A stretch of 64,000 nt of DNA from Alloalcanivorax xenomutans. GTDB lineage: Bacteria > Pseudomonadota > Gammaproteobacteria > Pseudomonadales > Alcanivoracaceae. The translations under genes and the position numbers were made by a program. Shown here piece by piece: positions 1 to 64,000 of the stretch. The first letter of the stretch is position 1; each line of letters begins with the position of its first letter. The stretch is taken from contig NZ_OBMO01000015.1 of assembly GCF_900217905.1 (NCBI RefSeq), positions 1-64,000 on the forward strand. The letters run 5' to 3'. The notes beneath the pieces were generated by a model. The model searched no databases. It was not told the origin of the DNA and saw only the letters and a program-made list of their open reading frames with translations.

Positions 1-1
1 C

Positions 2-73
2 AAACTCGCTCGCATCGCCTTCGCCCTGATGAAGCACAAAACCACCTACCAATCGGAGACCCAAATCGCTTGA
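2..73 (+). pseudogene. C-terminal end of an IS110-type transposase (cut by window edge)
   Basis: An open frame enters from the left edge and stops with TGA at 71-73. It encodes 23 residues beginning KLARIAFALMKHKTTYQ. The KLARIAFALMKHK stretch is typical of the extreme C-terminus of IS110/IS116/IS902-family transposases, which are DEDD enzymes carrying a C-terminal transposase_20 domain. Whether the rest of the element is intact cannot be seen. Within 20 bases after the stop comes a fragment (about 90-110) of the REP-like repeat found elsewhere in the window. The assignment rests on a short match. Confidence 0.5.
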
Positions 74-180
74 TCTCCAACATAGAATCTCCCACAGCGG
101 CCTCGTAGCCACCTCCGAATTTGTGTCTTCAACGCCAGAAAACACGTTATGGTAAGGACTCCACTGAGCAAGGAATCACC

Positions 181-930
181 ATGGCCGACACCACCGCTAT
201 CTCCGAGTCCAACCGGCAACCCACACTGGCCGTTCTGATCGACGCGGACAACACACCACCGGCCATCGTCGAGGGCCTGTTCGAGGAGATCGCCAAATAC
301 GGCACCGCCACCATCAAGCGCATCTACGGTGACTGGACCCAGCCCAACCTGGGCGGCTGGAAGAAAGTGCTGCTGGACCATTCGATTCAGCCGGTGCAGC
401 AGTTCGCCTATACCACGGGCAAGAACGCCACCGACAGTTCGCTAATCATCGATGCCATGGATCTGCTCTACACCCGGGAACTGGATGGGTTCTGCCTGGT
501 TTCCAGCGACAGCGATTTCACCCGGCTGGCGGCCCGATTACGGGAAGCCGGCCTCACCGTCTATGGCTTCGGCGAACAGAAGACCCCCAAACCGCTGGTG
601 GCCGCTTGCGATAAATTCATCTACACCGAGATTCTGCGCGCGGACGACGATGGCGCCGCCAGCAAGGGCGGCAAAGCCGGCAAGGACAAAACCAGCGGCA
701 ACACGCCGCCTCTGAAGTTTATCGCCCGGGTCATCGACGATGTCTCGGGAGAAGACGACTGGGCCCACCTGGGAGTGCTTGGACAGAACCTGAGCCAGCG
801 CCGCCCGGAGTTCGACACGCGGCTCTACGGCTTTCGCAAACTGAGCGAGCTGCTCAATGCCCAGACCGGCCACTTCGAGCTGAAGAAAGGGGAAAACGGC
901 GGACTGTGGGTTAAGAACAAGAACGGGTGA
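181..930 (+). CDS. NYN-domain ribonuclease-like protein with C-terminal LOTUS/OST-HTH domain
   Basis: The 249-residue soluble protein has an N-terminal NYN (PIN-like) nuclease fold. The acidic motif LIDADN lies near residues 19-24, a conserved Asp pair is in DSSLIIDAMDLLY near 85-97, and SSDSDF is near 108-113. These are the metal-binding acidic positions of the LabA/limkain-b1 family. A charged Gly/Lys linker (about 157-175) leads to a winged-helix region at about 178-245 of the OST-HTH/LOTUS type, which binds RNA in eukaryotic relatives. An upstream in-frame codon exists at 121, but the ATG at 181 starts the conserved part and matches the family N-terminus. RNase activity is inferred from the fold; substrate and physiological role are unknown. 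The gene stands alone and converges on the TRAP operon. Confidence 0.85.
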   Translation: MADTTAISESNRQPTLAVLIDADNTPPAIVEGLFEEIAKYGTATIKRIYGDWTQPNLGGWKKVLLDHSIQPVQQFAYTTGKNATDSSLIIDAMDLLYTRELDGFCLVSSDSDFTRLAARLREAGLTVYGFGEQKTPKPLVAACDKFIYTEILRADDDGAASKGGKAGKDKTSGNTPPLKFIARVIDDVSGEDDWAHLGVLGQNLSQRRPEFDTRLYGFRKLSELLNAQTGHFELKKGENGGLWVKNKNG

Positions 931-965
931 TCACGGTCCATGCCTCGCTGGTGCTCCACAGTTGA

Positions 966-1034
966 GAGCTTGCTTGTACGCAACACCGACACGCAATTCG
1001 CGAGCAAGCTCGGCTCCCACAGCAGCTTCGTAGC
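966..1034. repeat. REP-like inverted repeat
   Basis: GAGCTTGCT at 966-974 is exactly complementary to AGCAAGCTC at 1003-1011. The right side continues with CTCCCACAGCAGCTTCGTAGCC, the tail shared with the other REP-like units in this window (for example 33561-33583 and 53655-53675). It lies 3' of the NYN gene, next to a second, unrelated palindromic element. Likely roles are an mRNA 3'-end stabiliser or target of a REP-associated transposase; none is encoded in this window. Confidence 0.6.
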
Positions 1035-1072
1035 CTGAGTGCTGATTCGAAGCGAACGGCTTCAGAATTCGT

Positions 1073-1182
1073 GGAGAGTTGGCGGGCAGCGTTCCAGGAC
1101 CGTGTTTGGCCAGGGAAGGCCAAACCCGAGCCCACATGGATGTGCTTGTAGCGTGTCCTGGAACGCTGCCCGCCGACTCTCC
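1073..1182. repeat. 110-bp palindromic intergenic element, copy A
   Basis: The arms at 1073-1100 and 1155-1182 are 28 nt each and complementary except for one T opposite G, which could pair as G-U in RNA. The 54-nt centre contains a second perfect 8-bp hairpin (GTTTGGCC at 1104-1111 with GGCCAAAC at 1118-1125, loop AGGGAA) and a small CACAT/ATGTG palindrome at 1133-1144. A copy of the same length and organisation lies at 25715-25824, with only one difference in the centre. It sits between the convergent NYN and TRAP genes, so it could act as a transcription end, but its size and conserved centre are unusual for a simple terminator. I do not recognise a named family. Confidence 0.85.
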
Positions 1183-1211
1183 TCACCTGGCAAGAGGCTC
1201 CAGATCCCCTC

Positions 1212-2501
1212 CTATCGAACCAGCCAGAGACTCAATTCCGGCACATAGGTAATCAGCAGCAGCGCGATGATCAGCACCAGCATGAACGGCAGCGTGGCCC
1301 GGAACAGTTCGGTGATCGACTTGCGGAACCGGTAGCTGGCGATGAACAGATTCATCCCCACCGGCGGCGTGATGTAGCCGATCTGCATGTTGGCGACAAA
1401 GATGATACCCAGGTGTACCGGATCAATGCCGTAGCGCAACGCCACCGGCAGGATCAACGGCACCATGATCACCAGAGCGGCGAAGATATCCAGCAAGGCG
1501 CCGAGCAACAGCAACAGAATGTTAAGCAAAATCAAAAACGCGAGCTTACTCTGTACGTGAGTCTGGATGAAGGCGAACAAATGCTCTGGCACGCCGGCAT
1601 ACACCAGATAGTCGGCGAAAGCCTGGGCCACCGCCAGAATCAGCAGGATCCCCCCCACCATGACCATGGCTTCACGGGTCAAACCCGGCAGCCGGCGCAG
1701 CGGAATCTCCCGGTACAGCACCACTTCCGCCAGCAACACATAAAGCGCGGTGACCGCCGCCGCCTCGCTCACCACCAGGAAGCCGGAGAAGATACCGCCG
1801 AGCACCACCAGCGGCAGCGGCAATTCCCAACGCGCATCCCACAACGCCTGCCCCAGCTCCCGCGCGTTGAACGGCTGCCGCGGCAACGGATCGGCGCGAT
1901 TGACCCACACGCAATAGCCGTACAGCAATACCACCATCAGTAGCGCCGGCCCCACCCCGGCCAGGTACAGATCGACGATTTCCACCGGCGGCATGGTCAG
2001 TTGCTGTGACAACTGCTGAGCGATGATGCCATAGATCAACAACGGCACCGACGGCACCAACAGCAACCCCAGACTGCCGGACGAAGTTACCAGCCCAAGA
2101 CTGAAACGCTGCGGATAACCGGCCTTGACCAAAGCCGGCAGCAACAGCGCGCCCAGCGCCACGATGGTGACACCGGAGCCGCCGGTAAGCGCGGTGAAGA
2201 AAGCACAGGCCACCAATGCCACGAAAGCCATGCCGCCGGGCATCCAGCCGAACGCGGCCTGGCTGAGACGGACCAGGCGATCGGCGGTACGCGATTCACT
2301 GAGCAGAAAACCGGCGAAAGTGAACAGCGGCAGCGCCATCAGCACCACCGAATCGGACAGCTGGTAAATATCGATGTGGAGCACCGACAGCGGCGTCTCC
2401 TGGGTGAAGAAACCGATGGCGGCCGCGGCCAGCAGGATGGCGAACAACGGCGCGCCCATCAACGCCAGCACGATCAACAGAACAATGGCGGCGATAATCA
2501 T
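1212..2501 (-). CDS. TRAP transporter large permease subunit (DctM family)
   Basis: The 429-residue integral membrane protein has about 12 hydrophobic segments and is the Na+/H+-coupled channel component of a tripartite ATP-independent periplasmic transporter. Family landmarks include the early SDSVVLMALPLFTFAGFLLS region, the glycine-rich GGSGVTIVALGALLLPALVKAGY stretch and the C-terminal GYITPPVGMNLFIAS motif typical of DctM. The ATG at 2501 overlaps the stop of the small permease by 4 bp (ATGA), so translation is probably coupled. The frame stays open further upstream, but that extension only reads through the small-permease gene and is not hydrophobic. This is the last gene of the four-gene operon. 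Confidence 0.95.
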   Translation of the reverse strand: MIIAAIVLLIVLALMGAPLFAILLAAAAIGFFTQETPLSVLHIDIYQLSDSVVLMALPLFTFAGFLLSESRTADRLVRLSQAAFGWMPGGMAFVALVACAFFTALTGGSGVTIVALGALLLPALVKAGYPQRFSLGLVTSSGSLGLLLVPSVPLLIYGIIAQQLSQQLTMPPVEIVDLYLAGVGPALLMVVLLYGYCVWVNRADPLPRQPFNARELGQALWDARWELPLPLVVLGGIFSGFLVVSEAAAVTALYVLLAEVVLYREIPLRRLPGLTREAMVMVGGILLILAVAQAFADYLVYAGVPEHLFAFIQTHVQSKLAFLILLNILLLLLGALLDIFAALVIMVPLILPVALRYGIDPVHLGIIFVANMQIGYITPPVGMNLFIASYRFRKSITELFRATLPFMLVLIIALLLITYVPELSLWLVR

Positions 2502-2992
2502 CCCAGCGGCTCCCGCATGCAGGGCCGGCGCCCACCCAGGCCAAGCACGAACAGCACCAGGTAACGCAGCGCCATGACGCTGAAACCGAACGGAATGATC
2601 ACCTGCGGCACCCAGCTGGGGATACCGGCAAAGGCGATCTCGCCGTACTGATATTCCTCGATCACGAAACCAATGCTGTACCAGGCCACCAGGGTACAGA
2701 TGGCGGCGGTGAACAGATCCACCGTGCCAGTAATCCAGGGTTGGAAGGACTTCGGCAGCCACTGTCCCAGCAGATCGATACGGATGTGCTCGTCACGGCG
2801 CGAGGCGATCATGGCGCCGAGCAAGCCGATCCACAGCACCGCGTTACGCAGCAGTGGCTCCACCCATATCAGACTGACACCGGCCATGTTGCGCAGCCCG
2901 ATTTGCACCACCGCCAACAGCACCATGCCCAACAAAATGGCCACGATCAGACCATCTTCCAGGCGGTGCAACCAGGACAGCAGGCGCCGCAT
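2498..2992 (-). CDS. TRAP transporter small permease subunit (DctQ family)
   Basis: The 164-residue protein has four predicted membrane segments, at roughly residues 12-32, 45-65, 87-107 and 130-150. The family motif NAVLWIGLLGAMIASRRDEHIRIDLL is in the middle. DctQ subunits pair with DctM to form the membrane complex that receives substrate from the periplasmic binding protein. The gene shares one base with the stop of the binding-protein gene upstream and overlaps the large permease by 4 bp, so the three form one transcriptional unit. Confidence 0.95.
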   Translation of the reverse strand: MRRLLSWLHRLEDGLIVAILLGMVLLAVVQIGLRNMAGVSLIWVEPLLRNAVLWIGLLGAMIASRRDEHIRIDLLGQWLPKSFQPWITGTVDLFTAAICTLVAWYSIGFVIEEYQYGEIAFAGIPSWVPQVIIPFGFSVMALRYLVLFVLGLGGRRPCMREPLG

Positions 2993-3978
2993 CAGCGGGC
3001 CCGGTAGTCGTCGAGCAACCGATGCAGCCGGTCCAGCATGGCACGGCTCAACTCGCCATCCGCGACCAGCCCCTGGGTGGTTTTATCCGCGGCGGATTTC
3101 CATTCGGCGCGTTGTTCATCGCTGGGAGTAACCGTTTCCAATCCCTGCTGCTGTACCGCCTGGAACGCTTCGCGGTTCTGTTCGCGGCCTTCCTGATCCA
3201 ATTGCCTGAAAGTGTTGCCCAGGACCTCGCGCATGATCTTCTGATCCCCCTCGGAAAGACGATCAAAATAGCGCTTGTCGATGGCCAGCAGGCCGTAGGT
3301 GTATAGCAGAGGCAGGTCGGTGATGTACTTCACCCGCGCGTACCATTGCAAAGTGAGCGCCGCCACCGGCGGCGCGGCGAAGCTGTCGATGGCGCCGGTC
3401 TGCAACGAGGTCAGCACCGAACCGATATTCAGCACGATCGGAGACAAGCCCAGCGTCTTGGCCGCCTTGGCGGAGGCTGAGTCGCTGGCCGGCAACCACA
3501 GTTTGCGCGCCTGCAGATCCGCCAGGCTGGCCACCGGCTGCGTCGACATGATGTAGGCAAAGCCACCGTCCACCAGTCCGAAGCTGATCCAGCCGTTATC
3601 CTCCAGCCCCTTGAGGATAACCGGGTCCAGCTCTTCGCGAACCGCGTCCACTTCACCGTAATCATTGAACGTGAGCGGCACGTTGAGAATCTGGCCATCC
3701 GGATAGGCGTCGGCAAAGGCGCCCCCCTGGGCCATCTGGCCGTGCAACTGACCGATGCGAATCTTGCGCTGTACCGCCCTGTCGTCCCCCATTACACCAC
3801 CGGGATAAATCTTCAGGGCCACTCGCCCCTCGGTGCGCTCCTCGATGGTGGCGCCGGCTTTTTTCAGCGCCCGGACCACACTGGTGCCATCCGGATACAG
3901 GGTGGAAATCTTGAAGGTAGTGGCCAGAGCCAGCACCGGAAACAGGGCCATGACGGCCACCACGAATCGCAACATCAT
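2992..3978 (-). CDS. TRAP transporter substrate-binding protein (DctP family)
   Basis: The periplasmic solute receptor is about 328 residues long. The chosen start gives a compact signal peptide (MMLRFVVAVMALFPVLALA, then TTFKIST) and has GGAGAGG just upstream of two consecutive ATGs. The frame is also open from an ATG at 4011, which would add 11 charged residues in front of the hydrophobic core and lacks a good ribosome-binding site. Family features include the GGVMGDDRAVQRKIRIGQL helix, AYIMSTQPVASLADLQARKLWLP, and the TSLQTGAIDSFAAPPVAALTLQWY region. The bound ligand cannot be read from sequence. The adjacent TatT-type lipoprotein hints at a hydrophobic ligand, by analogy with the Treponema TatPT pair. 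Confidence 0.93.
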   Translation of the reverse strand: MMLRFVVAVMALFPVLALATTFKISTLYPDGTSVVRALKKAGATIEERTEGRVALKIYPGGVMGDDRAVQRKIRIGQLHGQMAQGGAFADAYPDGQILNVPLTFNDYGEVDAVREELDPVILKGLEDNGWISFGLVDGGFAYIMSTQPVASLADLQARKLWLPASDSASAKAAKTLGLSPIVLNIGSVLTSLQTGAIDSFAAPPVAALTLQWYARVKYITDLPLLYTYGLLAIDKRYFDRLSEGDQKIMREVLGNTFRQLDQEGREQNREAFQAVQQQGLETVTPSDEQRAEWKSAADKTTQGLVADGELSRAMLDRLHRLLDDYRAR

Positions 3979-4041
3979 CCTCTCCAGCTTCGACGGGGCC
4001 GGGCGCTCCATCGCTCACAGATACGGTTCACGAAATACGGC

Positions 4042-4878
4042 TCAGAAATACGCGTCGGCGCTATCCAGCAGGCGTTGTGCCTGCTGCTGTGCGTAGACGT
4101 TCTGCAGGGTCAGTCCAGGCTGCTCCGGATCCGCTTCCAGCACTTTATGAAGCTGGGCGTCATGCAGCTCACGATCAAACACCAGACGGGCATAGTGCTC
4201 GGCATACAGCACCCGCGCCAGCAGGTTGCGCCCTTGGGACAACGCCACCGCCTGCTCGAAATGCGCCTTGGCCTGCTCCGGCTGACCGCCCAGGGAAGCC
4301 GGCAGCAGACTGTTGAGCACTCCCAGGTACATGTGCGCCTGACCGTTCTGGTAGCCTTCATCCAATGCCACCACCCGCTCCATCAGCGCACGCACCCGGG
4401 CCAGTTCGGCCACCGCGTTCCAATCGTCGGAATGGGTCTGGATGTAGCCGGCCCAGGCGCTGCCCAGAGTAAACAGCAGGGGCAGATCATCGTCGCCGGC
4501 CTCCGCCAGCAACGCCTCGAATTCCGGCACCGGCATCTCGCGCAACTCGCAGTAATCGCTCCGGTCGCTACAGGCGGCGCGCATGGCGTAATCCAGGGCC
4601 TTCTCGTTGAGGGCCGCGGCACGCTCGGGCTCCCGCACGAACAAGCCGGCGTAGGCGCCATACAAATCGGCGCCAGCCCGTAACAGGCTGGTACGCTCCG
4701 GCCAGGTCAGGATCAGGCCATCCACCATCAGCAGATAGCTGGGCAGTCCCTCACCCACCAGAACCAGATCGTTGTTGTCCTCGATGCCCTTGGCCAGATT
4801 GTCGCCGATCCGATTCACAGCGCAGCCCTGCAGAATCAGCACCAGAGCCACCGAACAGACTGCTCGCCATTGTTTCAC
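4042..4878 (-). CDS. TatT-type TPR lipoprotein of a TRAP transporter
   Basis: The 278-residue protein begins at GTG 4878, about 10 nt after AGGAGG. A short signal peptide ends in a lipobox (VLILQGC), predicting a lipid-anchored periplasmic protein. The rest is all-helical with TPR-like repeats, including an EPERAAALNEKALDYA repeat, EDLPLLF-type helices and QPEQAKAHFEQAVALSQG. This matches the TRAP-associated TatT component first described in Treponema, a trimeric TPR protein that binds the TRAP receptor and may carry hydrophobic molecules. Its place as first gene, 63 bp before the binding-protein start, supports that role. The function here is an inference from family and context. Confidence 0.85.
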   Translation of the reverse strand: MKQWRAVCSVALVLILQGCAVNRIGDNLAKGIEDNNDLVLVGEGLPSYLLMVDGLILTWPERTSLLRAGADLYGAYAGLFVREPERAAALNEKALDYAMRAACSDRSDYCELREMPVPEFEALLAEAGDDDLPLLFTLGSAWAGYIQTHSDDWNAVAELARVRALMERVVALDEGYQNGQAHMYLGVLNSLLPASLGGQPEQAKAHFEQAVALSQGRNLLARVLYAEHYARLVFDRELHDAQLHKVLEADPEQPGLTLQNVYAQQQAQRLLDSADAYF

Positions 4879-4969
4879 GCTGTTGTTGCCTCCTATTCCG
4901 GGACTCTTTATAGCAGCGGCCACCGGCAAAACTCAAACGACCGTTGGAAACCGACCGTGACGCTCCGCT

Positions 4970-5794
4970 TCACGCCGACCGCTGACGGCGCCAGAGCCCC
5001 ACCGCGGTGCCAATCGCCATGCCGCTGAGCAATCCGGCCAGATGCGCTGAGTTGGCGACGATGCCGGAAAGCCCCACATAACAGATCACCAGCCACACCA
5101 GCATCAACACCACCACTTCCTTGCGCAGTTGGTAGCCGGCCCCCGGATTGACCTTGCCGTACAGCCACAGATACCCGAGCAGGCCATACACCACACCGGA
5201 CAGACCACCGAAATTGGGGCCGGTGTCGTAAAACTGAGCCAGGTTGCTGATGGCGGCGGTGACCAGGGTGATCCACAGCAGTTGAAAACTGGACTGGAAC
5301 CGTTCAATCACCCGGCCCAGATCGCACCACCACAACAGATTGAACAGGATATGCAGAAGCGACATGTGCAGCAGCATCGGCGTGACCACCCGCCACGGCT
5401 GCACGGCCAGTCCGTCCAGGGAAGGCGGAAACATCAGCGCCGCGTAAAGCCGGTCTCCCAGTAAAAAGGGTGACAGATACACCAGAACACAGAGCACCAG
5501 CCCGCTCTTGGTCACCAACCCCAGGCTGCGAAACCAGCCACCGCTGAACAGCGCCTGCCGCGGCACGTCGGCGGGCGCGTTGCTGTGCCAGGCGTCTTCC
5601 TGCCAGCGCCGGTCATCCGGGCTGGCCAGGAATGCCTGGCACAGCTCGCGGGCCTCCTCAAAGCGGTCCGCCGCCACGGACAGCACCTGGCCATCCTGTT
5701 CCTGCCGCAGCTCCGCGCGGATACCGCGTTGCCCCAGCATATGCACCAACCGCGCGGCGAGCGCGGCGTTGTTCACGCGAACCAGTTCAATCAT
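4970..5794 (-). CDS. glpG: Rhomboid family intramembrane serine protease GlpG
   Basis: The 274-residue protein has a cytoplasmic N-terminal domain (about 1-75) like that of E. coli GlpG, followed by six membrane segments. The catalytic serine is S199 in the GLSG motif of loop/TM4, and the partner histidine is H251 in SAHLAGLLSG of TM6. The oxyanion residues H148 and N152 are in LLHILFN of TM2. These positions lie within a few residues of the E. coli ones. It cleaves membrane proteins within or near the bilayer; the substrate here is unknown. The start overlaps the upstream peptidase stop by 4 bp, so glpG is the third gene of an efpL-led operon. It should not be confused with rhombosortase, which lacks this N-terminal domain. 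Confidence 0.95.
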   Translation of the reverse strand: MIELVRVNNAALAARLVHMLGQRGIRAELRQEQDGQVLSVAADRFEEARELCQAFLASPDDRRWQEDAWHSNAPADVPRQALFSGGWFRSLGLVTKSGLVLCVLVYLSPFLLGDRLYAALMFPPSLDGLAVQPWRVVTPMLLHMSLLHILFNLLWWCDLGRVIERFQSSFQLLWITLVTAAISNLAQFYDTGPNFGGLSGVVYGLLGYLWLYGKVNPGAGYQLRKEVVVLMLVWLVICYVGLSGIVANSAHLAGLLSGMAIGTAVGLWRRQRSA

Positions 5795-6834
5795 GGAATC
5801 TCCTGCTGCCAGCGCCGCCGGGCCCGCGGGTCATCGGCGAGCCGCTCCACCTGCTCCCAGAAGCAGTGCCAGTGCCCGCCACAGCCTAACAGAAGGGCCT
5901 GGAAAGCGGGCACCAAACCGTAATAATCCCCCACCCCGTTGAGTTGGGCATTATTGAGCGGGCCCTGGAAAAAGCCCTGATAGGCGTCCAGGGCGGGCAA
6001 TTGGCGGCGCTCGGACTGATAGCGCTGACGCAACTGGCCAATCAGCCGGTCCTTGCGTTCGGTCATGGTCCGCGCCGGCACATCAGTGGCGTACAACCGG
6101 GTCAGGGCCGCGCGGGTGTCGGCCACCATGGCCAGGAAGGCGGCACGGGCACGGTCCACATCACGCCAGCGCTCCAGGTCCACGGCCAGATCATGGCCGG
6201 CAAGGAACCGGGTAGTGCCTTCACGGGCCACCATGGTGGCCAGGGACTCGTTGAAGCGGGTATCGCCCTTCACATACAAACGCCGGTGCACCAGCTCATG
6301 CAGCAGCAGGTCCACCATGTCGGCGCGGGAACGGTTCATCATCGGCGTGGTGAGCGGATCGTTGAACCAGCCCAGCGTGGAGTAGGCGGCGGCGCCGCCC
6401 ACGTAGGTGTCGAAACCCTGCTCGTCGAGATCACGCGCCGCGCGCAAGGCGGCCTCCCGATCGAAATAACCGCGATAGCTGACACAGCCGGCAAACGGGT
6501 AGCACCAGGTTTCCGGCGTCAAGGAGAACGCCGGCGCGGCCATGAGATTCCAGACCACCGCCCGGCTTTCCAGGGCCACGTACTGGCGATAGACACCGCG
6601 CGCGGGCAATCCCATGCGGTCGGCGGCGAAGTCCAGCACCTCCTCCGCCAGCCGCAGATTATCCCGCACCCGTTGCGGTGTGGCCGGATCGGCCAGGGCG
6701 TCGGCCACCGGTTGCCGTTTCGACATCAGAGACCAATGTCCCTTTATCGCCTGGCCGTAATAGCCCAATTGGCAGCCGGAGAGCGCCGCCACCGCAATGA
6801 CGGCGGCCAACAGCCAGATCCGTTTACGCCTCAT
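5791..6834 (-). CDS. Lipoprotein zinc aminopeptidase (PF10023-type)
   Basis: The 347-residue protein has a signal peptide ending in lipobox ALSGC (Cys21) and is probably anchored in an envelope membrane. A zinc-protease motif HELVH is at residues 179-183, and FNESLAT follows near 194-200, supplying the likely third ligand Glu196. Conserved family stretches such as ARRDLDEQGFDTYVGG-like and YSTLGWFNDPL precede the motif. Members of this family are annotated as putative aminopeptidases, with little biochemistry behind the name. The gene overlaps efpL and glpG by 4 bp on each side, so the three proteins are co-translated, although a shared pathway is not evident. Confidence 0.88.
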   Translation of the reverse strand: MRRKRIWLLAAVIAVAALSGCQLGYYGQAIKGHWSLMSKRQPVADALADPATPQRVRDNLRLAEEVLDFAADRMGLPARGVYRQYVALESRAVVWNLMAAPAFSLTPETWCYPFAGCVSYRGYFDREAALRAARDLDEQGFDTYVGGAAAYSTLGWFNDPLTTPMMNRSRADMVDLLLHELVHRRLYVKGDTRFNESLATMVAREGTTRFLAGHDLAVDLERWRDVDRARAAFLAMVADTRAALTRLYATDVPARTMTERKDRLIGQLRQRYQSERRQLPALDAYQGFFQGPLNNAQLNGVGDYYGLVPAFQALLLGCGGHWHCFWEQVERLADDPRARRRWQQEIP

Positions 6835-7397
6835 GCGCGGGACATGAACTTCCGTTCCAGGGTGTTGACCTTCACCCGCTCCCCTTCCTGAATGTACTCC
6901 GGCACCTGGATCACCAGGCCGGTTTCCAGGGTGGCGGGTTTGGTGCGGGCACTGGCGGAGGCGGCTTTCATCGCCGGCGCCGTTTCCTGAATGGTCAGCT
7001 CCACCGCCTGCGGCAGCTCCAGGCCGATAACCGAATCACCGACCCGCAAGGCCAGCAACCCGCCGGTGTCCTCGGTAACGAACGCCAGCTCGTCCTCGAT
7101 GTCCTCGGATCGCAGCGGGTATTGGGTGAAATCCTCCTCGTCCATGAAGATATGCTCGGCGCCATCCACATAGGAGAAACGCACCGGGCGGCGCTGCAGA
7201 TCCACGGTGGGCACGTCGTCGTCCCCCTTGAACCGCTCCTCGAACTTGGAGCCGCCGCCAACGGCCGTGGCGCGGACCCGGTAGAGGGTGGCGGCACCGC
7301 GGGCGGAAGGGGATTGCACTTCGATCTGGCGAATCACGTAGAGGCCGCCGTTATGCTCGATCACATCGGATTTCTTCAGGTCGCTGGCGCGGGTCAC
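6831..7397 (-). CDS. efpL: Elongation factor P-like protein EfpL (YeiP)
   Basis: The 188-residue protein has three beta-barrel domains and is a close match to E. coli EfpL/YeiP along its whole length. Matching stretches include SARGAATLYR at the domain I tip, EERFKGDD, VDFSYVDG-like FSYVDGAEHIFMDEEDFTQY, and the C-terminal GLVIQVPEYIQEGERVKVNT. The tip residue is Arg33, as in EfpL, rather than the lysine or rhamnosylated arginine context of canonical EF-P. EfpL relieves ribosome stalling at polyproline and related motifs. It leads the efpL-peptidase-glpG operon. Canonical efp is not in this window. Confidence 0.95.
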   Translation of the reverse strand: MTRASDLKKSDVIEHNGGLYVIRQIEVQSPSARGAATLYRVRATAVGGGSKFEERFKGDDDVPTVDLQRRPVRFSYVDGAEHIFMDEEDFTQYPLRSEDIEDELAFVTEDTGGLLALRVGDSVIGLELPQAVELTIQETAPAMKAASASARTKPATLETGLVIQVPEYIQEGERVKVNTLERKFMSRA

Positions 7398-7545
7398 AAA
7401 ACAATCCTCACTGAATGGTCGCCGGCTATTCTAGCCCAGAGGGCAAGTGCGGTCCCAGAGTTAGCTGGCACGCTGACTTGGAGAGATAAATTCGCACTGT
7501 ATTCGCTGCCCAGGCGGCTTTCCACCGACCTGACCACGAAGCCTC

Positions 7546-7613
7546 TGTGGGAGCCTGCCTGCAAGCGAATGGGCTTCCGGACGCCGAGATTCGCTTGCAG
7601 GCAAGCTCCCACA
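7546..7613. repeat. REP-like inverted repeat, GCAAGCGAAT subtype
   Basis: The two 25-nt arms at 7546-7570 and 7589-7613 are complementary except for one position. They begin TGTGGGAGC and end GCAAGCGAAT, with an 18-nt loop between. The unit lies between olsA (ends 7638) and the efpL start (7397), both leftward. It could terminate or stabilise the olsBA transcript. The remaining 150 bp of this gap shows no gene. Confidence 0.8.
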
Positions 7614-7637
7614 ACGGCATCCAGGTTTCCGCGAGAA

Positions 7638-8408
7638 TTACAACTGCCCGGAAATCCACTCCCGGGCGCGTTCGCTCAGGCGCTTGGGGTCGTCATCCGC
7701 CGGCAAGGGCGCGCCGAAGGTCAGATCGACAATGACCCGTGGACGGCCCAGCAGCCTCCACAGATGATGATGGAATTCGTCGTTGCCGATGAACGCCAGA
7801 GCCGGATCGAAGTCACCGTTATGGTCCCGGTAACGCAACGCCACCGGCTGCACCGGCGCCTGATCAGCGGCGGCCAGCAACTGCGGGAAAAACCGCCGCA
7901 CAGCCCGGCCATCGGTGGTAGTGCCCTCGGGGAAGACCAGCACCGAACGGCCGCCCGCCAGGCGCTCGCGGATTTCCTCGACCTTGCGGCTGACTTCTCC
8001 GCTGCCGCGACGGATGAACAAGGTCCCCACATTGCGGGCCAGCCAGCCGATCACCGGCCACTCGGCCACTTCCGCCTTGGATAACATATCGCAGGGCCAC
8101 AGCGCGCCGATCACGGGAATGTCCAGCCAGGAAACGTGGTTGCTGATCAACAGCATGGCGCCGCCGGCCGGAGCGCCGGTCACTCGCAGCCGCACCCCCA
8201 GCAGGGACAGCAACCGCAAATACCAGCGCTGTTTGGCCATCGCCATGGCCGGATGAGCCTGCGGATAGCGGGCACGCAGCCACAGCGCCTCCAGCATCCC
8301 GGCCAGAATATGCAGGATCACCAGCGGCAGCCGCCAGGCGCGGCGCCATGCCGCCGCCAAACCGGTGCCATGGCGGCCGGAGGCGGAGGACGTCTCCATT
8401 CGTTCCAT
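7638..8408 (-). CDS. olsA: Lyso-ornithine lipid O-acyltransferase OlsA / PlsC family
   Basis: The 256-residue 1-acyl-sn-glycerol-3-phosphate-type acyltransferase has the catalytic HX4D motif at His91-Asp96 (NHVSWLD). The substrate-binding FPEGTTTDG motif is at 159-167, and a hydrophobic membrane anchor lies at about 25-45. By itself the family only says PlsC-like. The OlsA assignment comes from the TAATG junction with olsB directly upstream, the usual olsB-olsA arrangement. In that role it adds a second acyl chain to lyso-ornithine lipid using acyl-ACP, at the inner membrane. A generic phosphatidic-acid role remains possible. Confidence 0.85.
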   Translation of the reverse strand: MERMETSSASGRHGTGLAAAWRRAWRLPLVILHILAGMLEALWLRARYPQAHPAMAMAKQRWYLRLLSLLGVRLRVTGAPAGGAMLLISNHVSWLDIPVIGALWPCDMLSKAEVAEWPVIGWLARNVGTLFIRRGSGEVSRKVEEIRERLAGGRSVLVFPEGTTTDGRAVRRFFPQLLAAADQAPVQPVALRYRDHNGDFDPALAFIGNDEFHHHLWRLLGRPRVIVDLTFGAPLPADDDPKRLSERAREWISGQL

Positions 8409-9244
8409 TACACCGCCTGCGCCGGTTGCAGGAAATGCTGGACGTAGCGGCTGGGCAGATCATCCACCGCCAGCAGGATGAAGTAGTCCAGACAGTTGAA
8501 ATCCGGATCCCAGCACGGTTCGCCGCAGACCTTGGCGCCCATGCGCAGGTAGGCCTTGAGCAACGGCGGCATACGCTTGCCGTTCTCCAGCGGATCGCCG
8601 GGCAAACTTTCCAGACGGTACCGTGGTGACACCCGGTATTGCGCCGGTGCTCTGTGATTCTCGCGAATATGCTGGTCTATGGCGGCCACGTTATAACCCT
8701 CGCCCAGAGCGATACTGGCACAGCCGATCAGGTATCGGGTGTTCTGCTCGATCATGTAACGGGCCAGCCGTGCCCACAGCACGGTGATCACGGCACCGCC
8801 GCGATGGCGCGGGTCGATGCAGGTGCGGCCAATCTCCGCCACCTGGCCATCCAGATGCCGCACCAGGGGCATGTGAAACTCACCCGTGGAGTAAAAGCCG
8901 CCGGTGCGCGCCACCCGATCACCAGGCAGCACCCGGGTATAACCCACCAGTTCCCCGGTCTGGTTATCGCGCACCACCAAATGCAGACAATGGCGGTCGA
9001 AGCGATCCCGGTCCAGGCCGAACGGCGCGTGGAAGCTGGCGCCATACTCCTCGGAGAAAATCCGGTAGCGCATGCGCTGCACTTTCAGGATCTCGCGTCG
9101 AGACCGGGTAAAGTAGGCGCTGAAACGGCTGTTGTTGGTATTCGCCTCTTCCCGCTCACGGGCAGGCTGGCGGAAAACCACCCGCCATTGCGGCTTGAGG
9201 GCTTTCAATTTTCCAGCGGCTTGCGCAAGCATAATGGGCTCCAT
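8408..9244 (-). CDS. olsB: L-ornithine N-alpha-acyltransferase OlsB
   Basis: The 278-residue GNAT-fold N-acyltransferase belongs to the OlsB/hemolysin family. It has RYRIFSEEYGASF near the N-terminus, DRFDRHCLHLVVRD, the acyl-donor loop GYTRVLPGD, and EIGRTCIDPRHRGGAVITVLW. OlsB makes lyso-ornithine lipid from ornithine and 3-hydroxyacyl-ACP, the first step of ornithine-lipid synthesis. These lipids are phosphate-free membrane lipids. The ATG at 9244 (MEPIML) is preferred over one at 9277 because only a weak upstream context precedes the latter. The stop overlaps the olsA start (TAATG). It diverges from the dienelactone hydrolase gene. Confidence 0.88.
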   Translation of the reverse strand: MEPIMLAQAAGKLKALKPQWRVVFRQPAREREEANTNNSRFSAYFTRSRREILKVQRMRYRIFSEEYGASFHAPFGLDRDRFDRHCLHLVVRDNQTGELVGYTRVLPGDRVARTGGFYSTGEFHMPLVRHLDGQVAEIGRTCIDPRHRGGAVITVLWARLARYMIEQNTRYLIGCASIALGEGYNVAAIDQHIRENHRAPAQYRVSPRYRLESLPGDPLENGKRMPPLLKAYLRMGAKVCGEPCWDPDFNCLDYFILLAVDDLPSRYVQHFLQPAQAV

Positions 9245-9487
9245 GGCTCTTTTTCCGGCAGTCTGGAAGCCGGCCATGTCGGCGCGGTGACAACCTTGTG
9301 ACAGTTCCGCGACACAGGCGTACCCCGCCCCGCTCCTGTCGGGTCACCTCATACTTGGGATAAACGCCGAGCCAATTGGCCCACTTGGCGGGCGAAGCAA
9401 AGAATCCGGTAAGCCATAATGACGGCGACTTCGCTATCTTTTGCAGTGGAAACCGTCTCTTACCACCGACACCAACGGGGCGTTGCC

Positions 9488-10234
9488 ATGACCACCGAAC
9501 AAGTGAGCCTCTCACTGCCCGACGGACATCCGATGCGAGCACGCTGGATCGTTCCCGCCGAGAACAACGGTCTGGGGGCGGGCGTTATCGTGATCCACGA
9601 TATTTTCGGTTATACCCCGGATGTGCAGCGTATCGCCGAGCGGCTGTCACGGGCCGGCTACCCGGTGCTGGCGCCGGACCTGTATGACAAGGCCGGTGGC
9701 AAAGCCTCCTGCGTGGTGAGAACGCTGCGGGATCATGAACGGGGACGCGGGTTCGCCTTCGAACAATTGGAAACCTGCCGCCAATGGTTGTTGCGGCAAG
9801 GCGACGCCGAGGTCACCAAGGTAGGTGTAATGGGTTTTTGCATGGGCGGCCGTTTTGCCCTGCTGTTCGCGGCACAAGCGCCGATACAGGTAGTGGCGCC
9901 GTTCTACGGCGGTGTGCCGAAACAGGCGGAATCACTCCGCGGCATCTGTCCGGTGGTCGGCGGCTGGGGACGCAAGGATCTGATTTATGGAAACCATGGT
10001 GACCGACTGGCCGGCCATCTGACCCGGCTCGACGTTCCCCACGACATACGCACCTACGACCACGCCGGCCATTCTTATATGAACGACCACCAGACGTTCA
10101 CCTTCAAGCGACTGGGCTGGTACTCACCGCTGCGCTCCCGCCATGATCCCGACGCCGCCGAGGACAGCTGGCGCCGGGTATTGTCGTTTTTCGAGAAGAC
10201 ATTGCGGGAGTCGAAACCCGCCATTCATGGCTAA
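9488..10234 (+). CDS. Dienelactone hydrolase family protein
   Basis: The 248-residue alpha/beta hydrolase has the family-specific cysteine nucleophile Cys118 in GFCMGG. The acid is probably Asp164 (GWGRKDL) and the base His195 (DHAGHSYMND). Classical members hydrolyse dienelactone in chlorocatechol breakdown, but many act on other lactones or esters, and no catechol genes are nearby. The start MTTEQVSLSLPDG at 9488 gives the usual N-terminus; the frame is open from 9419 without family similarity. It converges on ppc, with 33 bp between stops. Confidence 0.9.
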   Translation: MTTEQVSLSLPDGHPMRARWIVPAENNGLGAGVIVIHDIFGYTPDVQRIAERLSRAGYPVLAPDLYDKAGGKASCVVRTLRDHERGRGFAFEQLETCRQWLLRQGDAEVTKVGVMGFCMGGRFALLFAAQAPIQVVAPFYGGVPKQAESLRGICPVVGGWGRKDLIYGNHGDRLAGHLTRLDVPHDIRTYDHAGHSYMNDHQTFTFKRLGWYSPLRSRHDPDAAEDSWRRVLSFFEKTLRESKPAIHG

Positions 10235-10267
10235 AGCGGAACATCGCCCGGTCTGGGACATAACCAC

Positions 10268-12931
10268 TCAGCCAGTGTTGCGCAGGCCGGCGGCGATGCC
10301 GGCGATGGTCACCATCAAGGCGCTTTCCAGCACTTTGTCGGAATCGCGGTCACGCAGACGGGCCATCAGTTCCGCCTGCAACAAGTGCAGCGGATCGGTG
10401 TAGGGATCTCGCACGCGGATCGACCAACGCATGACCGGGTTGTTATCGAGCAGATCACCACGGCCGGTCAGACGGCCCAGGGCCTCCACGGTACCGGCCA
10501 GACGCTGGCGCAGGGAATCGCCCAGCCGCATCAGGTCGGCGTCATCGGTGAGCCGCTCCTCGTACCAGGCGGCCACCCGCGAATCTGCTTTCGCCAACAC
10601 CATTTCCAACATGTCCACCACGCCCTGGAAAAACGGCCAGTGGCTGGCCATTTCCCGGATCCGGTCGGTGTCGGATTGATCTTCCAGGGCGGCTTCCAGA
10701 GCGGCGCCGGTACCCAGCCAGGCCGGCAGCATCAGGCGGATCTGCGTCCACGCGAACACCCAGGGGATGGCGCGCAGGGATTCGATACCACCGTCGCTTT
10801 TACGCCGTGCAGGGCGGCTGCCCAGGGCCAGACGGCTGAGCTCGGTTTCCGGCGTCACCGTGCGCAGATAACGCACCAGCGCCGGATCATCGCGCACCAC
10901 CTGACGGTAGCCTTCCACCGATATCCGGGTGAGCTTTTCCATTTGCTCGCGCCATTGCGGCCGCGGTTCACGAGGCGGCAGCAGCGTCGCTTCCAGGGTG
11001 GCGGCGACATACTGCTCCAGATTGAACGCGGCCACCGACGGGCGGCCGTATTTGAAGCGAATCACTTCACCCTGCTCGGTGACACGGATGCGCCCGGCCA
11101 CCGAACCGGACGGCTGGGACAGCAACGCCATTCGCGTGGGCGAACCACCACGGGAAATGGAACCGCCACGGCCATGGAACAATGTCAGCGGTATGCCGTG
11201 CTCGCGGAACAGACCGGTGAGTTTTTCCTGGGCGCGGAACTGGGCCCAGGCGGCACCGAGGAAACCGGCGTCCTTGGCGGAATCGGAATAGCCGATCATC
11301 ACTTCCTGGCCTCCCTTGACCCGCTCCCGATAAAACGGGATCGACAACAGCGCGGACATGGTATCCCCGGCGTTGTCCAGATCGTCCAGGGTCTCAAATA
11401 ACGGCACCACGCGCATCGGCCGGGTCACTCCGGCGATCTTCTGCAGCAGCATCACCGCCAGCACATCCGAGGGGGCCCGCGCCATGGAGATGACGTAGGC
11501 GCCCAACCCTTCCGGTCCTTGTTCGGCGATCACCTTGCAAGTGTCCAGCACCTCACGCACCTGCGGGTCACAGACGTCGCTCCGGTAAAACAACTCATCC
11601 ACCAGCGGGCGACGGTTCTCCAGTTCGGCCAGCAGAAAACGTTGCCGCTCGCCTTCATCCCATTCCAGATAGGACCCCAGTTCCAGGTAGCGGGTGATGG
11701 CATCGATGGTGTCGGCGTGCCGGCCGGACTCCTGGCGCACGTCCAGACACAATAACGTGATGCCAAAGCAACTCAGGCGGCGCAGGGTGTCCTTGAGCTG
11801 GCCGTTGGCGATGGACTCAAGACCGACGGCGCGCAGGGAGCGGTCCAGCAAGCGTAATTCGTCACGCAACTGGGCCCCGTTGAGAAAGCCCTCGCCATCC
11901 GGCACCGGCCGTTCTTCCACCAGCGCTTCCATGCGGCGCCGTGTGACCTTGAGACGGTCACGCACATCACGCAGCACCACGCGGTAGGGTTCATGGCTGG
12001 GCCCGGTGCGAGCCAGCAGTTCGTCGCTGGCCCGATGCATGGACAGGTCCGCCAGCAAATTCTCAACATCACGCAAATACAGGTCCGCCGCCATCCAGCG
12101 CGCCAGGAACAGTACCTCGCGAGTCACCGCGGCGGTGACATTGGGATTGCCATCACGATCGCCGCCCATCCAGGACGCCAGGCGCACCGGCACCCAGTCC
12201 GCCGGCGGTGATGGCAGCCCGGCCCGTTGCAGTTCCTCATCGAGTTGTCGCATGAAGTCCGGTACCGCCCGCCACAGGCTTTGTTCGATGGTGGCGAAAC
12301 CCCATTTGGCTTCGTCCACCGGCGTCGGTCTCTCGCGACGGATTTCGTCGGTGCTCCAGGCGGAGATAATCAGCTCGCGCAAACGCTGTTCCAGCCGCTG
12401 CCGCTCCTCCCCGGTGAGATCCGGGCGATCCGATTCGGTGAGCAGATCCGCCATCTGGTCGTACTTGCGAATCAGAGTACGCCGGGTCACCTCGGTGGGA
12501 TGAGCGGTGAGCACCAGTTCCACGGACAGGTCCGTCAGGGTGTCGCGCACGGTTTGCGCCGAAACCTGCTTGGCGGACAGCCGTTCCAGGACATTGCGCA
12601 AACCCTGGTCGCTGTCGGGGTCGCCGGGATAGCGCTGATGCTGACGGTGCAGACGTTCACGGTGATGTTGTTCGGCGATGTTGGCCAGGTTCAGGAACTG
12701 GCTGAACGCTCGTGCCACTTCCAACAGGGCATCGTCCTCCAGGGGATCGAGCAGGGCCCGCAGACGCGCCACCGACATTTCGTCGTTGGAGCGGGTTTCC
12801 ACCGCCGCCAAACGGATCCTCTCCACCGTTTCATACAGGTTCTCTCCCACCTGCTCACGCAACGTGTGGCCAAGCAATTCCCCGAGCCAACGAACATCTT
12901 CGCGCAACGGCGCGTGCTGATCCTGTTCCAT
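10268..12931 (-). CDS. ppc: Phosphoenolpyruvate carboxylase
   Basis: The protein of 887 residues matches the normal bacterial length. It carboxylates PEP to oxaloacetate with bicarbonate, refilling the TCA cycle. Signature elements are present: LTAHPTEVTRRT with the active-site His near residue 144, GYSDSAKDAG, the glycine-rich FHGRGGSISRGG loop, FAWTQIRLMLPAWLG, and the invariant C-terminal tail ending RNTG. The ATG at 12931 lies 8 nt after GGAGAG; a TTG one codon earlier is less likely. The gene is monocistronic and diverges from the degenerate GGDEF gene. Confidence 0.98.
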   Translation of the reverse strand: MEQDQHAPLREDVRWLGELLGHTLREQVGENLYETVERIRLAAVETRSNDEMSVARLRALLDPLEDDALLEVARAFSQFLNLANIAEQHHRERLHRQHQRYPGDPDSDQGLRNVLERLSAKQVSAQTVRDTLTDLSVELVLTAHPTEVTRRTLIRKYDQMADLLTESDRPDLTGEERQRLEQRLRELIISAWSTDEIRRERPTPVDEAKWGFATIEQSLWRAVPDFMRQLDEELQRAGLPSPPADWVPVRLASWMGGDRDGNPNVTAAVTREVLFLARWMAADLYLRDVENLLADLSMHRASDELLARTGPSHEPYRVVLRDVRDRLKVTRRRMEALVEERPVPDGEGFLNGAQLRDELRLLDRSLRAVGLESIANGQLKDTLRRLSCFGITLLCLDVRQESGRHADTIDAITRYLELGSYLEWDEGERQRFLLAELENRRPLVDELFYRSDVCDPQVREVLDTCKVIAEQGPEGLGAYVISMARAPSDVLAVMLLQKIAGVTRPMRVVPLFETLDDLDNAGDTMSALLSIPFYRERVKGGQEVMIGYSDSAKDAGFLGAAWAQFRAQEKLTGLFREHGIPLTLFHGRGGSISRGGSPTRMALLSQPSGSVAGRIRVTEQGEVIRFKYGRPSVAAFNLEQYVAATLEATLLPPREPRPQWREQMEKLTRISVEGYRQVVRDDPALVRYLRTVTPETELSRLALGSRPARRKSDGGIESLRAIPWVFAWTQIRLMLPAWLGTGAALEAALEDQSDTDRIREMASHWPFFQGVVDMLEMVLAKADSRVAAWYEERLTDDADLMRLGDSLRQRLAGTVEALGRLTGRGDLLDNNPVMRWSIRVRDPYTDPLHLLQAELMARLRDRDSDKVLESALMVTIAGIAAGLRNTG

Positions 12932-13118
12932 CAATACGTCTCTCCGTTAATAGAGATCCTTCATGCTACCGGGAACGAGGGAACAGGCAATAGAACTATG
13001 GTCCGTGGCAAGAAAGGCCCCGCAAAATACCTTTTTACAACATTACGCCCATTGCAAGTCTTTATTCCCCGGGCCAGCTACCGCAACATAGGCGCATCTG
13101 GTTATCCACGGAACCTCA

Positions 13119-14069
13119 ATGAACTCGACCAACCGCGTGTCCTCCGAACAGGGCGCCATCATTCTGCAGTACCTGGCCCGGGCCCTGTTCGCCGTGCTGG
13201 CGGTGATTTACTTCCATCACACCCCCCAGTTCTTCGTCACGGTGCCGGAAAGCACCCCCTGGTTGATCGCCGGCGCCTATCTGGGGCTGCAGTTGTTGCT
13301 GCTGATCAGCCGGGCCGATTACGCGGTCATTCTCGCCTCGACCCTGGACATGGTGGTGCTCGGCGTGGTGATGCTGCTGGACGGCGGCGAACCGCCGCCA
13401 ACCATGGCGCTGCTGTTCCTGGCGGTGCTCAGTAACGGCCTGCTGTACGGTCTCAAGCGTTTCCTGGTGATGCTGCTGGCCGCCGAGGTGGTCCTGGCCA
13501 TCGTATTGCCCATCCGCATGGCTTATCTGCCGGCAGGGGTCACGCAGCCGGCCTCCGCCAGCCTGTTCCTGCTCGCCGCGCTGACCGTGTGCATGATCTA
13601 TTTCGGGCTGATGATCTGGCGCAATCAGGTGTTGGGCCGGTCCGCCCTGGAAGCGGCCTGGAACGATCCACAAACCGGCTTCATCAGCCGCGCCGCGCTG
13701 GTCAGCACCGCCGGTTGGATGATTCCCCTGCACGATCGCCTGTCCTCGCCGCTGACCGTGGTGCTGTTGCAACACCCGGACCTCAATGGTTTGGCGGACG
13801 CGATCATTCAAAGGCTGCGCCGCAGCGATGTGGTGGCCCGCAACGACGATGATCAACTGGCCTTGCTGCTGCCCTGCACCAGCGGCGCGGAAGCCAGCCA
13901 GGTGATCGAGCATTTGCGTCAGCGGGTGCCGGATCTGCGCGCCGCCGTACTGACCCTGAACAGTTCCAACCTGGCCCTGGAACAGGTGCTGCATCATTTG
14001 CAGCAGGCCCTGCCCCGTAGCCGGGATGATGACACCCACTGGCTGGTGTACGCGCCGCCGCTGGATTAA
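13119..14069 (+). CDS. Membrane protein with degenerate GGDEF domain
   Basis: The 316-residue protein has about six membrane segments in residues 14-165, followed by a cytoplasmic domain. That domain starts like a GGDEF module ([13 protein letters not shown] near 182-194, equivalent to DxLTGLxNR) and continues through RRSDVVAR to the position of the signature. There the GGDEF motif is replaced by NDDDQ (242-246), and the half-domain is shortened. It is therefore unlikely to make cyclic di-GMP. It may be a sensor or a binding remnant. It is transcribed away from ppc and is followed 64 bp later by the secreted protease. Confidence 0.75.
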
Positions 14070-14133
14070 AAAGACTCAAGAAACCCGGGAAGGGAGGCCC
14101 GGCCAACCCCATGTCGACAACAGGGGAAACGTC

Positions 14134-15837
14134 ATGGTCCACCGCCTTACCCTTCTCGCGCTTGCTCTCTCTTCACCGGTTCTCGCCGATGATTTCCAAA
14201 CCTATATCGTCGGCGGCGAGGAGGCCACCGGCGACTGGCCCTGGGCGGCACGAGTCGCCCTCGATCTGGGAAACGGTTTCGAGAACTCATGCTCCGGTTC
14301 CCTGCTTAACCGGGAATGGGTACTGACCGCCGCTCATTGCTTTTTTAACGAAGACGGCGAGGCGATGGACGTGTCCACCATCACCGTTCACATCGGCAGT
14401 GGCCCGAAGGGAACCAATCCAACCCGGAGGGCGGATGAGTATCGTCTGCATTCCGGCTACGATAACGAAGCCAACCCCATTGGCAACGATATCGCCTTGG
14501 TCCACTTGAGCACGGCCATCGAAGTGTCTTCCTTGCCCAGTCTGGTGGACGACGCTCATTTTGATGAACTGCTTGCCCGCGACGCCATGGGCCGCGACGA
14601 GGCCGTCACCGCCATCGGCTGGGGCGTCACCGATCCGGATAATCCAACGGTCTCCGACACCCTGCAGCAGGTCGCTCTGGATTACGTGCCGTTTTCCACC
14701 TGCAATCAAAGTTGGAACGGTTTCCTGACTCCGGTTCAAAGCAGCGTCATTTGCGCCGCCGAGCTGAACCCGCAAGACAACGAAACCGAGAACACCTGCC
14801 TGGGCGACTCCGGCGGTCCGTTGATTCTGGGCAACGATCCGGCGCCTTATATCGTCGGTCTGACCAGCTTCGGCTCCGCCGATAATTGCCAGGCTGGCCG
14901 CCCCACCGTGTTCAACCGGGTGCTGAACATGGTGGACTTCGTGGAAGAAAACGCCCCCCTGGTGGACGTAACGATCGAGAGTGGGCCCGAACGCTACTAT
15001 GGCGCTCTGGGTGGACAGACCACGGTCCCCGCCACGGTCACCAACGGCAGTCTGAGAAACACCGCCCGCAACGTCATGATCCGGGCGAACACCGACGACA
15101 CCAGCGCCGACGCCTCTTTGCAATGGAGCGGCTGTGACGACGGCGGCCTCCTGGCGGGCGATGACCAGTGCACCCTGTCGTCGCTGACCGCCGGCGGCCA
15201 CAGCAGCGGCCAGGTGGAAGTGAGCCACGACGGCGTCACCGAAACCGACGCCACCCTGGCCCTGTCGGTGAGCAGCGACGAGGATGAATACCGGATCAAG
15301 AACAATCAGGCCCCGGTCACGGTGGTCTTCTCCAACCGGCCGGATCTTACCGTGAGCGCCGAACAGACATCCGCTGATCTGGACAGCGATGGCCAGGGCA
15401 TCGCCACCGTGGCGGTGCGGGTCACCAACCTCTCCACCGTGAACACCGCCGATGATGCCACCGTGGAGCTGACCCTACCCGCCGGCACCACCGCCCGCGG
15501 TGACGATACCGTCCAATGCGACACGCTGTGCTGGGTGGGAGCCATGGAACGCGGCGCCAGCGTTGATTTCACCCTGACGCTCACCAGCGGAACACCGGAA
15601 AGCGGCACGCTGGCACTGGCCGCTACCGACCAGAGTGGCGGGGACTATCCCCGGGACAACAATCAGCACGACATGACCGTGGCCTATTCCGGCGTCGAGG
15701 CCGCCAGCGACAGTGGTGACAGCGGTTCGGGCGGCGGCTCCGGCGGTGGCGGGTCATTCGGAGTCGGGTGGTTGCTCGCTCTGGCAGGGCTGGCGCTGCG
15801 AGTTCATCCGCCACGCCGAAACAACCGCTCCAGATAA
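14134..15837 (+). CDS. Secreted trypsin-like serine protease with GlyGly-CTERM anchor
   Basis: The 567-residue precursor has a signal peptide at residues 1-18 (cleavage after VLA). The S1 peptidase domain starts with the classical IVGGEEA. The catalytic triad is His68 (TAAHC), Asp119 (GNDIALVHL) and Ser226 (CLGDSGGP). Residues about 290-520 form two beta-rich repeats of a CARDB/DUF11-like type. The C-terminus (about 527-567) has a Ser/Gly-rich GGGSGGGGS stretch, one hydrophobic helix and an Arg-rich end: the GlyGly-CTERM signal handled by rhombosortase and type II secretion in other proteobacteria. The ATG at 14134 is preceded by CAGGGGA. It probably acts at or outside the cell surface. Confidence 0.92.
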
Positions 15838-17462
15838 GCCAGCAGGAAATCCGCGTCGGACAGCGGTGCCCGGTAGGCCAGATGGCCATCCGGGCGCATC
15901 AGCCACAAACGGCTGCCATTACCGAAGTGCTCGGCGAAATCACCGTCCTTGTCATGCCACAGATGGGCCCGCCCCGGCGCCATGTCCGGCGCCGCCCCTT
16001 CCGGCGGCTCATTGAGGATCAAGGTGATGCGCAGCTCATTGAGGTATTCGTCCGGCACCCTGGACAACAGCGCATGCAGGATAACCCGGGTGGGATGGTC
16101 CGGGGCCTCGCCCAGTTGCAGCAACAGGTGATGCACCGGCTGACGCAGCAGGCCGTGCAAATGCCGGGGCCCGCCGTCGTGCAGCGACACCAGGGCAACA
16201 TCCGGCACCCGGTCGCCAGGCAGCGGACCCTGGTGCCGCCACCCCAGGTCCGCGTCCGGACCGGCATCCACCAGCGGCGAAGCGCGATAGTGGATGTCCA
16301 ACTGGCTGGCCCGACGCATTACCTTGTTTTCCGCGGGCGCGCGCTGGCCGGCCAGCTTCAGTAACGAATCCCGGGCGCCACGCAGGAATGGCCGCCGCAA
16401 CGTCGAGGTCCGGGACAACAGATTCACTTCACGCAGCATCTCCACCGCCACCGGCCGGCGCTCCTGCTGGTAGCTGTCCAACAAGGCGCCACCGCCGTAG
16501 CCACGCAGGAACAGCACCAGTTTCCAGGCCAGATTCACGGCGTCGGCGATACCGGTGTTCATACCCTGGGCCCCCATCGGACTCTGGATATGGCAGGCGT
16601 CGCCGGCGAGGAAAATACGATTGCGTCGATAATGGCTGACCAGCCGGCGGTGCACCGAAAAGCGCGTCAACCAGATTGGCTCCGGCAGTTCCGGCACGGG
16701 TTCCAGCACCTGGGCGAGACGCTCGCTCAACAACGCCAGATCCTGTTCCGCGTCCGCCGGCCCCGGTTCCGCATCCTCTTCCAGCACGGTGATCAAACGC
16801 CAGCCAGAAGGCAGCGGAATCGCCATCAGGGCACCGCCGGGGAGCAGGAAGCCGTGGCTCTGATCCTCCGGCAGATCCAGTTCCACATCCAGATCCGCCA
16901 ACAGGAAGGTTTCCTCGTAATCCATGCCTTCGAAGGGCAGGCCGAGCAATTCCCGCACCCGGGAATGGGCACCATCCGCGCCTACCAGGATCTCCGCTTC
17001 CACTTCGGTTACCTGCTCGCCAACACGGAGCCGGGCCCGCACTCCGGCGCCATCCTGTGAGCAGTCGAGCAGTTCGGCATCGCGCCACAGTTCACCACCG
17101 AGGCTGCGGAAACGCTCCTCCAGCACGGCTTCCACCTGTGACTGCGGGCAGCTGAGCAGGGCCGGCTCCGGCGTGCCCAGGGCGGCGAAATCCAGATGCA
17201 GCAGGGGCCCTTTCTCGCCATGGAGATTCACCGCCCGAATCGGACGGCCGCGTTCACGCAGGGTTTGCAGCACCCCCATGGCATCGAGGAATTCCAGGGT
17301 GCGGGCGTGCAGCCCCAGCGCCCTGGACCAGGGCCGGCGTTGCGGCAGGCGGTCAATGATGCGGCAGGGAATGCCGCCGCGCAGCAAATTGACGCCCAGG
17401 GTCAGGCCGGTGGGGCCGGCGCCGACGATCAGTACTTTGGCTTGACGTGATCCCGTGATCAT
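15804..17462 (-). CDS. FAD-dependent aromatic-ring monooxygenase (PheA/TfdB type)
   Basis: The 552-residue class A flavoprotein hydroxylase has the dinucleotide-binding [11 protein letters not shown] motif at the N-terminus. The DG motif is in [14 protein letters not shown], and the GD motif with the active-site helix is [29 protein letters not shown]. The C-terminal thioredoxin-like domain ends in [25 protein letters not shown], as in large phenol-type hydroxylases. It uses NAD(P)H and O2; the aromatic substrate cannot be deduced. The start at 17462 is chosen by homology of [16 protein letters not shown]; the frame continues upstream without similarity. The 3' end overlaps the 3' end of the convergent protease gene by 34 bp. 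Confidence 0.88.
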
Positions 17463-17646
17463 GAATGCGATGCTACAATCGGTGTATGAAAAGCCGTCAT
17501 GCGCGGCCGGCTCCCCGGAACAGGTGCGACGGCGGCCCCGCCGTCGAGGATGCCCGTGCAACCCGCCACCGGCACCGCGACGAAATGTATCACATCCAGG
17601 GCCGCCCGCGCGTCGCGGTCCGCCCATTCCTGCCCCCGGAAGCGCC

Positions 17647-18735
17647 ATGAGCCGCAAAATCATCCATGTGGATTGCGACTGCTTCTATGCCGCGGTGGAA
17701 GTCCGCGACGAGCCGCGCCTGCGCGGCCGGCCGGTGGCGGTGGGCGGCGATCCCCAGCGCCGTGGTGTCATCGCCACATGCAATTATCCGGCCCGGGATT
17801 TCGGCGTGCGCTCGGCGATGTCCTCCGCCCACGCGCTGCGTCTGTGTCCGGAGCTGGTCATACTGCGCCCGGACTTCGACAAATACCGCCGGGTCTCCGC
17901 ACAGATTCAGGACATTTTTCGAACCTTTACTCCAATCATCGAGCCGCTGTCCCTGGACGAGGCCTTTCTGGATGTGAGCGAGAGCCCGCTGCACAGCAAC
18001 AGTGCCACGCGTATCGCCGAGGCCATTCGCCAGCGGGTACGCGACAACGTCGGCATCACCGTGTCCGCCGGCGTGGCGCCGAACAAGTTTCTCGCCAAGG
18101 TGGCCAGCGACTGGCGCAAACCGGACGGTCTGTTCGTGATCGCGCCGGACCAGGTCTCCGACTTCGTGGCGGCGTTGCCGGTCACCCGCATCTTTGGCGT
18201 CGGCCGGGTCACCGCGGAGAAAATGGCGCTGCGGGGCATCCGTACCTGCGCCGATCTGCAGCCACTGAGCCGGTTGGAACTGGCTCAACAGTTTGGCAGC
18301 TTCGGCGAGCGTCTGTACCACCTGTGCCGGGGCGAGGATGACCGGCCGGTGCAGACCAGCCGGCGGCGCAAATCGGTCAGCGTGGAGGAGACCTACCACC
18401 AGGACCTGACTCACTTCAGCGACTGGCTGCGGGAACTGGAGGCACTGATGCCCCGTCTGGAGCAGCGCCTGGACCGTCTTGACAGCCACTATCTGGTCCA
18501 GGGCCTGACGGTGAAAGTGCGTTACAACGACTTCCGCATCGTCAGCGCCGACCAGACCGAAACCGCCTTGGACAAAGCCGTGTTCGAGCACTTGCTTCGG
18601 CAACTGTGGGAGCGGCACTCGGCCCCGGTGCGGCTGCTCGGCATCGGCGCCCGCCTGCGTGATTTGAAGTCTCCGCAACAACCGGACCTGTTCCCGGAGG
18701 AGAGGGAACGGGCGCTGCGGGAAAAGCGGCAGTGA
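17647..18735 (+). CDS. dinB: DNA polymerase IV (Y-family translesion polymerase)
   Basis: The 362-residue polymerase has the catalytic acidic residues Asp9 (HVDCDCFYAAVE) and Asp104-Glu105 (SLDEAFLDVS). Helix-hairpin-helix segments follow near residues 175-215 (FGVGRVTAEKMALRGI), then the little-finger domain. The C-terminal QPDLF at about 345-349 matches the beta-clamp binding motif. It copies past damaged bases with low fidelity. ATG 17647 (MSRKIIHVD) is the conserved start. The gene diverges from the FAD monooxygenase across about 184 bp. I could not find a convincing LexA site there, so SOS control is not shown. Confidence 0.97.
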   Translation: MSRKIIHVDCDCFYAAVEVRDEPRLRGRPVAVGGDPQRRGVIATCNYPARDFGVRSAMSSAHALRLCPELVILRPDFDKYRRVSAQIQDIFRTFTPIIEPLSLDEAFLDVSESPLHSNSATRIAEAIRQRVRDNVGITVSAGVAPNKFLAKVASDWRKPDGLFVIAPDQVSDFVAALPVTRIFGVGRVTAEKMALRGIRTCADLQPLSRLELAQQFGSFGERLYHLCRGEDDRPVQTSRRRKSVSVEETYHQDLTHFSDWLRELEALMPRLEQRLDRLDSHYLVQGLTVKVRYNDFRIVSADQTETALDKAVFEHLLRQLWERHSAPVRLLGIGARLRDLKSPQQPDLFPEERERALREKRQ

Positions 18736-18828
18736 AACACCACGGCAGAACCGCCGTGGGAGCTTGATTCCCCCATCACCAGCCCTCAGATTAGAGGTCT
18801 GAACCCCTGGAGCAAGGAACCGCCCTGA

Positions 18829-20226
18829 ATGACCGTCATTAACGCGGCCACCGCCACGCGGCCGGCCACAGTGTCCACTATCGTCGCCCCGGAAGGCAGC
18901 CTGGAAGTGCTCAGCCAGCAGGAAGTGGAACGCCTGCGCGACACCTCGTCACGGGGGCTGCATGATCTGTTGCGCCGCTGCGCTCTGGCGGTGCTCAACG
19001 CCGGCACCCCCACCGACGACAGCCGCCAGGTGCTGGAAACCTACGCGGATTTCGATATCCAGGTGATGCAGGAAGACCGCGGTCTGATGCTCAAGCTGGA
19101 CAACGCGCCGGCCGGCGCCTTCGTCGACGGCCGCATGATCCGCGGTATCCGGGAACATCTCTCGGCGGTACTGCGTGACATCGTTTATGTGGCCAACGAG
19201 ATACACACCGGTGGCCGTTTCGATCTGAACAGCACCGACGGCATCAGCAACGCGGTATTTCATATTCTGCGCAACGCCGGAATACTGCACGCTGGCGAAA
19301 CCCCCAATCTGGTGGTGTGCTGGGGCGGCCATTCGATCTCCCGGGAAGAGTACGACTACAGCAAGAGCGTGGGGTATCAATTGGGGCTGCGCCATCTGGA
19401 CATCTGCACCGGTTGCGGCCCTGGCGCCATGAAAGGCCCGATGAAGGGCGCCCATGTGGCCCACGCCAAGCAGCGCCGCCGTAATGGCCGCTATCTGGGG
19501 ATTTCCGAGCCCGGCATCATCGCCGCCGAAGCGCCCAACCCCATCGTCAATGAACTGGTGATCATGCCGGACATCGAGAAACGTCTGGAGGCGTTCGTGC
19601 GGGTCGCCCACGCCATCATCGTTTTCCCCGGCGGTGTCGGCACCACCGAGGAGATCCTTTATCTGCTCGGTGTCCTGCTGCATCCGGCCAACCAGCACCT
19701 TCCGGTTCCGGTGGTCTTCACCGGACCGGCGGACAGCGCCGATTACTTTCACAAGGTGGATCAGTTCATCCGCTACGCCCTGGGCGAACAAGCGGCCAGC
19801 CGCTATCGCATCATCATCGACGACCCGGAAGCGGTGGCGCTGGCGGTGCGCGAGGGCGTGCGGGAACTGACCCAGTTTCGCCGCGAAAACGACGATGCCT
19901 TTTACTTCAATTGGCGACTCACCGTGCCGCTGGAATTCCAGCAACCGTTCGAGCCCAGCCACGAAGCCATGGCGGAGTTGCGCTTGAGCACCTCTCTGCC
20001 GGTGCACGAGCTGGCCGCCAACCTGCGCCGGGCGTTCTCCGGCATCGTGGCGGGGAATGTGAAGGAGGCGGGTATTCGTGCCATCGAGGAACGCGGCCCC
20101 TATGAGCTGCACGCGGAGGCGGGCCTGATGACCCATCTGGATACTTTGCTGAAGGCGTTCGTCGAGCAACAGCGCATGAAACTGCCCGGCAGCCATTATC
20201 AACCCTGCTACCGGCTGGGCTCATGA
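18829..20226 (+). CDS. ppnN: Pyrimidine/purine nucleotide 5'-monophosphate nucleosidase
   Basis: The 465-residue protein aligns end to end with E. coli PpnN (YgdH). Shared blocks include AVLRDIVYVANEIHTGGRF, NLVVCWGGHSI, ICTGCGPGAMKGPMKGA, IMPDIEKRLEAFVR, the nucleotide-binding PGGVGTTEE near 267-276, and FSGIVAGNVKEAGIRAIEERGPY. PpnN splits nucleoside monophosphates into base and ribose-5-phosphate, and in E. coli it is activated by (p)ppGpp. The N-terminus is about 14 residues longer than the E. coli one. The stop overlaps the following small gene by 4 bp. Confidence 0.96.
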   Translation: MTVINAATATRPATVSTIVAPEGSLEVLSQQEVERLRDTSSRGLHDLLRRCALAVLNAGTPTDDSRQVLETYADFDIQVMQEDRGLMLKLDNAPAGAFVDGRMIRGIREHLSAVLRDIVYVANEIHTGGRFDLNSTDGISNAVFHILRNAGILHAGETPNLVVCWGGHSISREEYDYSKSVGYQLGLRHLDICTGCGPGAMKGPMKGAHVAHAKQRRRNGRYLGISEPGIIAAEAPNPIVNELVIMPDIEKRLEAFVRVAHAIIVFPGGVGTTEEILYLLGVLLHPANQHLPVPVVFTGPADSADYFHKVDQFIRYALGEQAASRYRIIIDDPEAVALAVREGVRELTQFRRENDDAFYFNWRLTVPLEFQQPFEPSHEAMAELRLSTSLPVHELAANLRRAFSGIVAGNVKEAGIRAIEERGPYELHAEAGLMTHLDTLLKAFVEQQRMKLPGSHYQPCYRLGS

Positions 20227-20429
20227 AACCGAGCACCCTCGCCGCGCTGCTGAGCTTTGTCATCCCGGGCGCTGGCCAGCTCTACAACGGCCATATCTGG
20301 CGAGCACTGTTCTGGCTGATAGTGACACCGGGACTATGGATCGGCAGCGGCGGCCTGTTCGGCTGGGTGTGCCATCTTATCGCCGCCTGGACCGCCTGGC
20401 ACAAGGCGCAGGAGAAGGAAAGGGAATAA
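20223..20429 (+). CDS. Small two-helix membrane protein (TM2-like)
   Basis: The 68-residue protein begins KPSTLAALLSFVIPGAGQLYNGHIW, the hallmark of small TM2-type proteins: a first helix with PGxGQxYxG, followed by a second helix (LFWLIVTPGLWIGSGGLFGW). A charged C-terminus follows (HKAQEKERE). Its ATG overlaps the ppnN stop (ATGA), which supports it as a real, translationally coupled gene. Function is unknown. Confidence 0.82.
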   Translation: MKPSTLAALLSFVIPGAGQLYNGHIWRALFWLIVTPGLWIGSGGLFGWVCHLIAAWTAWHKAQEKERE

Positions 20430-20487
20430 CGCCGGAGCAAACCAAGCTGGCACGCCTTCGCTACTAAAGCGGCTTCCACGGAACCAT

Positions 20488-20515
20488 TGTGGGAGCTTGC
20501 CGGCAAGCTCCCACA
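20488..20515. repeat. REP-like perfect palindrome
   Basis: A perfect 28-nt palindrome with 14-nt arms starting TGTGGGAGCTTGCC is followed by the common CAGCGGCTTCGTGGCC tail. It is the minimal form of the REP-like family, lacking the CGAAT spacer ends. It lies between the small membrane protein gene and the convergent SDR gene and is a plausible transcription stop for both. Confidence 0.75.
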
Positions 20516-20587
20516 GCGGCTTCGTGGCCATCTCTCAATTCATGTGCGGCCCCAGGGAACAGCAGTAACTCATGGACCGCATTCTTG

Positions 20588-21358
20588 TTACCGCGGCTGC
20601 ATGCGGATGCCGCCATCCAGACGGATGGTTTCGCCGTTGAGAAAGCGGTTCTCCGCCATATGGCAAACCATGGCGGCGTATTCTTCCGGGTGGCCCAGGC
20701 GTTTCGGGAACTGGGTCATTTCGATCAGCGGCATTTTCACCTTGTCCGGCGCGGCGTTCATCAGCGGCGTATTGAAAATACCCGGCGCGATGGTGTTGCA
20801 GCGGATGCCCAGGGATGCCAGATCACGGGCGATGGGCAGGGTCATGCCGACCACCGCGCCCTTGGTGGCGGAGTAAGCCACCTGCCCCACCTGGCCATCA
20901 AAGGCGGCCACGGATGCGGTATTGACGATCAGTCCCCGTTCGTTGTCCTCACCCGGCTCGTTCTCCGCCATCACCGCGGCGGCCAGACGGGTCACATTGA
21001 AGGTGCCGATCAGGTTGATCTGCACCACGGTGTTGAACACACCCAGGTCGTGAGGTTTGTTATCCCGCCCCACTGTTTTCATGGCGGAGCCGACGCCGGC
21101 GCAGTTGACGCAGAGATGAATCGCGCCGAAGGCATCCCGGGTGGCATCGATGGCCGCCTGCACCGAGGCTTCATCGGTGACATCGGTCTGCGTGAAGGCC
21201 ACGGACGCACCAATGGCGGCGGCGGCTTCCTCTCCCCGCTGGGCGTCACGGTCCAGAATCATTACCTTGGCACCACGCGCGGCCAGCGCTTCCACCGTGG
21301 CCCGGCCCAGGCCGGACGCGCCACCGGTCACCACCGCCACTTTGTTTTTGATATCCAT
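20588..21358 (-). CDS. 3-hydroxyacyl-CoA dehydrogenase type-2-like SDR
   Basis: The 256-residue short-chain dehydrogenase has the cofactor-binding [11 protein letters not shown] at 11-21, NCAG near 85-88, and the catalytic triad Ser149, Tyr162 and Lys166 (YSATKG). The sequence [40 protein letters not shown] is typical of HSD10-like enzymes. These oxidise 3-hydroxy-2-methylbutyryl-CoA and similar 3-hydroxyacyl-CoAs with NAD, in isoleucine and branched fatty-acid breakdown. It is divergent from egtB and stands alone on its strand. Confidence 0.88.
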
Positions 21359-21493
21359 ACATCCTCCTCGATTTCAGAAACAGGGAGTATACCCAGCTCG
21401 GGACAGGGCCGCAGTCTTGCGTCCGCGGGTCAACATACGCATTCTTGTACGGGTCGGTTCATTTCACCCGCTCGCCATACGAGGGCAGCGCTT

Positions 21494-22798
21494 ATGAGCT
21501 ATCCCCAAGCCAGGCTCCGTGAGGACGACCTGGCCGCCACGTTGTTGGCCAATCGCGCTTTCAGCGAAACGCTGTGCGCGCCTTTGACGCCGGAGGATAT
21601 GGGTCTGCAGGCCTGTCCGGAAGTCAGCCCGCCGCGTTGGCACCTGGCGCATACCACCTGGTTTTTCGAGACATTCATTCTCAAGCCCCATGTTCCCGGT
21701 TACCGCCCTCTTGATCCCCGGTTCGAATACCTTTTCAACAGTTATTACAACGGCGTCGGCGAACAATATCCGCGGCCACGGCGGCACTTGCTGTCGCGTC
21801 CGGACACCGCCACCGTGCTGGCCTGGCGCCAGCATGTGGACGAGGCCCTGGCGGACTTGCTGAGCCGCTCCGTCACCCCGGAACTGGCTGCCCTGGTGAG
21901 GCTGGGTATCGAGCACGAGCAACAGCATCAGGAATTGCTGCTCACCGATCTCAAGTTCAATTTCTCTCATAATCCGCTGTACCCTCAATATCAGCCCCGC
22001 GAGGATCAGGCAGGCAGCGCGCCCGCGCTAAGCTGGCTGGAGTATGCCGGCGGGCTGGTGACGATCGGCGCTGGCGACGCCTCTTCGTCTCCGGAGTCGT
22101 TTTATTTCGACAACGAAACCCCGCGCCACCGGCAATGGCTGGAGCCGTTCGCCCTCGCCAGCCGTCCGGCCACCTGCGGCGAATACCTGGCGTTCATCGA
22201 GGACGGCGGCTACCAACGGCCGGAGCTGTGGCTCTCCGACGGCTGGGCCTGGCGCAGCCAGCAGCAGGTAGCGATGCCGCTGTATTGGTTTCTGAACGAC
22301 GGGCTGGCCGAACACTACACCCTGGCCGGCCGGCGCCCTTTGAATCTGGCGGAACCGGTTACCCATCTGAATTACTACGAGGCGGACGCTTTCGCCCGCT
22401 GGTGCGGCAAGCGGCTCCCCACGGAAGTGGAATGGGAACACGCGGCGGCGGCCCGGCCGGTGACTGGTGGTTTCGTGGAAAACCGCCGCTATCACCCCGC
22501 CATCGCCACGCCCGGAGAGGGGCCACGGCAACTGTTCGGCGACGTCTGGGAGTGGACCGCCAGCGCCTATCTGCCCTACCCCGGCTTTCAACCGGCGCCC
22601 GGCGCGGTGGGCGAGTACAACGGCAAATTCATGTGCAACCAGATGGTCCTGCGTGGCGGTTCCTGTGCCAGCAGCCGCGATCATTTGCGTGCCAGTTACC
22701 GTAACTTTTTCTATCCTCATTTACGCTGGCAGTTCAGCGGCGTGCGGCTGGCCCAAAGCATGGAGGCGTGCGATGCAACCCCGGCAACTGCTCCCTAA
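21494..22798 (+). CDS. egtB: Ergothioneine biosynthesis sulfoxide synthase EgtB
   Basis: The 434-residue nonheme iron enzyme links hercynine to a thiol donor (gamma-glutamylcysteine or cysteine) with O2. The N-terminal DinB-like domain supplies three His iron ligands: His50 (RWHLAHTTWFFE) and His141/His145 (HEQQHQE). The C-terminal formylglycine-generating-enzyme-like domain, from about residue 180, ends in VLRGGSCASSRDHLRASYRNFF and FSGVRLA. ATG 21494 starts the conserved part. It overlaps egtD by 26 bp, and the two make a minimal ergothioneine cluster without egtA, egtC or egtE here. Confidence 0.95.
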   Translation: MSYPQARLREDDLAATLLANRAFSETLCAPLTPEDMGLQACPEVSPPRWHLAHTTWFFETFILKPHVPGYRPLDPRFEYLFNSYYNGVGEQYPRPRRHLLSRPDTATVLAWRQHVDEALADLLSRSVTPELAALVRLGIEHEQQHQELLLTDLKFNFSHNPLYPQYQPREDQAGSAPALSWLEYAGGLVTIGAGDASSSPESFYFDNETPRHRQWLEPFALASRPATCGEYLAFIEDGGYQRPELWLSDGWAWRSQQQVAMPLYWFLNDGLAEHYTLAGRRPLNLAEPVTHLNYYEADAFARWCGKRLPTEVEWEHAAAARPVTGGFVENRRYHPAIATPGEGPRQLFGDVWEWTASAYLPYPGFQPAPGAVGEYNGKFMCNQMVLRGGSCASSRDHLRASYRNFFYPHLRWQFSGVRLAQSMEACDATPATAP

Positions 22799-23744
22799 TC
22801 TGACCTTTCTGGATTTATATCCACCGACCGCGGACGCCGCCCGGGAAGTGCTGTCCTCGCTCAGCGCGGCGACCCCGCATCTGGACCCGAAATATTTCTA
22901 TGACGAGCAGGGCTCCGCCCTGTTCGACGCCATCACCCGGACGCCGGAGTATTACCCCACCCGCACCGAGACCCGGCTGCTGCGCGAGCACGCCCGGACC
23001 ATGGCGCGTACCCTGGATACCGAACTGACGATCGTGGAGCCGGGCGCCGGCGGCTGCGAGAAGGCGCGCATCCTGCTGGATCAGTGGCAGCCGCGCGGTT
23101 ACATGCCGCTGGAGATCTCCCGTGAGTGCCTGCTCGATGCCACCCGGCAGTTGGCGCCCCAGTACCCGCAAGTCCAGTTCCAGGCGGTTTGCGCCGACTA
23201 TTCCCAGGCCCTCACCGTGCCCACCGGCCATCAGGAACTGCCCCGGCTGGTGTTCTTCCCGGGTTCCACCATCGGTAATTTCGAGCCGGTGGCCCGGCGG
23301 ACCTTCCTCGCCGACCTGCGCCAGTTGGCCGGCGATGATGGCTTCCTGTTGATCGGCGCCGACCTGCATAAGAGCCCGGAGCGGCTGCATCAAGCCTACA
23401 ACGACAGCGCCGGCCATACCGCCGCCTTCAATCTCAACATCCTCGCCCATCTCAACCGTCGTCTGGACTGCGGCTTCGATCTCGACGCTTTCGAACATCA
23501 GGCCTTTTACAACGAAGATCAGCAACGCGTGGAAATGCATTTGCAATGCCACCGCGATCAGCATGTGCGAATCGCCGGCAAATCCCTCACCCTGAGCGCC
23601 GGCACCCGGGTCCACACCGAGAACTCCTACAAGTTTTCCGTGGAGGACTTCAGCCGCGAGCTGGTCACCGCCGGTTTCCAGCCGCTGTCCTGCTGGCTCG
23701 ACGACGAGGCCCTGTTCAGTGTGCATCTGGCCCGCGCCGCATGA
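22773..23744 (+). CDS. egtD: L-histidine N-alpha-methyltransferase EgtD
   Basis: The 323-residue SAM-dependent methyltransferase converts histidine to hercynine by three methylations, the first step of ergothioneine synthesis. The SAM-binding motif is VEPGAGGCEKA at 88-98. Other landmarks are LDPKYFYDEQGSALFDAITRTPEYYPTRTE, VFFPGSTIGNFEP, and the C-terminal VHTENSYKFS with GFQPLSCWLDDEALFSVHL. The ATG lies 6 nt after GGAGG inside the egtB 3' end, so the two products are coupled. Confidence 0.96.
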   Translation: MQPRQLLPNLTFLDLYPPTADAAREVLSSLSAATPHLDPKYFYDEQGSALFDAITRTPEYYPTRTETRLLREHARTMARTLDTELTIVEPGAGGCEKARILLDQWQPRGYMPLEISRECLLDATRQLAPQYPQVQFQAVCADYSQALTVPTGHQELPRLVFFPGSTIGNFEPVARRTFLADLRQLAGDDGFLLIGADLHKSPERLHQAYNDSAGHTAAFNLNILAHLNRRLDCGFDLDAFEHQAFYNEDQQRVEMHLQCHRDQHVRIAGKSLTLSAGTRVHTENSYKFSVEDFSRELVTAGFQPLSCWLDDEALFSVHLARAA

Positions 23745-23859
23745 GTTCAACGGCTTTTCCGGCGCGCCGGCCGGGCGGCGCTTTAAAGATTATGAACGGG
23801 CTCCACAGTGACGCGCCAAGCTGGCTATACTGGGCTCATGACTTTTCTGGAACGCACCC

Positions 23860-24411
23860 ATGCTTGAGTTGATCAGCGCCGCCCGGCGCCGCCGCCGGCC
23901 ACCGACCCATGAAATGTTCGACGTGGTCAGCCAGGATTTCCGTGTCGGCTTGCTGGACATCGACATCAACCTGCATCTGAACAACGGCAAATACGTCAAG
24001 ATCATGGATCGCTGCCGCCTGGAACACGGCGTGGTCACCGGTCTGCTCGATCGCATGATCAAGGCACGCACTCACACCATCGTCGCCAACACCGAGATCG
24101 CCTATATTCGCGAACTGCGGCCTTACCAGCGCTTCCAGGTGCACACCCGCATTCTCGGTTGGGACGACAAGTACACCTACTACGACCAGCGTTTCGAATC
24201 GCAGCGCAAATTGCACACCCACGCCCTGCTGCGCCTCGCGCACCTGTACGGCGGCAAGCCCATCAGCCCCCAGGCGTTCCAGGAAATGACCGGCCTGAAC
24301 CGGCGCTCACCGGTGCTGCCGGATTATGTTCAGGACTGGAAAAACCTGCTGCAAAGCAAGCGCCGCCTGACCGAACAGGACGACGGCCCGCTGGCGCTCG
24401 GCTCCCGTTAA
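23860..24411 (+). CDS. Acyl-CoA thioesterase-like hotdog protein (THEM6-type)
   Basis: The 183-residue protein has a single hotdog domain at about residues 20-140. Landmarks are RVGLLDIDINLHLNNGKYVKIMDRCRLEH, with the DxNxHLNNGxY motif common in thioesterases of this class, ANTEIAYIRELRPYQRFQV, and DKYTYYDQRFES. Activity on fatty acyl-CoA is inferred. A TATACT sequence at about 23825 could be the -10 of its promoter. The gene lies between egtD and the DUF1289 gene, with about 75-115 bp on each side. Confidence 0.8.
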   Translation: MLELISAARRRRRPPTHEMFDVVSQDFRVGLLDIDINLHLNNGKYVKIMDRCRLEHGVVTGLLDRMIKARTHTIVANTEIAYIRELRPYQRFQVHTRILGWDDKYTYYDQRFESQRKLHTHALLRLAHLYGGKPISPQAFQEMTGLNRRSPVLPDYVQDWKNLLQSKRRLTEQDDGPLALGSR

Positions 24412-24485
24412 AGACACCGTCCGGAATTCGTAAAAGGCGCCCTTTGCCCCTGCCCCGACCGCGGCGGATTGAGTACACTGGGGCC

Positions 24486-24998
24486 ATGAGCACTTCCCGC
24501 ATCCGCACCCCCTGTATTGGCGTTTGTTCCACTGTCTTCGGTGACACCGTATGCCGCGGCTGCCGCCGCTTCAGTCATGAGGTGGTGGACTGGAACGCCT
24601 ATAGCGAGGACGAAAAACGTATCGTCTGGCGCCGTCTGGACCAGTTGCTCACGCTGGTGGTGCGCAACTACTTCCAGGTATTGGATGGCGAGCGGCTGGC
24701 GGCGCAACTGGACTATCAGAATCTGCGCTATCAGCGGCAGATGTCACCGGAAGGCTGGGTTCCGGAGTTGCTCAAGGCCGCCGGCCGGCAGCCTCTCCGA
24801 TATGAGGATTACGGGCTGTACCCGTTGCCCAGCGCAGATGGCCTCACGCCACGGGAGCTTTACGACGTGATCAGCCGTGAATGTCACGCCCTCAACCAGG
24901 CCCATTATGACCGCTCCTTCGCCCGCCCGGTGCGAAGCACCGGCGATCTGATCCTGCGCGCCGCCCAGGAAAAAGGGCTGGTGAGCAGCGGCGAATGA
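24486..24998 (+). CDS. DUF1289 domain protein with Cys-rich N-terminus
   Basis: The 170-residue protein has the DUF1289 cysteine cluster near its start: CIGVCSTVFGDTVCRGCRR, four Cys spaced like a metal-binding knuckle. This is followed by FSHEVVDWNAYSEDEKRIVWRRLDQL, the usual DUF1289 helix. Residues 70-170 form an additional helical region not found in the shorter family members. Biochemical function is unknown. It converges on the LysE exporter gene, with 13 bp between the stops. Confidence 0.82.
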   Translation: MSTSRIRTPCIGVCSTVFGDTVCRGCRRFSHEVVDWNAYSEDEKRIVWRRLDQLLTLVVRNYFQVLDGERLAAQLDYQNLRYQRQMSPEGWVPELLKAAGRQPLRYEDYGLYPLPSADGLTPRELYDVISRECHALNQAHYDRSFARPVRSTGDLILRAAQEKGLVSSGE

Positions 24999-25011
24999 GC
25001 CCCGGCGCCCG

Positions 25012-25641
25012 TCACGGCGCGCCGCCCAGACCTTCCCACGCCACCGCCGCGGCCAGCAGAATCAAGGCCGCGCCGGCGCCCCGTTCCACCCAGGCCAGCC
25101 GGCGCCCGAACACGCTCATCCAGCGTGGCTGAGCCGCCAGCCACGCCACCAGCAGGTCCCAACCCAGCACCACGGTCACCATCCACACCGCATAGCCCAA
25201 TTGGATCGTCAAAGTACTGCCATTGACCGCCAGAAGTGAAAACAGGCTGGCGTAGAACAAGGCGTTCTTTGGGTTGAGAATGGCCGAGGCGAAGCCCATG
25301 CCCAGGCCGCGCAAATGGCCGCCGGTACCGGCCACGGACCGCGGCGCCACCGGCAGACTCAGGGGCGCGGCCGAGCGGATAAGACGAACGCCAAGGTAAA
25401 ACAGGTAACCGGATCCGGCCCACAACACCGCCACGAACAGAGGGCTTCCCGGCCTTAGCACCGAGAAGCCCGCCAGCGCCAGGGCAATGAAGACACCGTT
25501 GGCCAGGGCCACCCCCAGGCACACACCGGCGGCACTGCGCCAGCCCTCCACCAGGGCACTACGCAGAATCAAAAAGAAATCCGGACCGGGGCTGAGCAAC
25601 GCCAGGAAATGAGCGCCGGCCACCATCAGGAACTGTTCCAA
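25012..25641 (-). CDS. LysE/RhtB family amino-acid exporter
   Basis: The 209-residue inner-membrane protein has about six helices and the family motif LLALSPGPDFF-like LALLSPGPDFFLILRSAL at the start. ILNPKNALFYASLF follows in the middle. The start is set at TTG 25641 because it lies 7 nt after GGGAGG and gives the family N-terminus (MEQFLMVAGAHFL). No ATG in the family position exists; the next ATG, at codon 6, would trim the first helix. LysE/RhtB proteins export amino acids or their derivatives. The AraC regulator gene upstream on the same strand may control it. Confidence 0.9.
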   Translation of the reverse strand: MEQFLMVAGAHFLALLSPGPDFFLILRSALVEGWRSAAGVCLGVALANGVFIALALAGFSVLRPGSPLFVAVLWAGSGYLFYLGVRLIRSAAPLSLPVAPRSVAGTGGHLRGLGMGFASAILNPKNALFYASLFSLLAVNGSTLTIQLGYAVWMVTVVLGWDLLVAWLAAQPRWMSVFGRRLAWVERGAGAALILLAAAVAWEGLGGAP

Positions 25642-25714
25642 TACATCACCTCCCACCAACAGGGAGGCACATGCTAGCGGCGCGGAGAGCGGGCGGGATT
25701 GTAGAAAATTGCGA

Positions 25715-25824
25715 GGAGAGCCGGCGGGCAGCGTTCCAGGACCGTGTTTGGCCAGGGAAGGCCAAACCCGAGCCCACATGGACGTGCTTGTAGCGTGTCC
25801 TGGAACGCTGACCGTCGGCTCTCC
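25715..25824. repeat. 110-bp palindromic intergenic element, copy B
   Basis: The arms at 25715-25742 and 25797-25824 are 28 nt each with two mismatches. The centre differs from copy A (1073-1182) at one base (GGACGTG instead of GGATGTG). In the arms the T-A pair of copy A's GAGT/ACTC is replaced by a C-G pair (GAGC/GCTC), a paired change that keeps the stem. It lies between lysE and the AraC-type gene, both leftward, so it could end the regulator transcript. Confidence 0.85.
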
Positions 25825-25881
25825 TCTCCTGGCAAGCGGCACCCTGACAGGAAAGGACTGCGATGTCCCGGCTCCCGACGG

Positions 25882-26670
25882 TCAGCCGTCCACGGCCACC
25901 CGCCGGTATTGCCCCGGTGTCGCCGCCACCCGTTCCTTGAACGCCCGCTGGAAATGGCTCTGGTCGGTAAACCCCAATGTCTGTGCCACATCCGCTGGCG
26001 CCAGCCCGGCCCGCAACAAGGCCCGGGCACGGTCTATGCGCTGGTCCAGCCCATAGGCGTGGGGTGTCAGGCCCAAATGGCGGCGAAAGCGGCGGATCAG
26101 CTGATAGCGGCTGAGGCCGTTGGCGGCGGCCAGATCGTCCAGCGGAATCGTCTGGTCGGCGTCACGCAATGCCCGGCGCGCGGCCTCCAGCTCTCCGGGT
26201 TCACCGGTTTGTTTCCCTTCCAGAGGTTCGCCGCGCCACCATTGAGCGCGCAGGAAACCGGTCAGGTGACGCTCCTTGACCGCCGGCGAAGCAGCGGAGA
26301 ACAGACATCGATTCAGCTTGCAGAAAGCGGCATAGGCCACCGGGTCCCGGCCCACCTCCACCCGTCGCGGCGGCATCTCCCCCAGAACCCGCCCGAGCCA
26401 GCGCGGATCCAGATAGAGCATCTGGTAACTCCAGTCTCCGCCGGCGGCCGGATTGCAGGCGTGCACCTGTTCATCGGGAATACTGATCAAGGTGCCAGGC
26501 AACAGAGCGCGGCCGACGCCGAGACTGGTGAAGCGGCTGCGCCCGCCGTCCACCACCCCGATGGACCAGGTGCGATGGCTGTGGGCGCGGTAGCAGGCGC
26601 GACTGCGACAGGCCCGGCGGCTCTCCACGAACGGCAGCGCCGGGTCATGCCAGAATTGAGCGGGGGACAT
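25882..26670 (-). CDS. AraC family transcriptional regulator
   Basis: The 262-residue regulator has an N-terminal cupin-like ligand domain (about 1-140, with HSHRTWSIGVVDGG) and a C-terminal pair of helix-turn-helix motifs (about 165-260). The HTH part includes LAAANGLSRYQLIRRFRRHLGLTPHAYGLDQRIDRARALL and the family signature VAQTLGFTDQSHFQRAFKERVAATPGQYR. It probably controls the LysE-type exporter 240 bp downstream on the same strand; this pairing is common, but the effector is unknown. The next gene upstream, the cyclase, is 36 bp away in the same direction and could be part of the same transcript. Confidence 0.9.
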   Translation of the reverse strand: MSPAQFWHDPALPFVESRRACRSRACYRAHSHRTWSIGVVDGGRSRFTSLGVGRALLPGTLISIPDEQVHACNPAAGGDWSYQMLYLDPRWLGRVLGEMPPRRVEVGRDPVAYAAFCKLNRCLFSAASPAVKERHLTGFLRAQWWRGEPLEGKQTGEPGELEAARRALRDADQTIPLDDLAAANGLSRYQLIRRFRRHLGLTPHAYGLDQRIDRARALLRAGLAPADVAQTLGFTDQSHFQRAFKERVAATPGQYRRVAVDG

Positions 26671-26706
26671 AGGGGCTCCGTTGTCGGCTCGGAGCCCCAG
26701 TTTACG

Positions 26707-27753
26707 CTATTTGATCGCCACCGGGTTCACCGGCGCGCCGGTGCCGCCTTCCATCTTCAGCGGCGCCGCCACCAGCAGGAAGTCGTACTTGCCATCCTCG
26801 GCACTGTCCGCCGCCAGATCATCAAGCCACCAGATTTCCGAAAGCACCACGCCCAGATCACGGATGAAAGCGCCGTGCAACGGAATGATCACCGTTTCCC
26901 CATCAATCTGCTGGGATACTTTCTCGATGGCCAGGTTATCCGAGGCGATCATCGGAATTTCCATCTCATCCACCCAGTTCACCAGTTCCTTGCTGTAGCA
27001 CAGACCCGGCTCGGTGTAGGCCTCCCACTTGGCATCCGGTTCCTCCTCCCAGAACCGGGCGATGGAGCCGGTGCGAATGACCAGGATGTCACGCTTGTTG
27101 ACCTTCACCTTCTGCGCTTCGGCGGTATCCTTGAGGTCTTCCAAGTCGATGCAGCTGCTCGGCGCCAGCCGATACGGGGCGTCCTTGTTCTTGTGTCGGC
27201 CCACATCCAGCAAGACGGCGCGGCCGACAATGCCTTTGTTGCCCAGTTGCGCCACGTCCGCGTGAGCGTGGCCATGTACCGTGGTCTGATCGCTCTTGCC
27301 GCCATAGACCTGCTCGCCGTACCAGGCATGGGCCAGACTGTCCACGTGGGTAGTGCCTTGCAGGTAGATGAAGGCGGCATCATCGGAGTACTTGATACCA
27401 CCGGGCAACGGTTCCGCCTTGCCGGCGCTGTAAGCCGCGGCATCGTTGGCCATGAAGTGCTGGGTGGGAATGCGTCCGGGGAACACCGGACCGCTGCCGG
27501 AGGTCATCGGAATCTGCAGGGTGAAGACACGCCCTTCGCTGACGGCTTTGAGGCCGGTGAGCACCGACTCGTCGGCAAGGTAATTCAGCGCGCCGACCTG
27601 GTCGTCCTCGCCCCATTTGCTCCAGTTGTTGGGAGCATCCTTTTGTAATCGCTCCATGGTGGTTTCCGCCAGCAATGGCGACACCGAGGCCAACAGACAG
27701 CCGGCCAGCAGACAGCGCCATCCCGAACCAAGACCTGACATTGTTGTTTTCAT
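26707..27753 (-). CDS. Periplasmic cyclase-family (kynurenine formamidase-like) metal hydrolase
   Basis: The 348-residue protein has a signal peptide (about 1-29, LLASVSPLLA). The family's metal-binding motif appears as QGTTHVDSLAHAWY, close to the HGTHxDxPxH consensus but with Thr-Thr-His. HADVAQLGNKGIVGRAVLLDV and the C-terminal PLHGAFIRDLGVVLSEIWWLDDLA follow the family pattern. Relatives hydrolyse amide or cyclic ester bonds, for example kynurenine formamidase and isatin hydrolase. Substrate is unknown. Export to the periplasm suggests it acts on an environmental compound. Confidence 0.85.
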   Translation of the reverse strand: MKTTMSGLGSGWRCLLAGCLLASVSPLLAETTMERLQKDAPNNWSKWGEDDQVGALNYLADESVLTGLKAVSEGRVFTLQIPMTSGSGPVFPGRIPTQHFMANDAAAYSAGKAEPLPGGIKYSDDAAFIYLQGTTHVDSLAHAWYGEQVYGGKSDQTTVHGHAHADVAQLGNKGIVGRAVLLDVGRHKNKDAPYRLAPSSCIDLEDLKDTAEAQKVKVNKRDILVIRTGSIARFWEEEPDAKWEAYTEPGLCYSKELVNWVDEMEIPMIASDNLAIEKVSQQIDGETVIIPLHGAFIRDLGVVLSEIWWLDDLAADSAEDGKYDFLLVAAPLKMEGGTGAPVNPVAIK

Positions 27754-27875
27754 ACGTCTCTCCCGATTTGCTGTGTTATTTGGATTTATCTAAACACAAC
27801 CGTCGGCACCACCGCATCCATAGGCGTTTTCGAACACCGTGCGGAGGCTTCAACGGGAGAGAATCGGGAGGGGCG

Positions 27876-28331
27876 TCAGTCCTGGCATTGACGGCAATGG
27901 CCGTGGATCTCCACCGGCTGCATGCCAACGACAAAATCCTGATGGGCCAGGCTGTTGTTCAGTGCCTGCTTGAAGCGGCCTTCCATCGGCGCCTCGCGCA
28001 CCGCGCCACAACGGTCGCAGACCAGAAACAAGGTGCCGTCATGGCCATGCTCACAGGCCAGATGGCCGCAGGCGAGATAGCGGTTGGTGGACGCCAGGCG
28101 GTGGGCCAGTCCGGCGGTCACCAGAAAGTCCAGTGCCCGGTAAATGGTGGGGGGCTTGGCGCCGGGGTGATGCTGGCTTTGCAGGGCATCCAGCAGATCA
28201 TAGGCACTGCGCGGCCCGTCCTGCTCCAGCAGCAGTGCCATCACCTGACGCCGCTGCGGCGTCAGCCGCAGGCCTTGTTCGGCGCAGCGCTGCTCGGCGA
28301 TGCGCAGTTGCTTTTCCACGGTTTCCGTCAT
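27876..28331 (-). CDS. zur: Fur-family zinc uptake regulator Zur
   Basis: The 151-residue repressor has an N-terminal winged helix (LRLTPQRRQVMALLLEQDGPRSAYDLL; PTIYRALDFLVTAGLAHRL) and a C-terminal metal-binding dimerisation domain. Histidine and cysteine ligands appear in CGHLACEHGHDGTLFLVCDRCG and HGHCRQC, giving two CxxC pairs for the structural zinc. Zur rather than Fur is favoured by these cysteines and by its position 56 bp downstream of zigA in the same direction. A Zur-box candidate lies upstream of zigA, so the pair is probably autoregulated. It represses zinc acquisition genes when zinc is plentiful. Confidence 0.9.
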   Translation of the reverse strand: MTETVEKQLRIAEQRCAEQGLRLTPQRRQVMALLLEQDGPRSAYDLLDALQSQHHPGAKPPTIYRALDFLVTAGLAHRLASTNRYLACGHLACEHGHDGTLFLVCDRCGAVREAPMEGRFKQALNNSLAHQDFVVGMQPVEIHGHCRQCQD

Positions 28332-28387
28332 GCGGGCTCCAGAGAGCGGAATGCGAACCGCCCATTCTACATCAACCCCCGCCGCTT

Positions 28388-29602
28388 TTACCCCACCGGC
28401 GGCTCACCCCAGTCGGGGAACGGGTCCTCCAGGGTGCGCCAATGGTCTTGCCCGGCCCGCAGTTCATCATCATCGAGCAGGCAGGCGTCCAGCGCGCGGC
28501 GGGCCTGCTCGGGGCTCAGATCCTGGCCGATGAACACCAGCTCCTGACGCATATCGCCGAACGGCTCCTCCCAGTTGGCAAGGATATTATCACGGTACTC
28601 CGGATCCTTCGGCCAGTGGCTTTGCGGCACCGCCTTCCAGAACAAACCGGCGGGACCGTGATGGGCGATACCGCCGGCCTGGCTCCAACTGCCGGCCCAC
28701 CGCGGGCGCGAGGCGAGCCAGAAGAAGCCCTTGGAGCGCAGCAGCTTGCCCTGCTCCCAGTCCTGATGAAGAAACTCGAAAAAGCGCTTGGGATGAAACG
28801 GTCGGCGCGCCTTGTAGGTGAAGCTGGCGATACCGTACTCCTCGGTTTCCGGCGTGTGCTCGCCGCGCATTTCCTTGAGCCAGCCCGGCGCCTGGCTGGC
28901 CCGTTCGAAATCAAAGCGGCCGGTATCCAGGACCCGATCCAGGTCGACCTGCCCCCGGCGGATCGGCACGATTTCCGCCTCCGGATTCAAGGCCCGCAGG
29001 GAAGCGACCACTTGCTTGAGCTCGTCCTCGTCGATCAGGTCGGTCTTGCTGACCAGCAGCACGTCGCAGAATTCGATCTGGTCCGCCAGCAAGTCCGCCA
29101 CATTACGCTGATCCTCCTCGCCCAGGCTTTCTCCCACCTGTTGCAACGAGCGGGCTTCGCGGTAATCGCGCAGGAAATTGGCGCCGTCCACCACGGTCAC
29201 CAGGGTATCCAGCCGCGCCACCGTGGAAAGGCTGGCGCCGCTTTCGTCCTCGAAGGTGAAGGTCTCCGCCACCGGCAACGGCTCGGAAATGCCGGTGGAC
29301 TCGATGACCAGGTAATCAAAGCGCCCTTCCCCGGCCAGCCGCTGCACTTCCACCAGCAGATCCTCGCGCAGGGTGCAGCAAATACAGCCGTTGCTCATCT
29401 CCACCAGCTTTTCCTCGGCACGATTAAGACTGACCTGCTGGTTAACCAGAGCGGCATCGATATTGATCTCGCTCATATCGTTGACGATCACCGCCACCCG
29501 GCGGTTCTGCCTGTTATTGAGGATATGGTTGAGTACCGTGGTCTTGCCGGCACCGAGAAAACCGGACAACACGGTGACGGGTAAGCGTTGGGCTGGCGTC
29601 AT
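28388..29602 (-). CDS. zigA: ZigA/COG0523-family zinc metallochaperone GTPase
   Basis: The 404-residue G3E-family GTPase has P-loop GFLGAGKTT at 14-22, metal-binding CxCC as GCICC at 72-76, and the SKTDL guanine-specificity motif. The C-terminal CobW domain includes [16 protein letters not shown]. Such proteins are induced by zinc starvation and are thought to deliver zinc to client enzymes. The start at 29602 follows CAGGAG; an ATG at 29635 gives an 11-residue extension without support. The Zur-box candidate at 29667-29681 lies 65 bp upstream. Confidence 0.9.
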
Positions 29603-29666
29603 GGCGGGCTCCTGACTGCTTGGCGACGATGCCAAGGTGACGAAAGTGCGAAGGCGCTTTTTATCA

Positions 29667-29681
29667 TGTTATAACGTAACA
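29667..29681 (-). promoter_or_regulatory. Candidate Zur box upstream of zigA-zur
   Basis: TGTTATAACGTAACA matches the gammaproteobacterial Zur core TGTTATAATATAACA at 13 of 15 positions and is imperfectly palindromic. It lies in an A+T-rich patch 65 bp before the zigA start, in an otherwise GC-rich region. Its position and the presence of zur in the same unit support zinc-dependent autoregulation. The consensus is recalled rather than computed from this genome. Confidence 0.7.
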
Positions 29682-29797
29682 ATAAAGGAATTCGCGCCCA
29701 CTCCAGAACATGACGGCGCCAACAATTGACCCCCATTCACCTGGCCCCGCCGGAACGGCGGGGGCATCATCCCCACCTTTGCCGCGGAGTCGTCATC

Positions 29798-30751
29798 ATG
29801 CCACCAGCCCGTTCTTCCTCGCCCCGCCGTGCCCTGGTTCTTGGTTGCGGTGGCGTCGCCGGTGGCGCCTGGTCGGTAGCGGTTCTGCATCACCTGGAGC
29901 AGCAATCGGGCTGGGATGTCCGTGACGCGGCGGTGCTGATGGGCACGTCGGTCGGCGCTGTCCTGGCCGCGCAACTCGGTGGCGGTCGCTCGGTGGAACA
30001 GCTGCTGGCCTGCCAGCAACAACGGTCGTCAGGGTGTCAATGGGATCATGATCGCGATGCCGGCGGCGCCCTGCCCCCGCTGCCAGCTCCGGGACTGAAC
30101 AATCCGGCACTGGCGATGCTGGCCCTGCGCGGCCGGGTGCCGGCTCTGACCGGCTTGTGCGGTCTGCTGCCCCGAGGCCGGTTGGACATGGCACCGTTCC
30201 GGCGGCTGAGCGAAGAGGTGCAAACCCCCGATGGCTGGGTTCCCCACCCGGCTACCTGGATCATCGCCGCCGACAGCACCAGCGGCCGGCGCGTGGCGTT
30301 CGGTCGGGACGATGCCCCCAGGGCCACGCTCAGCGACGCGGTCTGCGCCTCTTATGGCGTGCCCGGCTGGTGTCCGCCGGTGAAGATCGGTAGCCGCCAC
30401 TACCTGGACGGCGGCATCGTCTCTCCCACCTCCGCCGACCTACTGCTGGATCGCAATGTGGACGAAGTCATCCTGTTGGCACCGATGGCATCACGACATC
30501 CGGGCCGTCCGGGCAATGCCCTGGAAAGGCTGGAGCGGCGGCTGCGCCGCTATATGACCACCCGTGTCGACCAGGAAGAAGCCGCGCTGAAGCAGCGGGG
30601 CAAAAAAGTGGTGCGGTTGGAGCCCGGCCCGGAGGATCTCGCCGCGTTCGGCTACAACATGATGGATCCGCGGCGGCGGCGCCAGATTTTGGAAACCGCC
30701 CTGCGAACCGGGGCGCCGTTGGTCAGACAGGGCCTCGCCGTCCTGCGATAG
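29798..30751 (+). CDS. Patatin-like phospholipase
   Basis: The 317-residue protein has the patatin fold: oxyanion loop GCGGVAGGAW at 16-25, nucleophile elbow GTSVG (Ser51), and catalytic Asp204 in YLDGGIVSPTSADLL. No signal peptide is seen, so it may act in the cytoplasm or be exported by another route. Patatins hydrolyse acyl chains from phospholipids or other lipids. ATG 29798 is 8 nt after GGAG; the open frame from 29726 lacks similarity. It converges on the acyl-CoA dehydrogenase. Confidence 0.9.
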   Translation: MPPARSSSPRRALVLGCGGVAGGAWSVAVLHHLEQQSGWDVRDAAVLMGTSVGAVLAAQLGGGRSVEQLLACQQQRSSGCQWDHDRDAGGALPPLPAPGLNNPALAMLALRGRVPALTGLCGLLPRGRLDMAPFRRLSEEVQTPDGWVPHPATWIIAADSTSGRRVAFGRDDAPRATLSDAVCASYGVPGWCPPVKIGSRHYLDGGIVSPTSADLLLDRNVDEVILLAPMASRHPGRPGNALERLERRLRRYMTTRVDQEEAALKQRGKKVVRLEPGPEDLAAFGYNMMDPRRRRQILETALRTGAPLVRQGLAVLR

Positions 30752-30760
30752 GCCCGGCAG

Positions 30761-30778
30761 CGCGGCTCACGAGCCGCG
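30761..30778. terminator. Hairpin between convergent patatin and acyl-CoA dehydrogenase genes
   Basis: CGCGGCTC at 30761-30768 pairs exactly with GAGCCGCG at 30771-30778. The spacer is only two bases, so the real loop would open a pair or more. It fills the 31-bp gap between the two stops. No U-run follows on either strand, so it is a weak candidate for a two-way terminator. Confidence 0.45.
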
Positions 30779-30782
30779 ATAC

Positions 30783-32507
30783 CTACGCCTCCCAGACCGC
30801 GTCCACCTGATCCCGGGACAGCGGCGTTTCCGCCAGCAAGGCCGCCAGCCAGGCACCGTCGCCGGCCTCCGGCTTGAGCGGATCCCGTGGCAGCAGTTTA
30901 TGGCTCAACACCAACTTGGCCAGCGCCAGGCGGCGCAGGTCATCGCCGATTCGCGCCGCTTCCCAGGCCAGGACTACCGCCGAGGTGAAGTTGTACAGAG
31001 CGCTGGCGATGCGGCGCGCGTCCGCTTCCAGGGTGTTGTCGCCAGCCACCTGCTCGGCGGCGGCGGTCACTTGTTTGAGCACCGCCTCGAACCGCTGGCG
31101 CTCGCTGTCGGACAGAGCGCTTTCCGACAGCAATTGCTGCAGATGCTCGCTCAACACCGGCAATGTCTGTTCCCGCCGGATCGCCCGGAACACGTCCAGC
31201 GCGACGATGTTGCTGGTGCCTTCCCAGATCGAGCCCAGGTGGGCGTCGCGCAATACCCGGGCATCGGACCACTCTTCGATGTAGCCGCAACCACCACGCA
31301 CTTCCATGCCGTCGGCGGCGACCTTGCGGGCATCCCGAGTAGTGCGGAACTTGATCAACGGCGTGAGGATACGCAGCAGTTTGGCCGCCACCGCATCCCC
31401 CTGGTCCGCGCGGCGCAGACACTCGGCGGTATGGAACACCATGCTGCGGCCCTGCTCGGCGGTGACCATCATCTTCACCAGTTGCCGCTTCAGCAGCGGC
31501 AGGTCAATCAGCTTGCGGCCGAACGCCACCCGGTTACGGGCAATGAACAGGGCTTCATTGACGGAGCGGCGCATCATGCCAGCGGAACGCACGCCGTTGG
31601 ACAGCCGTGACATGTTGATCATGTCCGTCATCTGCTTGAAGCCGTTACCCGGCTCCCCCACCACATAGGCTTCCGCCCCTTCCAGCACGATTTCGCCGCT
31701 GGCCATGGAGCGGGTGCCCAGTTTGTCCTTGAGTCGGATGAGGCGATAACGGTTGAGAGTGCCGTCGGGCAACCGGCGGGGCAGGAGGAACAACGTCAAC
31801 CCCTTGGTGCCGCCATCACCACCGGAGGGACGGGCCAGCACCATGGCCAGATCCGCGTCGGCGTTGGAGCAGAACCACTTATCGCCGTACAGACGCCAGA
31901 CACCGTCCTCGAAGCGGGCCTCGGTGGTGATCGCGCCGACGTCGGAACCGGCGTCCTGCTCGGTCATGAACATGGCGCCCTGGAACAGAGAATCTTCGTC
32001 CTGGGAGGTGAGATCGTCGATGAACCGGTTGATCAGTGCTTCGTCACCGAACTTGCGCAGAGTGCGGGTCAGCGCATCGGTCATGCTCAACGGACAGCAC
32101 AGGCCGAACTCCGCCTGCACGAACAGATAAGTGAGCCCATATTTGACCAACGGCGGCATCACTTCCGGCCAGCCCAGAACATTACCGCGATGGGACATGG
32201 CGGCCAGGCCGAAGCGGGAAAAAGCGTAGTACTCCAGCCGCTGATAGGAAGGATGCTTCTCCACCACCTGAGCGTCACTGCCATCCCGATTACGGAATCG
32301 CAGCGTCGGAGGATTGCGGTCCGCCTCCCGCGCCAGTCTTTCCAACTCATCCCCGGTCAGGGCACCCAGTTCCTGAAACACCGGCTCCAGATGATCACGC
32401 AGTTCCGCGGGCAGATACACCGACAACAAACGGGCGAAATCCGGGTCCTGTTGGTAAGCATTGTTCCCCTGGCTGTCCGGAATATTGCGATAAATCGCCT
32501 TGGCCAT
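30783..32507 (-). CDS. Acyl-CoA dehydrogenase family protein (AidB/large type)
   Basis: The 574-residue flavoprotein is longer than classical short-chain acyl-CoA dehydrogenases (about 380) and close to AidB-like and FadE-like sizes. FAD-binding features are AMFMTEQDAGSDVGAITTEA and YGDKWFCSNADADLAMVLAR. A C-terminal helical domain with RGGCGYIEEWSDARVLRDAHLGSIWEGTSNIVALDVFRA follows. The Glu of WEGTSNI is at the catalytic-base position of many family members. It probably oxidises an acyl-CoA to the enoyl-CoA; chain length is unknown. It diverges from a LysR gene (117-bp gap) that is its likely regulator. Confidence 0.9.
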   Translation of the reverse strand: MAKAIYRNIPDSQGNNAYQQDPDFARLLSVYLPAELRDHLEPVFQELGALTGDELERLAREADRNPPTLRFRNRDGSDAQVVEKHPSYQRLEYYAFSRFGLAAMSHRGNVLGWPEVMPPLVKYGLTYLFVQAEFGLCCPLSMTDALTRTLRKFGDEALINRFIDDLTSQDEDSLFQGAMFMTEQDAGSDVGAITTEARFEDGVWRLYGDKWFCSNADADLAMVLARPSGGDGGTKGLTLFLLPRRLPDGTLNRYRLIRLKDKLGTRSMASGEIVLEGAEAYVVGEPGNGFKQMTDMINMSRLSNGVRSAGMMRRSVNEALFIARNRVAFGRKLIDLPLLKRQLVKMMVTAEQGRSMVFHTAECLRRADQGDAVAAKLLRILTPLIKFRTTRDARKVAADGMEVRGGCGYIEEWSDARVLRDAHLGSIWEGTSNIVALDVFRAIRREQTLPVLSEHLQQLLSESALSDSERQRFEAVLKQVTAAAEQVAGDNTLEADARRIASALYNFTSAVVLAWEAARIGDDLRRLALAKLVLSHKLLPRDPLKPEAGDGAWLAALLAETPLSRDQVDAVWEA

Positions 32508-32624
32508 GGCAAACCTCTCTTATTCATAGTATTTATCGCATGATATAAAGGGGTTTTCCTAACCTCCAATCCGATTTTTCTATTTATCAATAGCATTTTC
32601 AGTATTCTTAATGGGAGCCGGACC
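32508..32624. promoter_or_regulatory. Divergent promoter region, acyl-CoA dehydrogenase / LysR
   Basis: This 117-bp gap is markedly A+T-rich against its flanks and contains an imperfect inverted repeat TTATCGCATGATATAA at about 32532-32547. LysR regulators commonly bind such T-N11-A type sites between themselves and a divergent target. Exact -35/-10 elements could not be assigned. Confidence 0.45.
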
Positions 32625-33536
32625 ATGGCCCTGACCTTCCGCCAATTACGCTACTTTCTGGTACTCGCCGAGGACCTGCATTTCGGACGCGCCGCCAAAC
32701 GTCTGCACATCTCCCAGCCGCCGCTGAGCGCCAGTCTGCGCCAGTTGGAAGAGGAACTGGGGGTAAAGCTGCTGGAACGCAGCAGCAAGCACGTAGCCCT
32801 GACGCCGGCCGGCGAGGTGTTTCAGCGCGAAGCCCGGCGGCTGCTGGAGAATCTGGAAGCCTCACAGAACCTGGTGCAGCGGATCGCTTCCAGCGCCTCC
32901 GGCGTGGTGCGGATGGGATTCACCCCGGCGATGATTTTTCGCCACCTGCCGGCGATGTTGAGGCAACTGGAAGACGCCCACCCGGGTATCGAGGTGCAGT
33001 TGATCGAACGTAATTCGGCGGAACAGCTTGCGGCGCTGCAGGCCAGGCAACTGGATCTGGCCTTCATCCATGCCATGCCGCTGCCGGACGGTATTGCCTC
33101 GCTACCCATTGCCGAGGATCCGTTCCTGGCCTGCCTGCCTCCGCACCATCCGCTGGCTTCGCGGCGCTCGCTGACGCTGCGGGATCTGGCCGGCGAGCCG
33201 CTGATCATGTTCAGCCGCAATCTGGCACCCCATTATTACGATCGCATCATTTCCCAGTTTCACCTGGCCGGGCTGGAGCCGCAGATCCGCCACCAGGTGA
33301 CGCACTGGCTCACCATAATGGCGCTGGTGGCCCACGGCATGGGCGTCTCTCTGGTGCCCAAGGCGCTGACCGGAGCGCGCTTCCGTCAGGAGGTGTTCCT
33401 GCCGATCGAGGACGCCCCGGCCCACCACCAGTCGCTGTGCATCTGGCCGCGGGATCAGCCCAATCCGAGCCGGGATCTGGTCATCGAGGTGATCACGCAA
33501 TGCGTGGAAGCGACAGCGCCGCCAGTGGGGCGCTGA
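32625..33536 (+). CDS. LysR family transcriptional regulator
   Basis: The 303-residue LysR regulator has its winged-helix HTH at about 1-60 (FRQLRYFLVLAEDLHFGRAAKRLHISQPPLSASLRQLEEELGVKLLERS) and a two-lobed effector domain at about 90-295. The HTH wording HFGRAAKRLHISQPPLS is the BenM/CatM/CbnR-type subgroup, often tied to catabolic genes. Divergence from the acyl-CoA dehydrogenase suggests that gene as the target. The effector is unknown. Confidence 0.92.
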   Translation: MALTFRQLRYFLVLAEDLHFGRAAKRLHISQPPLSASLRQLEEELGVKLLERSSKHVALTPAGEVFQREARRLLENLEASQNLVQRIASSASGVVRMGFTPAMIFRHLPAMLRQLEDAHPGIEVQLIERNSAEQLAALQARQLDLAFIHAMPLPDGIASLPIAEDPFLACLPPHHPLASRRSLTLRDLAGEPLIMFSRNLAPHYYDRIISQFHLAGLEPQIRHQVTHWLTIMALVAHGMGVSLVPKALTGARFRQEVFLPIEDAPAHHQSLCIWPRDQPNPSRDLVIEVITQCVEATAPPVGR

Positions 33537-33544
33537 TCCTGGCT

Positions 33545-33611
33545 ATTCGCGACCAAGCTCGCTCCCACAGCGACTTCGTAGCCCTCTGTGGGAGCAAGCT
33601 TGCTCGCGAAT
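33545..33611. repeat. REP-like inverted repeat, TTGCTCGCGAAT subtype
   Basis: The arms at 33545-33570 and 33586-33611 (26 nt each) are complementary with two mismatches. They end in ATTCGCGA/TCGCGAAT. The spacer carries the family tail CGACTTCGTAGCC. It sits in the 95-bp gap between the convergent LysR and MFS genes, where it can serve both as a 3'-end structure. Confidence 0.8.
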
Positions 33612-33631
33612 GGCCAATGGTGCGTTGCGAC

Positions 33632-34819
33632 TCAGGCCGGATCGCGGAATGGCCTCACCACCGCCATGACAATCACCATGCACACCAGCGAGCAGGCGAA
33701 CATGGCGGCGATCACCGACGGCAGGGTTTCCGGCAGTAGCGTGGACAAGGCGCTCAACGCTCCGGCGATGCCGAACTGAGCCGCCCCCAGCAGCGACGCG
33801 GCGGTGCCGCCGTGACGGTCGAAGTACTCCATGAAGCAAGCCTGATTGTTCGGCACCACCCCACCCTGAGCCCCCACGGTAAGCATCATTGCCGGCAGGA
33901 ACAGCCACACCGGCGCGCCGGTGGCGGTCATGATCGCCAGCAACAGACAACCGGCGAATTGCAGCACCAGAAAACCGCACAAAATCTGGCGGGAGGAAAA
34001 CCGGTTCAACAACACCCGGTTGGTGAGGTTGGCAATCAGCATCATCACGATGTTGGCGCCAAACATCAGTGCGAATACGCTCTCCGAGTGACCAAAGTGT
34101 TCCTGATAAATAAAGGACGCGTGGGTAATGAACAGCATCATTACCGAAAACGCGAACGCCTGCAGGAACAGGAAAGGCAGCGCCGGGGTGATGGCGAACA
34201 CCGCCTTGTAACGCTGCCAGAGAGACTCGGCTGGCGCCGCACCGCCGCCATTGCGCGGGCTCTGCCGCAGCACGAAAAAGTAAGTCAGCGGCGCCAGACA
34301 TACCGCGTACACCGCCAGCAACTGAAAGATGGTATGCCAGCTTCCCACCGCCAGAATGGCGCTGCCGATGCTTGGCGCCACCCCAGGCGCCACCACCATG
34401 ATCAAACCGATCATACTGAACAGCTTGGCGGCATCCGCGCCATGCACCCGGTCCCGTACCAGTGCCGGCACCAGCACCGCGACGCAGCCGCCGCCGAAGG
34501 CCTGCAGCGCCCGCCAGCCCAACAACGCGGAGATCGATTCCGAGCTGCTGACACCGAGGCACGCGACCATGAAAATCAGCAGCCCCAGATACATCACCCG
34601 CGCCCGGCCGATGGCATCGGACAGCGGCCCGCCCACCAATTGCCCCATCGCCAGGCCGAACACATAAATCGACAGGCTGCGGGCGATCTCACTGATCTCC
34701 ACCCCCAAGGCTTCGGCCATGCGGGGAAACGCCGGCAGATAGGCATCCACCGACAAAGGCCCCAAGGCCATGGCCAGTGCCAATACGACAGGCAAGGTAA
34801 CCGGGTAAGGACGGGACAT
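33632..34819 (-). CDS. Bcr/CflA-type MFS multidrug efflux transporter
   Basis: The 395-residue protein has about 12 membrane helices. The N-terminus (LALAMALGPLSVDAYLPAFPRMAEALG) and the GQLVGGPLSDAIGRARVMYLGL loop, the MFS motif A, are typical of drug/H+ antiporters of the Bcr/CflA subfamily. RALQAFGGGCVAVLVPALVRD matches their motif C neighbourhood. Substrates are unknown. It lies 108 bp downstream of an SMR pump gene on the same strand; the gap is A+T-rich (34855-34885) and may hold its own promoter. Confidence 0.9.
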   Translation of the reverse strand: MSRPYPVTLPVVLALAMALGPLSVDAYLPAFPRMAEALGVEISEIARSLSIYVFGLAMGQLVGGPLSDAIGRARVMYLGLLIFMVACLGVSSSESISALLGWRALQAFGGGCVAVLVPALVRDRVHGADAAKLFSMIGLIMVVAPGVAPSIGSAILAVGSWHTIFQLLAVYAVCLAPLTYFFVLRQSPRNGGGAAPAESLWQRYKAVFAITPALPFLFLQAFAFSVMMLFITHASFIYQEHFGHSESVFALMFGANIVMMLIANLTNRVLLNRFSSRQILCGFLVLQFAGCLLLAIMTATGAPVWLFLPAMMLTVGAQGGVVPNNQACFMEYFDRHGGTAASLLGAAQFGIAGALSALSTLLPETLPSVIAAMFACSLVCMVIVMAVVRPFRDPA

Positions 34820-34927
34820 AGGAGACCTGATGCTGGGGTGTGAACGGGGGACAATAAATAGTTGATATAGTCAAATAATAGAGACGCGCAACGCCGATTT
34901 CAACCTTGACCCGTCTGATCGCCCGGC

Positions 34928-35260
34928 TCAATGAACAGAGGAGCTGGAGAACAGATTCATGACCACCACGCCGGATATGATCAGCGCCATCCCCAACATC
35001 GCCGGTGCATCCAGCTTCTGCCCATAAATCAGCCAGGACAGCAACGCCACCAGCACCACGCCAAGGCCGGACCAGATGGCGTAGGCCACGCCCACCGGAA
35101 TCACTCGCAATGTCAGCGACAGGAAGTAGAACGCCAGCCCGTACCCCAACACCACCACCAGCGACGGCCACAGCCGGGTAAAGCCTTCACTGGCTTTCAA
35201 CGCCGACGTCGCCGCCACCTCGGAGACAATGGCAATCAACAGGAACAGTCCGTTTTTCAT
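34928..35260 (-). CDS. Small multidrug resistance (SMR) family transporter
   Basis: The 110-residue protein has four helices. The proton- and drug-binding Glu14 is present ([23 protein letters not shown]). Conserved Trp/Tyr and glycine residues occur in [42 protein letters not shown]. That second motif is characteristic of EmrE/QacE-type pumps, which work as antiparallel dimers exchanging protons for quaternary cations. A guanidinium-exporter (Gdx) identity is less likely because of the KASEGFTR loop. Confidence 0.93.
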
Positions 35261-35359
35261 GCGCGCCTCCCATGTCGGGCGTCACTCCAGAAGGAAGCAT
35301 GATACCCGTCCAGGATAACGTTCGGCACGTTCGGTTACGCTAATTACACCCTGATCAGG

Positions 35360-36154
35360 TTACCGTTTTCCGTCATCGCGCAGGTGCAGAGCGAATCCGC
35401 TGTCGCCGGCGCCCTCCAATCCGGGCCGCAATTCGCACTCGGGGATGGTGTAATCGCCGGCATTCTGCTGGCGGTATGCCAGCGGCGCAATGGTTTCCAG
35501 ATTGCCCAGCCGCTCCCGCAATCGCCGCGCCGCGCTCTCAAAGTCCCGCTCACCGAAACGGTCCGCCTGATACACCACGAACGGCGGCAGAACCTGATAA
35601 CCGGGATAGAACAGGATGCCGTGGTGGATCGGGAACAACAGATCCTCCATTGGGCCGTTGATGCCGCGAGCGGAGTAATGCTCCCGCCAACCACCAACGG
35701 TCACCATCAGCATCGCTTTTTTCCCCGCCAGACTGCCCTCGCCATAGCGGTCTCCCCAGCGATGATCGCTATGCTCCCCCACGCCATAGGCGAAACCATA
35801 GGCGAACACGCGATCCACCCAACCCTTCAAAATCGCCGGCATGGAAAACCACCACAGTGGGAACTGCAGAATCAAGGTATCCGCCCACCGCAGTTTCTCA
35901 ATTTCCATCGCCACATCCGCGGTCAAACCGTCGGCAACGAACGCGTCCTTGGAGGCGCCGGGCACTTTCAGCCGCGACCGCGCCGGCAACGCCGGGAAAT
36001 CGGCGCGATCCACCTGGGACTTCCAGCCCTGGGCATACAGATCCGAGACCCGCACCTCATGCCCCAACGCTTGCAACTCACTTACCGCCACATCACGCAG
36101 GGCGCCATTCAACGAGCGGGGTTCCGGATGGGCGAACACCAGTAATACCTTCAT
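35360..36154 (-). CDS. NAD(P)H quinone oxidoreductase, flavodoxin-2 fold (MdaB/NQO1-like)
   Basis: The 264-residue enzyme has the flavodoxin-like N-terminus KVLLVFAHPEPRSLNGAL, the DTLILQFPLWWFSMPAILKGWVDRVFAYGFAYG motif that lines the FAD site, and the conserved Gly-rich MLMVTVGG. It reduces quinones by two electrons, avoiding semiquinones. ATG 36154 follows GGAGAGGATCC closely and begins the conserved domain. It diverges from a LysR gene across 92 bp, which probably regulates it in response to quinone or oxidative stress. Confidence 0.9.
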   Translation of the reverse strand: MKVLLVFAHPEPRSLNGALRDVAVSELQALGHEVRVSDLYAQGWKSQVDRADFPALPARSRLKVPGASKDAFVADGLTADVAMEIEKLRWADTLILQFPLWWFSMPAILKGWVDRVFAYGFAYGVGEHSDHRWGDRYGEGSLAGKKAMLMVTVGGWREHYSARGINGPMEDLLFPIHHGILFYPGYQVLPPFVVYQADRFGERDFESAARRLRERLGNLETIAPLAYRQQNAGDYTIPECELRPGLEGAGDSGFALHLRDDGKR

Positions 36155-36246
36155 GGATCCTCTCCATTGATTGCTTGGAGAAAGAACCATAGCCAGGAAG
36201 GCGTTTATCCGTTATACCATGGCAATACATAACATTTAGCTGAAAA

Positions 36247-37167
36247 ATGGATAAATCAAACATCAGCCTGGAGCGCTTGCGCAGCTTCGTCCGCGTCGTC
36301 GAAAGGGGTGGTCTGTCGGCGGTGGCACGGGAACTGGGCATAGGGCAATCCACCGTGACCCGTCACCTGCGGGAACTGGAGGAAGCACTGGGAGTACCGC
36401 TGCTCAGCCGCACCACTCGCCGTGTCACCGTCACCGAGGAGGGCCGCCGCTACTACACCCGATGCGTGCAGATTCTGCGTCTGCTGGATCAGGCGGCGGC
36501 GGAAGCTCGCAGTGCCCGTGGCGCTGAAGCCGGCACCATCCGCTTGTCCTGCTCCGCCGCGTTTGGCGTGCGGCAAGCCAGCCGGCTGGTATTCGCTTTC
36601 CAGGATCGTTACCCGGACATCGATGTCGATTTCAATCTCACCGATGAACGCATTGACCTGGTCCGCGAAGGCGTGGACCTGGCCCTGCGTCTGGGCCCGC
36701 TCAACGACAGTAATCTCAAGCTACGCCCGCTGGGCCGCTCCCAACGCCTGCTGGTGGCCTCGCCGGAGTATCTGGCCCTCCACGGTACACCCACCTCCAT
36801 CGAGGCCCTGTCCCGGCATCAGGGCGTGCGCATGACCAATGTGGCGGGCAGCGATACCCTGACCCTGCAAGGACCGGATGGCCGCCAACATGCCGTGCCG
36901 TTCGGCGGACGCCTGCGTGTCGATCATGGCCTGGCTGCCCGTGAAGCCTTCGCCGCCGGCCGCGGACTCGGCCCCGTCCATCACTGGCTGGTGGATGACC
37001 TGCTGGCCTCGGGGCGGCTTGTGCGGATTCTGCCGGACTATACGTTGCCGCCGGTACCGATCAATCTGCTGATCGTGCCGGAACGCGCCGGCATCGCCCG
37101 GGTGCGCTTGTTGATCGATTTTCTGGTTGAGAAGATAAAGGACATTCCCGGAATGGAGCAGGCATGA
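36247..37167 (+). CDS. LysR family transcriptional regulator
   Basis: The 306-residue protein has its HTH at about 5-62 (LERLRSFVRVVERGGLSAVARELGIGQSTVTRHLRELEEALGVPLLSRTTR). This belongs to the large LysR group with a SxVSRxIxxLExxLG-like recognition helix. The effector domain follows (SCSAAFGVRQASRLVFAFQDRYPDIDVDFNLTDERIDLVREGVDLALRLGPL). Family members of this group often control adjacent flavin-dependent reductases, and a quinone reductase gene diverges from this one. Effector unknown. Confidence 0.92.
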   Translation: MDKSNISLERLRSFVRVVERGGLSAVARELGIGQSTVTRHLRELEEALGVPLLSRTTRRVTVTEEGRRYYTRCVQILRLLDQAAAEARSARGAEAGTIRLSCSAAFGVRQASRLVFAFQDRYPDIDVDFNLTDERIDLVREGVDLALRLGPLNDSNLKLRPLGRSQRLLVASPEYLALHGTPTSIEALSRHQGVRMTNVAGSDTLTLQGPDGRQHAVPFGGRLRVDHGLAAREAFAAGRGLGPVHHWLVDDLLASGRLVRILPDYTLPPVPINLLIVPERAGIARVRLLIDFLVEKIKDIPGMEQA

Positions 37168-37277
37168 AAAACAGGCCCTTGTTATGACCGCGACTGATGG
37201 CCGCAACCGCTCCATTCCCTGACCGACCGCTCCCGACCATCCGGAGAGAGCACCACCGATTGAATCAAGGAAGCCGC

Positions 37278-38075
37278 ATGCACTCGCTTTTCGTGGAAGA
37301 AACCTGGATCAACGCCTCCCAGGGGCGCCTTTTCGTGAAACGCTGGACACCGAAAAACATCGCCACTCCGACGCCGATAGTTCTGTTCCATGATTCACTG
37401 GGCTGTGTCGCACTATGGCGCGACTTCCCGCAACAGCTTGCCGGTGTCACCGGGCGGGAGGTGATCGCCTATGACCGGCTTGGCTTCGGCCAATCGGATC
37501 CTCACCCCGGCACATTGGAGCCCGACTTCGTACGGCGGGAAGCGCAGGATACTTTCCCCGAGCTTTGCCAGGCGCTGCAATTGCAGAATACGGTGGTCTT
37601 CGGACACAGCGTCGGCGGCGGCATGGCCACCTTCTGCGCCACTGCTTTCGCCGACCGCTGCCAAGCGTTGATCACGGAATCCGCCCAGACCTTCGTCGAG
37701 GATGTCACCCTGGCCGGCATTCGTGACGCCGACCGCGGCTTCGCCGAAAAAGAACAAATGGATCGCCTGCGCAAATACCACGGCGACAAAGCACAATGGG
37801 TGCTCAGCGCCTGGGTCGACACCTGGCTTTCCGAGCCCTTTCAGGACTGGACGCTCAGTGACACCCTGCCTCGGGTGCTGTGTCCGGTGCTCGCCATCCA
37901 TGGTGACCAGGATGAGTACGGTTCCCTGATCCACCCTGAACGCATCACATCACTGTGCGCCGGGCCGGCGACGAAGAAGATCGTGCCGGACTGCGGCCAT
38001 GTGCCGCACAAGGAAAAACCGGAGGAAGTGCTGGAGACGATCAAGTCGTTCTTTCAGCAAAACCTGAACGGGTAG
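37278..38075 (+). CDS. Alpha/beta hydrolase
   Basis: The 265-residue protein has the alpha/beta hydrolase fold with nucleophile Ser111 in GHSVGGG and the oxyanion loop FHDSLGCVALWRDFP. The acid is likely in HGDQDEYG and the base His241 in CGHVPH. The DRLGFGQSD motif after strand 4 is typical of esterase/lyase-like members. No signal peptide is seen. The ATG at 37278 follows AAGGAAG. The substrate cannot be inferred. It follows the LysR gene in the same direction at 110 bp. Confidence 0.87.
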   Translation: MHSLFVEETWINASQGRLFVKRWTPKNIATPTPIVLFHDSLGCVALWRDFPQQLAGVTGREVIAYDRLGFGQSDPHPGTLEPDFVRREAQDTFPELCQALQLQNTVVFGHSVGGGMATFCATAFADRCQALITESAQTFVEDVTLAGIRDADRGFAEKEQMDRLRKYHGDKAQWVLSAWVDTWLSEPFQDWTLSDTLPRVLCPVLAIHGDQDEYGSLIHPERITSLCAGPATKKIVPDCGHVPHKEKPEEVLETIKSFFQQNLNG

Positions 38076-38228
38076 ACCTGAACGGTTTATTCTGAACGGC
38101 AACTTTTATTCCTTCCGGATTATTGTTTTTTTATGTATCCCCAAACGGGAACGTCACATTAGCGACAACAAGGCCTCTTAGGGTTTGCCTTTCGTGCCGC
38201 AACTGCTCTGGCATTAAAGGTGCTTGCC

Positions 38229-39737
38229 GTGGATTCCCGTTTTACTCGCCGCGCTATCGTCCGGGCCATTCTGTTGGGAATGGCATCGTCGACCCTCACC
38301 GCCTGCGGCGGCGGGGGTTCCGGCTCCAGCCCACCGTCCGCCCCATCTACCCCCTCCCCAAACCAAACGGACGATCCGGAGACACCGGAGGAGCCCGAAT
38401 GCCCTCCCGAGGAAACCGCCGGCGCGCAGCCCCCGCGAGGGCTTCACGCCAGTTGGACCGATCATCCTCACACCACCCGCACCCTGACCTGGTTCACCGA
38501 CGGCACCACGGATCCCGGAACCCGGGTTCAGTACGGTCCCGTCACCGGGGATGCGGATTCATGTTCACTCACCAACGAGGCCTTTCCTTTTGAGGTCACG
38601 GGCACGGCTCATGAGACTTACGGTGTGGAGGCCCTCACGCACGTAGCCACACTGACCGGTCTGCAAGCGGGACAGGCGGTACGCTATCGGGTCGGCTCGG
38701 ACAACGGCGGCTGGAGTTCAACGCGGGTACTCGCGCCCACTCGTATCAATGGCTTTCGTTTTTGCCACTTCGGCGATCACGGACTGCGGGACACCAGCCA
38801 GCGTGTGCTGAGCAACGTGGAAGACCTGGCGCCGGATTTTTTCATCGTCGCCGGCGATCTCTCCTACGCCAATGGCGACCAGCCGGTATGGGACCGCTAT
38901 TTCGACATGCTCGAGCCCCTCGCCGCCCGGGTGCCGGTAATGACCTGCCCCGGCAACCACGAAAACAAGGATGGTGGGGGCCAGGGCTATCGCACCCGCG
39001 TCAGCCAGCCGGGTAAAGGCATTTATTACGGTTTCGACTACAACCGCGTGCATTTCTTTTTCAGCACTGGTGGCTCACTGCTGACCGATTTGTCCTCCAC
39101 CACCGAACTTCTGGTGGAACTGGCGGCAATGGAAAAAGACCTGGCCGAAGCCTGGCGGCGGCGGCGTGACGGCGAAATCGACTTCATCGTTTTTGTCCAG
39201 CACTACACCCTGTGGACCAACTGCGAAGGCCGCGACCCCGCCAACTTTGCCCTGGTGGCGGTGGAAGAACAAATTCTGCTGCGCTACGACGTGGACCTGG
39301 TCCTGGTGGGCCACGACCATGTTTTTGAGCGCTCGCATCCGATGGCCTACGGTAAGCCATCCGACAACGGTTATGTCCAGGTCACCCAGGGAGGCGGCGG
39401 GCAAAGTCTCTATGAGCTGATCGAGGATCCCGCCAACTGGGCCGCTGTTTCCAGGGTATGCCACGGCTTCACCGTCGTGGATGTGGAAGACCGGCGGATC
39501 CACGCACGCAGCTACGCGGTCAGCGATGAAGACGGCAACCTGTACCCCGAGGGCGAGGAAATACTGCTCGATGAATTCACCCTCGCCCCCCGAGTCGCGG
39601 CACCGACAGGTATCACTCCGTTATCGACCCGGGAGCAACGGCCGGCGCGCTCACTGGCCGAACTGGATGTGGATCTGAATGCCATGCTCAAGCACACCCT
39701 GCAACGCAACCTGACCCACGACATGAACGAAATGCAC
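38229..39737 (+). CDS. Lipoprotein metallophosphoesterase, purple-acid-phosphatase-like
   Basis: The protein of about 503 residues begins at GTG 38229 (AAAGG upstream), with a hydrophobic signal ending in lipobox LTAC before a Gly/Ser/Pro linker. An arginine-rich n-region also resembles a Tat signal. After a fibronectin-III-like domain (about 75-170, HTTRTLTWFTDG) come the calcineurin-type metal motifs FGDHGLRD, GDLSYANGD, GNHE, VQHYTLW and GHDHVFERSHP. These are the canonical dinuclear-site residues. The protein is predicted to be lipid-anchored in the periplasm or surface and to release phosphate from an unknown ester. It may also be read from GTG 38220. Confidence 0.88.
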
Positions 39738-39761
39738 TAGCCCTGCCACATTGTCCGTGAT

Positions 39762-40556
39762 TCAGAATCTGTAGACGAACCCGAGCAGCCCGATGGCATG
39801 CGTGTCGTCCTCGACCAGAGGACTATCCGCTGCGTCACCAAGCAGACGCGTTACCCCGACGGCTCCCCAGGCGCTGACTTTCTCCGTCATCCGATAGCTG
39901 GCGCTGATGCGGAGCGAGGCATCCTTGAAACCATCCTCCGGCTGATACGGAGCCAATCCCGATGCCGCCGACTCGGTGGCATCAATACCGAAATAGCTGA
40001 TCATGTATTTCTCATTGGCCCAGGTCGCGCCCAGGCTCGGGGTCACCATCAACCGTTCCGTGGCGTGAATGGGATAAGCCAGAGCGGCATTGACCAGCAA
40101 CCCTCGCTCCACTTCGGTAATGGCCCGAGTGGTGGCCAGGGTAGCCACCGCACCCCAAAGTCTCGTCGAGACAAACAGCCGTGCCCCCAGAGCACTGTCT
40201 ACCTCGTCGATCCCCCTGGGCACGTCGTCATCCTGGTAACCTCTCATCCAGTTAGCGCTGACGCCCGCCGTGAATCCGTCGGTATCGATGGCGGTGATGC
40301 CAATACCCTCGCCGCTTCTGGCGAAGAAGCGACCATAGCGTGCGTCAATAAGCGGAACGGGCTCGGCCTCATATTCATCGGAGCCCTGGTATCGGGGCAG
40401 TCCCGCGACCCCCAGGCCCAGGGCCAAATGACGGGAGCGGGCTTGTTCCGAATCCGCCGTCGCCGACGCCGAGATACCCAGCATCACCATACCCAGCGAG
40501 CATCTAAAACCCGCCTCACCCAGGCGTCTCAGCCCATCACTGTTTGTCATTTTCAT
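39762..40556 (-). CDS. MipA/OmpV family outer-membrane protein
   Basis: The 264-residue protein has a signal sequence (cleavage near residue 35, ASATA) and the MipA/OmpV pattern: GLGVAGLPRYQGSDEYEAEPVPLIDARYGRFFARSGEGIG at the N-terminus, alternating amphipathic strands, and a terminal aromatic F (LGFVYRF). It is predicted to be a 12-stranded outer-membrane beta-barrel. Family members are associated with murein metabolism and with antibiotic or peptide uptake, but a specific role is unclear. It diverges from a TetR-type gene through a region containing two palindromes. Confidence 0.88.
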   Translation of the reverse strand: MKMTNSDGLRRLGEAGFRCSLGMVMLGISASATADSEQARSRHLALGLGVAGLPRYQGSDEYEAEPVPLIDARYGRFFARSGEGIGITAIDTDGFTAGVSANWMRGYQDDDVPRGIDEVDSALGARLFVSTRLWGAVATLATTRAITEVERGLLVNAALAYPIHATERLMVTPSLGATWANEKYMISYFGIDATESAASGLAPYQPEDGFKDASLRISASYRMTEKVSAWGAVGVTRLLGDAADSPLVEDDTHAIGLLGFVYRF

Positions 40557-40570
40557 TCCCCGTCAATTAA

Positions 40571-40586
40571 GATGCGTTGTCGCATC
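40571..40586. promoter_or_regulatory. Candidate TetR operator 1 (GATGCG-N4-CGCATC)
   Basis: A perfect 6-4-6 inverted repeat, GATGCG TTGT CGCATC, lies 15 bp before the MipA gene in the MipA/TetR divergent gap. It shares the AAGATGC half-site with operator 2 at 40612-40631. Such palindromes between a TetR gene and a divergent target are the usual binding site; binding itself is inferred. Confidence 0.65.
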
Positions 40587-40611
40587 CTATTGACGAACCT
40601 TCTGGCACGTC

Positions 40612-40631
40612 AAGATACATCAATGCATCTT
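40612..40631. promoter_or_regulatory. Candidate TetR operator 2
   Basis: AAGATACATCAATGCATCTT forms a near-perfect palindrome (arms of nine pairs broken at one position) 17 bp before the TetR start. With operator 1 it brackets the divergent promoters, so the regulator could repress both mipA and itself. Confidence 0.62.
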
Positions 40632-40648
40632 AATAAAGGATTCATACA

Positions 40649-41233
40649 ATGAAAGGACGCCGGCGCGGCGCGGATCTCGAGGCCGCTCTGCTGGAAGCAG
40701 CCTGGACGGAACTGACCGAACGTGGATATAGCGGTTTAACCATGGAGGGCGTGGCCAATCGGGCCGGCACCAGCCGGCCGGTACTGGCCCGACGATGGAA
40801 CCACAAAGCGGAACTGGCCATCGCGGCGATCCGGCAGCAGATGGCGAAGCACCCCATGGCCGTGGCGGATCGGGGTGATCTGCGCACGGAATTGCTGGAA
40901 TACCTGGAGCTGGCATCCACCCGTGCCAAGGGGATCGCCGCCGTCTTCACCTTGTTCTCCAGCGAGTATTTTCAAGACACCTCCTCCACGCCGCAGGACC
41001 TGCGCACTGCCCTGTTGGCAGGCGGCAAGGAAACGCTCAGGGCACTACTGGACAGAGCGGTGGAGCGTGGTGAGATCCTGGAGCAAAACCTTGCCCCTCC
41101 GGTGGATACTCTGCTGGGCGTGCTGTTTCGTCACCACGTCCTGATGACCTTCTCACCACCGCCGGAGGCATTACGAACGGCGTGGGTGGACAGGATTTTT
41201 TTGCCGTTGGTGAAACCACAAGAAGAGTCGTAA
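40649..41233 (+). CDS. TetR family transcriptional regulator
   Basis: The 194-residue regulator has its HTH at about 10-55 (LEAALLEAAWTELTERGYSGLTMEGVANRAGTSRPVLARRWNHKAEL) followed by a ligand domain of the TetR_C type (about 80-190). The Arg-rich start (KGRRRGADLEAALL) is typical of TetR proteins that control membrane or efflux genes. The divergent MipA gene and the operator pair make MipA the obvious target. Ligand unknown. Confidence 0.9.
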   Translation: MKGRRRGADLEAALLEAAWTELTERGYSGLTMEGVANRAGTSRPVLARRWNHKAELAIAAIRQQMAKHPMAVADRGDLRTELLEYLELASTRAKGIAAVFTLFSSEYFQDTSSTPQDLRTALLAGGKETLRALLDRAVERGEILEQNLAPPVDTLLGVLFRHHVLMTFSPPPEALRTAWVDRIFLPLVKPQEES

Positions 41234-41308
41234 CAGCGACGAATGATAAACCTGCCGAAAATCCGGCGGATATCACTCGAAACTCAAGGGGATAAATCAA
41301 AGGGATAG

Positions 41309-41393
<85 letters not shown>

Positions 41394-41403
41394 GGGCGGG
41401 CAC

Positions 41404-41409
41404 ATTGTA
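41404..41409 (-). promoter_or_regulatory. Likely -10 element of the tRNA-Leu gene
   Basis: TACAAT on the minus strand lies about 10 nt before the mature 5' end and is followed by a G/C-rich discriminator, a pattern seen at stable-RNA promoters under stringent control. The expected -35 region (CTGGCT with 17-bp spacing) is poor, so the assignment is tentative. Confidence 0.4.
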
Positions 41410-41456
41410 GCAGCCAGCCGGGCAAAAGCCAGCCGGCTGTATGGGCCGATAAGGGA

Positions 41457-42326
41457 TCAGCGCTCCAATTGATCCAGGCGGTTGTTGACCTGGATGCGGT
41501 AGGCATCGAAGGCCTGGATGGCGGCTTCGATTTCCTTGAGGCGCTCGTCGCTTTGGCCGCTGGTGCGGGTCTGCAAGCGGCTGATGGCGGTTTGCTGGTT
41601 CTTGCTCTGCTGTTCCAGTTGTTTCAGCGAGTCCACCAGCACATCCACCTGGGTTTGCAACTGACCGACCTGGGTACGCAGTTGGGCATTGCTGTCGTTG
41701 ACCGATTTCACCGCGCTGTCCAGTTGCTTGCGCACCGCCTCCGCCTGGCCGCCGGCCTTGCGGATGGCCTCATCGTAACCGGCCACGGTTTTTTTCAGTT
41801 CCGCCAGGCTGGCCTGGGTGGATTGGACGCTTTGGGCCTGTTTCTTGATCGCCGCGTCGTTGGCGGCGATGGCATCCTTATTGCCCTTATTACTCAGATC
41901 CCACAGTTTGCGGATTTCGGAACCGTGCTCCTTCACCGTCTTGTTCAGATCGCCGACGTTGGCCTGCAGTTTGCTGTAGGACTCGGTGGCGGATTCACCG
42001 GTCTCGGACAGCTTGGACTGCAGATTGCCGAGTTGCTCGGACGACTCGCTGATCCGCGTTTCCATCCGCGCTTGCAGCCGGGAGATTTCGCTGTAGAAGT
42101 AGCCCGCGACCACCGCCAGAAGCACAGCCAGCACCAAGGTGGCGGCGATCCAGCCGCCACTGCCGCCGCCCTTGGCGCGCGCTGGTGGCTCGCGTCGGCC
42201 ACCGCCCCCTCCCCCGCCACGGCGGGCCGGCTCCCTGGCCGGCGGCCGGTTGTGACTGGAATGGGGTGGATCATCCAGGGAAAGATCGTCGATATCACCC
42301 AGCTTGACGTCACGCTCTTGGGTCAT
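41457..42326 (-). CDS. Single-pass membrane protein with long coiled coil
   Basis: The 289-residue protein has a cytoplasmic, Pro/Gly/Arg-rich N-terminus (residues 1-57, with a run of seven glycines) and one membrane helix at about 59-78. A long heptad-like coiled coil follows (about 79-285, RLQARMETRISESSEQLGNLQSKLSETGES and so on). This suggests a trimeric or dimeric rod in the periplasm. No enzymatic motif is visible. Its place between sodB and the tRNA gives no functional clue. Confidence 0.85.
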   Translation of the reverse strand: MTQERDVKLGDIDDLSLDDPPHSSHNRPPAREPARRGGGGGGGRREPPARAKGGGSGGWIAATLVLAVLLAVVAGYFYSEISRLQARMETRISESSEQLGNLQSKLSETGESATESYSKLQANVGDLNKTVKEHGSEIRKLWDLSNKGNKDAIAANDAAIKKQAQSVQSTQASLAELKKTVAGYDEAIRKAGGQAEAVRKQLDSAVKSVNDSNAQLRTQVGQLQTQVDVLVDSLKQLEQQSKNQQTAISRLQTRTSGQSDERLKEIEAAIQAFDAYRIQVNNRLDQLER

Positions 42327-42497
42327 AGGGCATCCTGAAGTGGTACCAGTAAAGTGAACGGGAATCTGTCAGACAGGCGGAAACGGCCGCCGTTCAAGGC
42401 GCCCATATTACCGTGTCGGGGGAGGCTTGTCCGGCATCGCGTCACGGCCGGCGGGGAGAGGGGATACCGCCGCCGCCACGACGGGCCGGAGGCTCGT

Positions 42498-42541
42498 CTG
42501 GCGGCGCGGTGGCCTGGAGCGGCGCGTTATGGCGCCGCCAG
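42498..42541. terminator. Inverted repeat downstream of sodB
   Basis: CTGGCGGCGC at 42498-42507 is exactly complementary to GCGCCGCCAG at 42532-42541, with a 24-nt spacer. It lies 11-54 bp after the sodB stop. There is no U-run, so it could be a transcript 3'-end structure rather than an intrinsic terminator. The rest of the 225-bp gap (42327-42551) contains no recognisable gene. Confidence 0.35.
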
Positions 42542-42551
42542 CAGGGCTGGA

Positions 42552-43139
42552 TCAACCGGCGAAGTTTTTCGCGGCGAAGTCCCAGTTGATCAGGTTCCAG
42601 ATGGTTTCCAGATACTTGGGACGGGCATTGCGGTAATCGATGTAGTAAGCGTGCTCCCACACGTCCACGGTCAGCAGCGGGGTCTGGCCCTTGCCGTGAG
42701 CGATCGGGGTGTCGGCGTCATCGGTGTTGACGATTTCCAGGCTGCCGTCGCTGTTTTTCACCAGCCAGGTCCAGCCGGAGCCGAAGTTACCAGCCGCCTT
42801 GGCGTTGAACTCTTCCTTGAACTTGTCGAAGGAACCAAAGGCTTTGTTGATCGCATCGGCCAGATCACCGGTGGGCGCGCCACCGCCGTTGGGGCTCAGG
42901 CTGTTCCAATAGAAGGTATGGTTCCATACCTGCGCCGCCTGGTTGAACAACCCCCCTTTGGCGGACTGGATGATCTCCTCCAGGGACTTGTTCTCGTCGT
43001 CCGTGCCTTTGGTCAACTCGTTGAGCTTGGTGACGTAGGCGTTGTGGTGCTTGCCGTGATGATATTCGAGGGTTTCCTGGGAGATGTGCGGTTCCAGGGC
43101 GTTCTTCTCGTACGGAAGCGGCGGAAGTTCAAAAGCCAT
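42552..43139 (-). CDS. sodB: Superoxide dismutase, iron type
   Basis: The 195-residue enzyme converts superoxide to O2 and H2O2 in the cytoplasm. Metal ligands are in LEYHHGKHH (the first His region), VWNHTFYW, and DVWEHAYY (Asp and His). The iron-type markers NQAAQVWNHTFYW and FGSGWTWLV support Fe over Mn. ATG 43139 (MAFELPPLPYEKNALEPHIS) lies 8 nt after AGGGG and gives the normal N-terminus; another ATG is two codons earlier. The gene diverges from the thiolase across 292 bp with no obvious gene. Confidence 0.97.
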   Translation of the reverse strand: MAFELPPLPYEKNALEPHISQETLEYHHGKHHNAYVTKLNELTKGTDDENKSLEEIIQSAKGGLFNQAAQVWNHTFYWNSLSPNGGGAPTGDLADAINKAFGSFDKFKEEFNAKAAGNFGSGWTWLVKNSDGSLEIVNTDDADTPIAHGKGQTPLLTVDVWEHAYYIDYRNARPKYLETIWNLINWDFAAKNFAG

Positions 43140-43431
43140 AGTCATTTCCCCTGACTGTTATCTGACGTGTTGCCATTGAAGCGGATGATCGCAGCCACCC
43201 GCAGGCGGAAGTTGCGCTCCCACCCGTGGCCCGGAGCATCATAGCAAGCGGCTTTTCGGGGAACCACATAGACCGGCACTATCGTGTCGATTGGGTGCGG
43301 CTGTGTCATCCGCGTCGGTGTCTCTGACACTTGGGGACGATCCGGCCCATCTCAAGTACAATGATGGCGGTTTTTACATCTTGGCTGACCGCCATGGAGC
43401 GGTGGACGGCCACCATGATCGAGGAAAAATC

Positions 43432-44613
43432 ATGTCCCAAGACTCCGTTGTCATCGTTAACGGCGCCCGTACTCCCATGGGCGGCTTCCAAGGCAGCCTG
43501 GCGCCGGTGACCGCGCCCACTCTGGGCGCCGCCGCCATCCGTGAAGCGGTGGCCCGCGCCGGCCTCAAGGCCACCGATATCGAGGACGTGGTGATGGGTT
43601 GCGTGCTGCCGGCCGGTCTCAAGCAGGGCCCGGCGCGCCAGGCCATGCGCCAGGCCGGTCTGCCGGACAGCACCGGCGCCACCACCGTCAACAAGCTGTG
43701 CGGTTCCGGCATGCGCGCCACCATGTTCGGTCACGACATGATCAAGGCGGGCAGCCATGACATCGTCGTCACCGGCGGCATGGAGTCCATGACCAACGCC
43801 CCCTATGTGCTGGACAAGGCCCGTTCCGGCCTGCGCATGGGCCATGGCCAGATCCATGACCACATGTTCCTGGACGGTCTGGAAGACGCCGAGACCGGCC
43901 GTCTGATGGGTTCTTTCGCTCAGGAAGTGGCGGACCAGCGCGGCATTACCCGCGAGCAAATGGACGCTTTCGCCATCGAATCACTGAAGCGCGCCCAGAC
44001 CGCCATCGAGCAGGGCTGGTTCAAGGATGAGATCGTGCCGGTCACCGTGACCACCCGTAAGGGCGAAACCGTGGTGGATACCGACGAGCAGCCGGGCAAC
44101 GCCAATATCGACAAGATCCCGAATCTGAAACCGGCGTTCAAGAAAGACGGCACCGTCACCGCCGCCAACGCCAGTTCCATTTCCGACGGCGCTTCCGCGC
44201 TGGTGCTGGCACGGGAATCCGTCGCCGCCGAGCGCGGCCTGCGACCGCTGGCGCGCATTCTCGGCCATGCCACCAACAGCCGTCACCCCAGCGAGTTCAC
44301 CGTGGCCCCCATCGGCGCCACCGAGAAACTGCTGAAGAAGGTGGGCTGGAGCGTGGCGGACGTGGATCTGTTCGAGATCAACGAAGCCTTCGCCATGGTG
44401 GCGATGCTGCCGATGATCGATCTGGGCATCCCCCACGACAAACTGAACATCCACGGCGGCGCCTGTGCCCTGGGCCACCCGATCGGTTCCACCGGCTCGC
44501 GCATCATCCTGACGCTGATTCATGCACTCAAACGCACCGGCGGCAAACGCGGCGTGGCCAGCCTGTGTATCGGCGGCGGCGAAGCCACCGCGGTGGCCAT
44601 CGAGCTGCTGTAA
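43432..44613 (+). CDS. Acetyl-CoA C-acyltransferase (thiolase)
   Basis: The 393-residue thiolase has the acyl-accepting Cys90 in NKLCGSGM, the second cysteine Cys379 in CIGGGEA, and the conserved NEAFA and GGACALGHPIGSTGSR motifs. The thiolase may either cleave 3-ketoacyl-CoA during beta-oxidation or condense acetyl-CoA. The sequence (MSQDSVVIVNGARTPMGGFQGSL) resembles the biosynthetic/acetoacetyl type, but the family alone does not settle it. The ATG follows GAGGA at 7 nt. No fadB-like partner is adjacent. Confidence 0.92.
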   Translation: MSQDSVVIVNGARTPMGGFQGSLAPVTAPTLGAAAIREAVARAGLKATDIEDVVMGCVLPAGLKQGPARQAMRQAGLPDSTGATTVNKLCGSGMRATMFGHDMIKAGSHDIVVTGGMESMTNAPYVLDKARSGLRMGHGQIHDHMFLDGLEDAETGRLMGSFAQEVADQRGITREQMDAFAIESLKRAQTAIEQGWFKDEIVPVTVTTRKGETVVDTDEQPGNANIDKIPNLKPAFKKDGTVTAANASSISDGASALVLARESVAAERGLRPLARILGHATNSRHPSEFTVAPIGATEKLLKKVGWSVADVDLFEINEAFAMVAMLPMIDLGIPHDKLNIHGGACALGHPIGSTGSRIILTLIHALKRTGGKRGVASLCIGGGEATAVAIELL

Positions 44614-44657
44614 AAAACGCCGCGTCGTCAGGCAGCGCCCCACAGACCGGGCCACGG

Positions 44658-44673
44658 AGCCGCTGTAGCGGCT
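44658..44673. terminator. Short hairpin between thiolase and fabY
   Basis: AGCCGCT (44658-44664) pairs exactly with AGCGGCT (44667-44673) with a 2-nt spacer. It is followed by the CTTCGTAGC tail common to the REP-like units of this window, so it may be a degenerate REP copy that also ends the thiolase transcript. No U-run follows. Confidence 0.35.
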
Positions 44674-44816
44674 TCGTAGCGCCCTTGATGAGAAGGTGAT
44701 CAGCGTGCAGATGCGCCAGCGGTAATATCCCGTTGCAACTCCGGCGGCGGCATTGATACGCAAACGCTATCCTGGGGCCTAGAATTGACCGATTAGTCAT
44801 CATTCTAGGGAGTACC

Positions 44817-46619
44817 ATGTCCGCCCTGCCCGTCATTACCGCCGTGGGCGGCATCAACGCCGCCGGCCGCACCTCCATGCACCACGGCTTCCGCCGCATG
44901 GTGTTCGAAGCGCTGGATGCCCACCGACAACAACAGACTCTGGACAGCCTGTCCGCGCTCACCGGCCTGAGCGACCGCCAGCAACTGCTGAACGCCACCT
45001 TGATCCGTGAACTGCCGGAAGCGGTGCGCATCACCATGGCGAGCAACGGCCATAGCGACGCGCCGGTGACTCTGGAGATGCGCAACCTTGATCTGCCCCA
45101 CCCCTTGCCGGAGGGCTGGCAAGTCACCGAGCTGAACCGGCATCGCAGCCGGGTCACCGTGCCCGCCGGGGCCGAACTGCGCGCGCCGGCGGCCATCACC
45201 CGGCGGGTCAGCGCCGCCGGCCAGTTGCCCAGCGGTTTCGATCCCGCCACTCTGTACGCTTCACGCAACCACCCCCGTGCCTTGCAGATGGCCATTTACG
45301 GTGTCAGTGACGCCTTTGGCATGCTCGGTATTCCCTGGGATCAGTTGCGTGGCCGGCTGGCACCGGACGAGGTCGCGGTGTTCGCCTCCAATGCCATGGC
45401 GCAACTGGACGACCATGGTCTCGGCGGCATGATGCGCGCCCCGTCGCTGGGCCAACGCACCACCTCCAAACAATGCCCGCTGGGCCTCGGCGAGATGACC
45501 GCCGATTTCATCAACGCCTATGTGCTGCGCAGCCCTGGTGGTACCGGTGGCATGCTCGGCGCCTGTGCCACTTTCCTCTACAACCTGGAAAGAGCCGTGC
45601 ACGCGATCCGCAACGGCCGTGCCCGGCTGGTGGTGGTGGGCACCAGTGAAGCGCCGCTGGTACCGGAAGTGCTGGAAGGCTACCGTGCCATGGGCGCGCT
45701 GGCCGAGGATGAAGCCCTGGCGGCCCTGGACGGCGCCAAACAGGCCGACCTGCGCCGCGCCTGCCGGCCGTTCTCGGACAACTGCGGTTTCACCATGGCG
45801 GAGTCCGCCCAGTTCGCGGTGGTGATGGACGACAGCCTGGCGCTGGAGTTGGGCGCGGACATTCTGGCGTCGGTACCGGACGTCTTCGTCCACGCCGATG
45901 GCGCCAAGAAATCCATTTCCTCGCCGGGCATTGGCAATTACCTGACCCTCGGCCGCGCCGCTTCCCTGGTCCGTCAACTGCTGGGCGAGGATGCCCTGCG
46001 CAACAACAGTGTGGTGCACGCCCATGGCACCGGCACGCCGCAGAACCGGGTCACCGAATCCCACGTCCTCAACGAAGTCGCCAAGGCCTTCCACATCAGC
46101 GACTGGCCGGTGGCCGCGATCAAAGCCTACGTGGGCCATTCCCTGGGCAGCGCTGGTGGTGATCAACTGGCTTCCGCGGCGGGGACTTTCCAGGATGGCT
46201 TACTGCCGGGGATCGCCACGGTGGACCATTTCGCCGCCGATCTGCATGACAGCAATCTGTCGTTCTCCCGCGAGCACCGGGAGATGCGGCCCTCGGCGGC
46301 GCTGCTCAACTCGAAAGGGTTCGGCGGTAACAACGCCACCGCCGTGATGTTGTCCCCGGACGCCACCCTGGACCTGCTGCGCCGCCGCCATGGCCAAAGC
46401 ACGCTGGACAGTTGGCGGGACCGGGTGGCCGACACCCGCGAAGCCGCCGCCGACTACGAACGACGAGCCCTGGCTGGCGAAACCGCGCCGGATTACTACT
46501 TCAACGACGGCGTCCTCAGTGGCGACGACCTGAGCATCACCGACCAGTCCATCCGTCTGCCCGGCTGGGATCAGGCGCTGACCTTCCGCGACGACCCGGG
46601 CTTCGACGACTACCGCTAA
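44817..46619 (+). CDS. fabY: Beta-ketoacyl-ACP synthase FabY
   Basis: The 600-residue protein is a member of the FabY condensing-enzyme family known from Pseudomonas aeruginosa, where FabY starts fatty-acid synthesis by condensing acetyl-CoA with malonyl-ACP. Catalytic residues fit a KAS triad: Cys250 (GACATFLYNL), His403 (VHAHGTGTPQN) and His441 (KAYVGHSLGSA). The N-terminus VGGINAAGRTSMHHGFRRMV and the C-terminal KGFGGNNATAVMLSP also match. AGGGAGTACC precedes the ATG. It is transcribed alone and followed by a strong hairpin. Confidence 0.92.
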   Translation: MSALPVITAVGGINAAGRTSMHHGFRRMVFEALDAHRQQQTLDSLSALTGLSDRQQLLNATLIRELPEAVRITMASNGHSDAPVTLEMRNLDLPHPLPEGWQVTELNRHRSRVTVPAGAELRAPAAITRRVSAAGQLPSGFDPATLYASRNHPRALQMAIYGVSDAFGMLGIPWDQLRGRLAPDEVAVFASNAMAQLDDHGLGGMMRAPSLGQRTTSKQCPLGLGEMTADFINAYVLRSPGGTGGMLGACATFLYNLERAVHAIRNGRARLVVVGTSEAPLVPEVLEGYRAMGALAEDEALAALDGAKQADLRRACRPFSDNCGFTMAESAQFAVVMDDSLALELGADILASVPDVFVHADGAKKSISSPGIGNYLTLGRAASLVRQLLGEDALRNNSVVHAHGTGTPQNRVTESHVLNEVAKAFHISDWPVAAIKAYVGHSLGSAGGDQLASAAGTFQDGLLPGIATVDHFAADLHDSNLSFSREHREMRPSAALLNSKGFGGNNATAVMLSPDATLDLLRRRHGQSTLDSWRDRVADTREAAADYERRALAGETAPDYYFNDGVLSGDDLSITDQSIRLPGWDQALTFRDDPGFDDYR

Positions 46620-46637
46620 GGACAGCAGATCGCTCCC

Positions 46638-46661
46638 GCCCGCCGGACCCTCCCGGCGGGC
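46638..46661 (+). terminator. G+C-rich terminator hairpin after fabY
   Basis: GCCCGCCGG at 46638-46646 and CCGGCGGGC at 46653-46661 form a perfect 9-bp stem with a 6-nt loop, starting 19 bp after the fabY stop. It is followed by TCAATTCT, a weak U-containing tract on the plus strand. It separates fabY from the PQQ dehydrogenase gene. Confidence 0.7.
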
Positions 46662-46783
46662 TCAATTCTAAAGTTTGGTAAAATCTGCGGAACCCGGTCC
46701 GCAAAATGGGCGAGGGCCTGCTTCGCTGCGTTACCGTGGGGTGCACGGATGTTCCCTCACAATAAGCAGAGAAGGAGTTCTCC

Positions 46784-49222
46784 ATGGCCGCCTCACGTTC
46801 CCGCGATGTCCTGCTCTTCCTAATCGGCGCCGTCGTTGCCCTGTTCGGTGTTGCCTTCACCATCGAGGGCGGTTGGCTGGTGTCGGTGGGTGGCACCTGG
46901 TATTACCTGCTGGCCGGCCTCGCCATGATCGTCTCCGGTTTGTTGCTGATCACCGGGCGCCGGGCCGGCGTCGGCATTTACGTTCTGGTGTTCATTGGCA
47001 CCCTGCTGTGGACGCTGTGGGAAGCCGGCGGCAACTACTGGGGCTGGATTCCGCGCATGGACGTGGTGATCGGGCTCGGTGTGGCGGTGGCCCTGGCTGC
47101 TCCCAGGTTGCGTAACGGCTTTGCCCCCGGTGCTTCTTATTCTGTCGCGGGGGCGCTGGTGGTGCTGATGGTGGTCGGCCTCGGGCTGGCGTTCGTGCCG
47201 TTCGGCGCGGTCAACCCCAAGCCGGTCCCCGGACCGGACAGTGCCCGACTGGCCACCGCGGTGGGCGACGCGCAACCGGCGGACAATCCGCACCCCGGCG
47301 ACTGGCCCGCCTACGGCGGCGGCAATAGCGCGCAACGCTACTCATCGCTGGATCAAATCACCGCCGACAACGTCGCCGGCCTGGAACGGGCCTGGGTCTA
47401 TCGTACCGGCGATCTGCTGGACCGGCGCTGGGGCGCGGAGACCACACCGCTCAAAGTCGGCGACGACGTCTTTTTGTGTACCTCCCGCAACATCATTATT
47501 TCCCTGAACGCCGCCGATGGCCGGGAAAACTGGCGCTACGACCCCGAAGTATCCGAGGACGCCATTCCCTATACCGCCGCCTGCCGCGGAGTGACCTACT
47601 ATCAGGTACCGGAAGAACGTCTGGCGACACTGCCCGGCGGCGCCGGAGACGGCAGTGGCCCGGCCTGCGCCCGCCGTATTTTTTCCGGCACCCTGGACGG
47701 TCGCATCGTCGCCGTGGACGCCGCCACCGGCGAACCCTGCCAGGATTTCGGTAACGGCGGCCAGGTGGATATCAAGGAAAACATGGGCGATACCCCGCCC
47801 GGCTATGTCTCGATCAATTCAGCGCCAGTGATCGTACGGGATGTGGTGATCACCGGGCACCAGGTACTGGATGGCCAGAAACGGGATGCGCCGTCCGGCG
47901 TGATCAAGGGATTCGATGCTCTCACCGGCGAACTGAAATGGGCCTGGGACGCCGGCCGGCCGGAGCAAAGCGAGCCCCTCAGCGGCGACCGGATCTACAC
48001 CCGTGGCTCGCCGAATATGTGGACCACGGCGGTGGGCGACAATGCTCTGGGTATGGTGTACCTGCCGATGGCCAACTCCGCCGCCGATTACTGGAGCACA
48101 CCGCGTAGCGAAGCGGAAAACAAATGGGCGGCGTCGCTGGTGGCGCTGGACGCCAGCACCGGTAAACCAGCCTGGCACTTTCAGGTCGCGCACAAGGACG
48201 TCTGGGATTATGACCTGGGTTCGCAACCCTCGTTGCTGGATTTCCCCACCAGCAAGGGACCGGTGCCAGCGATTCTGCTACCGACCAAGCAAGGCGAATT
48301 CTATGTGTTCGACCGGCGCACCGGCGAAGCGCTCACCGGTATCGAGGAAAGGCCGGTGCCCCAGGGCGGCGCCGAACCGGAGCAACGCAGCGCGACTCAG
48401 CCTTTCTCCACCTGGCACAGCCTGAAACAGCCCGACCTCACCGTGCATGACATGTGGGGGATGACGCCGTTCGACCAGATGTATTGCCGGGTGCAGTTCC
48501 ACAAAGCCGACTACAGGGGCATGTACACGCCGCCCAACGCGGACCGGCCATGGATCGAGTTCACCGGCTACAACGGCGGCTCCGACTGGGGCAGCGTGGC
48601 GCTGGACCCGTCCCGCGGCGTGATGATCGCCAACTACAACATCACCCCCAATTACAATCGGCTGGTGCCACGGGAGCTGGCCAATCAATACGGCTGGCTG
48701 CCACGCGGCGAGGGCGACGCCAAGGACCATGGCGACGCCGAGGGCGCCGGCGACCCGCAAGCGGGCACGCCCTATGCGATTGACGTGAACGCGGGCTGGC
48801 GTGTGCCGTGGACCGGACTGTTGTGCAAACAGCCGCCCTACGGCGGTATCCGCGCCATCGACGTGACCACCGGCGAAACCTTGTGGGACCGCCCGTTCGG
48901 TACCGCCCGCGCCAACGGCCCCTGGGGCATTCGCAGCGGTTTGCCGTTCACCATCGGTACGCCCAACAACGGGGGGCCGGTGGTCACCGCCGGCGGTCTG
49001 ATCTTCATCGCCGCCGCCACCGACGATCTGATCCGAGCCATCGACATCACCACTGGTGAAACCATCTGGCAGGATGCCCTGCCCGCCGGCGGCCAGGCCA
49101 CGCCCTTGGTGTACGAAGCGGACGGGCGGCAATATCTGATGATCGTCGCCACCGGCCATCATTTCATGGAAACACCAAGCGGCGACTACGTCATCACCTA
49201 CGCCCTGCCAAAATCCGACTGA
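46784..49222 (+). CDS. Membrane-bound PQQ-dependent dehydrogenase (glucose/quinate/shikimate family)
   Basis: The 812-residue protein has five membrane helices (about 7-150) and then a periplasmic eight-bladed PQQ beta-propeller (about 170-805). Features are WPAYGGGNSAQRYSSLDQITADNVAGLERAW, repeated W-motifs such as TGELKWAWDAG and TGKPAWHFQVAHKDVWDYDLGSQPSLLDF, and VVTAGGLIFIAAATDDLIRAID at the end. The architecture is that of E. coli Gcd and quinate dehydrogenase QuiA. It oxidises a sugar or cyclitol in the periplasm and passes electrons to ubiquinone; which substrate is uncertain. AAGGAG precedes the ATG. PQQ biosynthesis genes are not in this window. Confidence 0.92.
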   Translation: MAASRSRDVLLFLIGAVVALFGVAFTIEGGWLVSVGGTWYYLLAGLAMIVSGLLLITGRRAGVGIYVLVFIGTLLWTLWEAGGNYWGWIPRMDVVIGLGVAVALAAPRLRNGFAPGASYSVAGALVVLMVVGLGLAFVPFGAVNPKPVPGPDSARLATAVGDAQPADNPHPGDWPAYGGGNSAQRYSSLDQITADNVAGLERAWVYRTGDLLDRRWGAETTPLKVGDDVFLCTSRNIIISLNAADGRENWRYDPEVSEDAIPYTAACRGVTYYQVPEERLATLPGGAGDGSGPACARRIFSGTLDGRIVAVDAATGEPCQDFGNGGQVDIKENMGDTPPGYVSINSAPVIVRDVVITGHQVLDGQKRDAPSGVIKGFDALTGELKWAWDAGRPEQSEPLSGDRIYTRGSPNMWTTAVGDNALGMVYLPMANSAADYWSTPRSEAENKWAASLVALDASTGKPAWHFQVAHKDVWDYDLGSQPSLLDFPTSKGPVPAILLPTKQGEFYVFDRRTGEALTGIEERPVPQGGAEPEQRSATQPFSTWHSLKQPDLTVHDMWGMTPFDQMYCRVQFHKADYRGMYTPPNADRPWIEFTGYNGGSDWGSVALDPSRGVMIANYNITPNYNRLVPRELANQYGWLPRGEGDAKDHGDAEGAGDPQAGTPYAIDVNAGWRVPWTGLLCKQPPYGGIRAIDVTTGETLWDRPFGTARANGPWGIRSGLPFTIGTPNNGGPVVTAGGLIFIAAATDDLIRAIDITTGETIWQDALPAGGQATPLVYEADGRQYLMIVATGHHFMETPSGDYVITYALPKSD

Positions 49223-49233
49223 CCTCGGGGATC

Positions 49234-49260
49234 GGGAGCCCCCGGGCCGGGGGCTCTCCC
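49234..49260. terminator. Two-way terminator between the PQQ dehydrogenase and DUF6351 genes
   Basis: AGCCCCC (49237-49243) pairs with GGGGGCT (49249-49255) around a GGGCC loop, extended by GGG/CCC beyond a small bulge. It occupies most of the 46-bp gap between these convergent genes. There is no long U-run. Confidence 0.65.
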
Positions 49261-49268
49261 ATGCGAAT

Positions 49269-51869
49269 CTATAATCCCACCCCGAATGCCGGTGACGCCC
49301 ATCCCTGACGGGAGCCGCCGGCATCGCCGGTGAACGGCGCCCCGCCGGTGATCACCTGCTCCGCGGTGCCGTATTGCAACCAGGTTTCGGTGGGCACCCG
49401 CCCTACTCCCGGCAGACTGTAATCACAAACTCCGTCCGGGAAAATTTCCGCTACCTGCGCGGCGAAGGCGTCCGGATCGGGAATCCCGGACAACAGCCCG
49501 GACGGATAATCCGCCGGGTCCACCGGTTTCAACTGGCATTTATTGACCAGGGTGGTGATGTCATCACCAGCCACGGTGCGCGGCGTGCCGAAGCGGGTCT
49601 GCACCACGGTTTGCTGCAACCCGGCGATAATATCGGTGATCGGCGACAGCAGATCACCGACGATGCCCGGCAGCCCCAGCGCGCTCAGATCCAGACCGCA
49701 CACCTGGGCGGTGACCGCATCCACCACCACCCCCAGTTCCGGCGGCGGCGGTGGCAACAGGGACAAATCCAGCCCTGGAATCAATGGATCCGGATACAAC
49801 AAATTACCGGTGAACGGCACGATGGGGCCATCGGCGCCCAACAGCGATGACACCGACAGGCAGCGGTCACGTGCCTGAATCGGCTTGCGCGCCACCACTT
49901 TTTCCTCGATGGCTCCGGGCTCCGAATCGGCCTCGATATCGGACAACCAGCGGTCCATCACCAGCAACGCCTCGGTGGTGTAAACAGTGTCGCCGGCCAA
50001 CGGAAAGGCGCCGAACCAGATCACATGATTGTCGGCATGGCCCTGGGTTCGTATCAGTCGTTCGCGCATCTGCCAGGAATGGTAGGCGTCGTGGGCCAGC
50101 CCCGGATCCGGGCCGCGCAGATCGATGATCGGCACATTGGCGAGATGCTCGGCGGTGTTGATGGCGCCGGTACGGTAGGCATTACGCAGCGCTTCCGGAT
50201 CGGCGACGGTACGCTCCGGTCGGTGACGGATGTCCACGTCGAAGCCGCCGATCTCCCGATTCACGGTGAGAAACTGCTGTGGCGTGATGGTACCGTCGCG
50301 CAGCGCTTCCAGACCGTATTGCACCCCCACGTTATCCAGCGGAATACCTGTGAATCCCCGGCCGAGCGCCTGTTCGTTGGCGCTCCACACCGACGGCGAC
50401 CGGGTGCCGAACTGATTCACCATATAGTCGATCAGGCCGCAGCGCAGCCCGTCCGGCCGATCTTCCGGGTGGTACACCGGCACGCCGTCCGCCAGCCCCG
50501 GGCACTGGTCCTGGGTGGGGTACGCCGAGGGGAAGAACGCCAGATCGGAGACCACCGGATTGACCGGCAAATGCCCGTAGAACGCCGACCACTGCAGCGC
50601 CGGAATCGTCCCCGAGGTCAACAGCGAGGTGATCACCGACAGCAGGTCGGTGGGGTTTTCCGGCAACTGGTTGCCAAAATAGCGGCTGAGCAAATGGTAA
50701 TCGGCGAACTGGGTGGCGGTGGTCCACACGTCCGGGTAGGAGCACTGCACGATCAGCCCCTGATAAATACCCGGATAGGCATTGGCGATGTGTTGCTGGG
50801 CGATGGCACCGCCGGAACACCCGGTGCCGATGGCGTAACGCAGCGGTCCATACTGCTCGACGATGCGCTCCTTGGCCATCATCAGCGATTCGGCGGCGGT
50901 GACCAGATTGACGTTGTGCCCGAGGTTGGCCTGAGCCGTGGACAGAGTGATGAAGCCGCGCCCCAGCGCCACGGAAATGCTGTCGCCCAACAGCATCTCC
51001 GCCCCTTCCGGCGCGGTACCGGCAATGTCGCCGTTGGGCGGTTCGCCGGGGCCATAACTGACGCCCACGTTGCCGCCGTGATGAATCAACAATTTGCCGT
51101 TCCATTGCGGCTGCGGTGCCAGCGCGCTCCAGGATTGATCCGGCTGGTACAGCGCCATGATCTGGTAATGGTCACGGTTGATCACGCCGGTTTCCACGCG
51201 AACGATGAACGGCACCTCCACGTCCTGGTCGGTGGTGACGCTGGCGATCTGGTCCGCCGGCGGCGGGTTGTCCGGGTCATAATCCTGGAAAGCACCGGGC
51301 AGTCCCGGGTTCATCGGATCGAAGCCGGTGATCAGCGCTTGCAGGCGGTCCGCCGGCACATATTTGAAGCGGTATTCCACCGGCTGGTTGCAAAAGGCGT
51401 CCTCGGCGGCGGCATTGGTACAGGTCCAGGGCTGGATTTGCGGACCGGAGAACACCGGCCCGCCGATCGGGTGGTTGATCAGAGTGCGCTGCAACAGCGA
51501 GCCGTCCGCCAGTGTCACGGTGACGGTGTTCTCGCCTTCCGTCAGGCCGCCAATCAAACCGCCCAGGGTATCGCCGGTGCGATGAAGGCCGGCGCCGGCA
51601 TCCCGCTTGCCCACGGTGACGCGGGCGCCCTCCAGCAAGGCGGGATCATCCACCACGATGTTGATCAGAGCGTCACCGCCGCTGATCAGATCGGCGCGGT
51701 TGGACAGCACCTGGATCTCACCGTCCGCCCACACTGTTTCCCCCGGCTCATCCGGCCCATCGGGATTGGGGGAAGGGGCGGGATCACCGGAAGACGAGGA
51801 CCCCGAACCGCCACACGCGGCCAGGAGCAAACACAGACCATAAAGTCCGATCGAAGACAGCCGTTTCAT
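49269..51869 (-). CDS. DUF6351 family lipoprotein, predicted alpha/beta hydrolase
   Basis: The 866-residue secreted lipoprotein has a signal peptide ending in LLLAAC followed by a Gly/Ser/Pro linker, so it should be lipid-anchored. Residues 45-130 form a beta-rich region (GEIQVLSNRADLISGGDALINIVV). Further on, GTGCSGGAIAQQHIANAYPGIYQGLIVQ has the G-C-S-G-G elbow of an alpha/beta hydrolase near residue 350. The remainder matches the uncharacterised DUF6351 family, which is often large and exported. A hydrolase acting on a polymer or ester is the reasonable guess; no substrate can be named. It is monocistronic and diverges from the phospholipase-D-like gene. Confidence 0.82.
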   Translation of the reverse strand: MKRLSSIGLYGLCLLLAACGGSGSSSSGDPAPSPNPDGPDEPGETVWADGEIQVLSNRADLISGGDALINIVVDDPALLEGARVTVGKRDAGAGLHRTGDTLGGLIGGLTEGENTVTVTLADGSLLQRTLINHPIGGPVFSGPQIQPWTCTNAAAEDAFCNQPVEYRFKYVPADRLQALITGFDPMNPGLPGAFQDYDPDNPPPADQIASVTTDQDVEVPFIVRVETGVINRDHYQIMALYQPDQSWSALAPQPQWNGKLLIHHGGNVGVSYGPGEPPNGDIAGTAPEGAEMLLGDSISVALGRGFITLSTAQANLGHNVNLVTAAESLMMAKERIVEQYGPLRYAIGTGCSGGAIAQQHIANAYPGIYQGLIVQCSYPDVWTTATQFADYHLLSRYFGNQLPENPTDLLSVITSLLTSGTIPALQWSAFYGHLPVNPVVSDLAFFPSAYPTQDQCPGLADGVPVYHPEDRPDGLRCGLIDYMVNQFGTRSPSVWSANEQALGRGFTGIPLDNVGVQYGLEALRDGTITPQQFLTVNREIGGFDVDIRHRPERTVADPEALRNAYRTGAINTAEHLANVPIIDLRGPDPGLAHDAYHSWQMRERLIRTQGHADNHVIWFGAFPLAGDTVYTTEALLVMDRWLSDIEADSEPGAIEEKVVARKPIQARDRCLSVSSLLGADGPIVPFTGNLLYPDPLIPGLDLSLLPPPPPELGVVVDAVTAQVCGLDLSALGLPGIVGDLLSPITDIIAGLQQTVVQTRFGTPRTVAGDDITTLVNKCQLKPVDPADYPSGLLSGIPDPDAFAAQVAEIFPDGVCDYSLPGVGRVPTETWLQYGTAEQVITGGAPFTGDAGGSRQGWASPAFGVGL

Positions 51870-52123
51870 TATTATTCTCCGTTTTCAGTCCCGGCCGGTG
51901 CCGGGCCTTTCCCGATTGTTATCCCAACGGAGGCGAAAACACTGTTGGCTGGCGGTTACCGGAGCGTTAACCAAACCGTCATTTTTTTCACAACATGTAC
52001 GAAGGTGCCATTATCCCTTGCACTGTCGAATGGCGCCGTCCGCCTTGACCCGCCGCCACCCTCCCCGCGAATATCAGCGGTCGGCCCCGCTCCGGCTGCT
52101 CCCTACTTGCGACAGGACACACT

Positions 52124-53566
52124 ATGAAGCCATGGAAAAAAGCACTGCTCACGGTGCTGGTACTACTCATCGCGATAGCCATCTGGCAACGCTACAAGCC
52201 CCTACCGGAGGGCGTTGGCGAAGCCGGGCCGCCGCGTTCCGCCCATCAGGTGGCGCTGCTGGTGGACGACACCTGGAGCGATGAACAAGGTGATCGCCAT
52301 TTCGATCAGGCCATTTTCGACGAGTATTTTCGCTTGATCGGCCAGGCCAGGAAGCTTGTGGTGGTGGATATGTTCCTGTTCAACACCTTCGCCGGCGACA
52401 GCGGCAGCGCCCATCGGCCGCTCAGCGAACAGCTCACCGCAGCGCTGCTGGCTCGTCACGCTGCGGTGCCCGGGCTGCGCATGCTGGTCATCACCGATCC
52501 CTTCAACACTCTCTATGGCGGTGTCAGGGCGCCGCAGCTGGAGCGTTTGCGTCAGGCCGGCATTCCGGTGGTCTTCACCGCCTTGCCTCGTCTGCGCGAT
52601 TCCAACCCGAGTTGGTCGGCGCTGTGGCGAGTGTGTTGTCAATGGTTCGGCAATAGCGCGGGCGCCGGTTGGCTGCCCAATCCCACCGGCGGCGACGAGG
52701 TCACGTTGAGAACCTATCTGAGCCTGCTCAACTTCAAGGCCAATCACCGCAAGACCCTGGTGGTGGACGAAGGCGATGACTGGACCGCGCTGGTCACCTC
52801 GGCCAACGCTCACGACGCCAGCAGCGCCCACTCCAACATTGCCCTGCGCTTCAGCGGTCCGGCGGCGCTTGATGTCCTGCACTCGGAACTGGCGGTGGCA
52901 CGCTGGTCCGGCGCCGCGGTGGGCGAGGACTGGCCGACGGCCCCGCCCTCCGAAACCGGCGGCGACGCCCTGCCCCATTTGCGCCTGCTCACCGAGGGCG
53001 CCATCCGCGATGCCCTGCTGGCCACCGTGAACGAAGCGCGCCAGGGCGAGCAGTTGGATGTCGGTGTGTTTTATCTTTCCCACCGCCCGCTGGTGAAAGC
53101 CCTGGCCGAGGCGCAACGACGAGGTGTCCGGGTGCGCCTGCTGCTGGACCCGAACAAGGATGCCTTCGGCCGAGAGAAAAATGGCGTGCCCAACCGGCAG
53201 GTGGCCTGGGAGCTGCATGACGCCGGTGTCGCGGTGCGCTGGTGTGCCACCACCGGAGAACAATGCCATACCAAGATGCTGCTGCGCTTTCCGGCGGCGG
53301 ACAGCGACCGCCCGGCGCGGCTGATCCTCGGGTCCGCCAACTACACCCGGCGCAACCTGGATAATTTGAATCTGGAAACCAGCGTGGAATGGGTGGCCGG
53401 AGCCGAAGATGAGGTCATCAGCCGTGCCCGGGCCACATTCGAGAGACGTTGGGGTAACCCGGGCGACAGGTTGTTCAGCCTGCCCTATGAGGCCTACGAG
53501 GACACGTCGTATTGGCGTATGGCGCTGTACCGGATCATGGAGTTCACCGGCTGGTCGACGTTCTGA
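52124..53566 (+). CDS. Phospholipase D-like protein with N-terminal membrane anchor
   Basis: The 480-residue protein has a single N-terminal hydrophobic segment (residues 7-22, LLTVLVLLIAIAIW) and two HKD half-sites. The first is His208-Arg-Lys210 (NHRKTLVVDEGDDW). The second is His382-Thr-Lys384 (CHTKMLL), followed by GSANYTRRNLDNLNLE. Two HKD motifs indicate a phosphatidyltransferase or phosphodiesterase of the PLD superfamily, acting at the periplasmic membrane face. The second motif lacks the downstream Asp, as in many bacterial members. Substrate, for instance cardiolipin or polar lipid, is not determinable. Confidence 0.85.
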   Translation: MKPWKKALLTVLVLLIAIAIWQRYKPLPEGVGEAGPPRSAHQVALLVDDTWSDEQGDRHFDQAIFDEYFRLIGQARKLVVVDMFLFNTFAGDSGSAHRPLSEQLTAALLARHAAVPGLRMLVITDPFNTLYGGVRAPQLERLRQAGIPVVFTALPRLRDSNPSWSALWRVCCQWFGNSAGAGWLPNPTGGDEVTLRTYLSLLNFKANHRKTLVVDEGDDWTALVTSANAHDASSAHSNIALRFSGPAALDVLHSELAVARWSGAAVGEDWPTAPPSETGGDALPHLRLLTEGAIRDALLATVNEARQGEQLDVGVFYLSHRPLVKALAEAQRRGVRVRLLLDPNKDAFGREKNGVPNRQVAWELHDAGVAVRWCATTGEQCHTKMLLRFPAADSDRPARLILGSANYTRRNLDNLNLETSVEWVAGAEDEVISRARATFERRWGNPGDRLFSLPYEAYEDTSYWRMALYRIMEFTGWSTF

Positions 53567-53590
53567 AAAAACCGGTGGAGCCGCCCGCCG

Positions 53591-53665
53591 CTGCGGGAGC
53601 TTGCCTGCAAGCGAATTCTCGAATTCAGGGCCCGAGTCCATTCGCTTGCAGGCAAGCTCCCACAG
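53591..53665. repeat. REP-like inverted repeat, GCAAGCGAAT subtype
   Basis: The 26-nt arms at 53591-53616 and 53640-53665 have one mismatch and start CTGCGGGAGC/end CTCCCACAG. They share the GCAAGCGAAT end with the unit at 7546-7613, and the family tail CGACTTCGTCAGC follows. The unit lies just after the phospholipase-D-like gene and ahead of the convergent small membrane protein gene. Confidence 0.8.
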
Positions 53666-53722
53666 CGACTTCGTCAGCTCTGAATTCTTGTCTTGAAGGC
53701 CACATCGGCAATCCGTATTTCT

Positions 53723-54019
53723 TTATTGAATGCCCGACGCCTGACTTCCGGCTTTTACCACCTTCACCGCCACCAAACCATTAATCCCCCAGGTCAGCGC
53801 CAGCAGCAGCGACAAGGCCAGGGGCACTTCGGATTCCAGCAACAATGGAGTGCCCCGCACCTGACACAGGAACAGCGCCGATTCCAATACCGCCAGCAGC
53901 AACGGCGCGGCGATGGCCGCGGAGCGATGCAGTTCCACCTGCAGATAGCGCAGCAACGTCCGGCCTGCGGAAAGCGCCAGCCATATGATGATCAAACCGC
54001 CGGTAAGCACCGCCATCAT
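53723..54019 (-). CDS. Small membrane protein, uncharacterised
   Basis: The 98-residue protein is very hydrophobic, with segments at about 3-23, 34-52 and 66-86. No recognised domain is present. It lies 38 bp after the LOG-family gene on the same strand, which supports a shared transcript. Its frame is free of stops in a region with no competing gene. It could still be an over-call. Confidence 0.6.
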   Translation of the reverse strand: MMAVLTGGLIIIWLALSAGRTLLRYLQVELHRSAAIAAPLLLAVLESALFLCQVRGTPLLLESEVPLALSLLLALTWGINGLVAVKVVKAGSQASGIQ

Positions 54020-54057
54020 GGGCGCGTCTCCTGATCAGGTTGTGGTTTCAACATTGC

Positions 54058-54624
54058 TTACCCCTTCTCCCATTTCGCCACCGGCGCCTGGTAATCGGCG
54101 AACGCCGCCACCAGCGCCCCGGGATCCGCGTCCACGGTAAGCATTTCCCGGTAAGCGGGCTTCATGAAACCCTGGTCCACCATGTGTTCCAGAAAACCGA
54201 TCAAGCCGTCGTAATAGCCGATCACGTTGAAAAAACCACAGGGCTTGTGATGGTAGCCCAGCTGCGCCCAGGTCCATACCTCGAAGATCTCTTCCAGGGT
54301 ACCGGCGCCACCGGGCATGGCGATGAAACCATCCGCCAGTTCCGCCATCATCGCCTTGCGCTGGTGCATGTCTTCCACCACGTGCAATTCGGTAATCCCG
54401 GTGTGCTGAATCTCCCGATCCTTGAGCGCCTGGGGAATCACCCCGATAACCTCGCCGCCGGCCTCCAGGACCGCATCGGCGATCACGCCCATCAGTCCTA
54501 CCCGGCCACCACCATAGACCAGGCCATGACCCTGCTCCACCAGCGCCCGGGCCAGCGCCCGCGCCTGTTGTTCATAGATGGGATCGACACCGGAACTGGA
54601 ACCGCAAAACACCGCAATGTTCAT
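54058..54624 (-). CDS. LOG-family phosphoribohydrolase (TIGR00730)
   Basis: The 188-residue protein has the lysine-decarboxylase-like Rossmann fold that is really a nucleotide phosphoribohydrolase. Motifs are FCGSSSG at the start, GGGRVGLMG, and PGGAGTLEEIFEVWTWAQLG, the PGGxGTxxE signature shared with ppnN. Bacterial LOG proteins release the base from nucleoside monophosphates; some make cytokinins, but no such role is implied here. ATG 54624 (MNIAVFCGSSSG) follows GGAG; the frame opens earlier at 54651 without similarity. Confidence 0.9.
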   Translation of the reverse strand: MNIAVFCGSSSGVDPIYEQQARALARALVEQGHGLVYGGGRVGLMGVIADAVLEAGGEVIGVIPQALKDREIQHTGITELHVVEDMHQRKAMMAELADGFIAMPGGAGTLEEIFEVWTWAQLGYHHKPCGFFNVIGYYDGLIGFLEHMVDQGFMKPAYREMLTVDADPGALVAAFADYQAPVAKWEKG

Positions 54625-54745
54625 TACTACTCCGTCTGTTGAGGCTTCCATTCATTAATCAGGCAATCCTGGAAAGGTACCAGAATGAACGGCAATGATC
54701 GCAGGAAAATGAATCGCGGCGGGGGCGGTCGAAGCAGAACGCGAA

Positions 54746-55735
54746 TCAGAACGGCGCTTGCAGCATGGCCTCGGTTTGTGCGCGGGCCTGCTCATATTCA
54801 GCGGCGGTCCGGGCCACCAGCGCCGCCACCGACGGCACTCCGGAGACGCCGGATACCGAATGCCCGGCGCTCCATACGTCCACCCAGCGTTTCGGCCCGG
54901 GGCTGCCGGAGCCTCCACCATACAGAGCCGCGGCCCGCTCCTCGGTCATGTCGGTGGGCAGGTTGTCCGGGTCCAGCCCGGCGGCGATCACCGAGGGACG
55001 CAAGGTATTGGTTTCCAGGCCAGTGAAGGCACGGCTGAGCATGATGTCATCCAGCCGGGAATCCACCAGCATTTGTTTGTAGCCGTCCGCCGCCAGGCTT
55101 TCCCGGGTGGCGATGAACTTGGTGCCCATATAGCCCAGATCACAGCCCAGGGCCTGGGCCGCCCACAGCGCCTGGCCATCGCTGATGCCTCCGGCCAGCA
55201 CCATGGGACCATCGAACAGCGCCCGCACCGCGCGCGCGAAAGCGAAGCCATTGGCCCAGCCAGTCTGACCGCCGGCACCGGCGGTGAGCAGAATCAGGCC
55301 GTCGGCGCCAGCGGCGATGGCCTTCTCCGCGTGGCGGACGTTGGCCACATCGGCGAACACCAGACAGCCGATGTCGTGCAACGGCGCGATCACCGGCTCC
55401 GGCGCGCCAACACTGGTGATCACCATTTCCACCTTGTGTTTCAGCAGGCAGGCCAGCTCTTCCTTCAGGCTCCGCCGCCGCATGATCAGGTTGGGACAGA
55501 ACGGCGCGTCTTCAGCCGTCAGCGCGGCGCTGATTTCACTCAACCAGCGGTCGTACTCTTCCACCGTGCGGCAGTTGGCGGTGGGGAACGAACCGATCAC
55601 GCCCTGACGGCAGGCGGCGATCACCAGTTCCGGCCCGGAGACCCGGAACATGGGCGCGGCGATCAGCGGCAAACGCAGCCGGCGCGCCAGAGAAGGTGGC
55701 AATCCCGTGGTTTGGTTCCGCATCACACCGTTCAT
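54746..55735 (-). CDS. Nitronate monooxygenase-like FMN protein (active-site His replaced)
   Basis: The 329-residue TIM-barrel protein belongs to the nitronate monooxygenase / 2-nitropropane dioxygenase family: the N-terminal RLRLPLIAAPMFRVSG and the FMN-phosphate region GGISDGQALWAAQALGCDLGYMGTKFIATRE are typical. The catalytic-loop motif, usually AGGHxG, reads AGAGGQTG (Gln157), so the histidine expected to act as base is missing. The ATG at 55735 overlaps the stop of the acyl-CoA ligase by 4 bp; 55723 is an alternative. The coupling suggests joint action on a CoA-linked compound, but true nitronate activity is doubtful. Confidence 0.85.
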   Translation of the reverse strand: MNGVMRNQTTGLPPSLARRLRLPLIAAPMFRVSGPELVIAACRQGVIGSFPTANCRTVEEYDRWLSEISAALTAEDAPFCPNLIMRRRSLKEELACLLKHKVEMVITSVGAPEPVIAPLHDIGCLVFADVANVRHAEKAIAAGADGLILLTAGAGGQTGWANGFAFARAVRALFDGPMVLAGGISDGQALWAAQALGCDLGYMGTKFIATRESLAADGYKQMLVDSRLDDIMLSRAFTGLETNTLRPSVIAAGLDPDNLPTDMTEERAAALYGGGSGSPGPKRWVDVWSAGHSVSGVSGVPSVAALVARTAAEYEQARAQTEAMLQAPF

Positions 55736-57288
55736 CCTATCTGCCGGCTCTGGCCGGCCCAATAACGGGCCCGCAGCGCTTTCTTGTCGATTTTGCCCAG
55801 GCTGGTCAGTGGCAGGGCATCGACGAATTCGAGCTTTTTCGGCGCGTGAGCGGCACCTTTCAAATCCTTGACCTGCTGGATCAGGGTCCGCGCCGATACC
55901 TGCTCGCCCGGGTGGCAAACCACGATGGCGGTGACCGCTTCGCCCCAGCGCGGGTCCGGCACGCCGATCACCGCCGCCATGGCCACCGCCGGATGAGCAC
56001 TGAGCACATCCTCCACCGCGCGGGTGTAGACGTTGAAACCACCGGTGACGATCATGTCCTTCTTGCGGTCCACGATATACAGCCGGCCCTGCTCATCCGC
56101 CCTCGCCACGTCACCGGTATGCAGCCAGCCGAATTGCATCGCTTCCTCGGTCTGCTCCGGCTGGTTCCAGTACCCTTCCATCATCGACGGACCGCGCACG
56201 CAGATTTCCCCCGCCTCGCCAAGCGGCACGGCATGGCCCTCGTCGTCCAGCAGAGCGATACGGTTGGAGGAAACGGGGAAGCCGCAGGACGCCAGCCATT
56301 GTGGATGGGCGGGGTCATGGTCTTCCTTTGGCAGATAGGTGATCGGATAGCATTCGGTCTGGCCAAACAGTTGCGCGAACACCGGACCGATCCGATCCAT
56401 GCCTTCGGCCAGCCGGGTCGGCGACATGGGCGAGGCGCCGTACAACAGCAGCTCCAGGGAAGACAGATCAGCCTTCGCCAGGCGGGCGTCGTCCAGCAGG
56501 CTGTAGAGCATGGTTGGCACCATCAAGGTGAAATTGATCCGCCGCCGTTCGATCGCCGTCAGCACTTCGCCGGTATCGAAGCCGCTCATCAGGTGTACAC
56601 AGCCGCCCCGGATCAGCGTCGGCAGCACCTTGGTGCCGGACACATGGCTGATCGGTGCCACCGCCAGATAATTAGGCTGGCGCGGCAGTTCGAAATCCGC
56701 CAGGATCGCCACGGCGGAAGCCACCAGCGCCTGATGGCGGCGGAACGAGCCCTTGGAGCGCCCGGTGGTGCCGCCGGTGTAGTTCAGGGTGGCGATATCA
56801 CTGGCCTGAGCCAGATCACGGGCCGTCGCGGCGCCGATCCGCGCCACCGCCCGGCTCAGGTCGACGCCATACTCCGCCGCCGTCAGGGTAAACGTGGTCA
56901 TCCCCGGCCGGGCCGACAACGCCGCGCCGACGTCACCGAACGCTTCAGCGTCCGCCACCAGGAAAGCGGCATCACAGTCCTCCAGTTGGAACTGGTGATC
57001 GGATAACGCCCCCTTGGGATGCAAAGCGGTGGTGGCCGCACCACACAGCTGCGCCGCGACCCCGGCGCACCAGCCATCGGCCCGGTTGGCGCTGAGCACG
57101 GCGACCCGGTCGCCCCGTTGCAGGCCGTGGTTCATAAAGACTTTCTGCAGTCGGCCGATCAGATCGGCGGCACCGCGATAGCTGAGTTCCCCGCCTTCCC
57201 AGGTGAAGGCGGTGCGGTCCGGATGACGTGCCAGAGCACGCAGGACGAGCGTGCCCAGCGTCAGACCAACATCGTGAGCGTCTTGCAT
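55732..57288 (-). CDS. AMP-forming acyl-CoA synthetase
   Basis: The 518-residue adenylating enzyme has the P-loop-like YTGGTTGRSKG at 170-180, the YGASPMSP block, GWLHTGDVAR with the conserved Asp, and the C-terminal catalytic lysine Lys499 in LTSLGKIDKKALR. It activates a carboxylic acid with ATP and CoA. The family is broad; substrate may be medium- or long-chain or aromatic. ATG 57288 (MQDAHDVGLTLG) follows GGAGAGG; an upstream in-frame extension is not conserved. It is translationally coupled to the nitronate-monooxygenase-like gene. Confidence 0.9.
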   Translation of the reverse strand: MQDAHDVGLTLGTLVLRALARHPDRTAFTWEGGELSYRGAADLIGRLQKVFMNHGLQRGDRVAVLSANRADGWCAGVAAQLCGAATTALHPKGALSDHQFQLEDCDAAFLVADAEAFGDVGAALSARPGMTTFTLTAAEYGVDLSRAVARIGAATARDLAQASDIATLNYTGGTTGRSKGSFRRHQALVASAVAILADFELPRQPNYLAVAPISHVSGTKVLPTLIRGGCVHLMSGFDTGEVLTAIERRRINFTLMVPTMLYSLLDDARLAKADLSSLELLLYGASPMSPTRLAEGMDRIGPVFAQLFGQTECYPITYLPKEDHDPAHPQWLASCGFPVSSNRIALLDDEGHAVPLGEAGEICVRGPSMMEGYWNQPEQTEEAMQFGWLHTGDVARADEQGRLYIVDRKKDMIVTGGFNVYTRAVEDVLSAHPAVAMAAVIGVPDPRWGEAVTAIVVCHPGEQVSARTLIQQVKDLKGAAHAPKKLEFVDALPLTSLGKIDKKALRARYWAGQSRQIG

Positions 57289-57508
57289 CTCGCCTCTCCG
57301 TTCTTCATGCCCCGCGGTCGGGGTCGGGTATTGTTGTTCTGATATCGCGGGCGCGGCCCACGCTTTTATGAGGGTTTCAGCATCATCCGCCCGGGGAGCG
57401 GGCCGGGACAATCGCCGATCACGCCAGATCCATTGACGAAAAGGGTCATGAACTCACAGTTGGCTACAAGGCCGCTGTGGCACGGTCTGTGGAAAATTCT
57501 GCCAAACA

Positions 57509-57538
57509 AAAAAGGCGGGCCCGAGGGCCCGCCTTTTT
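57509..57538 (-). terminator. Rho-independent terminator of aceA
   Basis: AAAAAGGCGGGCCC at 57509-57522 and GGGCCCGCCTTTTT at 57525-57538 make a perfect 14-bp stem with a 2-nt spacer. On the minus strand the stem is followed by TTTTTTG. It lies 27 bp after the aceA stop and, because it is symmetric with U/A runs, could work in both directions. Confidence 0.9.
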
Positions 57539-57564
57539 CAGACTTACCTGAGTAAGATCGAGAC

Positions 57565-59166
57565 TTAGATGTTCTCGAACTGACCCATGGTGTTGTCTTT
57601 ACCACCGGCTTTCAGCGCGGCTTCACCGGAGAAGTACTCTTTGTGGTCATCACCGATGTTGGAACCGGCCATGTCCTGGTGCTTCACGGTGGCAACGCCT
57701 TCGCGGATCTCGCGGCGCTGTACGCCGGCCACATAGGCCAGCATGCCTTCGTCGCCGAAGTAACCCTTGGCCAGCTGATCGGTGGACAGAGCAGCGGTGT
57801 GGTAGGTCGGCAGCGTGATCAGGTGGTGGAAGATACCCGCTTCGCGAGAAGCATCGCGCTGGAAGTTCCGGGTCCACTCGTCGGCCAGCTGAGCCAGCTC
57901 GGTGCCGTCGTAGTCGGCGCTCATCAGCTTGTCGCGGTCGTAAGCGGACACGTCCTTGCCTTCCTTCTCCCAAGCGTCGAACACTTGCTGACGGAAGTTC
58001 AGGGTCCAGTTGAAGGACGGGCTGTTGTTGTAAACCAGCTTGGCGTCCGGCACTACTTCACGGATACGGTTAACCATTTCCGCGATCTGGCCCACGTGCG
58101 GCTTCTCGGTTTCGATCCACAGCAGATCGGCGCCGTTCTGCAGGCTGGTGATACAGTCCAGAACCACACGGTCAACACCGGTGCCGGCCTTGAACTGGAA
58201 CAGGCCGGAAGCCAGACGCTTCGGCTTGAGCAGCTTGCCGTTGGACTTGATCACAACGTCACCGTTGTTGATCTGGGACGCGTCGTCGATGTACTCGCCG
58301 TCCAGGAACGCGTTGTACTGGTCGCCCAGGTCGCCCGGCTCGTTGGTCACGGCGATCTGCTTGGTCAGGCCGGCGCCCAGGGAGTCGGTACGGGCAACGA
58401 TGACACCGTCGTCAACACCCAGCTCGAGGAAGGCGTAACGCACAGCGTTGATTTTGGCCAGGAAGTCGGCGTGGGGAACGGTCACTTTACCGTCCTGGTG
58501 GCCACACTGCTTCTCGTCGGAAACCTGGTTCTCGATCTGGATGCAGCAAGCACCGGCTTCGATCAGTTGCTTGGCCATCAGATAGGTGGCTTCCGGGTTA
58601 CCGAAGCCAGCATCGATATCGGCGATGATCGGCACAACGTGGGTTTCGAAGTTGTCGATCTGGCTGATGATTTCGGCTTTTTTGGCTTCGTCACCAGCGG
58701 CTTTGGCGTCGTCCAGGGCACGGAACAGGTGGTTCAGTTCCCAGGCGTCGGCTTGCTTGAGGAAGGTGTACAGTTCGCGGATCAGATCGGCGACCGCGGT
58801 CTTCTCATGCATGGACTGATCGGGCAGCGGACCGAATTCGGAACGCAGAGCGGCGACCATCCAGCCGGACAGGTACAGGTACCGGCCTTTGGTGCTGCCG
58901 AAGTGCTTCTTGATGGAAATCATCTTCTGCTGACCGATGAAACCGTGCCAGCAACCCAGGGACTGGGTGTACTTGGAGGAGTCCGCATCGTAGGCCGCCA
59001 TGTCTTCGCGCATGATCTTGGCGTTGTACTTGGCGATGTCCAGATGCGTTTTGAAGCGGTTTTGCAGGCGCATGCGAACAGCGGATTCCGGGTTGATGTC
59101 GTGCCAGGTGTTATTGGCACCAACCACGGAGCTCAGTGCTTCGATCTCTTTGAGGTACTGTGACAT
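57565..59166 (-). CDS. aceA: Isocitrate lyase
   Basis: The 533-residue enzyme is the long subfamily found in Pseudomonas and relatives, against about 430 in E. coli. It splits isocitrate to succinate and glyoxylate, the first step of the glyoxylate shunt needed for growth on acetate and fatty acids. The active-site Cys221 lies in EKQCGHQDGKV, replacing the classical KKCGH by KQCGH as usual in this subfamily. Metal and substrate residues are in ADIDAGFGN, IENQVSDE and VARTDSLGA. ATG 59166 follows AAGGA; a TTG two codons earlier is unlikely. Malate synthase is not in the window. Confidence 0.98.
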   Translation of the reverse strand: MSQYLKEIEALSSVVGANNTWHDINPESAVRMRLQNRFKTHLDIAKYNAKIMREDMAAYDADSSKYTQSLGCWHGFIGQQKMISIKKHFGSTKGRYLYLSGWMVAALRSEFGPLPDQSMHEKTAVADLIRELYTFLKQADAWELNHLFRALDDAKAAGDEAKKAEIISQIDNFETHVVPIIADIDAGFGNPEATYLMAKQLIEAGACCIQIENQVSDEKQCGHQDGKVTVPHADFLAKINAVRYAFLELGVDDGVIVARTDSLGAGLTKQIAVTNEPGDLGDQYNAFLDGEYIDDASQINNGDVVIKSNGKLLKPKRLASGLFQFKAGTGVDRVVLDCITSLQNGADLLWIETEKPHVGQIAEMVNRIREVVPDAKLVYNNSPSFNWTLNFRQQVFDAWEKEGKDVSAYDRDKLMSADYDGTELAQLADEWTRNFQRDASREAGIFHHLITLPTYHTAALSTDQLAKGYFGDEGMLAYVAGVQRREIREGVATVKHQDMAGSNIGDDHKEYFSGEAALKAGGKDNTMGQFENI

Positions 59167-59221
59167 GGTCAATCCTTGTCGATAGAAGAATGAACACCGA
59201 AGCCGCCGGTCATGCAGGGAA

Positions 59222-59274
59222 AAGGGCCCCTACCCGACGCCGGCTACCGATGGCGCGCATTCTAGGGGGCCCTT
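59222..59274 (-). promoter_or_regulatory. Inverted repeat in the aceA leader region
   Basis: On the minus strand AAGGGCCCCCTA (59274-59263) faces TAGGGGCCCTT (59232-59222), a stem of about 11 bp with one bulge and 30 nt between. The left arm overlaps a TAGAAT sequence that could be a -10 box; a good -35 was not found. It could be an operator, an attenuator (a T-rich TTTTCC follows) or chance. It lies 56-108 bp before the aceA ATG. Confidence 0.4.
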
Positions 59275-59290
59275 GCCCATAAAAACAATC

Positions 59291-59312
59291 AATATGGGTT
59301 ATACCCAATATT
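59291..59312 (-). terminator. Terminator hairpin overlapping the phosphoesterase stop codon
   Basis: AATATGGGT at 59291-59299 pairs with ACCCAATATT at 59303-59312 (one bulged base), leaving TAT as loop. On the minus strand it is followed by GATTGTTTTTA. The TAA stop of the gene upstream (59299-59301) lies in the loop and first stem pair. This looks like an intrinsic terminator. Confidence 0.65.
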
Positions 59313-61419
59313 TCTCTGGTGAATGGTAGTGGCAAGCCCCGGAAACGCCGCGCCGGCGCGGACGGCGGCGCCAAAGCAGCAGGGCGCCCGCCAGCAGCAG
59401 ACCCGGCCCCCAGCCCCCACCACCGGATCCGCCCCCGGAAGCCGGCGGTTCCGGCTCGGGCTCGGGGTCGACTGGCTCTTCCTCATCCACCAGTGTTTTC
59501 TCCAGGGTAAAGGCGTCGACCACGGCCCCGTCCACATCGTAGGCCCGGTAACGCAGCTCCCCGCCGTCGATATCGATGACCTGATAAGTGGCCAGATCCG
59601 CGATCATGACCGCCGGCTCCACCCCATACTTCTCCTGGAAGCCCCCCACTTCATAGAACTTGGTGCCGGAATTGGCCACCAGATACACCGTGCCCTCCCC
59701 TTCGGGGACCACCTCTCCGCCCTTCATCGGCTGAGTGCGCAGATAAGCATGAGTATGACCTTGCAGCATCAGATCCACACCGTGACGATCCAAGATCGGT
59801 AAGAAGGCCTGGCGCAACTCCGGTTCGTCCTGGGTGGGGCGGGAGCCATAAATGGGCTGGTGGATGGCCACGAACTTCCAGGTGGCGTCCGCCTGAGCCA
59901 GTTGCTGATCCAGCCAGGACGCCTGCTTGGCCAGTTCCTCCTCACCTTTGAGGCTGCCGTCTATGATGGCGAAGAAGGCGTCGCCATAACGGAAACTGTA
60001 GAGACGTTCCTCCATGCCCCGCGGGCCGTTCTCCGGCAGCATGAACTGGTCCAGATAGAGTGTCGGTTCCTGGCCGTTGTATTCGTGGTTGCCCAGCACC
60101 GGCACCAGCGGCTGTTCCGAGTACACCCCTTCGCTGGCGTGGAAGAAAGCGTCCCAGTCATCCCGCTCCGGCCCGCGGTTGACCATGTCGCCGGTCATCA
60201 CGATAAAACGGGCGTTGGGCGTGTATTCATAGGCCCGGCGCACCAGCGGCTCCCATTCCTCGAAGCCGTGCTGCACGTCGCCCATATAGATAAAGGAGAA
60301 GGCCTCCGGATCGGCCGGATCGGTGGTGAACTCCCGCGGCGCGCTCCAGCCGCCATCCTCGCCGTTACCCACGGCATAGACGTAGGTGGTGGCCGGTTTC
60401 AGATCACGCAGGGGAACGATATGCCGGTTCACCACCGGATCATTGCCCGGCTCCGGGCGCAGCTCAAGCAAGCCACCGGGGTAATCGTCCAGCGTGTCGT
60501 ACTCGGCCAGGATGTCCTCCCGCGGCGAGTCAATCACCACCGGCCCCTCGGATGAGGCGGACAGATAGTCATCGCCGGCCTCGAAGCCGGTAAAACGGCT
60601 TTTTTCCTGGAACACGACTTTGCCGGCGTTTTCCGTGCGGCCCGTGCGCCATTGCACCACCGCCGACGTGGCGGGATCATCGCCCAGTGTCAGGACCACC
60701 TGGTCCGGCTTCGCGGTGGATGGATACGGAGTGACATTGGCGAAATGGATCAACTGGCCATCGTTGCGGCGAGTCCGCAGTAACTGCACGGACTGCTGTC
60801 CCACCAGTTGGTCCGGCAGCTCGATAAAGTAACGGCTCTCTTCATCGGCCCAGGCCGGACGCTCCAGAGCCACGGTATCCAGGCCGAAGGACGGATGGTA
60901 GAGATCGCTGATCACCAGTTCGTCATCCGCGTTCACCGGGGCCACCGCGATGGCGTAGGACTCGATACTGCCGTTGGAATCACCGTCGATGATGCCGTTG
61001 ACCCCAAGCCCCACCTCGCCGGCGGGAAACGTCGCCTGCCACACTTCCCATTCGGTCTCATGGCGAATGCGGGCCTTCAGATCGGTTTTCTCGAACCCCA
61101 GGTCCGCCAACCAGAACTGCGCCACCGGCCATGGATCCCGTATCACCGAAACCACCACCGGTACGTTCACGGTGAAGCGAACAAAGTCGGTGCCGAGAAT
61201 ATGACGCTCCTCGGCGGAGAGGTTGGCGAGCACCTGATCCGGTGTCATCGACTGCAACGCCTCGGTACTGAACTGCTCAAGAAAGCGTTGTTGGATATCG
61301 AACACGGTATCCCGAACCGTGGGGTTCGGAGCGGACTGCGCCAACACCAGCGACGGTATCGACAACAGCAGAATCAGAAACACCCGGGCCAGACGGCCGG
61401 GGCGAGAAGAAAAAAACAT
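59299..61419 (-). CDS. Secreted metallophosphoesterase with GlyGly-CTERM anchor
   Basis: The 706-residue precursor starts at ATG 61419 (GGGGAG upstream) with a signal peptide (about 1-28, LLSIPSLVLA). Residues 30-300 form an unassigned beta-rich region. Then comes a purple-acid-phosphatase-like fibronectin part (ATSAVVQWRTG; PATTYVYAVGNG) and calcineurin-type motifs YMGDVQHG, GDMVNRG, GNHEYNG, AIHQPIYG and GHTHAYLRT. The end has PEPEPEPP, then [12 protein letters not shown], a hydrophobic helix and RRRPRRR: a GlyGly-CTERM signal. Seventeen further residues (GVSGACHYHSPEKYWV region) follow, reaching a stop inside a terminator hairpin. Such signals normally end with the Arg cluster. Confidence 0.9.
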   Translation of the reverse strand: MFFSSRPGRLARVFLILLLSIPSLVLAQSAPNPTVRDTVFDIQQRFLEQFSTEALQSMTPDQVLANLSAEERHILGTDFVRFTVNVPVVVSVIRDPWPVAQFWLADLGFEKTDLKARIRHETEWEVWQATFPAGEVGLGVNGIIDGDSNGSIESYAIAVAPVNADDELVISDLYHPSFGLDTVALERPAWADEESRYFIELPDQLVGQQSVQLLRTRRNDGQLIHFANVTPYPSTAKPDQVVLTLGDDPATSAVVQWRTGRTENAGKVVFQEKSRFTGFEAGDDYLSASSEGPVVIDSPREDILAEYDTLDDYPGGLLELRPEPGNDPVVNRHIVPLRDLKPATTYVYAVGNGEDGGWSAPREFTTDPADPEAFSFIYMGDVQHGFEEWEPLVRRAYEYTPNARFIVMTGDMVNRGPERDDWDAFFHASEGVYSEQPLVPVLGNHEYNGQEPTLYLDQFMLPENGPRGMEERLYSFRYGDAFFAIIDGSLKGEEELAKQASWLDQQLAQADATWKFVAIHQPIYGSRPTQDEPELRQAFLPILDRHGVDLMLQGHTHAYLRTQPMKGGEVVPEGEGTVYLVANSGTKFYEVGGFQEKYGVEPAVMIADLATYQVIDIDGGELRYRAYDVDGAVVDAFTLEKTLVDEEEPVDPEPEPEPPASGGGSGGGGWGPGLLLAGALLLWRRRPRRRGVSGACHYHSPEKYWV

Positions 61420-61640
61420 GACTGTGCTCCCCGATGTTATTGATGCTATGGAAGCGCCCCCCAAAGGTCCCGGCACCCTCACGGGTGTGGTTTTCGCGAC
61501 AATTCATGGGATAGCCGCCAGAACGGCGGAGATGGAGACAAAGGCGCTGGGGGAGGAGCCTAGGTCCCCGTTGTTGCAAAGCGGGGACTGGCAGGTTTCA
61601 GTCCGTTTAAAATTTGTACGGCAACGGTGTCCGGGAAAAT

Positions 61641-61661
61641 CCGGGAGATCAAATCTCCCGG
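61641..61661 (-). terminator. Terminator hairpin enclosing the prfC stop codon
   Basis: CCGGGAGAT at 61641-61649 and ATCTCCCGG at 61653-61661 form a perfect 9-bp stem with loop CAA. The minus-strand stop TGA of prfC occupies 61649-61651, in the loop and last stem pair. ATTTTCC follows on the transcript. The hairpin can only fold after the ribosome has left the stop codon. Confidence 0.7.
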
Positions 61662-63229
61662 GTCTCCAGGAAACGGATTTCCGGGTGCCGTTCCTCGGTG
61701 AGTTGCAGGTTGACGCGTGTAGGCGCCAGGTAGGTCAGATGACCGGCGCCGTCGCGGGCCAGGTTGTCGTAGGCTTTGCGTTCAAAAGACGCCAGTTCGC
61801 GTTCGCTGTCCGCTTCCATCCAGCGGGCGGTGGTGACGTTGACCGGCTCGTAACGGCACTCCACCCCGTATTCGGCCTTCAGGCGAGCCGCCACCACGTC
61901 GAACTGCAGCGTTCCCACCGCGCCCAGCACCACGTCATTGTTCCGCAGCGGGAAGAACACCTGGGTGGCGCCCTCCTCCGCCAGTTGGGTGAGGCCCTTA
62001 TGGAGCTGCTTGCTCTTCAGCGGATCATTCAGCACCACCCGCCGGAACAGCTCCGGCGCGAAGTGCGGAATACCGGTGAAGCGCAGGTCCTCGCCCTCGG
62101 TGAAGGTATCACCGATCTGGATGGTACCGTGGTTGTGCAGGCCGATGATGTCGCCAGCAAAGGCTTCTTCCACATTGTCCCGCTCCCCGGCCAGGAATGT
62201 CAGCGCATCGGAGATACGCACTTCCTTGCCGGTACGGCACTGCTTGAGCTTGATACCCTTCTGATACTTGCCGGAACAGATGCGCATGAAGGCGATCCGA
62301 TCACGGTGGCGCGGATCCATATTGGCCTGGATCTTGAAAACGAAGCCGGTCATCTTCGGCTCCTCCGCTTCCACCTTGCGCTCCACCGCTTCCCGGGGTT
62401 GCGGTGCCGGCGCCCATTTCACCAGGCCGTCGAGCATATGGTCGACGCCGAAATTACCCAGGGCGGTACCGAAGAACACCGGGGTCAGCCGGCCATCCAG
62501 GAACCGCTGCAGATCGAAATCGTGGCTGGCGCCGCGCACCAGTTCCAGCATGTCACGCAGTTCCTGGGCGTAGTCCGCCCCCACCGCCTGATCCAGTTCC
62601 GGATTATTCAGGCCCTCGATCTCGCGCACGTCCTGGATGGTATGGCCCTGGCCGGTCTTATACAGAACGGTGGCATCGCGCAGCAGGTTGTAGACGCCCT
62701 TGAAGCTCTTGCCCATGCCGATCGGCCAGGTCACCGGGGCGCACTCGATATTGAGAACATCCTCGATCTCATCCAGCACCTCGATGGGATCACGCACGTC
62801 GCGGTCCAGCTTGTTGATGAAAGTGAGGATCGGCGTGTCGCGCAGCCGGCACACCTCCATCAGCTTGACGGTCCGCTCCTCCACGCCCTTGGCGGCGTCG
62901 ATCACCATCAAGGCGGAATCCACCGCGGTCAGGGTACGATAGGTATCCTCGGAGAAATCGGCGTGCCCCGGCGTGTCGAGCAGATTGACCATGGCGTCTT
63001 GATAAGGGAACTGCATCACCGAGGTGGTCACGGAAATGCCCCGCTCCTTCTCCATCTCCATCCAGTCGGAGGTGGCATGGCGGCCGGATTTCTTCCCCTT
63101 CACCGTGCCCGCCAGCTGGATCTGATTTCCGTACAGCAGCAGCTTCTCGGTAATGGTGGTCTTACCGGCGTCCGGGTGAGAGATGATGGCGAAAGTGCGC
63201 CGTTTGTGGATTTCGTCGATGGGCTTCAT
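61649..63229 (-). CDS. prfC: Peptide chain release factor 3
   Basis: The 526-residue translational GTPase recycles RF1/RF2 from the ribosome. G motifs are SHPDAGKTT near residue 17-25, the switch region [34 protein letters not shown], and [10 protein letters not shown]. Domain II/III features follow ([43 protein letters not shown]). Length and N-terminus ([18 protein letters not shown]) agree with E. coli RF3. A terminator hairpin overlaps its stop. It is the sole gene in its unit, downstream of fliA on the same strand (81-bp gap). Confidence 0.98.
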
Positions 63230-63310
63230 AGCGATCTCGGTCTGCGTCGGCGCGCATTGTAGCGCTGACGGACCGCTTCGTGTAGGAAGCCGCGTTACCG
63301 CGGGCGAGAA

Positions 63311-64000
63311 TCAAGCCAGGCGGCCGCGCAAACGGCTCACCGCCTGGCTGTGCAATTGACAAACCCGGGATTCGGTGACGCCCAGCACGGCGCCGATTTC
63401 CTTGAGGTTGAGGTCTTCCTGGTAATACAGCCCGATGAGCAGTTTTTCCCGGTCCGGCAATGCCTCGATGGCGGCGATCAGGCGGTCGCGCTGCTGCCCG
63501 TCCACCAGGGCGCTGAACGGGTCCGGCGGGCCATTGCCGCCGGCATCCGGTTCGCCCTGTTCGGCGACGATGTCCTCGAACGGCAGCAGCAGGCCGCTAT
63601 TGGTGTCGCTGAGCAACTGCCGGTACTCCTCCAGGCTCATGCCCATCTCGGCGGCCACTTCCCGTTCCTGGGGGGCACGGCCGAGACGTTGCTCGAGCCG
63701 GTGCACGCACCGGTCCAGTTCGCGCGCATGGCGGCGCACGCTGCGCGGCAACCAGTCACGTGAACGCAATTCATCGATCATGGCACCGCGAATGCGCTGG
63801 CTGGCAAAGGTGGAGAAACTGGCGCCGGCGTTGGGATCATAACGGCGCAGAGCATCCAGCAGGCCGACGGTACCGGCCTGGATCAGATCGTCCAGTTCAA
63901 TGCTGGCAGGCAGCTTGACCTGCAACGCAAGCGCCTGGCGCCGCACCGCTGGCAAGTGCTCCTCCAGCAGCGCCTGTTGGTCGATTTTCCCTTGAGCGGT
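63311..64000 (-). CDS. fliA: RNA polymerase sigma factor FliA (sigma-28), 5' end outside window
   Basis: 229 residues are visible, and the frame is still open at base 64000, so the N-terminus (about 10-20 residues in relatives) is missing. Sigma region 2 is seen in LPASIELDDLIQAGTVGLLDALRRYDPNAGASFSTFASQRIRGAMIDELRSRDWLPRSVRR, with the core-binding and -10 recognition helices. Region 3 follows (LEQRLGRAPQEREVAAEMGMSLEEYRQLL), and region 4 with its HTH ends in EDLNLKEIGAVLGVTESRVCQLHSQAVSRLRGRL. This wording is FliA/WhiG-type; FliA drives late flagellar and chemotaxis genes. In Pseudomonas it precedes cheY, whereas here prfC follows. Confidence 0.93.
   Translation of the reverse strand, partial: TAQGKIDQQALLEEHLPAVRRQALALQVKLPASIELDDLIQAGTVGLLDALRRYDPNAGASFSTFASQRIRGAMIDELRSRDWLPRSVRRHARELDRCVHRLEQRLGRAPQEREVAAEMGMSLEEYRQLLSDTNSGLLLPFEDIVAEQGEPDAGGNGPPDPFSALVDGQQRDRLIAAIEALPDREKLLIGLYYQEDLNLKEIGAVLGVTESRVCQLHSQAVSRLRGRLA

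Follow-up and report, generated by a model that had tools for sequence, protein, structure and literature searches.

An intergenic repeat of Alloalcanivorax xenomutans with two GGA hairpin loops in a constant core: a candidate CsrA-binding element with relatives in many Gammaproteobacteria

Results

Genes and features at the two copies in the window

The window, i.e. the whole stretch of 64,000 nucleotides of A. xenomutans analyzed here, harbors two copies (A and B) of a long palindromic element. The elements, their parts and the adjacent genes are as follows:

121-930, plus strand: gene of a protein with NYN domain and OST-HTH/LOTUS, left of copy A, converging
1070-1201, plus strand: block common to copies A and B, slightly exceeding the palindrome (pairwise match)
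1073-1182, plus strand (ANGGA strand): copy A, whole palindromic element (arm and fold analysis; 117.5 bits with the covariance model R1)
1073-1096, plus strand: left outer arm of copy A, pairing with 1159-1182, variable between subfamilies (arm comparison)
1097-1158, plus strand: conserved 62-nt core of copy A with two hairpins (copy comparison)
1104-1125, plus strand: hairpin 1 of copy A, loop octamer CAGGGAAG at 1111-1118 (hairpin and loop statistics)
1127-1148, plus strand: hairpin 2 of copy A, loop octamer CATGGATG at 1135-1142 (fold and loop statistics)
1159-1182, plus strand: right outer arm of copy A (arm comparison)
1212-2762, minus strand: gene of TRAP transporter DctM (PF06808), right of copy A, converging, stop about 30 nt from the element
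25012-25842, minus strand: LysE-type ORF, mechanically listed, left of copy B and overlapping it
25715-25824, plus strand: copy B, whole element, core at 25739-25800, first loop octamer from 25753
25882-26670, minus strand: gene of an AraC-type regulator, right of copy B, stop 57 nt from the element

Copy A is located between converging genes, copy B between two genes of the minus strand, downstream of the AraC-type regulator and adjoining the start of the LysE-type gene. As the Pfam match of the LysE-type product begins only at residue 81, its true start probably lies left of copy B. Mechanically called ORFs overlap both copies (911-1186 on the minus strand at copy A; 25012-25842 on the minus strand and others at copy B), none of which was taken as evidence of coding. 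A consensus scan of positions 900-1300 around copy A disclosed no promoter- or terminator-like site.

The window also contains a separate REP-like family (GTGGGAGC...GCAAGCGAAT) at 7541-7621, 20483-20545, 33545-33611 and 53587-53672, and a similar sequence resides beside copy A at about 966-1025. In a different genome (locus L311, G006:C59), a tandem repeat of the heptamer AATCCTG lies beside the 3′ end of the DctM gene.

An earlier note on this DNA had described copy A as a 110-bp palindrome, which was confirmed by our analysis. Its arms (1073-1100 and 1155-1182) are 28 nt long, form 27 of 28 pairs (96%) and enclose 54 nt. Folded as RNA, copy A gave -83.4 kcal/mol on the plus strand and -77.6 on the minus strand (z -11.5 and -10.3), and none of 200 shuffled sequences folded as well. 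The perfect 8-bp hairpin and the smaller palindrome ascribed to the center could both be located, the former at 1104-1111/1118-1125 (GTTTGGCC/GGCCAAAC) and the latter, CAC-ATGGAT-GTG, at 1133-1144. Hairpin 2 of copy A has the lower stem CGAG/CTTG and the upper stem CAC/GTG. Likewise, the second copy of identical length 24.6 kb away was found, as copy B, to be 95% identical; the similarity runs 3 bp to the left and 19 bp to the right beyond the ends given before, since the two copies have a block of 132 bp in common (1070-1201 and 25712-25843; 92% identity). Taken alone, the inner hairpin pattern is weak evidence, because its two occurrences in the window (up to three mismatches allowed; 0.52 expected) were also reached by 9 of 100 shuffles. 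Two CANGGANG octamers at the spacing of the element occurred twice in the window, compared to 0.04 times per mononucleotide-shuffled window.

Copy number and distribution

A DNA search of the own genome (G000; 4.35 Mb, 47 contigs) yielded seven near-full-length copies with at least 90% identity, in addition to diverged ones. The covariance model search proposed in the earlier note revealed many copies in the genome, the genus, the order and the class. Our model R1 was built from 28 genus-level elements and detected in the own genome at least 22 full-length sense copies among the 27 matches listed, with 150 of 2717 first-look candidates scored; the five matches not counted were two re-hits on the antisense strand, two short forms lacking the core and a single partial match. 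Two outcomes had been named as fatal to the proposal, the lack of further copies and copies explained by a segmental duplication that includes flanking DNA. Neither was observed: copies abound in this genome and in relatives, and the flanks differ between copies.

Exact matches to the inner hairpin were present in genomes named Alloalcanivorax mobilis and A. balearicus and in two Alcanivorax sp. records. R1 matched all 13 genomes of the genus (12 by DNA search alone), 21 of 46 of the family, 72 of 194 of the order (E 0.01), 66 of 369 of the class (E 1e-6) and 16 of 299 of the phylum (E 1e-7), all 16 being members of the own class; the family, order, class and phylum samples overlap in part. 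Within the family the distribution was patchy, with matches in none of 17 genomes of genus g2, four of seven of g4 and all three of g7. As 10 to 19 candidates per genome were scored in the order, class and phylum searches, a limit that many genomes reached, copy numbers obtained there are minimum values. R1 also rewards a long stem by itself, for which reason sequences were read wherever possible, and all 19 class-level loci fetched exhibited two GGA loops in the core. Within the genus, close copies recognizable by DNA match were few and unevenly distributed over the species. We concluded that the element is a mobile repeat with about two dozen scattered copies in its own genome and relatives across many Gammaproteobacteria.

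Carriage by phages or plasmids was considered too and rejected on the few queries tried, by which other members could be missed. Plasmids gave no match to the window element (E 1e-5) or to the L118 element (E 0.01), phages none to the L109 core, and viral contigs none to one exact core pattern.

A constant core with two GGA loops on variable arms

While the palindrome described before is real, the attention paid to its arms fell on the variable part. The arms differ between subfamilies, and those of different copies can be unrelated in sequence, yet they stay complementary, and it is the 62-nt core (1097-1158 in the window), with its two GGA loops, that is constant. Only the core may be conserved because the arms may take many sequences provided they pair. 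A role of the arms as a variable guide sequence was considered and dropped; the arms pair with one another. Both loops typically read C-A-N-G-G-A-N-G, and CANGGANG was found in both loops of all 28 genus-level elements. For loop statistics we used 233 non-identical elements from genus to order level, which remained of 258 alignment rows (A3, A4, A5) after de-duplication. GGA occupied both loop positions in 230 of them, at a distance of 22-25 nt in all but one (229/230). In hairpin 2 of these 230, the fixed letters were nearly invariant (C 229, A 229, GGA 230, G 229), and both N positions took all four letters. The first loop A of hairpin 1 was replaced by C in 44 of 230. Strict CANGGANG octamers occurred twice in 185 of the 233 elements, once in 47 and not at all in one; many one-octamer elements belong to f16 genomes, where hairpin 1 is short of one loop base and keeps its GGA. 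Altered loops were also seen in some copies of the own genome (L138, with GGG in the second loop, and L149). The loop conservation is in part due to the way the elements were collected, as R1 itself holds GGA loops; independent support comes from YPAL and TwoAYGGAY (see below), which were described by others with the same loops.

In genera g4 and g7, hairpin 1 of elements such as L093 and L096 reads GTGTGAGGC-loop-GCCGAACAC; the GA/GA step within it could represent tandem sheared G-A pairs.

An intergenic palindrome with dispersed copies in its own genome might also be a site of chromosome organization or of a nucleoid protein, since REP and BIME sequences are intergenic dispersed palindromes. 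The conserved features are, however, single-strand loops with free N positions instead of a duplex motif, closely similar copies are scarce and unevenly spread among species of the genus, and nothing found in this analysis supports such a role, which we regard as very improbable.

Covariation and the folding strand

The suggestion that the element is a structured RNA was borne out as far as structure is concerned, with very strong covariation in two sets. In the genus set, 31 of 45 pairs were double-changed and the covariation amounted to 0.487, as against 0.139 in shuffled alignments; none of 500 shuffles reached it. In 90 distinct rows from order and family, 42 of 45 pairs were double-changed and the covariation rose to 0.804 (shuffled, 0.174), in an alignment that was fitted to R1 and hence leans towards the model. 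In this set, 3 of 500 shuffles came up to the real alignment in one of five measures, that of further pair types. Rows of related elements are not independent. The figures of both sets understate the lower stem of hairpin 2, which R1 places one column off. Covariation of the arms is in itself no proof of an RNA, because correction of the palindrome at the DNA level can keep arms perfect. The minimum free energy fold placed both GGA entirely within hairpin loops in no more than 150 of 230 elements.

The strands can be told apart, since the complement of a G-U pair is an A-C mismatch. Read on the ANGGA strand, the outer arms contained 140 G-U and 45 A-C oppositions, besides 5060 Watson-Crick pairs and 168 others. 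A G-U excess was observed in 91 elements and an A-C excess in 20, and G-U prevailed in six of seven source groups, the group of the f1 genera g4 and g7 being reversed (3 versus 5). Counted by genome, 12 of 18 had more G-U, one more A-C, and five were tied. The G-U excess thus speaks for folding of the ANGGA strand, although it could alternatively stem from strand-biased mutation. The ANGGA strand also folded better in 193 of 230 elements, which may in part be due to base composition.

Gain, loss and inversion of copies

The idea of a mobile element was corroborated by copies that are dispersed and come and go, and the insertion-site polymorphism that the earlier note had wished to see counted was found in three genomes. 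The gene beside copy A is present in all 13 genomes of the genus. In G002, G001 and G012 the gene pair is recognizable without the element, G002 having a short spacer at this site and the other two a different repeat-like sequence. Copy B is absent from G001 and G002, where a remnant has stayed that agrees with the left arm in 17 of its first 18 nt, so that its absence looks like a deletion; in G012 no trace of it was seen in the stretch read. At the element-free sites the flanks differ or hold the arm-like remnant, and no target duplication is readable.

At one orthologous site (L073 and L074) the core is inverted between sister genomes. The L073 flanks match the reverse complement of the L074 flanks with scores of 998 and 791, versus 25 and 25, and the flank compared for L104 and L105 agrees with an inversion (955 versus 25). 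Probably, the inverted arms let the core flip.

Two short palindromes without the core, in which arms of this type enclose a small loop, reside in the own genome (G000:C38:94784-94853 and G000:C12:90253-90319), and adjacent half-matches suggest, by match pattern only, similar short forms in G001, G002 and G012. Insertion of the core into ready-made palindromes seems the less likely explanation for them: they retain the outer ends of the core and the subfamily arms, and therefore look more like internal deletions.

These short forms, the dispersed copies in subfamilies with common flanks, the site polymorphism at copies A and B and the composite pairs of g4 genomes, whose gaps are near-constant (see below), would all suit a transposable repeat acting as DNA only, similar to a MITE, whose loops mark hairpins for a single-strand-DNA transposase and which has no role as RNA. 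Such a transposase would be expected to need the terminal arms, yet these are the variable part, conserved only within subfamilies. Moreover, the fixed and free loop positions agree with a CsrA site (see Discussion), and the G-U excess is strand-specific. We thus consider a purely DNA-borne role quite improbable, and retain the reading of a mobile repeat whose RNA would be bound.

Gene context

A crude ORF caller served to count the gene context of 213 of the 233 elements; 20 with a short locus or an element near its end were excluded. Stop codons of converging genes within 100 nt were more frequent on the 3′ side of the element (102) than on its 5′ side (44), and hence neighboring mRNAs often carry the complement, the UCC strand. 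The median distance between the converging stop and the 3′ end of the element was 43.5 nt (128 cases). Much of this bias is supplied by close pairs of elements: of 62 such pairs, 52 were oriented (-)(+), one (+)(-), one (++) and eight (--). Among 102 unpaired elements, the two tandem orientations were almost balanced, 30 being antisense and 26 sense to the upstream gene. A (-)(+) pair read from either direction gives an RNA with one ANGGA copy, which is in the distal place.

In g4 genomes, L254, L256, L258-L264 and L266 consist of two different elements each, arranged (-)(+) with gaps near 100 bp, as if these pairs had multiplied as one composite unit. At L078/L108 (G003:C1, about 94416-95660), six elements follow one another in tandem, repeating every 227 bp or so, and each unit also carries a REP-like GGCTGAAGCCGCTCCTACA stretch.

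The clustering of stops next to the 3′ end and the prevailing (-)(+) orientation of pairs would be explained if the element served on the other strand, i.e. if the complement hairpin in the adjacent mRNA protected its 3′ end or stopped the polymerase and the loops were conserved for some other reason. In line with this, Ysr224 (see below), the sole branch for which RNA-seq detection was seen, is modelled on the UCC strand. The flank profiles on either side (233 and 230 flanks), however, contained no T-run and copy A no terminator-like site, by which an intrinsic terminator (a hairpin followed by a T-run) was rejected. Further arguments against a 3′-end element are the excess of G-U over A-C on the ANGGA strand and the core inversion between sister genomes, according to which a fixed orientation is not needed at that site. 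Finally, we know of no reader of C-NUCCNU-G loops. On balance we judge a function of the complementary strand unlikely, albeit less so than a role as DNA only, and give preference to a function of the ANGGA strand.

Relationship to known RNAs and repeats

Rfam searches with the window copy produced chance-like matches only, and those with 20 relatives no known family save weak Ysr224 and microRNA matches. Judged from the common core, loops and spacing and from covariance-model matches, the window element is nevertheless homologous to TwoAYGGAY and YPAL, lying outside both curated boundaries.

One close match in architecture is the TwoAYGGAY RNA (RF01731; Weinberg et al. 2010, PMC2864571), which has a long closing stem, two adjacent hairpins and CANGGANG-type loops on the same strand; our elements likewise enclose a pair of hairpins with A-N-GGA-N loops in a single long stem. 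The two differ in that the TwoAYGGAY model comprises 168 positions, whereas the window element is shorter and GC-rich. RF01731 gave no match up to E 10 in the window at 900-1400 and none in G000 (83 of 217 candidates scored), scores thus staying below its cut-off of 43 bits; L293 attained 36.8 bits on the ANGGA strand, likewise below the cut-off. In 20 element-bearing genomes, 12 had a match up to E 10 and two passed the cut-off, the best score among the candidates scored being 55 bits (G416). Nineteen TwoAYGGAY places were compared by hand, namely all listed places of G503, G285, G144 and G009 and one of 32 in G136, which was included because it had been seen to coincide. Eleven of the 19 coincided with same-strand matches obtained by R1 or by DNA search, and the TwoAYGGAY model scores such places in each of the five genomes. 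The G416 places were not among the class-level R1 matches listed, for which 10 candidates had been scored there. R1 directly hit L319 (G416) and L320 (G304), the two that were fetched of 12 RF01731 places over the cut-off, on the same strand (E 4.9e-14 and 5.5e-11). TwoAYGGAY and CsrB belong to the same Rfam clan (CL00106).

With CsrB and the RsmX, RsmY and RsmZ sRNAs the element has GGA hairpin loops in common. Unlike these sRNAs, it contains two sites per unit and occurs as dispersed repeats, and neither the scan of 900-1300 at copy A nor the flank profiles revealed a promoter and intrinsic terminator of its own. REP/BIME, ERIC and MITE-like repeats resemble it as dispersed intergenic palindromes with inverted pairs but have conserved ends, where the element combines a constant core with variable arms.

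The second relative is the YPAL or RU-2 repeat of Yersinia, which is said to have been described by De Gregorio in 2006. Alignments of YPAL to relatives cover the core only, and in this region the two-loop core is present. In the published YPAL/RU-2 repeat (PMC2759123) the loops of this core are CAAGGATG and CATGGATG, at a distance of 24 nt, as well as CGAGCCTA and TTACGGCGT; like our element it is multicopy, intergenic and palindromic, unlike it 168 bp long with long imperfect arms of other sequence. Its insertion is reported to create target-site duplications of 3-26 bp (PMC2229807). The Rfam model Ysr224 (RF02770) represents the complementary strand with UCC loops, opposite to ANGGA. It gave complementary-strand matches to several elements below its cut-off, the value in the own genome being 29.9 bits against 70, and the length of about 168 bp and the Yersinia arms were lacking there. 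Several Ysr224 copies are reported to differ in expression in Yersinia ruckeri (PMC12112432), by which this branch is transcribed, and a survey counts the Ysr224 'sRNA' family as one of the 20 most prevalent in bacteria (PMC9029176). All in all, the family is almost certainly a diverged Alloalcanivorax branch of a known but scattered superfamily.

Literature searches found no paper on YPAL together with CsrA, none of six core strings, nothing relevant on Alcanivorax repeats and none on Halomonas or Marinobacter repeats. In Alcanivorax dieselolei, two CsrA-related sRNAs are reported (PMC9788540).

Discussion

The two loops suggest a protein of the CsrA/RsmA type as the reader of the ANGGA strand, CsrA being a global regulator. 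The binding consensus, as attributed to Schubert (2007) and Dubey (2005), is reportedly (A/U)CANGGANG(U/A) for RsmE and RUACARGGAUGU for CsrA. With this consensus the loops agree at fixed as well as at free positions, both in the window copies and in the whole set. A spacing of 22-25 nt between sites is within reach of one CsrA dimer. We therefore favor the reading of a mobile intergenic repeat that, as RNA of the ANGGA strand, is bound by a CsrA dimer, and assign to it a probability of roughly 0.6.

The distribution of csrA is consistent with this assumption. The own genome has the gene, as do 313 of 369 genomes of the class. Among class genomes of good quality, it was found in 54 of 55 element-positive and 226 of 259 element-negative ones (p=0.015, kinship ignored); with all qualities included, the numbers were 61 of 66 and 252 of 303 (p=0.06). 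Five of the 66 element-positive genomes had no csrA hit, four of which were less than 90% complete.

On the proposed mechanism, the ANGGA strand would be transcribed either as an antisense RNA or by read-through from a neighboring gene. Its complementary arms would then zip into a long rod with the two hairpins at its tip, each displaying a C-ANGGAN-G loop as a putative CsrA/RsmA site, and one dimer might clamp both predicted sites. Binding could alter stability, termination or translation of the carrier RNA. Least certain is the last step, by which dozens of copies jointly would form a spread-out CsrA sink; to such a network-wide role we give less credence than to the binding itself.

A wider proposal may be put forward tentatively, though we think it somewhat more apt to fail than to hold: TwoAYGGAY, YPAL/Ysr224 and dozens of unnamed repeats would constitute one superfamily, in which one ancient mobile RNA cassette carries ready-made two-site CsrA clamps, changes the wiring of the CsrA network through its insertions and burdens the cell with scattered CsrA-binding sites, its free arms and invertible core letting it land and work almost anywhere. 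Relative to the part of the literature that was searched, the present analysis adds the joining of the branches, their breadth, the constant core with its two sites between free arms, and the CsrA reading together with a test of the strand.

The element brings together an Rfam candidate motif, a mobile repeat of Yersinia and a prevalent 'sRNA' family under a single idea, that of a site for the CsrA dimer. Should only the structure hold, it would still be a clear example of arms of free sequence that carry a constant RNA-like core. If the CsrA reading is true, the target sets of CsrA could shift by insertion of repeats, and the number of repeats would matter for the amount of free CsrA. Genomes may thus be spreading ready-made CsrA sites between their genes.
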